From Rhizobiales bacterium UBA3584 (lineage in GTDB: Bacteria; Pseudomonadota; Alphaproteobacteria; Rhizobiales; Devosiaceae): a stretch of DNA of 32,445 bases. The stretch covers positions 1 to 32,445 of the forward strand of contig DFMV01000002.1 of the NCBI GenBank assembly GCA_002375765.1, in the 5' to 3' direction. Made by a program: the position numbers and the translations under genes. The notes below the pieces were generated by a model. The model had not been told where the DNA came from. It ran no database searches and worked only from the letters and a program-made list of their open reading frames with translations. Shown in pieces: positions 1 through 32,445 of the stretch. Every line of letters begins with the position of its first letter. The stretch's first letter is position 1.

Positions 1-104
1 TGCCGCACCGACAAAGACACATCGTCAAGCGCCAGAACACGACCAAAGCGCTTGGATACGCCTTCAACCAAAATCGCGGGTGTGCCGGCGGAGCCATCGT
101 TCAT
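1..104 (-). CDS. ABC transporter ATP-binding protein, N-terminal fragment
   Basis: Only the first 34 codons lie in the window; the gene runs off the left edge. The ATG at 104 is preceded by GGGAGA at a normal distance. The peptide contains the opening of an ABC ATPase: a short N-terminal tail, then the beta strand and A-loop region (ILVEGVSKRFGRVLALDDVS). The aromatic F after KR is the usual adenine-stacking position. Walker A and everything after it is outside the window, so the transported substrate cannot be told. No partner permease is visible, and the next gene to the right is an unrelated membrane protein on the same strand. Confidence 0.8.
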   Translation of the reverse strand, partial: MNDGSAGTPAILVEGVSKRFGRVLALDDVSLSVR

Positions 105-220
105 CAAAGATCTCCCTGTGCACGAGGCGTAAGCGTGCAAAACGCAAAGACCTCATCTTCGGTCGGAACCTCCACGAAACGCCGGTCTATCGAACTGAAA
201 AGCCGCTGCATTTGCATGAC

Positions 221-829
221 TTATGGCCCCCCAAGAAAATTGACCAATGCACCGAAAGGCGTTTCGGAAAGGCTACGATGGGTCGCGACGATGAGAGCGG
301 CCAGCGCGATGGACACATAGAGGTGGCGCTTTGCGAGCCATTTATGAGTGCGCGGGGTGAGCGAAAGCAGCAGGTAGCCCCCCAGCAATGGCGGAACGGG
401 AACAAGGTTAATGACCAATGTCCAGACCGCCATGCTGGACGTCATCCTGATTGTTGCGTCGGCCAACGCGGCACTGCTGATCGGCCAGTGGACCGCCACC
501 AACGGCAGCGACAACAATACAACGCGACTGAAGACAAACAGCGCCGCAAAGGTCAGCAGCGCCACCACGACCGGGGTGGCACGTCCCATCCTGTTTTCGA
601 CTGGATCAATGGCAATCGGTCGCACCCAACACACCCTTCCGACAATTCCGGCCAACAGACCGAAGAGATCGCAGTGAACGAAAGGATTGAGCGTGAGCTT
701 GCCGTCATAGACTACGCCCCGGTCACCCAGAACGCGCGCAAAACCCGTAGCGCAAAAACCCATAAAAGTCATGACAATGATGGCTGCAATGGCGCGCGTC
801 AGAATCTGCAGAAAACTCAGATCGAACAC
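221..829 (-). CDS. site-2-protease-like membrane protein lacking catalytic residues
   Basis: I chose the GTG start at 829 because GGAGG lies 7 nt upstream; an ATG at 925 in the same frame has no such signal. The 202-residue product has several hydrophobic segments. Its landmarks match the peptidase M50 (site-2 protease) family in order: a helix ending in RVLGD, then LTLNPFVHCD (residues 46-54, family NPxxHxD), and NLVPVPPL (141-148, family NLLPIPPLDG). The metal ligands are gone. The HExxH position aligned from LGD is MGFCA (23-27), and the third ligand Asp is Leu149. It is therefore probably a non-proteolytic member. This alignment was made by eye. Divergent from the mtnN-like gene, with 171 bp between them. 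Confidence 0.72.
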   Translation of the reverse strand: MFDLSFLQILTRAIAAIIVMTFMGFCATGFARVLGDRGVVYDGKLTLNPFVHCDLFGLLAGIVGRVCWVRPIAIDPVENRMGRATPVVVALLTFAALFVFSRVVLLSLPLVAVHWPISSAALADATIRMTSSMAVWTLVINLVPVPPLLGGYLLLSLTPRTHKWLAKRHLYVSIALAALIVATHRSLSETPFGALVNFLGGP

Positions 830-1000
830 CGGCGATCCTCCACGGCGATGCTGTCCATGGAACAGAATAACACTTTTGCTCAGTCCTTGCTTGGATTGGT
901 CGGTCCGTTCTGCAGGGCACGGCATGCATTTGGACGACGCTGTTGTTTACGACAGATCGATTTTGCTTGCGGGCAATCTGGTGGCGGCATAGGCACGAGC

Positions 1001-1603
1001 ATGGTTTCAATTCTTTATGTCATGGCTGCCGATCCCGAATTTGGCCCGCATTTGCGAGCCCGGATCGAACCCGTGATGACGGGCGTCGGTCCGGTCGAGG
1101 CGGCTGTTGCCGTCACGCGCGCTCTTGCGGATGCGAAAATCGGCGATGGCCTGCCCGATCTTGTGGTGTCTCTGGGTTCAGCCGGCTCGGCAACGCTGGA
1201 GCACACAGGGGTCTACCAAGCCATCTCGGTTTCTTATCGCGACATGGATGCGACGGCGCTGGGATTTGGGCGTGGGGTGACCCCTTTTCTCGACCTCCCG
1301 GCCGTTTTGCCGCTCGAACCGCAGATCCCCGGCATCGCGCAGGCGCGACTCTCGACCGGGGCCAATGTGGTATCGGGAGTGGGCTACGAAGCGATCGATG
1401 CCGATATGGTCGATATGGAATCCTTTGCTGTGCTGCGGGCCTGTCAGTCATTTGGCGTTCCGCTGGTCGTCCTGCGAGGCATTTCCGATGGGGTGAGCGA
1501 ACTCACGGGAATTGCCGACTGGACGCGCGACCTTGCCATTATCGATGAAAAACTGGCCCGTGCCGTCGATCTTGTCGAAGCCCATGCAAACACCATTTTC
1601 TAG
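1001..1603 (+). CDS. mtnN: 5'-methylthioadenosine/S-adenosylhomocysteine nucleosidase family protein
   Basis: Predicted purine/uridine phosphorylase-fold nucleosidase of 200 residues that hydrolyses the glycosidic bond of methylthioadenosine or S-adenosylhomocysteine in the cytosol. Seen in the sequence: the GVGPVEAA loop near residue 29, the LGSAGSA strand-loop near 60, and ADMVDMESFAV followed by VVLRGISD. In the known family the Glu of the (V/D)ME motif and the Asp of ISD are the ribose-binding and catalytic residues. The N-terminal segment is divergent (MAADPEFG where E. coli has GAMEEE), so substrate preference is uncertain. The ATG at 1001 gives the family's usual N-terminus. The open frame extends far upstream, but that part is the antisense of the neighbouring gene. 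Confidence 0.82.
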   Translation: MVSILYVMAADPEFGPHLRARIEPVMTGVGPVEAAVAVTRALADAKIGDGLPDLVVSLGSAGSATLEHTGVYQAISVSYRDMDATALGFGRGVTPFLDLPAVLPLEPQIPGIAQARLSTGANVVSGVGYEAIDADMVDMESFAVLRACQSFGVPLVVLRGISDGVSELTGIADWTRDLAIIDEKLARAVDLVEAHANTIF

Positions 1604-1660
1604 CAACCAAGTTCGGCCGGCTTCATTGACCTGCCACATCGGTATGACAATTATGGAAAA

Positions 1661-2386
1661 ATGATTTCTGTTGCTTCCTACAACATCCGCAAAAGTGTGG
1701 GCACCGACTGGCGGCGCGATCCGGGCCGCATTCTCGATATTATTTCCGAAATCGGTGCCGATATCATTGCTCTTCAGGAAGTCGACAGGCGGTTCGGAAG
1801 CCGCGCCGCGTCGCTTTCGCCGGAAATGGTTGCCGATCGGACCGACTATTTCGCCATCAGTTTCGGGGTGCGCGAGCAGAGCCTTGGCTGGCACGGCAAT
1901 ACAATCCTCTATCGTCAGGGCATCGAGGTGCTCGACACCAAAACCCTGACCTTGCCCGCGCTCGAGCCGCGCGGAGCGGTGCTTGGCGATTTCCAGGTCG
2001 GCAAAGAGCGATTGCGTGTCATCGGGTTGCATCTGGGACTTGTTGATCTCTGGCGACGCCGGCAGGCGCAATCGGTGCTCAACCAGCTCGATATTCTCGA
2101 TGAGACACTGCCGACGGTCATCATGGGTGATCTCAATCAGTGGACGACGGAAGGTGGGTGCCTCGCCCATTTTGCCGAAAATCATCAGGTGGTCGCGCCG
2201 GGTCCGAGCTTTCATTCGTCACGCCCTGTGCTCAATTTCGACCGCATCATCACGACGATGGACATCGATGTGGCCGCTTCGGGTGTTCACATGTCTGATC
2301 TGGCCCGCAAGGGATCGGACCATCTTCCGGTCTGGGCGCGGATCAGGATAAATGCCGAGGCGCGCGAGATTGCGCAATCGGCCTGA
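1661..2386 (+). CDS. endonuclease/exonuclease/phosphatase family protein
   Basis: A 241-residue metal-dependent phosphodiesterase-fold protein. The family signatures appear in order: SYNIRKS near residue 5, IIALQEVD with the metal-binding Glu near residue 40, GDLNQW with the conserved Asp and Asn near 158, and GSDHLPVWARI near the C-terminus with the catalytic Asp-His pair. Members range from DNA repair nucleases to phospholipid and inositol phosphatases, so the substrate is not predictable. There is no signal peptide, so it is probably cytosolic. It starts 57 bp after the nucleosidase gene on the same strand and may be co-transcribed with it. Confidence 0.88.
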   Translation: MISVASYNIRKSVGTDWRRDPGRILDIISEIGADIIALQEVDRRFGSRAASLSPEMVADRTDYFAISFGVREQSLGWHGNTILYRQGIEVLDTKTLTLPALEPRGAVLGDFQVGKERLRVIGLHLGLVDLWRRRQAQSVLNQLDILDETLPTVIMGDLNQWTTEGGCLAHFAENHQVVAPGPSFHSSRPVLNFDRIITTMDIDVAASGVHMSDLARKGSDHLPVWARIRINAEAREIAQSA

Positions 2387-2465
2387 CGACGGGGCTTGCA
2401 TTGGCCAGTGATATTGGCCATCTGTCACCCACGACGGACTTCCCCGAAATAACCTGAGTTTTTTT

Positions 2466-4274
2466 ATGGCCGCGCCACTTCTCGCCCTGCAATCGATCCG
2501 CCTCGTCATGGGGTCGACGCCCCTGCTGGAAGGGGCCGACCTCTCGGTTGCGCCCGGGGAAAAGATTGCGTTGGTCGGCCGCAATGGATCGGGCAAGTCG
2601 ACCCTGCTCAAGATTGCCGCTGGCACCATCGAACCAGACGGCGGCGAGCGGTTTTTCCAGCCCGGTGCCACCGTGCGCTATCTCCCTCAGGAACCTGATT
2701 TATCAGGCTTTGAAACCACACTTGCCTATGTCGAAGGTGGTTTGGAAGGAGCTGACGACAATTACAGGGCGCAGTACCTGCTTGAACAGCTGGGGCTGAC
2801 GGGCAAGGAGAACCCCGCCTCGCTTTCAGGCGGGGAGGCGCGCCGCGCGGCGCTGGCTCGCGTATTGGCGCCTGAACCCGACATCCTGCTTTTGGACGAG
2901 CCGACGAACCATCTGGACCTGCCGGTCATCGAATGGCTCGAAGATGAGCTCAAATCGCTGCGGTCCGCCCTCGTCCTCATTAGCCACGATCGCCGATTTC
3001 TGTCCGATCTGACGCGCAGCACGGTGTGGATCGACAGGGGCCAGACCCGCCGCATCGATCAGGGCTTTGGAGCATTTGAGGCCTGGCGCGACGATTTCCT
3101 CGAGCAGGAAGAAAAGGAACAGCACAAGCTGGCGCGCAAGATAGCCGCCGAAGAGCACTGGGTGCGCTACGGCGTTACCGCGCGCCGCAAGCGTAATGTG
3201 CGGCGTATGGACCTGCTGGGGGGATTGCGCCAGCAGGTCAAGGATTATCGGGGCCCGCAGGGCACGGTAAAAATGACGGTGGCCGAGGGCCGCAGTTCGG
3301 GTGCAATGGTCGTCGAAGCCGAGAATATCCGCAAGGCGTTTGGCGAGCGCGTGGTTGTCGACGATTTTTCGACGCGCGTCATGCGCGGCAGCCGGGTCGG
3401 CATCGTCGGCCCCAATGGCGCGGGCAAGACCACGTTGATCCGTATGTTGACGGGCGAACTCGAACCCGACAGCGGCACCGTGCGGCTCGGAACGCGACTC
3501 GAACTGGCGGTGCTCGACCAGCGCCGCGCTTCGCTCGATCCCGACGCCACGCTCAAGGATGTGCTGACCGGCGGCGGCAGTGATACGCTCACCATCAATG
3601 GCCAGCCCAAGCACGTGATCGGCTATATGAAGGAATTCCTGTTCATCCCCGAGCAGGCCCGAACAGTGGTGGGCAAACTCTCGGGCGGGGAGCGCAACAG
3701 GGTTACTTTGGCGCGGGCTTTGGCGCTCCCATCGAACGTTCTGGTGCTGGACGAGCCGACCAACGATCTCGATCTCGAAACCCTCGACCTGCTCGAGGAA
3801 ATGATTGCCGACTATCAAGGCACCGTCATCGTCGTCAGCCACGACCGAGACTTTCTGGACAAGGTCGCGACTTCGATCATCGTCGCTGAAGGCGACGGGA
3901 GCTGGAACGAATACGCCGGCGGCTACGCGGATATGGTTGTCCAGCGCGGGGCAGGGGTTTCGGCCCGCCGGGTCGAAAAAACGCCGGCCAGCCCCAAGAA
4001 CAAGCCGGCTCCCGCCGCGCCGCCGCCGCAACAAAAGCGCAAACTGTCATTCAAGGACAAGCACGCCCTCGAGACGCTGCCAAAAGAAATGGACGGCGTG
4101 CGTGCCAAAATGGCCTCGCTCCAGACCACGCTTGACGATCCCGGCCTTTACAATCGTGACCCGAGCACCTTCGACAAGGTCACCGCCGATCTCGCCATCG
4201 CGCAGCAAAAACTGGCCGAGATGGAAGATCGGTGGCTGGAGCTGGAAATGCTTCGCGAGGAGATCGAAGGCTGA
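2466..4274 (+). CDS. uup: ABC-F family ATPase, Uup-type
   Basis: A soluble ATPase of 602 residues with two ABC domains and no membrane segment, as expected for the ABC-F class that acts on ribosomes. Domain 1 has Walker A GRNGSGKST (near 38), signature LSGGEARR and Walker B LLLDEPTNHLD. Domain 2 has Walker A GPNGAGKTT (near 312), signature LSGGERNR and LVLDEPTNDLD. A charged interdomain linker lies between them. The last 80 residues after a Pro/Ala-rich spacer are predicted coiled coil (alternating Lys/Glu/Leu). That C-terminal extension is typical of Uup, which binds DNA and ribosomes. The start follows a run of T with only a weak ribosome-binding site. A 402-codon antisense frame here is a shadow. 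Confidence 0.92.
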   Translation: MAAPLLALQSIRLVMGSTPLLEGADLSVAPGEKIALVGRNGSGKSTLLKIAAGTIEPDGGERFFQPGATVRYLPQEPDLSGFETTLAYVEGGLEGADDNYRAQYLLEQLGLTGKENPASLSGGEARRAALARVLAPEPDILLLDEPTNHLDLPVIEWLEDELKSLRSALVLISHDRRFLSDLTRSTVWIDRGQTRRIDQGFGAFEAWRDDFLEQEEKEQHKLARKIAAEEHWVRYGVTARRKRNVRRMDLLGGLRQQVKDYRGPQGTVKMTVAEGRSSGAMVVEAENIRKAFGERVVVDDFSTRVMRGSRVGIVGPNGAGKTTLIRMLTGELEPDSGTVRLGTRLELAVLDQRRASLDPDATLKDVLTGGGSDTLTINGQPKHVIGYMKEFLFIPEQARTVVGKLSGGERNRVTLARALALPSNVLVLDEPTNDLDLETLDLLEEMIADYQGTVIVVSHDRDFLDKVATSIIVAEGDGSWNEYAGGYADMVVQRGAGVSARRVEKTPASPKNKPAPAAPPPQQKRKLSFKDKHALETLPKEMDGVRAKMASLQTTLDDPGLYNRDPSTFDKVTADLAIAQQKLAEMEDRWLELEMLREEIEG

Positions 4275-4368
4275 CTGTGCCTCTCACAAATCTGCGATCA
4301 CATTTATCCTTTCCCGATTGTAAACCAATATCCTGCTAGGTGAGCGCCGGAACTCACGCGCACAGAAT

Positions 4369-4497
4369 ATGCCGGGTTCCGGGCCAATTGACCGCTTTTC
4401 AAGGATGTGCGGTGATCCGCGGGGGACCATCCGGATGCAAAGGGGCGTGGTGCCGAAAGGCAACACCGAGCCCTGCTGCGTCGAGGAGGGCGGAACA
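4369..4497 (+). ncRNA. candidate structured 5' leader with mutually exclusive stems
   Basis: No gene fits the stretch between uup and the L,D-transpeptidase, but it is rich in potential stems. GGAT (4403-4406) can pair ATCC (4429-4432) around GCGG-TGAT-CCGC (4409-4420). CATCCGGATG at 4428-4437 is a perfect palindrome. AGGG (4441-4444) can pair CCCT (4471-4474), enclosing a hairpin with a GAAA tetraloop (GTGGTGCC/GGCAACAC, one mismatch). The same CCCT, extended to GCCCT (4470-4474), can instead pair AGGGC (4487-4491) within the strong ribosome-binding site GAGGAGGG. That gives two competing states. I could not match it to a riboswitch consensus I know. No covariation evidence is available here. 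Confidence 0.35.
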
Positions 4498-4566
4498 ATG
4501 TCGCGCCTGCCATATTTCACATCGCGCCGTGCAAGCCACCCGGACAACAAAAAGCAGACAAGATGA
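4498..4566 (+). CDS. 22-codon ORF upstream-coupled to L,D-transpeptidase
   Basis: A short ORF whose ATG is preceded by GAGGAGGG at 7 nt, the best ribosome-binding site in this region. It encodes a basic peptide (MSRLPYFTSRRA at the N-terminus, ending KKQTR). Its stop overlaps the start of the next gene as ATGA at 4563-4566. The downstream gene has no good ribosome-binding site of its own, so translation of this ORF could deliver ribosomes to it. It could be a leader peptide, a short real protein or chance. I recognise no homologue. Confidence 0.42.
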   Translation: MSRLPYFTSRRASHPDNKKQTR

Positions 4567-5237
4567 CCTCATTGACCACTCCACTCCCCCGTCGCCGATT
4601 CCTAGCCGGAGCTGCCAGTCTTTCGGCCCTGACTCTCGCCGGTTGTTCGAGCATGAGCACGCCCGCGCCAGAGCTGCCCGCTACTCCGCAATTCGACCCG
4701 TTTTACGCCAATGTGTATCGCGGCGTGCAGGATGGCGAGTTCTACGTGCCGGCAGTCGATCTGCGCTTTGTCGATTCTGCCTATTACCGCCGGGTCGTTC
4801 CAGACCCCACGGGTGAACGCCCGGGTACGATTTACGTCGATACGGCCAATTATTACCTCTATCTGGTGCAGGAAGACGGGCAGGCGATGCGTTATGGCGT
4901 CGGTTTGGGCCGGGAAGGGTTCGGCTGGTCGGGCCGCGGGACGATCGAGTTCAAGCGCCGGTGGCCGACCTGGACGCCGCCCGCCGCGATGATCGAGCGC
5001 CAGCCCGAACTCGAGGAGTGGCGCAACGGTCAGCCAGGCGGCCTCGACAACCCGCTTGGCGCGCGTGCCCTCTACATTTTCCAGAATGGCCGCGACACCC
5101 TTTATCGCATTCACGGCACCCCGGAGCCCTGGACCATCGGGACCAACGTCTCCTCGGGCTGCGTACGCCTGATGAACCAGGATATCATGGATCTCTATTC
5201 ACGCGTTTCGACAGGCAACACGCTTATCGTTGCCTGA
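4563..5237 (+). CDS. L,D-transpeptidase (YkuD domain) lipoprotein
   Basis: Predicted periplasmic peptidoglycan enzyme of 224 residues that forms 3-3 cross-links or attaches proteins to peptidoglycan through a cysteine acyl-enzyme. The N-terminus has a twin-arginine-like RRRFLAG followed by a hydrophobic stretch and a lipobox ending at Cys28 (LAGC), so it is probably an exported, lipid-anchored protein. The YkuD core spans about residues 88-223. It includes the conserved HGT (His184) and SSGCVRL with nucleophile Cys200. Its start overlaps the stop of a 22-codon ORF, which suggests coupling. It ends before a strong intrinsic terminator at 5260. Confidence 0.92.
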   Translation: MTSLTTPLPRRRFLAGAASLSALTLAGCSSMSTPAPELPATPQFDPFYANVYRGVQDGEFYVPAVDLRFVDSAYYRRVVPDPTGERPGTIYVDTANYYLYLVQEDGQAMRYGVGLGREGFGWSGRGTIEFKRRWPTWTPPAAMIERQPELEEWRNGQPGGLDNPLGARALYIFQNGRDTLYRIHGTPEPWTIGTNVSSGCVRLMNQDIMDLYSRVSTGNTLIVA

Positions 5238-5259
5238 TCGCGTTCAGCGTTTGCGCCGA

Positions 5260-5297
5260 ACCCGCCCGTCCGGTACCAACCGGGCGGGTGTTTCTTT
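5260..5297 (+). terminator. intrinsic terminator after L,D-transpeptidase
   Basis: ACCCGCCCG (5260-5268) and CGGGCGGGT (5281-5289) form a perfect 9-bp stem with a 12-nt loop. It is followed by GTTTCTTTG. It lies between the L,D-transpeptidase stop and the start of the flavoprotein gene at 5311. Confidence 0.85.
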
Positions 5298-5310
5298 GTA
5301 GCAGGGTATC

Positions 5311-6489
5311 ATGCGTTCATTCGACGTCGTTGTGATCGGAGCGGGGGCCGCGGGCATGATGTGCGCCGCAACGGCCGGGCAACGCGGACGGTCGGTCCTG
5401 ATTGTCGATCACGCCGAGGCGCCGGGCAAAAAGATACGCATTTCGGGCGGTGGGCGGTGCAATTTCACCAACATCCACACGACGCCGCAGTCGTTCCTTT
5501 CGCAAAACCCCAAATTCGCCATCTCGGCTTTGAAGCGCTACCGCCCGGCCGATTTCATCGGGCTGGTCGAACGCTACTGCATCGCCTATCACGAAAAAAC
5601 GCTTGGCCAGCTCTTCTGTGACGGATCGGCCCAGCAGATCATCGACATGCTGCTCGATGAAATGAAGGCCGGCGGGGTGACACTGGAACTCGGTGTCGGC
5701 GCGGAAGCGATCGAGCGAACGGACAACGGCTACATCCTGCGGTTGCCGGACGGTCCGGTCACCTCCCCAGCACTGGTCATTGCCACGGGCGGTAAATCCA
5801 TTCCCAAGATGGGCGCCACCGGTTTTGCCTATCAGGTTGCCACCCAGTTCAACGTTCCAATCGTTACGCCGCGCCCTGGCCTTGTGCCGCTTACTTTCGA
5901 GCCGGGCATGCTCGAACGCCTGCGAGGGCTGGCCGGTGTGTCGGTGGATGCACAGGTCAGCTACGGCAAGACGGTGTTCCGTGAGGGCCTGCTGTTTACC
6001 CATCGTGGACTGAGCGGGCCGTCGATCCTGCAGATCTCGTCCTATTGGCGGGAGGGGAATCCGGTGAGCGTCGATCTCGCGCCGCAAACCGATATCGGCC
6101 AGTGGTTGGCCGATGTGCGCACGCGCAACGGCAAGCAATCAGTGCTGAACGCACTTGCCGAATTGCTGCCCCGCCGCTTGGCCGAGCTTGTGATTGCTGA
6201 AACCGGCATTGCGGGCAATCTCGCCGATCTTGGGCGCAAGGGCATGGATGCGATTATCTCCGCCGTATCGGGCTGGCGTGTCAAACCGGTTGGTACGGAA
6301 GGCTATCGCACGGCCGAAGTCACGCTCGGCGGCATCGATACCGCCGCTCTGAGCTCAAAAGACATGCAGGTCAAAGCCGTACCCGGTCTCTACTTTATCG
6401 GTGAGGCTGTAGACGTCACCGGATGGCTCGGAGGCTATAACTTCCAATGGGCCTGGGCATCGGGCAAAGCCGCCGGACTGGCAATTTAG
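5311..6489 (+). CDS. NAD(P)/FAD-dependent oxidoreductase, HI0933 (YhiN/BaiN) family
   Basis: A 392-residue flavoprotein. It opens with the FAD-binding dinucleotide fold VVVIGAGAAGMMCA (residues 6-19), then the family hallmark GKKIRISGGGRCNFTN (about 44-59). A second nucleotide motif is ALVIATGGKSIPKMGATG. It ends with GLYFIGEAVDVTGWLGGYN, the second FAD contact typical of HI0933-like proteins. Biochemical roles are poorly established for most members; some relatives reduce enone compounds, so only the cofactor can be predicted here. The start ATG has only a weak ribosome-binding site (GCAGGG). The 3' end overlaps the convergent small gene by 4 bp. Confidence 0.9.
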   Translation: MRSFDVVVIGAGAAGMMCAATAGQRGRSVLIVDHAEAPGKKIRISGGGRCNFTNIHTTPQSFLSQNPKFAISALKRYRPADFIGLVERYCIAYHEKTLGQLFCDGSAQQIIDMLLDEMKAGGVTLELGVGAEAIERTDNGYILRLPDGPVTSPALVIATGGKSIPKMGATGFAYQVATQFNVPIVTPRPGLVPLTFEPGMLERLRGLAGVSVDAQVSYGKTVFREGLLFTHRGLSGPSILQISSYWREGNPVSVDLAPQTDIGQWLADVRTRNGKQSVLNALAELLPRRLAELVIAETGIAGNLADLGRKGMDAIISAVSGWRVKPVGTEGYRTAEVTLGGIDTAALSSKDMQVKAVPGLYFIGEAVDVTGWLGGYNFQWAWASGKAAGLAI

Positions 6490-6704
6490 CCCGGACTGAG
6501 CACCGTATGGACGGTTCCCGCGACGTTGGCGAGGCGCAGATGCGCGCTCGATGGCGAGAGCTGGCTCGAGGCGAGCATGTAGCCGACCACGGCCAAGACG
6601 ATGATCGCGAACCAACCGATGATAAACCCTCGTCGGTTGTAGCCCTTGATCGGGGCCGATGACCTCGGGCGGTCAGAGGTGCGGGCAAGGCTTGGGAAAC
6701 TCAT
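6486..6704 (-). CDS. small single-pass membrane protein, unknown
   Basis: A 72-residue ORF with a basic, Ser/Arg-rich N-terminus (about 1-26) and one strong hydrophobic helix (about residues 27-46, GFIIGWFAIIVLAVVGYML). A 25-residue tail follows, presumably periplasmic if positive-inside holds. The ribosome-binding site is weak. It is convergent with the flavoprotein gene and shares 4 bp with its 3' end. I do not recognise a family. The clear transmembrane pattern in an otherwise unassigned stretch is the main reason to accept it as a gene. Confidence 0.5.
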   Translation of the reverse strand: MSFPSLARTSDRPRSSAPIKGYNRRGFIIGWFAIIVLAVVGYMLASSQLSPSSAHLRLANVAGTVHTVLSPG

Positions 6705-6902
6705 AAGTCACAAATCCGAGAGGGTGGACGTTAGCCTTGGTTATCGCTGGTCATTGTGCTGGGCCAATGGCGCAAACATGCCCAGATCAAGGCATTAGCG
6801 ACACAATCGGGCCCGGTGCGAATATGGGTGATTCAAAAGAAACGAGCGGGCGTCCAATTGTGTTCCCAAGCCCGGAATCGTTATGGATTCTTGTTCCATT
6901 GG
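6705..6902. other. intergenic region without a supported gene
   Basis: This is the left part of the roughly 320-bp gap between the small membrane protein and the PRC-barrel gene. ORFs crossing it show no coding character I can recognise and lack ribosome-binding sites. A GTTCC/GGAAC dyad (6893-6897 and 6903-6907) marks the edge of the EcfG promoter described next. Confidence 0.6.
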
Positions 6903-6927
6903 GGAACCAAGCGGGGGAGGCGACGTT
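6903..6927 (+). promoter_or_regulatory. EcfG-type promoter of the PRC-barrel gene
   Basis: GGAAC at 6903-6907, a 16-nt spacer, and CGTT at 6924-6927 match the known alphaproteobacterial EcfG (GSR sigma factor) consensus exactly. Transcription would start near 6934, about 90 nt before the ATG at 7024. A reverse copy of the -35 box (GTTCC, 6893-6897) sits 5 bp upstream, but it has no -10 partner. Confidence 0.82.
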
Positions 6928-7023
6928 CAAATCCCATGACGGCTGGAACACCGATCGGAGCATGAGTTGAGCCCCGCGGTCCCAGCCCGAGAACTTGAAA
7001 CAAGCGATTTCAGGAGAAAACTA

Positions 7024-8172
7024 ATGTATCGCAAGCTTCTTGCCTCGACCGCGCTCGCTCTGGTTGTTACCGGCGGCGCCTACGCTCAGGAAATGGCCCC
7101 GGCCGACCCGGCCATGGCCCCTGCGGACCCCGCGATGGAGGCGCCCGCAGAACCCGAAACTCCGCAGGAGCCTCTTGTTAGCGCTGCTGACACCGGCATC
7201 AATGCCGATGGCTGGCTGGCCACCGAAATCATCGGTGAAACCATCTACAATTCTACAGGTGACGATGCCGAAGCTATCGGCGACGTGAACGACTTCGTGC
7301 TTGATCAGAATGGCGAAATCGGCGCCGTCGTCGTCGGTGTGGGCGGGTTCCTTGGCATCGGCCAGAAGAGCGTCGCCATCAACTGGGCCGATCTTGAACT
7401 TGCCCAGGATATGGATGGCAACAATCGCCTGATCGCCAACATGACTCGTGAACAGCTGGAAAATGCTGCCGAGTTCGATCGTCAGGAATGGCTGGCCAGC
7501 GAGGCCGAGACAGCCGCCGAAATGGACGCTGGGGCTGGCGATGCAATGGCTCCCGCTCCTGCTGGCGACGCAATGGCACCCGCCGACCCGGCTGCGGACG
7601 CGATGGCGCTTGAGGAAGCACCGGCCGACGACGCCGCTGTGACTGAAGAGGTTGCTCCGGCCGAGGACGCTATGGCCAGCGAGGAAACAGCCCCGGCTGA
7701 CGATGCGATGGCGAGCGAGGAAACGGCGCCTGCTGATGATGCCATGGCGAGTGAAGAACCCGCTCCTGCAGAAGATGCCATGGCCAGCGAGGAAGCACCG
7801 GCTGAAGCCGACGCTGCTGCTGCCAGTGATTTCGACAGCATGGAGGCGGTCGCAACCGCAGATATTTCGGCTGACGAGCTGACGGGTACGGCAGTTTACG
7901 GTGCGGGTGACGAGGAAATCGGCTCGATTGGTGACATCCTGCTTTCGGAAGATGGCACTGTAGATGCGGTCATCATCGACTTTGGTGGTTTTCTGGGCAT
8001 CGGCACCAAGCCGGTTGCCGTGGCCTTCGATAACCTGACCTTCGTCCGCGATGAGAATGGCGGCCTGCTCTTGCGCACGCCGCTCACTGCGGAGGAGCTG
8101 GAAGCCGCTCCCGAGTATGACGAGGAAGCCTATCTTTCGGCGCCCGAGGACAACGCGCTGATCGTCGAATAG
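7024..8172 (+). CDS. exported protein with two PRC-barrel domains and Ala/Asp/Glu-rich repeats
   Basis: The ATG at 7024 follows GGAGAAAACTA and begins a clear signal peptide (basic start, ALALVV core, predicted cut after AYA near residue 21). The mature protein is acidic and has two PRC-barrel domains. One is near residues 60-130 (GVGGFLGIGQKSVAI) and one near 280-345 (DFGGFLGIGTKPVAV). A low-complexity linker joins them and holds four 12-residue repeats of the form APA(E/D)DAMASEE. PRC-barrel domains are known in photosynthetic reaction centre subunit H and RimM. In exported rhizobial stress proteins their role is not established. An EcfG promoter lies about 100 bp upstream, so it is probably induced by general stress. 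Total length is 382 residues. Confidence 0.88.
   Translation: MYRKLLASTALALVVTGGAYAQEMAPADPAMAPADPAMEAPAEPETPQEPLVSAADTGINADGWLATEIIGETIYNSTGDDAEAIGDVNDFVLDQNGEIGAVVVGVGGFLGIGQKSVAINWADLELAQDMDGNNRLIANMTREQLENAAEFDRQEWLASEAETAAEMDAGAGDAMAPAPAGDAMAPADPAADAMALEEAPADDAAVTEEVAPAEDAMASEETAPADDAMASEETAPADDAMASEEPAPAEDAMASEEAPAEADAAAASDFDSMEAVATADISADELTGTAVYGAGDEEIGSIGDILLSEDGTVDAVIIDFGGFLGIGTKPVAVAFDNLTFVRDENGGLLLRTPLTAEELEAAPEYDEEAYLSAPEDNALIVE
7654..7797 (+). repeat. four in-frame 36-bp tandem repeats in the PRC-barrel gene
   Basis: Four consecutive 12-codon units (7654, 7690, 7726, 7762) encode variants of APAEDAMASEET. Synonymous differences between the units indicate an old array rather than a recent slippage product. 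Shorter related motifs (APADPAM, APAGDAM) precede it in the mature N-terminus and linker. The array separates the two PRC-barrel domains. Confidence 0.8.
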
Positions 8173-8195
8173 CACCCCATCACACGTGAGGGTTG

Positions 8196-8224
8196 AAAGG
8201 GCCGGCTGATAGCCGGCCCTTTTG
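8196..8224 (+). terminator. intrinsic terminator after the PRC-barrel gene
   Basis: AAAGGGCCGGCT pairs with AGCCGGCCCTTT around a GAT loop and is followed by a T run at 8221-8224. The symmetrical A and T flanks could in principle act in both directions. Confidence 0.9.
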
Positions 8225-8499
8225 CTATGGCGCAAGGAGAAAACCGCCGCTTCCAACGGCATGGCCATTGAGATGCCAAGAGCGAAAAGAATGGCCTTGT
8301 TTGTCTCGATGGCGGGGCGGTGGCCGTACCGCCGCCGAAATCGCCGGAGACCTGGCTCGCCCAACGCTGCCAAGACAGAGCTGCTTGAGAGCCTCGGGCA
8401 ATTCCATCCAGCCCGACAAAGGGATTCGCAAAGATGCCGATCTGACGCGCGACAAGCTGTGCAAGCCCAATGCCTTGCCAATGATCGCTGAAGGGTAAA
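8225..8499. other. about 275 bp with no recognisable gene
   Basis: The stretch lies between two terminators that face each other (8196-8224 plus strand, 8533-8503 minus strand). Several frames stay open for 80-120 codons on each strand. None has a convincing ribosome-binding site, family motif or hydrophobic pattern. It may be decayed coding sequence, an untranslated RNA or spacer. Confidence 0.5.
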
Positions 8500-8502
8500 G
8501 AT

Positions 8503-8533
8503 ACAAAAAAGGCCGGTCGCTGAGACCGGCCTT
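8503..8533 (-). terminator. intrinsic terminator of the DUF883-holin pair
   Basis: Read leftward, AAGGCCGGTC (8533-8524) pairs perfectly with GACCGGCCTT (8518-8509) around a 5-nt loop. A run of T follows (complement of the A run at 8505-8510). It lies 20 bp past the stop of the leftward holin-like gene. Confidence 0.9.
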
Positions 8534-8552
8534 CTCCTTGATGCGATACGCT

Positions 8553-8987
8553 CTAATCGTCGTCGTGATCGCCGCCCGATGTCCCGAAATACCAGCCAAT
8601 AGCGATAGCAGCCACCGCTGGCCAGAACAGGGGACCCTTGGCGCGCGACGCGATCCGCAATCCGGCCGATGCGAGCGAAACAGTAGAGGCCATCATTGCG
8701 GTATTGGCTGCGTCACGGCGGCGTTCCTCCTTCTTTCGGTTGTTGCGCGCCACCACGATAGCCAGCGAAATGCCGGCGATTGCGATAAAGCCCGCGCCCA
8801 TAAGCAGGGCAGCGCCCAGCGGGCTGGTTTCTTGGGCCAGCCAGATGTAGAGCGCCGAAATGAGAAAGCCGATGCCAACAAGGCCGATCAGTGCGATTAC
8901 AGCATACACTGCAACCGACTGACCCATGGATCGGGCAGTCGAACTAACGCGGCCGGTTACAGCGGCGAAAGGTGCGGTCAGCGCCAT
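8553..8987 (-). CDS. phage-holin-like small membrane protein
   Basis: A 144-residue protein with two strong hydrophobic helices (about 26-50 and 57-80), a basic cytosolic stretch (NNRKKEERRR near 83-92) and a third weaker helix near 118-133. It ends in an acidic tail GGDHDDD. This pattern is shared with the uncharacterised holin-superfamily proteins often found beside DUF883/YqjD-type genes; true phage origin is unlikely. AGGAG precedes the ATG. It lies 11 bp after the DUF883 gene on the same strand, shares its EcfG promoter, and is followed by a strong terminator. Function is unknown; an envelope stress role is inferred from context only. Confidence 0.72.
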   Translation of the reverse strand: MALTAPFAAVTGRVSSTARSMGQSVAVYAVIALIGLVGIGFLISALYIWLAQETSPLGAALLMGAGFIAIAGISLAIVVARNNRKKEERRRDAANTAMMASTVSLASAGLRIASRAKGPLFWPAVAAIAIGWYFGTSGGDHDDD

Positions 8988-8998
8988 GGCGCCGCTCC

Positions 8999-9331
8999 TT
9001 AAAGAATTTTGGAAAGAACGTAGCCGATGCCGGCCGCGATCAGCACCGACGAGATCGGCTTTTCGCGGATCATCGTCTTTAGTTCGCCCTCCGCGGCCTC
9101 GAAACTGTCCTGGACCTGCTCCAGCGTTTCTTCGCCCTTGCGTTCAGCGGATTTGCGGAGCCGGCGGGCTTCGGTCTTGGCTTCACCGGTGCGGTATTTG
9201 ACGACATCGCCAAGGGTCGCGGTAATCGCGGCCACGTCTTCGCGCAGGGCTGCGATTTCAGCGTCCAGATCTTTTGCAGGATCGTCACTATCGGTCTTTG
9301 CTGTGCGGGCGGTTGTTGCGGCTCGGGCCAT
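8999..9331 (-). CDS. DUF883 (ElaB/YqjD-like) membrane-anchored protein
   Basis: The ATG at 9331 follows GGGAGG by 7 nt; a longer in-frame start at 9364 would begin at the transcription start of its promoter. The 110-residue protein has a charged, helical, coiled-coil-like body (residues 18-85, rich in Asp, Glu, Lys and Ala). It ends in a single hydrophobic C-terminal anchor (PISSVLIAAGIGYVLSKIL). This is the classic DUF883/YqjD arrangement, in which the E. coli relatives are stationary-phase inner-membrane proteins, some of them ribosome-associated. An exact EcfG promoter lies 38 bp upstream of the start, which agrees with stress induction. The holin-like gene follows. Confidence 0.85.
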   Translation of the reverse strand: MARAATTARTAKTDSDDPAKDLDAEIAALREDVAAITATLGDVVKYRTGEAKTEARRLRKSAERKGEETLEQVQDSFEAAEGELKTMIREKPISSVLIAAGIGYVLSKIL

Positions 9332-9368
9332 GATCGGCCTCCCATGTTGGAGTTGCACTCGCAACCCT

Positions 9369-9393
9369 AACGCGGGAACAAAAAAGAGGTTCC
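9369..9393 (-). promoter_or_regulatory. EcfG-type promoter of DUF883-holin operon
   Basis: Reading leftward, GGAAC (9393-9389), a 16-nt spacer and CGTT (9372-9369) match the EcfG consensus exactly. The expected transcription start is near 9363, 32 nt before the DUF883 ATG. The -35 box lies inside a stem of the ecfG terminator. Confidence 0.82.
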
Positions 9394-9412
9394 GGGCTCA
9401 TCGCCCGGAACC
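9380..9412 (-). terminator. intrinsic terminator of nepR-ecfG
   Basis: Leftward, GGTTCCGGGC (9412-9403) pairs perfectly with GCCCGGAACC (9397-9388) around a 5-nt loop. Then come TC and a run of six T (complement of 9385-9380). It lies 28 bp past the ecfG stop codon. Confidence 0.92.
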
Positions 9413-9440
9413 CCCCGAATTTAGGCGGTTTGCGCCGTTT

Positions 9441-9998
9441 TCAGGCTGCGTTGGGGGAGGTGAGGTTCATTACCCCGACCGCGACGGCGTCGGGACCGAA
9501 CTCTCCATCACCCTCGAGCTTGAGAATGGTTGCCAATTGTGTGCGGGCGCGGCTGACGCGGCTTTTGATTGTGCCTACGGCGCAATCGCAGATTTCGGCA
9601 GCTTCTTCGTAGGAAAAGCCCGACGCGCCAACCAGGATCAGGGCTTCGCGCTGATCTTCGGGGAGTTGGTTCACGGCCTTTTTGAAATCTTCCATATCGA
9701 GCCGACCGACCTGTTCGGGATGGCTCGACAGCTTTTCGGCCATTGCGCCTTCTGGATCGGATACTTCGCGCTTGCGCTTGCGCATCTGGCTGTAGAACTC
9801 GTTGCGCAGAATGGTAAAGAGCCAGCCCTTGAGATTGGTGCCGGGCGTGAATGACGATCGCTTGTCCCAGGCGCGCACCAGAGTCTCCTGCACCAGATCG
9901 TCGGCCTTGTCGGCTGCGCCGACAAGCGACATGGCAAAGGCACGCAAATTGGGAATTACGGCGAGAAGTTCGGCGCGGAAATCGTATGTATCTGACAT
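9441..9998 (-). CDS. ecfG: general stress response sigma factor EcfG
   Basis: A 185-residue ECF sigma factor. Region 2 (about residues 10-80) includes DKADDLVQETLVRAWDKRSSF and the core-binding and -10-recognising helices. Region 4 (about 110-165) includes QLPEDQREALILVGASGFSYEEAAEI, which recognises the GGAAC -35 box. This sequence type, beside nepR and phyR, is the alphaproteobacterial EcfG (ECF15) class. EcfG directs RNA polymerase to stress genes when NepR is titrated by phosphorylated PhyR. It lies 9 bp after nepR and probably shares its promoter (autoregulation). Six matching promoters occur in this window. Confidence 0.95.
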   Translation of the reverse strand: MSDTYDFRAELLAVIPNLRAFAMSLVGAADKADDLVQETLVRAWDKRSSFTPGTNLKGWLFTILRNEFYSQMRKRKREVSDPEGAMAEKLSSHPEQVGRLDMEDFKKAVNQLPEDQREALILVGASGFSYEEAAEICDCAVGTIKSRVSRARTQLATILKLEGDGEFGPDAVAVGVMNLTSPNAA

Positions 9999-10007
9999 GG
10001 CCGCCTC

Positions 10008-10199
10008 CTATTCGGACTTGGGCTTGTCATCGTCTCCGAGCTTGCCAAGTAGCTCAAGCAGACGATCGGGAACCGGCTCTGCGACGACATCGTCGTAGAG
10101 TTCGCGTAGCTTGAGCCCAATGAAGGCCTGGGAATCGGCCCCCAGGCTCGGCTTGTCTTCGCCCTCACGGACCTTTTCGTCCTGATCTTCACTGGTCAT
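10008..10199 (-). CDS. nepR: anti-sigma factor NepR
   Basis: A 63-residue cytosolic anti-sigma factor that holds EcfG inactive and is captured by phosphorylated PhyR. The core FIGLKLRELYDDVVAEPVPD (residues 28-47) and RLLELLGKL match the two NepR helices. The N-terminus is charged and disordered, as in the family. I chose the ATG at 10199. The frame stays open to 10307, but that extension would read across the gene's own promoter. The ribosome-binding site is weak. The gene is first in a leftward pair with ecfG and starts about 50 nt after the predicted transcription start. Confidence 0.92.
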   Translation of the reverse strand: MTSEDQDEKVREGEDKPSLGADSQAFIGLKLRELYDDVVAEPVPDRLLELLGKLGDDDKPKSE

Positions 10200-10259
10200 G
10201 TTCTTACTGCTGAGTTGCGTCACGTTTACCCCACAAAGCGACTTCTTGTTGGCTCCGGA

Positions 10260-10284
10260 AACGCCAGGAGTCAAAAAAAGTTCC
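10260..10284 (-). promoter_or_regulatory. EcfG-type promoter of nepR-ecfG
   Basis: Leftward GGAAC (10284-10280), 16 nt including seven consecutive T, and CGTT (10263-10260) form an exact EcfG consensus match. It provides positive feedback on the sigma factor and its antagonist. Its -35 box is 8 bp from the -35 box of the divergent phyR promoter. Confidence 0.87.
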
Positions 10285-10292
10285 ATCGTTGC

Positions 10293-10317
10293 GGAACTTT
10301 TTGTCAAAGGCCCCGTT
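10293..10317 (+). promoter_or_regulatory. EcfG-type promoter of phyR
   Basis: GGAAC (10293-10297), a 16-nt spacer and CGTT (10314-10317) match the consensus. The transcription start is expected near 10324, about 54 nt before the phyR ATG. Confidence 0.87.
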
Positions 10318-10377
10318 ATCGGTCCATTGTCGCTGCTTGCGCGTCAAGCGAGACGACTATGCGAGGGAGCTATATTT

Positions 10378-11175
10378 ATGAATCTTGCTGAGTTGATTGC
10401 GCCGCACATTCCGTATCTGAGGCGTTTTGCGCGGTCGTTGACCGGTAGCCAGTCGAGCGGCGACGCCTATGTGTCGGCCACGCTAGAGGCTCTAGTTGCC
10501 GACAGGTCGATTTTTCCGTCCGACCTGGACTCAAAGGTCGCTCTTTACAAAGTCTTTTCCCAGCTCTGGAAATCGGTCGATATCAATCTTGCTGACCTGC
10601 CGCCAGCCGCTCATGCATGGGAAGAGCAGGCGCGCAGGAGCCTACGCGCAATCGCGCCCTTGCCGCGCCAGGCGTTCCTTCTGATGGCGGTCGAGCGGTT
10701 TTCAAATGCGGAAGGCGCGGAAATTCTCGGTGTGACCGAGGTTGAGTTTGCCGACCTCATCGAGACGGCTTCGACGGAAATGGCTCGCCAGGTGGCGACG
10801 ACCGTCCTCATCATTGAAGATGAACCGCTGATTGCTATGGATATCGAGCAAATGGTCGAAGCGCTGGGCCATTCGGTGACTGGCGTCGCGCGGACCCACA
10901 AGGAAGCCTTGGAGCTTTTCAATCAGCGCCGTCCCGGCCTGGTCCTTGCCGATATTCAGTTGGCCGATGGAAGCTCGGGCATTGATGCCGTCAACGATAT
11001 GCTGCGCTCGGCCAGCGTGCCGGTCATCTTCATTACGGCGTTTCCAGAACGGCTCCTGACGGGTGAACGTCCGGAACCGGCTTTCCTGGTCACCAAACCC
11101 TTCCAGCCCGACATGGTCAAAGCACTGGTCAGCCAGGTGCTGTTCTTTTCCGAACAAATGGAACAGGCGGCCTAA
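10378..11175 (+). CDS. phyR: general stress response regulator PhyR
   Basis: A 265-residue two-part protein. Residues 1 to about 125 form a sigma-factor-like domain that mimics EcfG and, after activation, binds NepR. Residues 142-260 form a receiver domain. The receiver has the acidic pair Glu147-Asp148 (IIEDEP), the phosphorylated Asp192 (LADIQLADG), Thr220 (FIT) and Lys240 (VTKPF), so it should be phosphorylatable. The ATG at 10378 follows GAGGGAG, and the upstream open frame is discarded. It is divergent from nepR-ecfG and has its own EcfG promoter, the standard arrangement for the partner-switching module. Confidence 0.96.
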   Translation: MNLAELIAPHIPYLRRFARSLTGSQSSGDAYVSATLEALVADRSIFPSDLDSKVALYKVFSQLWKSVDINLADLPPAAHAWEEQARRSLRAIAPLPRQAFLLMAVERFSNAEGAEILGVTEVEFADLIETASTEMARQVATTVLIIEDEPLIAMDIEQMVEALGHSVTGVARTHKEALELFNQRRPGLVLADIQLADGSSGIDAVNDMLRSASVPVIFITAFPERLLTGERPEPAFLVTKPFQPDMVKALVSQVLFFSEQMEQAA

Positions 11176-11183
11176 ATCGGTGA

Positions 11184-11205
11184 GGCGCCGGAACCACCCG
11201 GCGCC
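11184..11205 (+). terminator. hairpin after phyR, overlapping next promoter
   Basis: GGCGCCGG (11184-11191) and CCGGCGCC (11198-11205) form a perfect 8-bp stem with loop AACCAC, 9 bp past the phyR stop. There is no proper T run, so termination may be partial. The stem and loop contain the -35 box of the following EcfG promoter. Confidence 0.6.
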
Positions 11206-11215
11206 CCGGTTCGTT
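11190..11215 (+). promoter_or_regulatory. EcfG-type promoter of the DUF1328 gene
   Basis: GGAAC (11190-11194), a 17-nt spacer and CGTT (11212-11215) match the consensus. The expected start is near 11222, about 29 nt before the ATG at 11251. It may also drive the downstream histidine kinase gene. Confidence 0.8.
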
Positions 11216-11250
11216 CTCCCAAAAGTTCAGTATTTATGGGAGTACGGTCC

Positions 11251-11418
11251 ATGCTCGGTTGGGCACTTGCATTTCTTGTAATAGCTATCATTGCCGGCGT
11301 TCTCGGATTTGGCGGGATCGCTGGGGCAGCATCTTCGATCGCGCAGATTCTGTTCTTTGTATTTCTCATCGCAATGGTTATTGGTCTCGTCATAGGTTGG
11401 GGTCGGCGAGCACGTTAG
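11251..11418 (+). CDS. DUF1328 (YtjA-like) small membrane protein
   Basis: A 55-residue protein made of two hydrophobic helices with the family pattern [12 protein letters not shown] near the start, [10 protein letters not shown] in the turn and [10 protein letters not shown] in the second helix. I chose the ATG at 11251 because GGGAG lies 8 nt upstream and family members begin with MLGW. An in-frame ATG at 11236 lacks a ribosome-binding site. DUF1328 proteins are common, small and functionally uncharacterised. Here an EcfG promoter directly upstream links the gene to the stress response. It sits between phyR and a histidine kinase. Confidence 0.88.
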
Positions 11419-11420
11419 CC

Positions 11421-11464
11421 GCCCCGTGCCGGGGCAAAGATCGGGCCACCCGCCGGGGTGGTTT
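11421..11464 (+). promoter_or_regulatory. two tandem hairpins before the histidine kinase
   Basis: GCCCCG-TGC-CGGGGC (11421-11435) is followed by CCACCC-GCCG-GGGTGG (11446-11461) and TTTAAG. The second stem contains the likely ribosome-binding site of the kinase GTG start at 11467. These could attenuate transcription between the DUF1328 gene and the kinase gene, or limit kinase translation. Confidence 0.5.
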
Positions 11465-11466
11465 AA

Positions 11467-12513
11467 GTGGGGCTTGTGGAACACTCGGACAAACATGCAT
11501 CGTCTATGAAGGGCCAGGACAACGGAAAGTCAGGAGAGGGCACCTATGAAAGCTCTCGCCGCTTCGCGTTCGCCATGCGCGCCCTCAGTCGAACGCCGGT
11601 GTCGCTAAGTTATCAGAACCGCGATCTGCGCTATGAGTGGGCGGAAAACCTTCCCGCCGGCATCGAGTTGAACGATGTGCTGGGATATACCGATGCCGAT
11701 TTTCTGCCCCGGTTGGCCGCCGAGCGTCTGCGTGTCACCAAACTTCATGTTATCGAGACCCGGGAGCCGCAACGCTTCGAATTGCCCGTGAATATTGGCG
11801 GCGAGGTGCGCTGGTTCGACATCTGGATCGATCCCGACCTCGACCCTTCCGGCCTGGCCATGGGGGTCTATTCCACAATCATAGACGTCAGCGCCCAAAA
11901 GCGCCGCGAGGTCCAGCTCAAGAACCTGTTGCGCGAGGTCAGCCATCGCTCACGCAATCTGCTGGCGATTGTCTTGTCGCTCGCCTCCCAGACAGCCCGC
12001 AGCGCGACCAGCGTTCCCGCTTTCGTTACAGCGTTTTCCGGTCGGCTCCAGGCTATCGCCCGAGCCCAGGATCTCATTACTGATCGGGACTGGCAGGGGG
12101 CGCTGCTGAGCGATCTGATATCGCGCCAGATCGCGCTGTTTCATCGCGACAATGCGCTTCCGGTGGAGCTCAAGGGTGATGACCTGGTTGTTTCGCCCAA
12201 CGCGGCTCTCTATGTCGGCCTCGCAATTCACGAGCTTGCCTCAAATGCCGTGCGAAATGGCCAATTGTATCCGGGCGACGGCGCCATTCACGTGGCTTTC
12301 AGCGTGGAGCCGCGTTCCGATGGTGGGCGCAATCTGATTGTCAAATGGACCGAACGGCTGGGTGCCGGATCGACGGCGCACGAGGTTGAACCTCTGACCC
12401 GCAAATTTCTCGAAAGCGTGGTGCCGCTGGCTGTCGACGGGATGGGCGAGCTTGCCGTCAACGGCGGCCGCGTGGATTACGCCTTGCGTATCGACGGCAA
12501 CCACATCACCTGA
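11467..12513 (+). CDS. HWE/HisKA_2-type sensor histidine kinase with PAS-like domain
   Basis: The 348-codon frame starts with GTG at 11467. The true start may be later, since no start has an ideal ribosome-binding site. There are no membrane segments, so it is a cytosolic sensor. Residues about 40-145 look like a PAS domain ending in the usual VSAQKRREVQLKNLL linker. The phosphorylation motif is REVSHRSRNLLAIV with His160, and the N box is HELASNAVRNG (255-265). The WTE near 294 fits the HWE class. The usual glycine-rich C-terminal ATP lid is not obvious. The position next to phyR makes it a good candidate for a PhyR kinase; HWE/HisKA_2 kinases are the known PhyR activators. Confidence 0.82.
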   Translation: MGLVEHSDKHASSMKGQDNGKSGEGTYESSRRFAFAMRALSRTPVSLSYQNRDLRYEWAENLPAGIELNDVLGYTDADFLPRLAAERLRVTKLHVIETREPQRFELPVNIGGEVRWFDIWIDPDLDPSGLAMGVYSTIIDVSAQKRREVQLKNLLREVSHRSRNLLAIVLSLASQTARSATSVPAFVTAFSGRLQAIARAQDLITDRDWQGALLSDLISRQIALFHRDNALPVELKGDDLVVSPNAALYVGLAIHELASNAVRNGQLYPGDGAIHVAFSVEPRSDGGRNLIVKWTERLGAGSTAHEVEPLTRKFLESVVPLAVDGMGELAVNGGRVDYALRIDGNHIT

Positions 12514-12546
12514 TCACAAAGTCTTTTGGAAACGCGCCTCAAAACG

Positions 12547-12585
12547 AGGAAAGACCGGGAAGCCTTTTGGGCTCCCGGCCTTTCT
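12547..12585 (+). terminator. intrinsic terminator after the histidine kinase
   Basis: AAAG-A-CCGGGA-A-GCC pairs with GGC-TCCCGG-C-CTTT (stem 12550-12564 with 12570-12583), with a short T-rich loop and T-rich flank. It lies about 35 bp after the kinase stop. Confidence 0.75.
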
Positions 12586-12664
12586 GATAGCGAAAGCGCT
12601 TGGGGGAAACGCATTCGCGTTACCCATTAATGCGAGCCGCTCAAATTGGTTCCGGCGTGTGCAC

Positions 12665-12747
12665 AAAAAAAGAGGATCGCCGGGCAGCAATCCTCTTAGG
12701 GTCAGGGCTTGGCACGATGAAGGTAGGGGCGCCTCCATCGGCTTTTC
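12665..12747 (-). ncRNA. candidate EcfG-dependent small RNA (about 83 nt)
   Basis: An exact EcfG promoter (12777-12753, minus strand) predicts transcription starting near 12747. A perfect intrinsic terminator follows: AAGAGGAT (12697-12690) pairs ATCCTCTT (12677-12670), with a T run to 12665. Between them there is no ribosome-binding site. The only open frame begins about 9 nt from the start and runs through the terminator, so it is not a plausible gene. The RNA would carry an unpaired C-rich stretch (GGCGCCCCTACCTTC) of the kind that can pair with ribosome-binding sites. A stress-sigma-controlled sRNA (GsrN) is known in Caulobacter; whether this one is related cannot be judged here. Confidence 0.6.
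12666..12697 (-). terminator. intrinsic terminator of the candidate sRNA
   Basis: Leftward AAGAGGAT, a 12-nt loop, ATCCTCTT and seven T. The polarity of the T run fits only leftward transcription, yet no protein gene lies upstream on that strand. Confidence 0.85.
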
Positions 12748-12752
12748 CTAAA

Positions 12753-12777
12753 ACGCGCCGGCCCGCCGCTGGTTCCA
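12753..12777 (-). promoter_or_regulatory. EcfG-type promoter of the candidate sRNA
   Basis: Leftward GGAAC (12777-12773), a 16-nt GC-rich spacer and CGTT (12756-12753) match the EcfG consensus exactly. It points away from glgP into a region without a protein gene. Confidence 0.75.
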
Positions 12778-12901
12778 TCGACGCCCGTTATTTGTTCAAC
12801 CATGTTGAAGGCACATGGACGCCATGACGCTAAAGGTGCTGGAAAGCGGCCGGAACTCGTGCAACACTGAACTTCTCTGAGGGGAGGAACAGACATGAAC
12901 C

Positions 12902-15382
12902 ATGGGTTGCGATATGCCGCAAAAGCCAATCGTTTACGACGCCCCCACCCCTCAGCCGCGGGCCAGCGATGCTGAAACGCTTCGTAACGAAATCCTCGAA
13001 AAGCTGACCTATGCCGTCGGTAAGGATCCGATTGTCGCGCGCCGAACGGACTGGTTGACTGCGACCATTCTGACCATTCGCGACCGGATCATCGATCAGT
13101 GGATGGAATCGACGCGCGACACGTGGCGGACATCGCAAAAACGCGTCTATTATCTCAGCCTTGAATTTCTGATCGGCCGCCTGATGCGCGATGCCGTGTC
13201 CAATCTGGGCATGATGGAGCCGGTGCGTGAAGCGCTGGCCTCGTTCAATGTCGACCTTGATGAATTGATCGAACGCGAGCCCGATGCGGCTCTCGGCAAT
13301 GGCGGTCTTGGCCGTTTGGCCGCGTGTTTTCTGGAATCGATGTCCACCGTCAAGGTTCCCGCTTATGGCTATGGCATCCGCTATGTCCACGGGCTTTTCC
13401 GCCAGGAAATGAGCGATGGCTGGCAGGTGGAATTGCCCGAGGACTGGCTTGCGCACGGCAATCCATGGGAATTCGAGCGGCGCGAAAGTGCCTATGAGAT
13501 CGGGTTTGGCGGCTCTGTCGAACCGGTCACCCAGCCTGACGGCAGCGTGCGGCAGGTCTGGCATCCGGCCGAGCATCTCAACGCCGTGGCCTTCGATACG
13601 CCGGTGGTGGGTTGGCGCGGCGCGCGGGTGAATACTCTGCGCCTGTGGAGCGCCCAGCCGATCGATCCGCTGCTGCTCGACCGCTTCAACTCGGGCGATC
13701 ATATCGGCGCGCTGGAGGAAAGCGCGAAGGCGGTTTCCATCACGCGGGTGCTCTATCCCGCCGATTCGACGCCCGCCGGTCAGGAATTGCGGCTGCGGCA
13801 GGAGTTCTTCTTTTCCTCGGCCTCGCTGCAGGACATTGTGCGCCGCCATCTGCAGCAATATGGTGATCTGGGCTCGCTCCCCGACAAGGTGGCCATCCAG
13901 CTCAACGACACCCATCCGGCGATTTCGATTGCCGAGATGATGCGTATCCTGATGGACGTGCAGGGACTGGCCTGGAACGAAGCGTGGAAGTTGACCAAGG
14001 CCATCTTCTCTTACACCAACCACACATTGTTGCCCGAGGCGCTGGAAACCTGGCCCGTGGCGCTGCTCGAGCGGCTGTTGCCGCGCCAGATGCAGATTGC
14101 CTACGCGATCAACGCCATGGTGCTCGAGGAAGCGCGCGAAAAGGGGCTCGACGACTCCCGGATCGCGGCGATCTCGCTGATTGACGAAAACGGCGGGCGT
14201 CGGCTGCGCATGGGGCAATTGGCATTCGTCGGGTCCCATTCCATCAACGGCGTTTCCGCGCTTCATACCGAATTGATGAAGCAGACGGTGTTTGCCGATC
14301 TGCACAAACTCTATCCCGAGCGCATCAATAACAAGACCAATGGCGTCACGCCACGCCGCTGGCTGATGCAGTGCAATCCTGCACTGACCAAGCTGATTTC
14401 CGAGCGTATCGGGCCCGAATTCCGGGATAATATCGAGCAATTGATCAAGCTCGATGTGCATGCCGAGGACAAATCGTTCCAGGATCAGTTCGCCGCCGTC
14501 AAACGCGGCAACAAGGAACGGCTTGCGGCGCTCATCAAGGAGCGGGCGGGCGTTACGGTTTCGCCCGACGCGCTGTTTGATATCCAGATCAAGCGCATTC
14601 ATGAATACAAGCGCCAGCTGCTCAACATCATGGAAGCAGTAGCGCAGTACATCATGATCCGCGCCCATCCCGAAAAGCGCTGGGTGCCGCGGGTCAAGGT
14701 GTTCGCGGGCAAGGCGGCGCCGAGTTACTGGAACGCCAAGCTCATCATCAAGCTCATCAACGACGTTGCCAAGGTCATCAACAACGACCCGGCGGTGCGG
14801 GGGCTTTTGAAGGTGGTGTTCCTGCCCAATTACAACGTGTCGCTGGCGGAAACGATTATTCCGGCTGCCGATCTGTCCGAGCAGATTTCGACTGCCGGCA
14901 TGGAAGCGTCGGGGACCGGGAACATGAAGTTCGCGCTCAACGGGGCGTTGACCATCGGGACGATGGATGGCGCGAATGTCGAGATGCGTGAGCGGTTAGG
15001 CCCTGAAAACATTGTGATTTTCGGGATGACGGCTGATGAGGTCGATGACGTTCGGGCTCAGAACCGTTCGCCGCGCGAGACGATCGAGGCGAGCCAGTCG
15101 CTGCGTGAAGTGATCGAGGCCATCGGGTCGGGCGTGTTTTCCCCGGACGACCGGGCACGCTATCGCGGCCTGATGGACGGGCTTTACGATCATGACTGGT
15201 TCATGGTGGCGCGCGACTTCGACGCGTACTGCGCGGCCCAGCGCAAGGTCGATACTTTCTGGAATGACCGCAAGGTCTGGAATGCCATGGCGATCCGCAA
15301 TACGGCGCGAATGGCCTGGTTTTCCTCGGATCGCACGATCCGCGAATATGCCGATGACATCTGGGGAGCACCGCACATCTGA
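12902..15382 (+). CDS. glgP: glycogen phosphorylase
   Basis: An 826-residue GT35 enzyme that releases glucose-1-phosphate from glycogen ends using pyridoxal phosphate (PLP). Visible landmarks: ALGNGGLGRLAACFLES near 125-141, the substrate and phosphate regions NDTHPAISIAEMMR and KRIHEYKRQLLN, and the PLP lysine in EASGTGNMKFALNGALTIG. The length equals the usual bacterial size. The ATG at 12902 is 14 nt from GGGGAGG, which is rather far. An out-of-frame ATG at 12895 has the better spacing, and ATG 12914 is another in-frame choice. First gene of the glycogen cluster; no promoter could be assigned. Confidence 0.96.
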   Translation: MGCDMPQKPIVYDAPTPQPRASDAETLRNEILEKLTYAVGKDPIVARRTDWLTATILTIRDRIIDQWMESTRDTWRTSQKRVYYLSLEFLIGRLMRDAVSNLGMMEPVREALASFNVDLDELIEREPDAALGNGGLGRLAACFLESMSTVKVPAYGYGIRYVHGLFRQEMSDGWQVELPEDWLAHGNPWEFERRESAYEIGFGGSVEPVTQPDGSVRQVWHPAEHLNAVAFDTPVVGWRGARVNTLRLWSAQPIDPLLLDRFNSGDHIGALEESAKAVSITRVLYPADSTPAGQELRLRQEFFFSSASLQDIVRRHLQQYGDLGSLPDKVAIQLNDTHPAISIAEMMRILMDVQGLAWNEAWKLTKAIFSYTNHTLLPEALETWPVALLERLLPRQMQIAYAINAMVLEEAREKGLDDSRIAAISLIDENGGRRLRMGQLAFVGSHSINGVSALHTELMKQTVFADLHKLYPERINNKTNGVTPRRWLMQCNPALTKLISERIGPEFRDNIEQLIKLDVHAEDKSFQDQFAAVKRGNKERLAALIKERAGVTVSPDALFDIQIKRIHEYKRQLLNIMEAVAQYIMIRAHPEKRWVPRVKVFAGKAAPSYWNAKLIIKLINDVAKVINNDPAVRGLLKVVFLPNYNVSLAETIIPAADLSEQISTAGMEASGTGNMKFALNGALTIGTMDGANVEMRERLGPENIVIFGMTADEVDDVRAQNRSPRETIEASQSLREVIEAIGSGVFSPDDRARYRGLMDGLYDHDWFMVARDFDAYCAAQRKVDTFWNDRKVWNAMAIRNTARMAWFSSDRTIREYADDIWGAPHI

Positions 15383-15473
15383 CGATTTGACTGCGGGACG
15401 CCGGAACTGGGGGGTCCCCGGCGGGTTCATTACAAGAGGCTGATGCGTTGACATCAGAGGGGGAGTAGAACAC

Positions 15474-17675
15474 TTGGCGAAAAAGCAGTCCGACTGGCAG
15501 GCCGATCCCAAACAGATCGCGCGCGTGGTGAACGGCCAGCACGATGATCCGTTCGCGATCCTGGGGCTACATGAGAGTGACGGCCAATGGATCGCCCGTG
15601 CACTCGTGCCCCACGCCCAATGGACCGAGGTGCGCACGCTCGACGGCAAGTCCTTGGGAAAGCTCGAAAAAAGGGACGATGCGGGATTTTTCGAAGGCCG
15701 TGTGGCCATAGACCGTTTTCAGCCCGTAATCTACCACGCCGGCAATGAAGGGGGAGAGTGGGACGTCGTCGATCCCTATTCCTTCGGCCCGGTGCTTGGC
15801 CCGATGGACGATTATTACATCGGCGAAGGATCCCATCTGCGCCTGTTCGACAAGATGGGCGCCCATTTCATGACATTCGAGGGGGTGGAGGGCACCCATT
15901 TTGCCGTCTGGGCGCCAAACGCGCAGCGGGTTTCGGTGGTGGGCTCGTTCAACGATTGGGACGGGCGGCGCCATGTCATGCGGCTGCGCAAAGAAATCGG
16001 GATCTGGGAGATATTCCTGCCCGGTGTTCAGCCCGGCGCTCAATACAAATACGAAATCATCGGCAAGGCGGGAAACCTGCTGCCGCTCAAGGCCGACCCC
16101 TACGCGCAGCAATCGGAATTGCGGCCCAGGACGGCCTCGGTGGTTGCCGATCCGACGCCCTTTGCCTGGACCGACGACGCTTACATGGAAGCGCGCAAAT
16201 CGCGCGATTACCGCCGCGAGCCGATGAGCGTTTACGAGGTTCATCTTGGCTCCTGGCGCAAGCGGCCCGATGGCGGGTTCCTGAGCTATGACCAGCTTGC
16301 CGAGCAATTGGTGCCCTATGCCGCCGATATGGGATTTACCCACATCGAATTGCTGCCGATCACCGAGCATCCCTACGACCCGAGCTGGGGGTATCAGCCG
16401 ACGGGGCTTTACGCGCCCACCGCGCGGTTCGGCGACCCGGCGGGATTTGCCCGGTTCGTCGATGCGGCGCACAATGCCGGGTTGGGGATCATTCTCGATT
16501 GGGTGCCCGCGCACTTTCCCACCGATGAGCATGGACTGGCCAATTTCGACGGCACGGCGCTCTATGAGCATGCCGATCCGCGTCAGGGCTATCACCCGGA
16601 CTGGAACACGGCGATCTACAATTTCGGGCGCAAGGAAGTCTCGAGCTTTCTCACCAACAATGCGCTCTACTGGCTGGAAAAATTCCACATCGACGGGCTG
16701 CGCGTCGATGCGGTCGCATCGATGCTCTATCTCGATTATTCGCGCCAGCCGGGCCAATGGGTGCCCAACAAGCATGGCGGCAACGAGAACATCGAAGCCA
16801 TAGCCTTTCTCCAGCGCGTCAATGCCGAAACCTACGGCCAGCACCCGGGCACCTTTACCGCCGCCGAGGAATCGACGAGCTGGCCGGGAGTAACCGCGCC
16901 GACCTACGCCAAGGGGCTGGGGTTCGGGTTCAAGTGGAACATGGGGTTCATGAACGACACGCTGCGCTACATGCAGCGCGAGCCGATCCATCGCCGCTTC
17001 CACCACCACGATCTGAGCTTCGGGCTGCTCTACGCGTTTTCGGAGAATTTTACCCTGCCCCTCAGCCATGACGAGGTGGTGCATGGCAAGGGATCGCTGC
17101 TTGCCAAGATGCCGGGCGACGACTGGCAGAAGTTCGCCAACCTGCGCGCTTACTACGCCTTCATGTGGGGCTATCCAGGCAAGAAGCTGTTGTTCATGGG
17201 CCAGGAATTCGCCCAGCGCGAGGAGTGGAACGAGGCTCAGGCGCTCGATTGGTGGCTGCTGGACGCGCCATCGCATGAGGGGGTGCGGCGTCTCGTGTCC
17301 GATCTCAACACCGTCTATCGCGAACTGCCGGCGCTGCACGGGCGCGATTGCGAGCCCGAGGGGTTCGAGTGGATCATCGCCAACGATCACGCCAACTCGG
17401 TGCTCGCCTGGGTGCGCAAGGCGCCCGACGCCGCTCCTGTGGTGGTCATCACAAATCTGACACCGGTTCCGCGCGAAAAATACCGCCTGCCGATGCCCGC
17501 GGCGGGGCGCTGGATCGAGCGCATCAACACCGATGCGGGTTGGTACGCGGGTTCCAATACGGGCAATCAAGGTGTGGTCAATGCAACCGAAGGAAACGAG
17601 TTCGGTTATCCGGCAACCGCAGAGATCGTTCTGCCGCCGCTATCGACCCTCATCCTGCAATTTGAACTGGGATAG
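15474..17675 (+). CDS. glgB: 1,4-alpha-glucan branching enzyme
   Basis: A 733-residue GH13 enzyme that makes alpha-1,6 branches in glycogen. It starts with TTG at 15474, preceded by AGGGGGAG at a good distance; no ATG fits. The N-terminal N1 module (about 15-110) precedes a CBM48 module (about 120-210, FAVWAPNAQRVSVVGSFNDW). The GH13 catalytic barrel follows, with nucleophile Asp in GLRVDAVASML, acid Glu in TAAEESTSWPG and the transition-state Asp in LSHDEVVHGKGSL. Both the length and the N1 module match the E. coli-like long form. It lies 91 bp after glgP. Confidence 0.97.
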   Translation: MAKKQSDWQADPKQIARVVNGQHDDPFAILGLHESDGQWIARALVPHAQWTEVRTLDGKSLGKLEKRDDAGFFEGRVAIDRFQPVIYHAGNEGGEWDVVDPYSFGPVLGPMDDYYIGEGSHLRLFDKMGAHFMTFEGVEGTHFAVWAPNAQRVSVVGSFNDWDGRRHVMRLRKEIGIWEIFLPGVQPGAQYKYEIIGKAGNLLPLKADPYAQQSELRPRTASVVADPTPFAWTDDAYMEARKSRDYRREPMSVYEVHLGSWRKRPDGGFLSYDQLAEQLVPYAADMGFTHIELLPITEHPYDPSWGYQPTGLYAPTARFGDPAGFARFVDAAHNAGLGIILDWVPAHFPTDEHGLANFDGTALYEHADPRQGYHPDWNTAIYNFGRKEVSSFLTNNALYWLEKFHIDGLRVDAVASMLYLDYSRQPGQWVPNKHGGNENIEAIAFLQRVNAETYGQHPGTFTAAEESTSWPGVTAPTYAKGLGFGFKWNMGFMNDTLRYMQREPIHRRFHHHDLSFGLLYAFSENFTLPLSHDEVVHGKGSLLAKMPGDDWQKFANLRAYYAFMWGYPGKKLLFMGQEFAQREEWNEAQALDWWLLDAPSHEGVRRLVSDLNTVYRELPALHGRDCEPEGFEWIIANDHANSVLAWVRKAPDAAPVVVITNLTPVPREKYRLPMPAAGRWIERINTDAGWYAGSNTGNQGVVNATEGNEFGYPATAEIVLPPLSTLILQFELG

Positions 17676-17694
17676 GCGCTAACAATTGGCGATC

Positions 17695-17737
17695 GTGCGG
17701 TCGAACCGGAAAAGTCTGCAACTTTTGCTGACCGCAC
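17695..17737. repeat. two-part palindromic element, copy A
   Basis: GTGCGGTC (17695-17702) pairs GACCGCAC (17730-17737). Inside, AAAAGT (17710-17715) pairs ACTTTT (17721-17726) around CTGCA. The left inner arm begins CGAACCGGA. Related copies lie at 22190 and 31104. It is in the glgB-glgC gap. Confidence 0.8.
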
Positions 17738-17803
17738 TCAAAGAAAAAGAATGCAAACGCTGCCGGAGAGGGACCAGCCGGAGGCGCAACAAAGGAGAGG
17801 AAC

Positions 17804-19071
17804 ATGGTCACCAAGAAGAACCCTGCGCCGCTTGCGCGTGACGCCATGGCCTATGTCCTGGCGGGCGGACGCGGCACGCGCCTGATGGAATTGACGGACC
17901 GACGTGCCAAGCCTGCGGTGTATTTCGGGGGGAAGTCACGCATTATCGATTTTGCGTTATCGAATGCCATCAATTCGGGCATTCGCCGGATTTCGGTGGC
18001 CACCCAATATCAGGCGCACAGCCTGATCCGGCATCTGCAGCGCGGCTGGAACTTCCTGCGCACCGAGCGTAACGAGAGCTTCGACATTCTGCCGGCCAGC
18101 CAGCGGGTGGCCGAGGACATGTGGTATGCGGGCACGGCGGACGCGGTTTACCAGAACATCGATATCATCGACGACTACAACACCAAGTACATCGTCATCC
18201 TGGCCGGCGACCACGTCTATAAGATGGATTACGAGATCATGCTGCGCCAGCATGTCGATACCGGCGCGGACGTCACCGTGGGGTGTCTCGAGGTGCCCTC
18301 CAGCGAGGCCTCGGCGTTCGGGGTGATGCATGTGGACGGGCGCGACCGGATCGTCGAGTTCATGGAAAAGCCCAAGGACCCGCCCTCGATTCCCGACAAG
18401 CCAGGCATCTCGCTGGCCTCGATGGGCATTTACGTGTTCGAGACCAAGTTCCTGATGGATCAATTGCGCCGCGACGCTGCGACGGAAGGCTCGAGCCGCG
18501 ATTTCGGCAAGGACATCATCCCTCATATCGTTGCCAAGGGCACCGCATGGGCGCACCGGTTTCCGCGCTCCTGCGTGCGCTCCGAGTACGAGCAGGTTTC
18601 CTACTGGAAGGATGTGGGGACGATCGACGCTTATTGGGAAGCCAATATCGATCTGACCGACATCACCCCCCAGCTCGATCTCTACGACCGCGAATGGCCG
18701 GTCTGGACCCATGCCGAGATCACGCCGCCCGCCAAATTCGTCCACGATATCGATGGACGACGCGGGCATGCGATCTCCTCGCTTGTGTCGGGTGACTGTA
18801 TCGTTTCCGGCGCTCAGTTGCGGCGCACGCTGCTGGGGACGGGCGCACGGGTCAATTCCTATTCCGAGCTCAACGAGGCGGTGGTCCTGCCCCAATGCAC
18901 GATCGGGCGCGGGGTGCGGCTCAACAAGGTCGTGGTCGATGCACGGGTGGAAATTCCCGAAGGGCTCGTGGTCGGAGAGGACCCTGAATTCGACGCGAAA
19001 TGGTTCCGCCGCACCGAAAGCGGCGTTACGCTCATCACCCAACCCATGATCAACCGGTATCTTTCTTCGAA

Positions 19072-19075
<4 letters not shown>
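17804..19075 (+). CDS. glgC: glucose-1-phosphate adenylyltransferase
   Basis: A 423-residue ADP-glucose pyrophosphorylase, the committed step of glycogen synthesis from ATP and glucose-1-phosphate. The nucleotide-binding opening is [21 protein letters not shown] (about 12-32, split by a conserved Arg), followed by [20 protein letters not shown]. The effector and substrate loops include [14 protein letters not shown] and the glucose-1-P site [11 protein letters not shown]. The C-terminal third is the left-handed beta-helix with repeating hydrophobic hexads. The start follows a strong AAAGGAGAGG site. The stop overlaps the glgA start as ATGA, so the two are probably translationally coupled. A palindromic repeat lies upstream. 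Confidence 0.97.
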
Positions 19076-22145
<3,070 letters not shown>

Positions 22146-22189
22146 AGCCGATCCGGCCCGGATCACGCTCCAGGTCCTTATTTTCTCGC

Positions 22190-22228
22190 GCGATCGAACC
22201 GAAAAAGTCTACAACTTTTTCTGATCGC
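22190..22228. repeat. two-part palindromic element, copy B
   Basis: GCGATC (22190-22195) pairs GATCGC (22223-22228). Inside, AAAAAGT (22202-22208) pairs ACTTTTT (22214-22220) around CTACA. The left arm begins CGAACCG, as in copies A and C. It ends 21 bp before the glgX ATG and could affect its expression. Confidence 0.8.
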
Positions 22229-22249
22229 ACTTTGACAGAAAGCCCGTCG

Positions 22250-24268
22250 ATGTCCCCAGATAAAAAGCCTGCCTCGCCCGCGCCGCTTGGTGCGACGGTG
22301 ACCGAAAAAGGTGTGGCGTTCGGCGTCTATTCGGAAACCGCCGAAAAGATCTGGGTGTGCCTGTTCGACGATCAGGACGAAGAGACCGATCGGGTCGAGA
22401 TGAGCCGGGGTGAGGGCAATCGCTGGTCGGTGGATATCGAGGGGATCGGGGCCGGCGCCAGCTATGGGCTGCGGGCCGATGGGCGGTACGATCCGGCGCA
22501 GGGGCATTATTTCGATCCCAACAAGCTTCTGGTCGACCCTTACGCGCGGCGGATCGACAGGACGTTCGTGCGCAGCCCCAAATTGCGGCTGGCGCGCGAC
22601 GAGTCAGTCGATACCGCGCCACTGGTGCCCAAGGCGCTGGTGCAGGGGGCGGTGGCCGATATCGAGTTCAAGCCCGATCACACCCGCCCGAACCTGATCT
22701 ATGAGCTCAATGTCCGCCCTTTCACCATGCGCCATCCGTCGGTGCAGGGGCCGCTGCGGGGCACGCTGGCGGGGATGACGACGAGCTATGTCATCGAGCA
22801 TCTGCAACATATCGGCGTCGATGTGGTCGAGTTGATGCCGATTGCCGGGTGGATCGATGACGGGCATCTGCCCTCGCTGGGGCTGACCAATGTGTGGGGA
22901 TATAACCCCATCACCTATTTCGCCACCGACCCGCGGATCATTCCGCGCGGGCCGCAATCGCTGCGGCATATGGTCGAGACCTATCGCGAGGCGGGGATCA
23001 GGGTGGTGCTCGATGTGGTTTACAACCACACGGGCGAAGGGGATTCCCAGGGGCCGGTCATTTCGATGAAGGGGCTGGATGCGCTGACTTATTACCGCCA
23101 TGTCGAAGTCGATGGCGCGATGGAACTGGTCAATGATGCGGGCACCGGCAACACGCTGCGGTGCGACCATCCGGCGGTGCAGGACCTGGTGATCGACAGC
23201 TTGCGTTACTGGGTGACCGAATTCGGGATCGCCGGGTTCCGGTTCGACCTGGCGACGGTTCTGGGACGTTCACTGGACGGGTTCTCGAGCGATGCGGAAT
23301 TGCTCGAGCGGATCCGCACCGACAATATCCTGAAAGATTGCCTGTTGATCGCAGAGCCCTGGGACCCCGGGCCGGGGGGATATCATGTGGGCAAGTTCGG
23401 CGAACCGTTCATCGAATGGAACGATCAGTACCGCGATATCGTGCGGAAATTCTGGCGGGGCGAGGATCACATGATCGGGGCCCTGGCGGGCAAGGTCGCG
23501 GGATCGGCCGACCAGTTCAACCATGATGGGCGCAAGCCCTCGGCGAGCGTCAATTTCCTTGCCGCCCATGACGGGTTCACGCTGGCCGACCTGGTTGCCT
23601 ATGAGCACAAGCACAATGAGGCCAACGGGGAAGACAATCGCGACGGGCACGACGCCAACTATTCATGGAACAACGGCGCCGAGGGCGAGACCGATGACGA
23701 GGCGATCAATACGGCACGCCGCAACGACATAAGAGCTTTGCTGGCCACGCTTTTTGTCTCGCATGGTTCACTGATGCTGACCGCCGGCGACGAGTTCGGC
23801 CGCACGCAGGGCGGCAACAACAACGCCTATGCGCAGGACAATGAAATCACCTGGCTGGACTGGGAAAACGCCGATGGCGATCTGGTCAATTTCGTTGCTG
23901 CACTCTCGGAGATGCGTCGCAACCATCCGGGCTTCCGCAGCGACAAATTCCTGACCGGGGAAAAGAGCGATGGGTACAAGGATGTCATGTGGGTCCGGCC
24001 CGACGGGGCCGAAATGACCGAAGAGGACTGGAAGCGACCAAATGGAAGCGTTCTAGGCATGTTCCTGCATGAAGCAGGCGAGATTTTGCTGGTCTGGTTC
24101 AACAGGCTGCGCGAGGAAATCGAGGTCGTCCTGCCCCCTGAAAAGGGGCTTAGCTTCGAGGTTGCCCTCGTATCGGCGATCGATGCTGAAATCGTCATCG
24201 AAAATTCCCGCCTGACCCTGCCGCCCCGCAGCGTCGTGATTCTGGCGCACACGAACGGCAAATCCTGA
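22250..24268 (+). CDS. glgX: glycogen debranching enzyme GlgX
   Basis: A GH13 isoamylase-type enzyme of about 672 residues that hydrolyses alpha-1,6 branches of phosphorylase-limited glycogen. An N-terminal CBM48-like module (about 10-100) precedes the barrel. Key motifs are VVLDVVYNHTGEG, the catalytic Asp in GFRFDLATVLG, the acid Glu in LLIAEPWDPGPGGY and the stabilising Asp in FLAAHDGFTLADLV. NEANGEDNRDGHDANYSWN is the GlgX-specific loop. I chose ATG 22250; TTG 22232 in the same frame is also possible, and neither has a clear ribosome-binding site. It is separated from pgm by 104 bp with a palindromic repeat. Confidence 0.95.
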   Translation: MSPDKKPASPAPLGATVTEKGVAFGVYSETAEKIWVCLFDDQDEETDRVEMSRGEGNRWSVDIEGIGAGASYGLRADGRYDPAQGHYFDPNKLLVDPYARRIDRTFVRSPKLRLARDESVDTAPLVPKALVQGAVADIEFKPDHTRPNLIYELNVRPFTMRHPSVQGPLRGTLAGMTTSYVIEHLQHIGVDVVELMPIAGWIDDGHLPSLGLTNVWGYNPITYFATDPRIIPRGPQSLRHMVETYREAGIRVVLDVVYNHTGEGDSQGPVISMKGLDALTYYRHVEVDGAMELVNDAGTGNTLRCDHPAVQDLVIDSLRYWVTEFGIAGFRFDLATVLGRSLDGFSSDAELLERIRTDNILKDCLLIAEPWDPGPGGYHVGKFGEPFIEWNDQYRDIVRKFWRGEDHMIGALAGKVAGSADQFNHDGRKPSASVNFLAAHDGFTLADLVAYEHKHNEANGEDNRDGHDANYSWNNGAEGETDDEAINTARRNDIRALLATLFVSHGSLMLTAGDEFGRTQGGNNNAYAQDNEITWLDWENADGDLVNFVAALSEMRRNHPGFRSDKFLTGEKSDGYKDVMWVRPDGAEMTEEDWKRPNGSVLGMFLHEAGEILLVWFNRLREEIEVVLPPEKGLSFEVALVSAIDAEIVIENSRLTLPPRSVVILAHTNGKS

Positions 24269-24339
24269 GGGCCGCCAAGTCTTCGGACCCATCGAAACCC
24301 GGTCATTGGCGGCCCAAACAGGGTTGTCGATTGTAGAAA

Positions 24340-24377
24340 TGCTGCTGGACCCCGGGAACAAGCCCCGGGGTGACAGG
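24340..24377. repeat. short palindromic intergenic element between glgX and ald
   Basis: ACCCCGGG (24349-24356) pairs CCCGGGGT (24364-24371), inside the context TGCTGGACCCCGGG...GGTGACAGG. That wording is common in short dispersed repeats of alphaproteobacteria. It lies between two convergent genes and could also stop transcription, although no T run follows. Confidence 0.65.
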
Positions 24378-24462
24378 GAGGGGGTATGGAGACGGCGTTG
24401 CTTCAAACTCTTCCCGGAAGCCAGGGCAACGCCAGCCAAAGACGTCTGAATGTCGATTCAGC

Positions 24463-25581
24463 CTAGCGCGCCAGCGCCTGTTCTGCGGGCAGGTAATTGT
24501 ATCCCAGAACCTGGGCGACCGGTTCGCAGGTCACGGCGCCATGTGCCACGTTCAATCCGTTGCGCAGGTGCGCGTCATCGGCCAGCGCCTGTTTCCAGCC
24601 CTTGTTGGCGAGCGCCAGGGTAAAGGGCAGGGTGACGTTGTTGAGCGCGTAGGTCGATGTGCGGGCGACGCCGCCGGGCATGTTGGCAACGCAATAGTGA
24701 ACGATGTCATCGACCACATAGGTGGGGTTGGCGTGGGTTGTGGGCTTTGAGGTTTCAAAACAGCCGCCCTGATCGATGGCCACGTCGACCAGCACCGCGC
24801 CGGGCTGCATGGTGGCCAGCATATCGCGCGTAACCAGTTTGGGCGCCGCGGCACCGGGCACCAGAACGGCGCCGATGACCAGATCGGCCTCGGCAATTGC
24901 GGTGGCAACGGCAGCGCGATTGGAATAGAGCACCCGAGCAGAAGCTCCGAAATGGTTCGAGAGGCGTTCGAGCGCCGCGGGGCTCTTGTCGAGAATGGTC
25001 ACATCGGCCTGCATGCCGACGGCCATCTGCGCTGCATGGAAGCCCACGACGCCGCCGCCCAGCACGGCCACCTTGGCCGGGTGAACGCCGGGAACACCGC
25101 CCAAAAGGACGCCGCGTCCGCCATGGGACTTTTCAAGCGCCGTTGCGCCGGCCTGAATGGACATGCGCCCGGCCACCTGGCTCATGGGCTTGAGCAGGGG
25201 CAGGCCGCCCGACGGCTCGGTCACGGTTTCATAGGCTATACAGACGGCGCCTGACTTGACGAGATCGGCTGTCTGGTCGGGATCGGGAGCGAGGTGGAGA
25301 TAGGTAAAAAGGATCTGGCCCTTTGAAAGCATGGCGCGCTCTGCGGCCTGCGGTTCCTTGACCTTGACGATCATTTCGCTTTCGGAAAAGACCCTGCCCG
25401 CATCGGGGGCGATTTTGGCGCCGGCGGCCTCATAGGCGGCGTCGGCTGCGCCGATCCCGGCGCCGGCACCGGTTTCGATCAGGACGTCGTGGCCTGCAGC
25501 GCCAAGCTCGGCGGCGCTTTCAGGGGTCAGGCCGACCCGATATTCATGGTTCTTGATTTCTCTCGGCACGCCGATACGCAT
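24463..25581 (-). CDS. ald: alanine dehydrogenase
   Basis: A 372-residue NAD-dependent enzyme interconverting L-alanine with pyruvate and ammonia. The start ATG at 25581 follows GGAGAGGAG, and the family N-terminus MRIGVPREIKNHEYRVGLTP is exact. The pyruvate-binding Lys75 (IVKVKEP) and catalytic His96 (TYLHLAPDP) are in their standard positions. The Rossmann glycines are in VLGGGVVGFHAAQMA (about 172-186). Length matches the family. It is transcribed away from an Lrp/AsnC regulator gene (122-bp gap), the usual arrangement for a locally regulated ald. It is convergent with glgX. Confidence 0.96.
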   Translation of the reverse strand: MRIGVPREIKNHEYRVGLTPESAAELGAAGHDVLIETGAGAGIGAADAAYEAAGAKIAPDAGRVFSESEMIVKVKEPQAAERAMLSKGQILFTYLHLAPDPDQTADLVKSGAVCIAYETVTEPSGGLPLLKPMSQVAGRMSIQAGATALEKSHGGRGVLLGGVPGVHPAKVAVLGGGVVGFHAAQMAVGMQADVTILDKSPAALERLSNHFGASARVLYSNRAAVATAIAEADLVIGAVLVPGAAAPKLVTRDMLATMQPGAVLVDVAIDQGGCFETSKPTTHANPTYVVDDIVHYCVANMPGGVARTSTYALNNVTLPFTLALANKGWKQALADDAHLRNGLNVAHGAVTCEPVAQVLGYNYLPAEQALAR

Positions 25582-25703
25582 GTCGATCTCCTCTCCTTGT
25601 GAAGATGACAGTGTAACGCCGCCTGGGCACAGTGATGTTGCAGATTGCATTGCGATTATTTACATGAGCGGGATGTTGTTGCGCCATACGGGGAAAATGC
25701 GTG

Positions 25704-26168
25704 ATGAAATTGCCCATCGATGAGATCGACCGCAAAATCCTGCGCGCCATACAGAAGGATTCAGCACGGTCGATGAGCGAGCTCGGCGACCAGATCGGGC
25801 TTTCCGCATCGGCTTGCCACCGGCGTCTCAAGGCGCTCGAGGAACGCGGTTACGTCGCCGGGTATCATGCCGTGCTGAGCCGCGAAAAACTCGGGCTTTC
25901 GATGCAGTTCTTCATCGAACTGTCGCTGACCAGTCAGTCCGACAAGACCTTCGAGGCGTTCGAAAAAGCGGTGCGCGACATTCCTGAAGTTCTCGAATGT
26001 CATCTGATGGCCGGGCAATCGGACTATATCCTGCGCGTTGTCTGTGAGGACGCAGCAGCCTTCGAGCGGCTGCACCGCGATCTTGTTGCCCGCCTGCCGG
26101 GGGTGGCGCGAATTCATTCAAACTTGAGTATTCGTGAAGTCAAACAGTGGAGCAGCTTCCCGATATAG
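25704..26168 (+). CDS. Lrp/AsnC family transcriptional regulator, probable ald regulator
   Basis: A 154-residue DNA-binding protein. The N-terminal winged helix-turn-helix (about 5-60) contains IDRKILRAIQKD and LSASACHRRLKALEERGYV. A RAM/AsnC-type effector-binding domain follows (about 70-150). It includes ECHLMAGQSDYILRVVC, whose glycine-aspartate turn contacts amino acids in known members. ATG 25704 is used, and GTG 25701 is adjacent. Divergence from ald suggests that it senses alanine or another amino acid and controls ald and itself from the 122-bp spacer. This assignment is by context. Confidence 0.88.
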   Translation: MKLPIDEIDRKILRAIQKDSARSMSELGDQIGLSASACHRRLKALEERGYVAGYHAVLSREKLGLSMQFFIELSLTSQSDKTFEAFEKAVRDIPEVLECHLMAGQSDYILRVVCEDAAAFERLHRDLVARLPGVARIHSNLSIREVKQWSSFPI

Positions 26169-26266
26169 TTGCTTTTTTGCCTGAAATTGTGTTCCTCGCG
26201 CGGAGATTCACCGAAATTTAATCGTAATATCGGTTTGTTTGCGTATCTCACGCAACAGGTGTCCTC

Positions 26267-28244
26267 ATGAAATTCACCCGCCCGAAGATTAAAAACATAA
26301 AGCTGTCCACTTCGGTCGTTCTTCTTTTTCTCGCTACGCTTGCATTGTCGGTTGGTAGTATTTTCCGGCTGGTCGATAGCGAATTGCGGAACGAGATTGC
26401 CCGGACGGCTCATCACAATCAGCAATCGAACCTGCGTGTCGCCGCGACAATGTTCGCCGACGCTGTAGAGGGTGGAGAGGTTGCCTGGAACGCCGAGGGC
26501 GAGGTTACGGGTGTTACGCTGCCTGCCATTCCCGAGTTCACCGACAACACGCTGATCGACAAGATCACCCAGGTGACCGGGGAGACCGCCACCGTTTTTG
26601 TTTGGGACGAGGAAACACAGGATTTCTGGCGCCGCACCACAAACATCATCAAGCCGGATGGGACACGCGCCATCGGGACCGAGTTGGGCCAGACCGGCGC
26701 CGTCTATCCGGTGGTCATGTCGGGGGAAACCTTTCTTGGCGAAGCCGTCATTCTGGGCAATCCCTATTTCACCGCTTACCAGCCGATAACGGCGCCGGAC
26801 GGAGAAATCCTGGGCATACTGTATGTGGGCGTGGAAAAGGCCAAGATCGTTGCGTTGCAGGATCAGGTGCTGATGCTTTTGGCGGGGCTGTCGCTTGCGG
26901 TTTTCCTCGTGGCCGGGGGGGCTGGTGCTCGTCGCGTCGCGCCGGCTCATGCGGCCCCTCGCGCGGCTGGCTTCGGCCATGGAGGATGTCGCCGCCGATC
27001 CGGTCAATGCGCAGGTGCCTTACGCCGATCTCGGCAATGAGGTGGGCCTGATGGCGCGGTCAGTCGAAGTGTTTCGCCAGAACGGGGTCCGGGTTGCCGA
27101 AATGAGCGACAGCGAGCGCGACGCGAGCGAAAAGCGGCGCGTCGAGCGTGCGGCCATGATGGAGCAGTTGCGCGACGCGTTCGGCGCCGTGGTGGACGCG
27201 GCGGTGGAGGGCGATTTCAGCCGCCGGGTGGATGAGGCGTTCCCTGACGAACAGCTCAACGCGCTGGCCCGCAGCGTCAATGGACTGGTATCCACCGTTG
27301 CCAATGGCCTTGAAGAGACGGGGGACGTTCTGGCGGCCCTGGCGCAGACGGACCTGACAAAGCGCGTCGAGGGCGAATACAGCGGGGCTTTTGACAAGCT
27401 CAAATCCGATACCAATGCGGTTGCCGACAGGCTGGAAGAAATCGTGGGGCAGTTGCGCCAGACCTCGCGGTCGGTTCGCACGGCGACGGGTGAAATCCTC
27501 TCTGGTGCCACCGACCTTGCCAACCGCACGACGCGGCAGGCGGCAACCATCGAGGAAACGTCGGTCGCCATGGAAGTTGTGGCCACGGCCATCGCCTCGA
27601 ACGCCAAACGGGCACAGCAGGCTCTGGAGCGGGTCAACGAGGTGTCGGAACTGGCCGGCAGCAGCGGCGAGGTGATGACCAGCGCCACCCACGCGATGGA
27701 ACGCATTACGACCTCGTCGGGCAAGATTTCCAACATCATCGGCATGATCGACGATATCGCTTTCCAGACCAACCTTTTGGCGCTCAATGCTTCGGTGGAA
27801 GCAGCGCGGGCCGGGGAGGCGGGCAAGGGCTTTGCGGTTGTCGCGATCGAAGTGCGGCGGCTGGCTCAATCGGCGGCGCAGGCCTCCGCGGAGGTCAAGG
27901 CCCTGATCGAGCAGAGCGCCAGTGAAGTCGATGGGGGCTCGAAACTCGTGGCCAACGCAGCGGGCATGCTCGAGCAGATCCGCGAGGCGATCATGGTCAA
28001 TGCCCAACTGATGGGCGATGTCGCCAGCGCCAACAGCGAGCAGGCGAATTCGGTCTCGGACGTGAACCGGGCCGTCAGCCAGCTCGACGAGATGACCCAG
28101 CACAATGCGGCGCTGGTCGAGGAAACCAACGCAGCCATCGAGCAGACCGAGGTTCAGGCGCGCCAGCTCGATGAGATCGTCGAGATCTTCCGCGTTTCGG
28201 ATGGCAATTCCGATGACATGCAGCCAAAGGCGAGGGCGGCTTAG
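26267..28244 (+). pseudogene. methyl-accepting chemotaxis protein, frameshifted in a G7 tract
   Basis: Two overlapping frames together make one receptor of about 658 residues. The first frame (26267 onward) has a membrane helix (about 14-36) and a periplasmic Cache-like sensor. The sensor ends in GEILGILYVGVEKAKI, and the second membrane helix begins after it. At 26915-26921 there are seven G. Removing one restores the helix as [15 protein letters not shown] and joins the HAMP region and cytoplasmic signalling domain. That domain has the hairpin tip [21 protein letters not shown] split over about residues 490-510. As written, the first frame ends at 27040 after unrelated residues. The cause may be a sequencing error, a recent mutation or slippage-based switching. 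Confidence 0.85.
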
Positions 28245-28272
28245 ATAAGTTGCCCACGGCAAAACCAAACCT

Positions 28273-28336
28273 CCTGTGCAGTCTGCCCAAGCCTTAGGCA
28301 ATTGGCTGGGCTTGCACAGGATTTGGCATTTTTTAC
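28273..28336 (+). terminator. long hairpin after the chemotaxis receptor gene
   Basis: CCTGTGCA (28273-28280) pairs TGCACAGG (28313-28320) perfectly. GCCC and AGCC inside pair with GGGC and GGCT. A T run occurs at about 28330-28334, 10 nt after the stem. It is probably the terminator of the receptor gene. Confidence 0.6.
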
Positions 28337-28367
28337 TTTACAGTCAAAAATCGCCGCGCTTGTATCA

Positions 28368-28387
28368 CCCTTGGCAAAACCAAGGGG
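28368..28387 (+). promoter_or_regulatory. hairpin covering the binding-protein ribosome-binding site
   Basis: CCCTTGG (28368-28374) pairs CCAAGGG (28380-28386) with loop CAAAA. The right arm is the likely ribosome-binding site (AAGGGG) of the ATG at 28398, so the stem could limit translation. Confidence 0.5.
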
Positions 28388-28397
28388 TAAATCCATC

Positions 28398-29429
28398 ATG
28401 CTTAACCGCAGAGTGTTCACGCTGGCCGCCGGGTCGCTGGTTCTGGGCGCAAGCCTTGCCGCACCGGTGATGAGCCAGGAATTGACGCCGGTCCGCTTCA
28501 CGCTGGACTGGCGCATCGAAGGGCCGGCCGCCGGCTTCATGCTGGCGCGCGACAATGGCTATTTCGAAGAAGAAGGGCTCGATGTGACCTTCGATGTCGG
28601 CAATGGCTCGGTCGAGGTCATCCCGCGCGTTGCGACGGGTGCCTATGACATGGGCTTTGGCGACATCAACTCGCTCATCAAGTTTCTCGACGAAGATGCA
28701 AGCCAGCCGATCAAGGCGATCATGATGATCTATGAGACCCCGACCTTTTCGGTCGTGGGGCGCTCGTCGCTGGGCATCACCGAAGACCCGGCATCGCTGG
28801 AAGGCAAGACGCTGGGCGCGCCGCCGCCCGATGGCGCGTTCGCCCAGTGGCCGGCTTTCGTTGAGGCTTCGGGGATCGATACGTCCGATATCACCATCGA
28901 ATCCATCGGCTTTCCGGTGCGTGAGCCGATGCTGGCGCAAGGGGATGTGGACGCGGTGTTCGGGTTTGCCTTTTCGGTGATCCTGAACCTCAAGGCGCAA
29001 GGCGTGCCCGACGAGGATATCGTGCCGATCATGATGGCCGATCACGGGCTCGAGCTGTACGGCAACGCGATCATGGTCAACACGACATTTGCGGAAGAAA
29101 ATCCCGAAGTGGTCGAGGGCATGCTGCGCGCGCTGGCCAAGGGTTTTGCCGATGCGGTGGCCGATCCGGCAGCGGGTGCCGCGGCGGTGGTCGCGGCCAA
29201 CGACATTCTCGATATCGCCATCGAGACCGAGCGGCTGGAAATGGCCAACGAGATGAACATCAATACCCCTTACGTCCAGGAAAACGGGTTCGGGGGCATC
29301 GATTTCGACCGTCTCGACCGCGCCATCGCCCAGCTTGGCACCTCGATCGGCATCTCGTCGGATATTTCGGCAGCGGACGTGTTCGACGACAGCTATCTGC
29401 CGCCGGCTGAAGAGCGCATGTTCGAGTAA
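28398..29429 (+). CDS. ABC transporter substrate-binding protein, NMT1/THI5-like
   Basis: A 343-residue exported binding protein. ATG 28398 begins a signal peptide with RR near the start, a hydrophobic core and probable cleavage after VMS near residue 27. The frame extends upstream, but without a signal peptide. The mature part opens with VRFTLDWRIEGPAAGFMLAR and YFEEEGLDVTF, typical of the SsuA/TauA/ThiY superfamily that binds sulfonates, nitrate, hydroxymethylpyrimidine-type compounds or aromatic acids. The substrate cannot be fixed from sequence alone; no thiamine riboswitch precedes it. It is followed by a strong hairpin and the ATPase and permease genes, forming one importer. Confidence 0.9.
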   Translation: MLNRRVFTLAAGSLVLGASLAAPVMSQELTPVRFTLDWRIEGPAAGFMLARDNGYFEEEGLDVTFDVGNGSVEVIPRVATGAYDMGFGDINSLIKFLDEDASQPIKAIMMIYETPTFSVVGRSSLGITEDPASLEGKTLGAPPPDGAFAQWPAFVEASGIDTSDITIESIGFPVREPMLAQGDVDAVFGFAFSVILNLKAQGVPDEDIVPIMMADHGLELYGNAIMVNTTFAEENPEVVEGMLRALAKGFADAVADPAAGAAAVVAANDILDIAIETERLEMANEMNINTPYVQENGFGGIDFDRLDRAIAQLGTSIGISSDISAADVFDDSYLPPAEERMFE

Positions 29430-29439
29430 TCACGCTTTG

Positions 29440-29464
29440 GCCGGGCTCGATCAGAGCCCGGCCA
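29440..29464 (+). promoter_or_regulatory. intercistronic hairpin between binding protein and ATPase genes
   Basis: GGCCGGGCTC (29440-29449) pairs GAGCCCGGCC (29455-29464) perfectly, flanked by CTTT and AAAG. No T run follows. Such stems after binding-protein genes commonly stabilise the upstream mRNA or partly terminate, giving excess binding protein over the membrane components. Confidence 0.75.
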
Positions 29465-29481
29465 CCAAAGGGGGGCAGACT

Positions 29482-30273
29482 ATGAGCAAACCGCTCGTTG
29501 AAATCGACAATGTCGACATGCGCTATGGCGGCGCCGATGGCACGCTGGCGGTGTCGGGGCTCGATATGCGCGTCGCCAAGGGCGAATTCGCCGCCGTGGT
29601 CGGGCCGTCCGGGTGCGGGAAGTCGACGCTCATGAAACTCGTCACCGGCCTGCATATCCCGCAGACGGGGGTGGTGACGGTGGCGGGGAGCTATGTGACC
29701 AAGCCGGTTTCCATCGTCGGCATGGCGTTCCAGAACCCAACGATGCTGCCCTGGCGCACGACGCTGGACAATATTTTGCTGCCGCTCGAAATCGTCGAAA
29801 AGCACCGCCATAGGTTGCGCCGGCACAAGGCGGAATATGTCGCCAAGGCCGAGGCTTTGCTGGAAACGGTGGGGCTGAAGGGCTTCGGCTCGAAATTTCC
29901 CTGGCAGCTTTCGGGCGGCATGCAGCAGCGGGCCAATCTGTGCCGCGCGCTGATTCACGAGCCCGAATTGCTGATGCTGGACGAACCGTTCGGGGCGCTC
30001 GATGCGTTTACTCGCGAAGAACTCTGGCAGGTGATCCGCGACCTGCATGCCGCGCAGGGGGTGACCATCGTTCTGGTCACCCACGATCTGCGCGAAGCCG
30101 CGTTCCTGGCCGACACCATTCATGTGATGAGCGCGCGTCCTGGGAAGGTGGTGAACGTGCACAAGGTTCCCTTTCCGCGCCCGCGCGAACTGGACGTGAT
30201 GTATGAGCCGGGGTTCAACGACATGGTCCACGCGCTGCGGGCCGAAATCGCCGAAGCGAGGGCCGTGGCATGA
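29482..30273 (+). CDS. ABC transporter ATP-binding protein (nitrate/sulfonate/taurine type)
   Basis: A 263-residue import ATPase. ATG 29482 follows AAAGGGGGG. The A-loop aromatic is Tyr in MRYGGADG. Walker A is GPSGCGKST (about 42-50), the Q-loop is in GMAFQNPTMLPWRT, the signature is LSGGMQQR (about 147-154), Walker B is LLMLDEPFGALD (about 166-177), and the switch His is in LVTHDLREAAFLAD. This set is characteristic of the SsuB/TauB/NrtD group. It energises uptake with the permease encoded next, whose start overlaps its stop as ATGA. Confidence 0.95.
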   Translation: MSKPLVEIDNVDMRYGGADGTLAVSGLDMRVAKGEFAAVVGPSGCGKSTLMKLVTGLHIPQTGVVTVAGSYVTKPVSIVGMAFQNPTMLPWRTTLDNILLPLEIVEKHRHRLRRHKAEYVAKAEALLETVGLKGFGSKFPWQLSGGMQQRANLCRALIHEPELLMLDEPFGALDAFTREELWQVIRDLHAAQGVTIVLVTHDLREAAFLADTIHVMSARPGKVVNVHKVPFPRPRELDVMYEPGFNDMVHALRAEIAEARAVA

Positions 30274-31088
30274 CCGATACGCCCGCTCCAACTGTCACGG
30301 TCAGCAAGCCGATTGCGAAAAAGCCGTTCAACTGGCTGCCCTGGATGCCGTGGATCTATACGGTGGCGCTGTTTGTCATCTGGGAAATCGGGGTGCGGCT
30401 TTCGGGGCTGCCGCATACGGTTTTTCCGGCGCCAACGCGGATTTTCGAGGCAATCATCCAGTATTGGCCGGCCATCCAGCGCCATTCGATCCAGACGCTT
30501 TATACCACCACGCTCGGGTTCATCCTCGCGGTGATCGGCGGGCTGGCGCTGGGGCTGTTGATCGGCTGGTCGCGGACCATCTATGCGGGGCTCTATCCGA
30601 TCATGGTGGGGTTCAATGCCATCCCCAAGGTGGCGCTGGTGCCCATTCTGGTCATCTGGTTCGGTATCGGGACGGTACCCGCGGTGCTGACGGCCTTCCT
30701 CATCGCCTTTTTCCCCATCGTCGTGAATGTCGCCACGGGGCTCGCCACCATCGAGCCGGAAACCGAGGATGTGCTGCGGGCGCTGGGGGCGAAGAAAATG
30801 GACATCATGCTCAAGGTCGGCATTCCGCGCTCGATGCCCTATTTCTTCGGCTCGCTCAAAGTGGCGATCACGCTGGCGTTCGTCGGTTCGGTGATCTCGG
30901 AAACCGTCGCGGCCAATTCCGGGCTCGGCTACATGATGAGCGCCGCCCAGAGCCAGTTCAACGTGCCGCTGGTCTTTGCGGGGCTGGTGATGCTCGCCGT
31001 CGAGGGCATTGCCATGTACGCGCTGATGGCGTGGATCGAAAAGCGCACCACGGGATGGGCGCATCGGTCGACGACGATGGCGGGGTAG
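30270..31088 (+). CDS. ABC transporter permease (SsuC/TauC-like)
   Basis: A 272-residue inner-membrane protein with about six hydrophobic segments from residue 27 onward, after a Thr/Lys-rich cytosolic N-terminus. The coupling (EAA) loop is DVLRALGAKKMDIMLKVGIP (about 170-189), which docks on the ATPase. The start overlaps the stop of the ATPase gene by 4 bp (ATGA). It probably acts as a homodimer. It completes the binding protein-ATPase-permease importer of the nitrate/sulfonate/taurine superfamily. A palindromic repeat follows the stop. Confidence 0.94.
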   Translation: MTDTPAPTVTVSKPIAKKPFNWLPWMPWIYTVALFVIWEIGVRLSGLPHTVFPAPTRIFEAIIQYWPAIQRHSIQTLYTTTLGFILAVIGGLALGLLIGWSRTIYAGLYPIMVGFNAIPKVALVPILVIWFGIGTVPAVLTAFLIAFFPIVVNVATGLATIEPETEDVLRALGAKKMDIMLKVGIPRSMPYFFGSLKVAITLAFVGSVISETVAANSGLGYMMSAAQSQFNVPLVFAGLVMLAVEGIAMYALMAWIEKRTTGWAHRSTTMAG

Positions 31089-31103
31089 GATCCACGTTTG
31101 GTC

Positions 31104-31148
31104 GCGCTTCCGAACCGGATAAGTGGTGCCCACTTATCCTGGAAGCGC
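31104..31148. repeat. two-part palindromic element, copy C
   Basis: GCGCTTCC (31104-31111) pairs GGAAGCGC (31141-31148). Inside, GGATAAGTG (31117-31125) pairs CACTTATCC (31131-31139). CGAACCGGA begins the left inner arm as in copy A. It lies between the convergent permease and oxidoreductase genes and may terminate both. Confidence 0.8.
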
Positions 31149-31153
31149 TCCGC

Positions 31154-32155
31154 TCAGGGCATCTCTATAATCACGTCCCCCGCCTTGGTTTCCTGCTCGA
31201 CATAGCGGTGCGCTTCGGCGATAGCCTCAAGAGGCATGACGCGGTCGATGACGCCGTGGAGTTTGCCTTCTGCGACCAGTTCGCTCAGCAAAAGCATGTC
31301 CCTGGCCTTGTCGGGCAGGGGACGCAGGCCGGTGGTGGCCAGTTTGCCGCGTTTGCCCTGCTTGTCCCTGCCGGTGAGCATGGCCCACAGGATGGCGAAG
31401 GAGGGGGTGGTGGTGAGATAAATGCCACCCGGTTTCAGCGCCCTCCTGCATGCCGAAAAGCTGCTTTTGCCCACGGCATCGAAAATCACGTCATAGGCGG
31501 CTTCGACATTGGTGAAATCGGACGTATGGCGGTCGATGATGGTATCGGCGCCAAGGCTTGAAACGAGATCGGCGTTGCGGGCGCTGCACACGGCGGTGAC
31601 CTCTGCGCCCATGTGGCGGGCCAGTTGCACGGCCACGGTGCCGATGCTACCCGCTGCGCCGTTGATGAGGATCGATTGTCCGGGCTGCAGCTTTGCCTCG
31701 TCGCGCAGAAACGGCATGGCGGTCAAAAAGCTGTAGGTGAGGCCGGCCGCTTCGCCGAAGTCGAGCGCGTCGGGCATGATGGCAAGCGGCGCGTCTTCGG
31801 CCAGGGCGACATATTGGGCCATGGCTGAAGGGTTGGGTTCGGTTGTGCCGAACACGCGATCGCCCACCGAAAACCGGGTGACCTCCTGGCCAGCGGCCAC
31901 AACCTCCCCAGCCACGGCGCCGCCTGGAATGGGCGCCTTGGGGCGCAGCAATCCGGCGAAGAACCGCACGATAAAGGGGTCTGCGGACCGAAAGGCGCAA
32001 TCGGGCAGGCTGACTGTCGAGGCGCGTGTGCGGATCAGCACATCGCTGGGACCCATCACAGGCATTGCAGTTTCACGCACGGTGATGGCCTGGGGCGGGC
32101 CGTAACGCTCGATCCAGGCGGCCTTCATCGGGGCGGCGGGTACGGGGTGTGTCAT
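31154..32155 (-). CDS. NAD(P)-dependent alcohol dehydrogenase / quinone oxidoreductase (MDR superfamily)
   Basis: A 333-residue medium-chain dehydrogenase/reductase. The N-terminal GroES-like domain (about 10-130) contains GPSDVLIRTRASTVSLPDC and GGAVAGEVVAAGQEVTRFSVGDRVFG. The Rossmann motif is INGAAGSIGTVAVQLARHMG (about 164-183). The usual structural-zinc cysteine cluster is absent, which points to the zinc-free quinone oxidoreductase-like group. It probably uses NADPH, though the exact substrate is unknown. Its ATG overlaps the stop of the XRE regulator gene (ATGA), so the regulator may control it within one operon. Confidence 0.9.
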   Translation of the reverse strand: MTHPVPAAPMKAAWIERYGPPQAITVRETAMPVMGPSDVLIRTRASTVSLPDCAFRSADPFIVRFFAGLLRPKAPIPGGAVAGEVVAAGQEVTRFSVGDRVFGTTEPNPSAMAQYVALAEDAPLAIMPDALDFGEAAGLTYSFLTAMPFLRDEAKLQPGQSILINGAAGSIGTVAVQLARHMGAEVTAVCSARNADLVSSLGADTIIDRHTSDFTNVEAAYDVIFDAVGKSSFSACRRALKPGGIYLTTTPSFAILWAMLTGRDKQGKRGKLATTGLRPLPDKARDMLLLSELVAEGKLHGVIDRVMPLEAIAEAHRYVEQETKAGDVIIEMP

Positions 32156-32379
32156 TGGCTGTCCTCGTCATACTGGAACGCTTCTTCAAGCGGCACGCCA
32201 AAGGTGCGCGCTATGCGGAAGGCAACTTCAAGAGAGGGCGAATAGCGCCCCTGTTCGATGGCCACGACGGTCTGGCGGGTGACGCCGACTTTTTCGGCCA
32301 ACGCGGCCTGGGTCATCTCCCCGGCGTGGAACCGCAGGGTGCGGATGGTGTTGGAGATTTTTGGTTTTCCCTTGCCCAC
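32152..32379 (-). CDS. XRE-family helix-turn-helix regulator (short, YgzD-like)
   Basis: A 75-residue protein consisting almost only of a lambda-repressor-type HTH. It contains MTQAALAEKVGVTRQTVVAI (about 22-41) followed by EQGRYSPSLEVAFRIARTFG and an acidic C-terminus. It starts with GTG at 32379, only 5 nt after the preceding gene's stop. Its stop overlaps the next gene's ATG. Such small HTH proteins are often paired with a small membrane protein gene, as here. The target is unknown. Confidence 0.9.
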   Translation of the reverse strand: MGKGKPKISNTIRTLRFHAGEMTQAALAEKVGVTRQTVVAIEQGRYSPSLEVAFRIARTFGVPLEEAFQYDEDSQ

Positions 32380-32384
32380 CTGGT

Positions 32385-32445
32385 TTATCCGATCCGGTAG
32401 TAAACGAGCTGGGATGCGGCGAAAACGCCGCCGGCCAGCATGGAA
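32385..32445 (-). CDS. C-terminus of a membrane protein (fragment at right edge)
   Basis: Nineteen codons before a TAA at 32387-32385 read SMLAGGVFAASQLVYYRIG, a small-residue-rich hydrophobic helix with an aromatic, basic end. This is typical of the last transmembrane segment of a small integral membrane protein. It lies 5 nt upstream of the XRE gene, so the two are probably co-transcribed. The family cannot be named from this fragment; a DUF2178-like partner of short XRE regulators is a guess. Confidence 0.6.
   Translation of the reverse strand, partial: SMLAGGVFAASQLVYYRIG

Follow-up and report, generated by a model that had tools for sequence, protein, structure and literature searches.

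Between the gene of a general stress response (GSR) kinase and glgP, the minus strand of a Devosiaceae genome carries an EcfG-type promoter followed closely by an intrinsic terminator, and the question is what this arrangement encodes. The earlier note on this DNA had proposed one EcfG-driven small RNA at the junction. We uphold that candidate, here called sRNA1, and find that a second, tandem element had been overlooked, so that probably two RNAs lie here. The explanation that we favor, and consider likely, is a tandem pair of EcfG-driven trans-acting sRNAs on the minus strand, which would add a post-transcriptional branch to the GSR. It builds on promoter boxes, hairpins, a terminator, conservation, covariation, strand, presence in the genus and location at the GSR locus, all of which can be read in the sequence; from these we infer transcription, EcfG dependence and a base-pairing mechanism for both sRNAs.

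A stress response locus with a cluster of EcfG-type sites

The window, i.e., the whole stretch of 32,445 nt that was analysed, is the GSR regulatory locus known from Alphaproteobacteria. The genome is one of Pelagibacterium: among named records, its kinase gene comes closest to that of a Pelagibacterium MAG (92% identity), followed by that of Pelagibacterium lacus (72%); Devosiaceae is the family that contains Pelagibacterium. The GSR sigma factor gene ecfG lies at 9441..9998 on the minus strand (NF009199, 295 bits), next to the anti-sigma factor gene nepR (10008..10199, minus; PF18557). The nepR ORF spans 10008-10307, and we place the start of the gene downstream of the ORF start because an EcfG-type promoter (10284-10260) falls within the ORF. 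On the plus strand follow phyR, encoding the anti-anti-sigma response regulator (10381..11175, with a start presumed to lie inside ORF 10198-11175) behind its own EcfG-type promoter (10293-10317), a gene for a 60-aa DUF1328 protein (11236..11418), also with an EcfG-type promoter (11190-11215), and the gene of an HWE-family PAS histidine kinase (11467..12513). The first glg gene, glgP for glycogen phosphorylase (12902..15382, plus), opens the series glgP, glgB, glgC, glgA, pgm and glgX. The proposed sRNA pair sits on the minus strand in the gap from the kinase gene to glgP, sRNA1 being located ~1.5 kb past phyR in this genome, beyond the DUF1328 and kinase genes.

Exact GGAAC-N16/17-CGTT sites occur seven times in the window, at 6841 (minus), 6903 (plus), 9369 (minus), 10260 (minus, nepR-ecfG), 10293 (plus, phyR), 11190 (plus, DUF1328) and 12752 (minus, sRNA1). 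These are 7 of the 71 motifs in the genome, against an expectation of 0.58 (Poisson P = 2.7e-6). Genome-wide, the motif is not enriched (71 sites vs 90 for the reversed control), and the evidence therefore lies in the clustering and conservation of the motif rather than in the match itself. Similarly, a plain terminator scan of positions 10000-16000 yields barely more than shuffled sequence (9 vs 6.6). The combination of both signals is more telling: the window contains one EcfG motif with a strong terminator within ~120 nt, and no such combination arose in 150 dinucleotide shuffles of the window, which held on average 0.67 EcfG motifs each. The promoter-terminator observation at sRNA1 is thus confirmed as lying beyond chance.

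Some of the remaining sites deserve a brief description. Those at 6841-6866 (minus) and 6903-6927 (plus) form a divergent exact pair, of which one faces the gene of a PRC-barrel protein (6967-8172, PF05239) and the other perhaps a 72-aa ORF (6486-6704, minus) with one hydrophobic stretch, as judged by eye. The site at 9369-9393 (minus) precedes a 121-aa ORF (8999-9364) downstream of ecfG, a relative of which is present at the locus in 10 of the 11 fetched genus loci. We take this ORF to be DUF883/YqjD-like; its NCBIfam match is weak and below the cut-off, and Pfam gives no match.

Promoter, fold and conservation of sRNA1

The promoter of sRNA1, P1, has the exact form GGAAC-N16-CGTT, as had been claimed, and lies at 12752..12776 on the minus strand, one base off the 12777-12753 of the earlier note. 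From it, sRNA1 would be transcribed as an RNA of ~83 nt (12663..12746, minus), an extent given by the match of model R1, which includes this sequence, with the 5' end estimated from promoter spacing. Hairpin 1 (12715..12740) is predicted to have a 9-bp stem, CGAUGGAGG/CCUUCAUCG, that closes the C-rich loop CGCCCCUA. The C-rich stretch is thus present, and the description of it as single-stranded needs adjusting, as it is mainly a hairpin loop. An unpaired linker (12698..12714) with the invariant segments GCC and AAGCCCU comes next; its strand CCAAGCCCU is invariant and might serve as a second pairing site. The intrinsic terminator (12665..12697) begins ~54 nt past the end of P1, in line with the gap of about 55 nt noted before, and consists of an 11-12-bp stem (12697-12670) and seven T (12671-12665). 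The stem had been described as a perfect one of 8 bp; it is longer, with 12 pairs counted, 5 of them G-C, around a loop of 4. The seven T are there, two of them pairing with A's.

BLASTN with 421 bases around sRNA1 matched all 12 genus genomes searched and none of 49 others. The match includes sRNA1 in 11 of the 12; in G005 it covers the glgP side only, and sRNA1 was read from the adjoining sequence. In G010, the main match is sRNA1 alone (79 bases at 96%). The -35 box of P1 is identical to our own in 11/11 relatives, the spacer measures 16 or 17, and the -10 box reads CGTT in 10 of 12 genomes, with TGTT and CATT once each. Mean identity to our sequence across the 11 relatives follows the same layout: 100% in the -35 box, 49% in the spacer, 84% in the -10 box (two low values stem from rows with a spacer of 17), 90% in hairpin 1, 83% in the linker and 87% in the terminator, compared with 61% in the glgP-side flank and 27% in the kinase-side tail. 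Conservation of both promoter and terminator in related genomes, which had been suggested as a check, is thus found in 12/12 aligned genus genomes, and the model described below recovers sRNA1 in 5/5 genomes held out from it.

Neither the CCCCUA of the loop nor the GCC and AAGCCCU of the linker vary in any of the 12 rows of alignment A1, two of which (G009 and G011) are identical. The stems do vary, yet they keep pairing (96.8% of cells). Both sides of a pair have changed in 11 cells, compared with 3.4 in shuffles, none of 500 of which reached as high a count, and sliding the partner strand by 1-3 columns lowers the pairing to 37-64%. Further pair types are no more numerous than in shuffles (15 vs 14.6). 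In row G005, 3 of the 9 fixed-column pairs of hairpin 1 are lost, though the fold predicted for this sequence by itself retains the hairpin with a bulge, the stem around the C run being largely rebuilt. Invariant unpaired segments held in a covarying frame are what would be expected of a base-pairing RNA.

Model R1 matches 13/13 genus genomes and R2, the model for the second element, 12/13; of the matched genomes, 12 and 11, respectively, had served to build the models, and the one left (G157) is of the same species. As these matches are mostly by construction, we built model R3 for a held-out test from six close relatives (alignment A3, 97% mean column identity). R3 recovers sRNA1 in all five held-out divergent genus genomes with E-values from 4.5e-16 to 5.1e-9, and its best E on 20 other-genus loci is 0.13. 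The conservation of promoter and terminator, the held-out model and the GSR locus make an EcfG-driven sRNA the best reading of this stretch, as originally proposed, with control of sRNA1 by EcfG predicted from its promoter.

A second element behind sRNA1, its range and possible targets

Just beyond the T run of sRNA1 starts another EcfG-type promoter, P2 (GGAAC-N16-CATT; 12629..12653, minus). It is followed by a putative sRNA2 of ~75-80 nt (12545..12622, minus; 5' end estimated), for which R2, based on alignment A2 with our own sequence included, matches 12547-12622. Its hairpin 1 (12589..12617) has the form GCGUUU-CCCCC-AAGCGC within an outer stem, with CCCCC at 12606-12602, and is succeeded by a terminator-like hairpin (12548..12585) with a weak T tract, which probably also serves the kinase gene on the plus strand. 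By coordinates, the -35 box and the C run lie 47 nt apart in sRNA1 as well as in sRNA2 of our sequence. For sRNA2, this distance is 46-48 nt in 10 of 11 rows; in the exception, L003, the script took a nearer GGAAC, though P2 is present. These features indicate that a second EcfG-driven sRNA probably lies right behind sRNA1.

Covariation in sRNA2 amounts to 18 cells changed on both sides, compared with 8.0 in shuffles (0/500 as high). We give it less weight than that of sRNA1, since a slide by -1 yields 19 of them, at much reduced pairing (56% vs 89%), and since the A2 rows were picked by a pattern holding the CCCCC core, which also makes the invariance of CCCCC partly a matter of construction. 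R3 weakly matches sRNA2 in two loci (L125:6403-6478, E 0.04; L126:6370-6461, E 0.059), a faint hint at a common origin of the two RNAs by tandem duplication.

Outside the genus, R1 found nothing better than E 0.055 in 123 other genomes of the family, its matches amounting to 6 places in 4 genomes (E 0.055-0.69). In a sample of 397 genomes of the order, which takes in some family genomes, it hit the 7 genus genomes and, at E ~0.007, two other genomes, where the matches are plain terminators. Model searches over more than 40 genomes ran with stricter filters, at which weak matches are lost. None of the out-of-genus R1 matches qualifies as sRNA1, as none has a correctly oriented EcfG-type site upstream; in one (L153), such a site lies on the other strand. 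Of 136 family genomes, 103 have an R2 match at E <= 1; 12 of these are genuine (the match in G010, at 0.19, lies elsewhere), the wide spread being due to the generic terminator half of the model. Out-of-genus R2 matches were rejected as sRNA2, with no upstream EcfG-type site in the 18 family loci and 6/6 order loci inspected. As far as the family and the order sample were searched, sRNA1 thus appears to be genus-specific.

The slot itself is not empty elsewhere. Among the 20 other-genus loci, five (L113, L115-L118) show an EcfG-type site on the minus strand past the kinase gene. In L115-L118, which represent three other genera, this site is accompanied by a csbD-like gene in place of the sRNAs, convergent with the kinase gene (called by Pfam for L115 and L118, by eye for L116 and L117). 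In L113, the site lies on the minus strand from 7506 (phyR-forward coordinates) and is followed by ~200 nt in which several strong hairpins are predicted but no clear product was identified; this stretch is possibly an unrelated GSR RNA.

Loop-complement and leader searches returned no conserved target for either sRNA. The exact complement of the sRNA1 loop, GGTAGGGGCG, has 8 sites in the genome, one being the sRNA gene, against 35 for the reversed control. As targets these sites were discarded, as none falls in the leader of a likely gene judging by eye from the ORFs; the site in L134 is followed after 47 nt by the start of a 90-codon frame that is itself contained in a longer one. For the sRNA2 loop, the exact complement TTGGGGGAAA occurs at 10 places, compared with 2 for the reversed control; one of the 10 is the sRNA2 gene and another covers the leader of an OmdA/YdeI-like gene. 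The latter was rejected as a conserved target, given that the exact site occurs in 2 of 9 genus genomes, our own and one of the same species. Of the other leaders in this set (11 matches in the 9 genomes, 2 weaker paralogues dropped), 3 have a G4 form and 4 have nothing at that place; one of these four, G006, offers another G4 stretch of equal predicted energy.

The leaders of seven locus genes (6-12 genomes each, after dropping rows in which the BLAST match began away from residue 1) show no consistent gain over shuffled leaders. Those of ecfG and glgP come closest. For the ecfG leader, a median fraction of 0.08 of shuffles pairs as well with the sRNA1 loop and likewise with the sRNA2 loop (values <= 0.05 in 2/7 and 1/7 genomes, respectively), and for the glgP leader with the sRNA2 loop the median is 0.13 (2/11 genomes <= 0.05). 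The peroxidase family PF00141 (KatG) was not found in our genome and was found in only 2 of 13 genus genomes, from which it follows that the targets must mostly differ from those of GsrN.

Competing readings and known systems

The strongest competitor to a tandem pair, which we regard as rather unlikely, takes only sRNA1 as a gene and sees in the second element the bidirectional terminator of the kinase gene, together with a site resembling EcfG promoters and a conserved hairpin that has some other role. The -10 box of P2 is CATT in 7 of the 11 element-bearing genomes, as in our sequence, and CGTT in 4, whereas the Pelagibacterium nepR-ecfG site has CGTT in 11/11 relatives. Nevertheless, P2 boxes are present in every one of these 11 genomes, and CATT is a credible -10 in this family because the site between ecfG and phyR carries it in 16 of 20 other-genus loci. 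The weak T tract and the absence of the element from one of the 12 aligned genomes (G010) agree with the single-gene reading, as does the abundance of similar hairpins in the family; the regular spacing between -35 and C run does not. A mere terminator is also disfavored by G002, which keeps both RNAs at a locus lacking the kinase gene. Finally, G-U pairs in sRNA2 favor the minus strand by 29 to 6, those in its terminator-like hairpin by 21 to 5. As to G002 itself (L125), the HWE kinase gene is missing between the DUF1328 gene and glgP, with phyR, ecfG and nepR retained, and another kinase may feed the GSR there.

The same strand signal bears on the idea of a plus-strand structured leader or attenuator of glgP, a gene upstream of which the region does lie. 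G-U pairs favor the minus strand in sRNA1 as well (19 vs 1; 48 vs 7 for both RNAs), the T run and EcfG boxes face minus, the flank nearer to glgP is less conserved, and between the kinase gene and glgP there is no glgP-facing EcfG-type site in our genome (strict motif) or in 11 relatives; we consider a glgP leader the least probable of all readings. Scarcely more probable is an EcfG-driven small stress protein translated from the ATG at 12738-12736. This codon is kept in 12/12 genomes, AGGA stands shortly 5' of it, contrary to the earlier statement that a ribosome-binding site is lacking, and the csbD-like genes of L115-L118 show that the slot can hold an EcfG-type site with a protein gene. 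However, the ATG sits inside a paired stem, which can account for its conservation, and no reading frame is conserved across the 12 genomes. Frames from this ATG range from 13 to 251 codons, and the SD-like motif is flagged in just 4/12 genomes. That no ORF ends before the terminator holds in our sequence, the exception among the 12 being a 13-codon frame in G006 (L122). A protein product from the sRNA1 stretch is thus unlikely on these sequence grounds. Somewhat less improbable, and still unlikely, is a true ortholog of Caulobacter GsrN that has moved and diverged while retaining the same kind of targets. The shared sigma class, the similar neighborhood and the C-rich 5' loop (PMC5869019) would fit this idea; it is opposed by the lack of an Rfam family at gathering score, by the samples of the family and the order, which yielded no believable copy beyond the genus, and by the peroxidase family being found in so few of the genus genomes.

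We therefore prefer a tandem pair of EcfG-driven sRNAs, and picture its action as follows. In the PhyR-NepR-EcfG cascade, stress releases EcfG (PMC5830050): stress would activate PhyR, upon which NepR would let go of EcfG. RNA polymerase with EcfG would then transcribe sRNA1 from P1 and sRNA2 from P2, each RNA terminating at its own hairpin. By analogy with GsrN, the C-rich loops (CGCCCCUA and CCCCC), together with the CCAAGCCCU strand of sRNA1, would bind G-rich segments of mRNA leaders, most probably those around ribosome-binding sites, and thereby change how a set of messages is translated or how stable these messages are. A more specific version, to which we give roughly even chances, is a genus-specific, katG-independent GSR output module of two sRNAs of the same design (a C run at a distance of 47 nt from the -35 box, with a terminator hairpin behind it), perhaps the product of an old tandem duplication, whose loops would divide the mRNA targets between them. 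Its slot would be the one taken by the EcfG-driven csbD-like gene in three other genera of the family.

Several known systems resemble this arrangement in part. At gathering score, Rfam finds no family in the window, AbcR/alpha-r15 included; matches to Pxr (E 2.8) and a Brucella sRNA (E 2.4) are at chance level, far below cut-offs. In the literature searched, we found no paper on small RNA and the general stress response in Devosia, no related titles on Pelagibacterium sRNA, and, in titles and starts of abstracts, no tandem sRNA pair at a GSR locus. The candidates sRNA1 and sRNA2 would hence be RNA families outside Rfam but of a known kind, with the doubled layout as the fresh point. In Sinorhizobium meliloti, 23 sRNAs have RpoE2 promoter motifs, with array support in eight intergenic regions (PMC3616915). 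They have GSR-sigma promoters in common with our candidates; the relevant part of that paper describes no pair at the GSR locus. AbcR1/AbcR2 (alpha-r15) of rhizobia are likewise tandem and trans-acting, with exposed anti-Shine-Dalgarno motifs, but differ in their locus (SMc01226-lsrB) and in having CU-rich motifs instead of C runs (PMC7143759).

The closest counterpart is GsrN, which uses a C-rich 5' loop to pair with a G-tract in the leader of katG (PMC5869019). GsrN-like sRNAs have been predicted in other Caulobacteraceae, Rhizobium, Sinorhizobium, Agrobacterium, Brucella, Rhodopseudomonas and Bradyrhizobium and proposed as a common part of the alphaproteobacterial stress response; outside Caulobacteraceae, this proposal draws on position, promoters and some published transcriptomes (PMC5869019). 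With these RNAs, the Pelagibacterium candidates have in common an EcfG-class promoter and an exposed C-rich loop in the 5' part, and, like the GsrN-like sRNAs, with C. crescentus GsrN as the exception, they lie beside ecfG, nepR and phyR (PMC5869019). In our case, the near-consensus promoter directly upstream is seen from motif and conservation, the proximity to ecfG-nepR-phyR from the map, and the loop from predicted fold and covariation. The analogy with GsrN drawn in the earlier note thus stands in kind, by promoter, neighborhood and loop, and fails at its known target: activation of katG through the 5' loop, the mark of an ortholog, has no counterpart in a genome in which PF00141 was not found. 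The other difference is that Pelagibacterium probably has two tandem RNAs. The list of GsrN-like sRNAs in section 14 of PMC5869019 names no Devosiaceae, and for this family the present case adds covariation, strand and genus-wide conservation to the proposal. It offers probably two RNAs rather than one, in genomes mostly devoid of the gene family of GsrN's known target, and Pelagibacterium thereby makes testable why a C-rich loop is kept when katG is missing.
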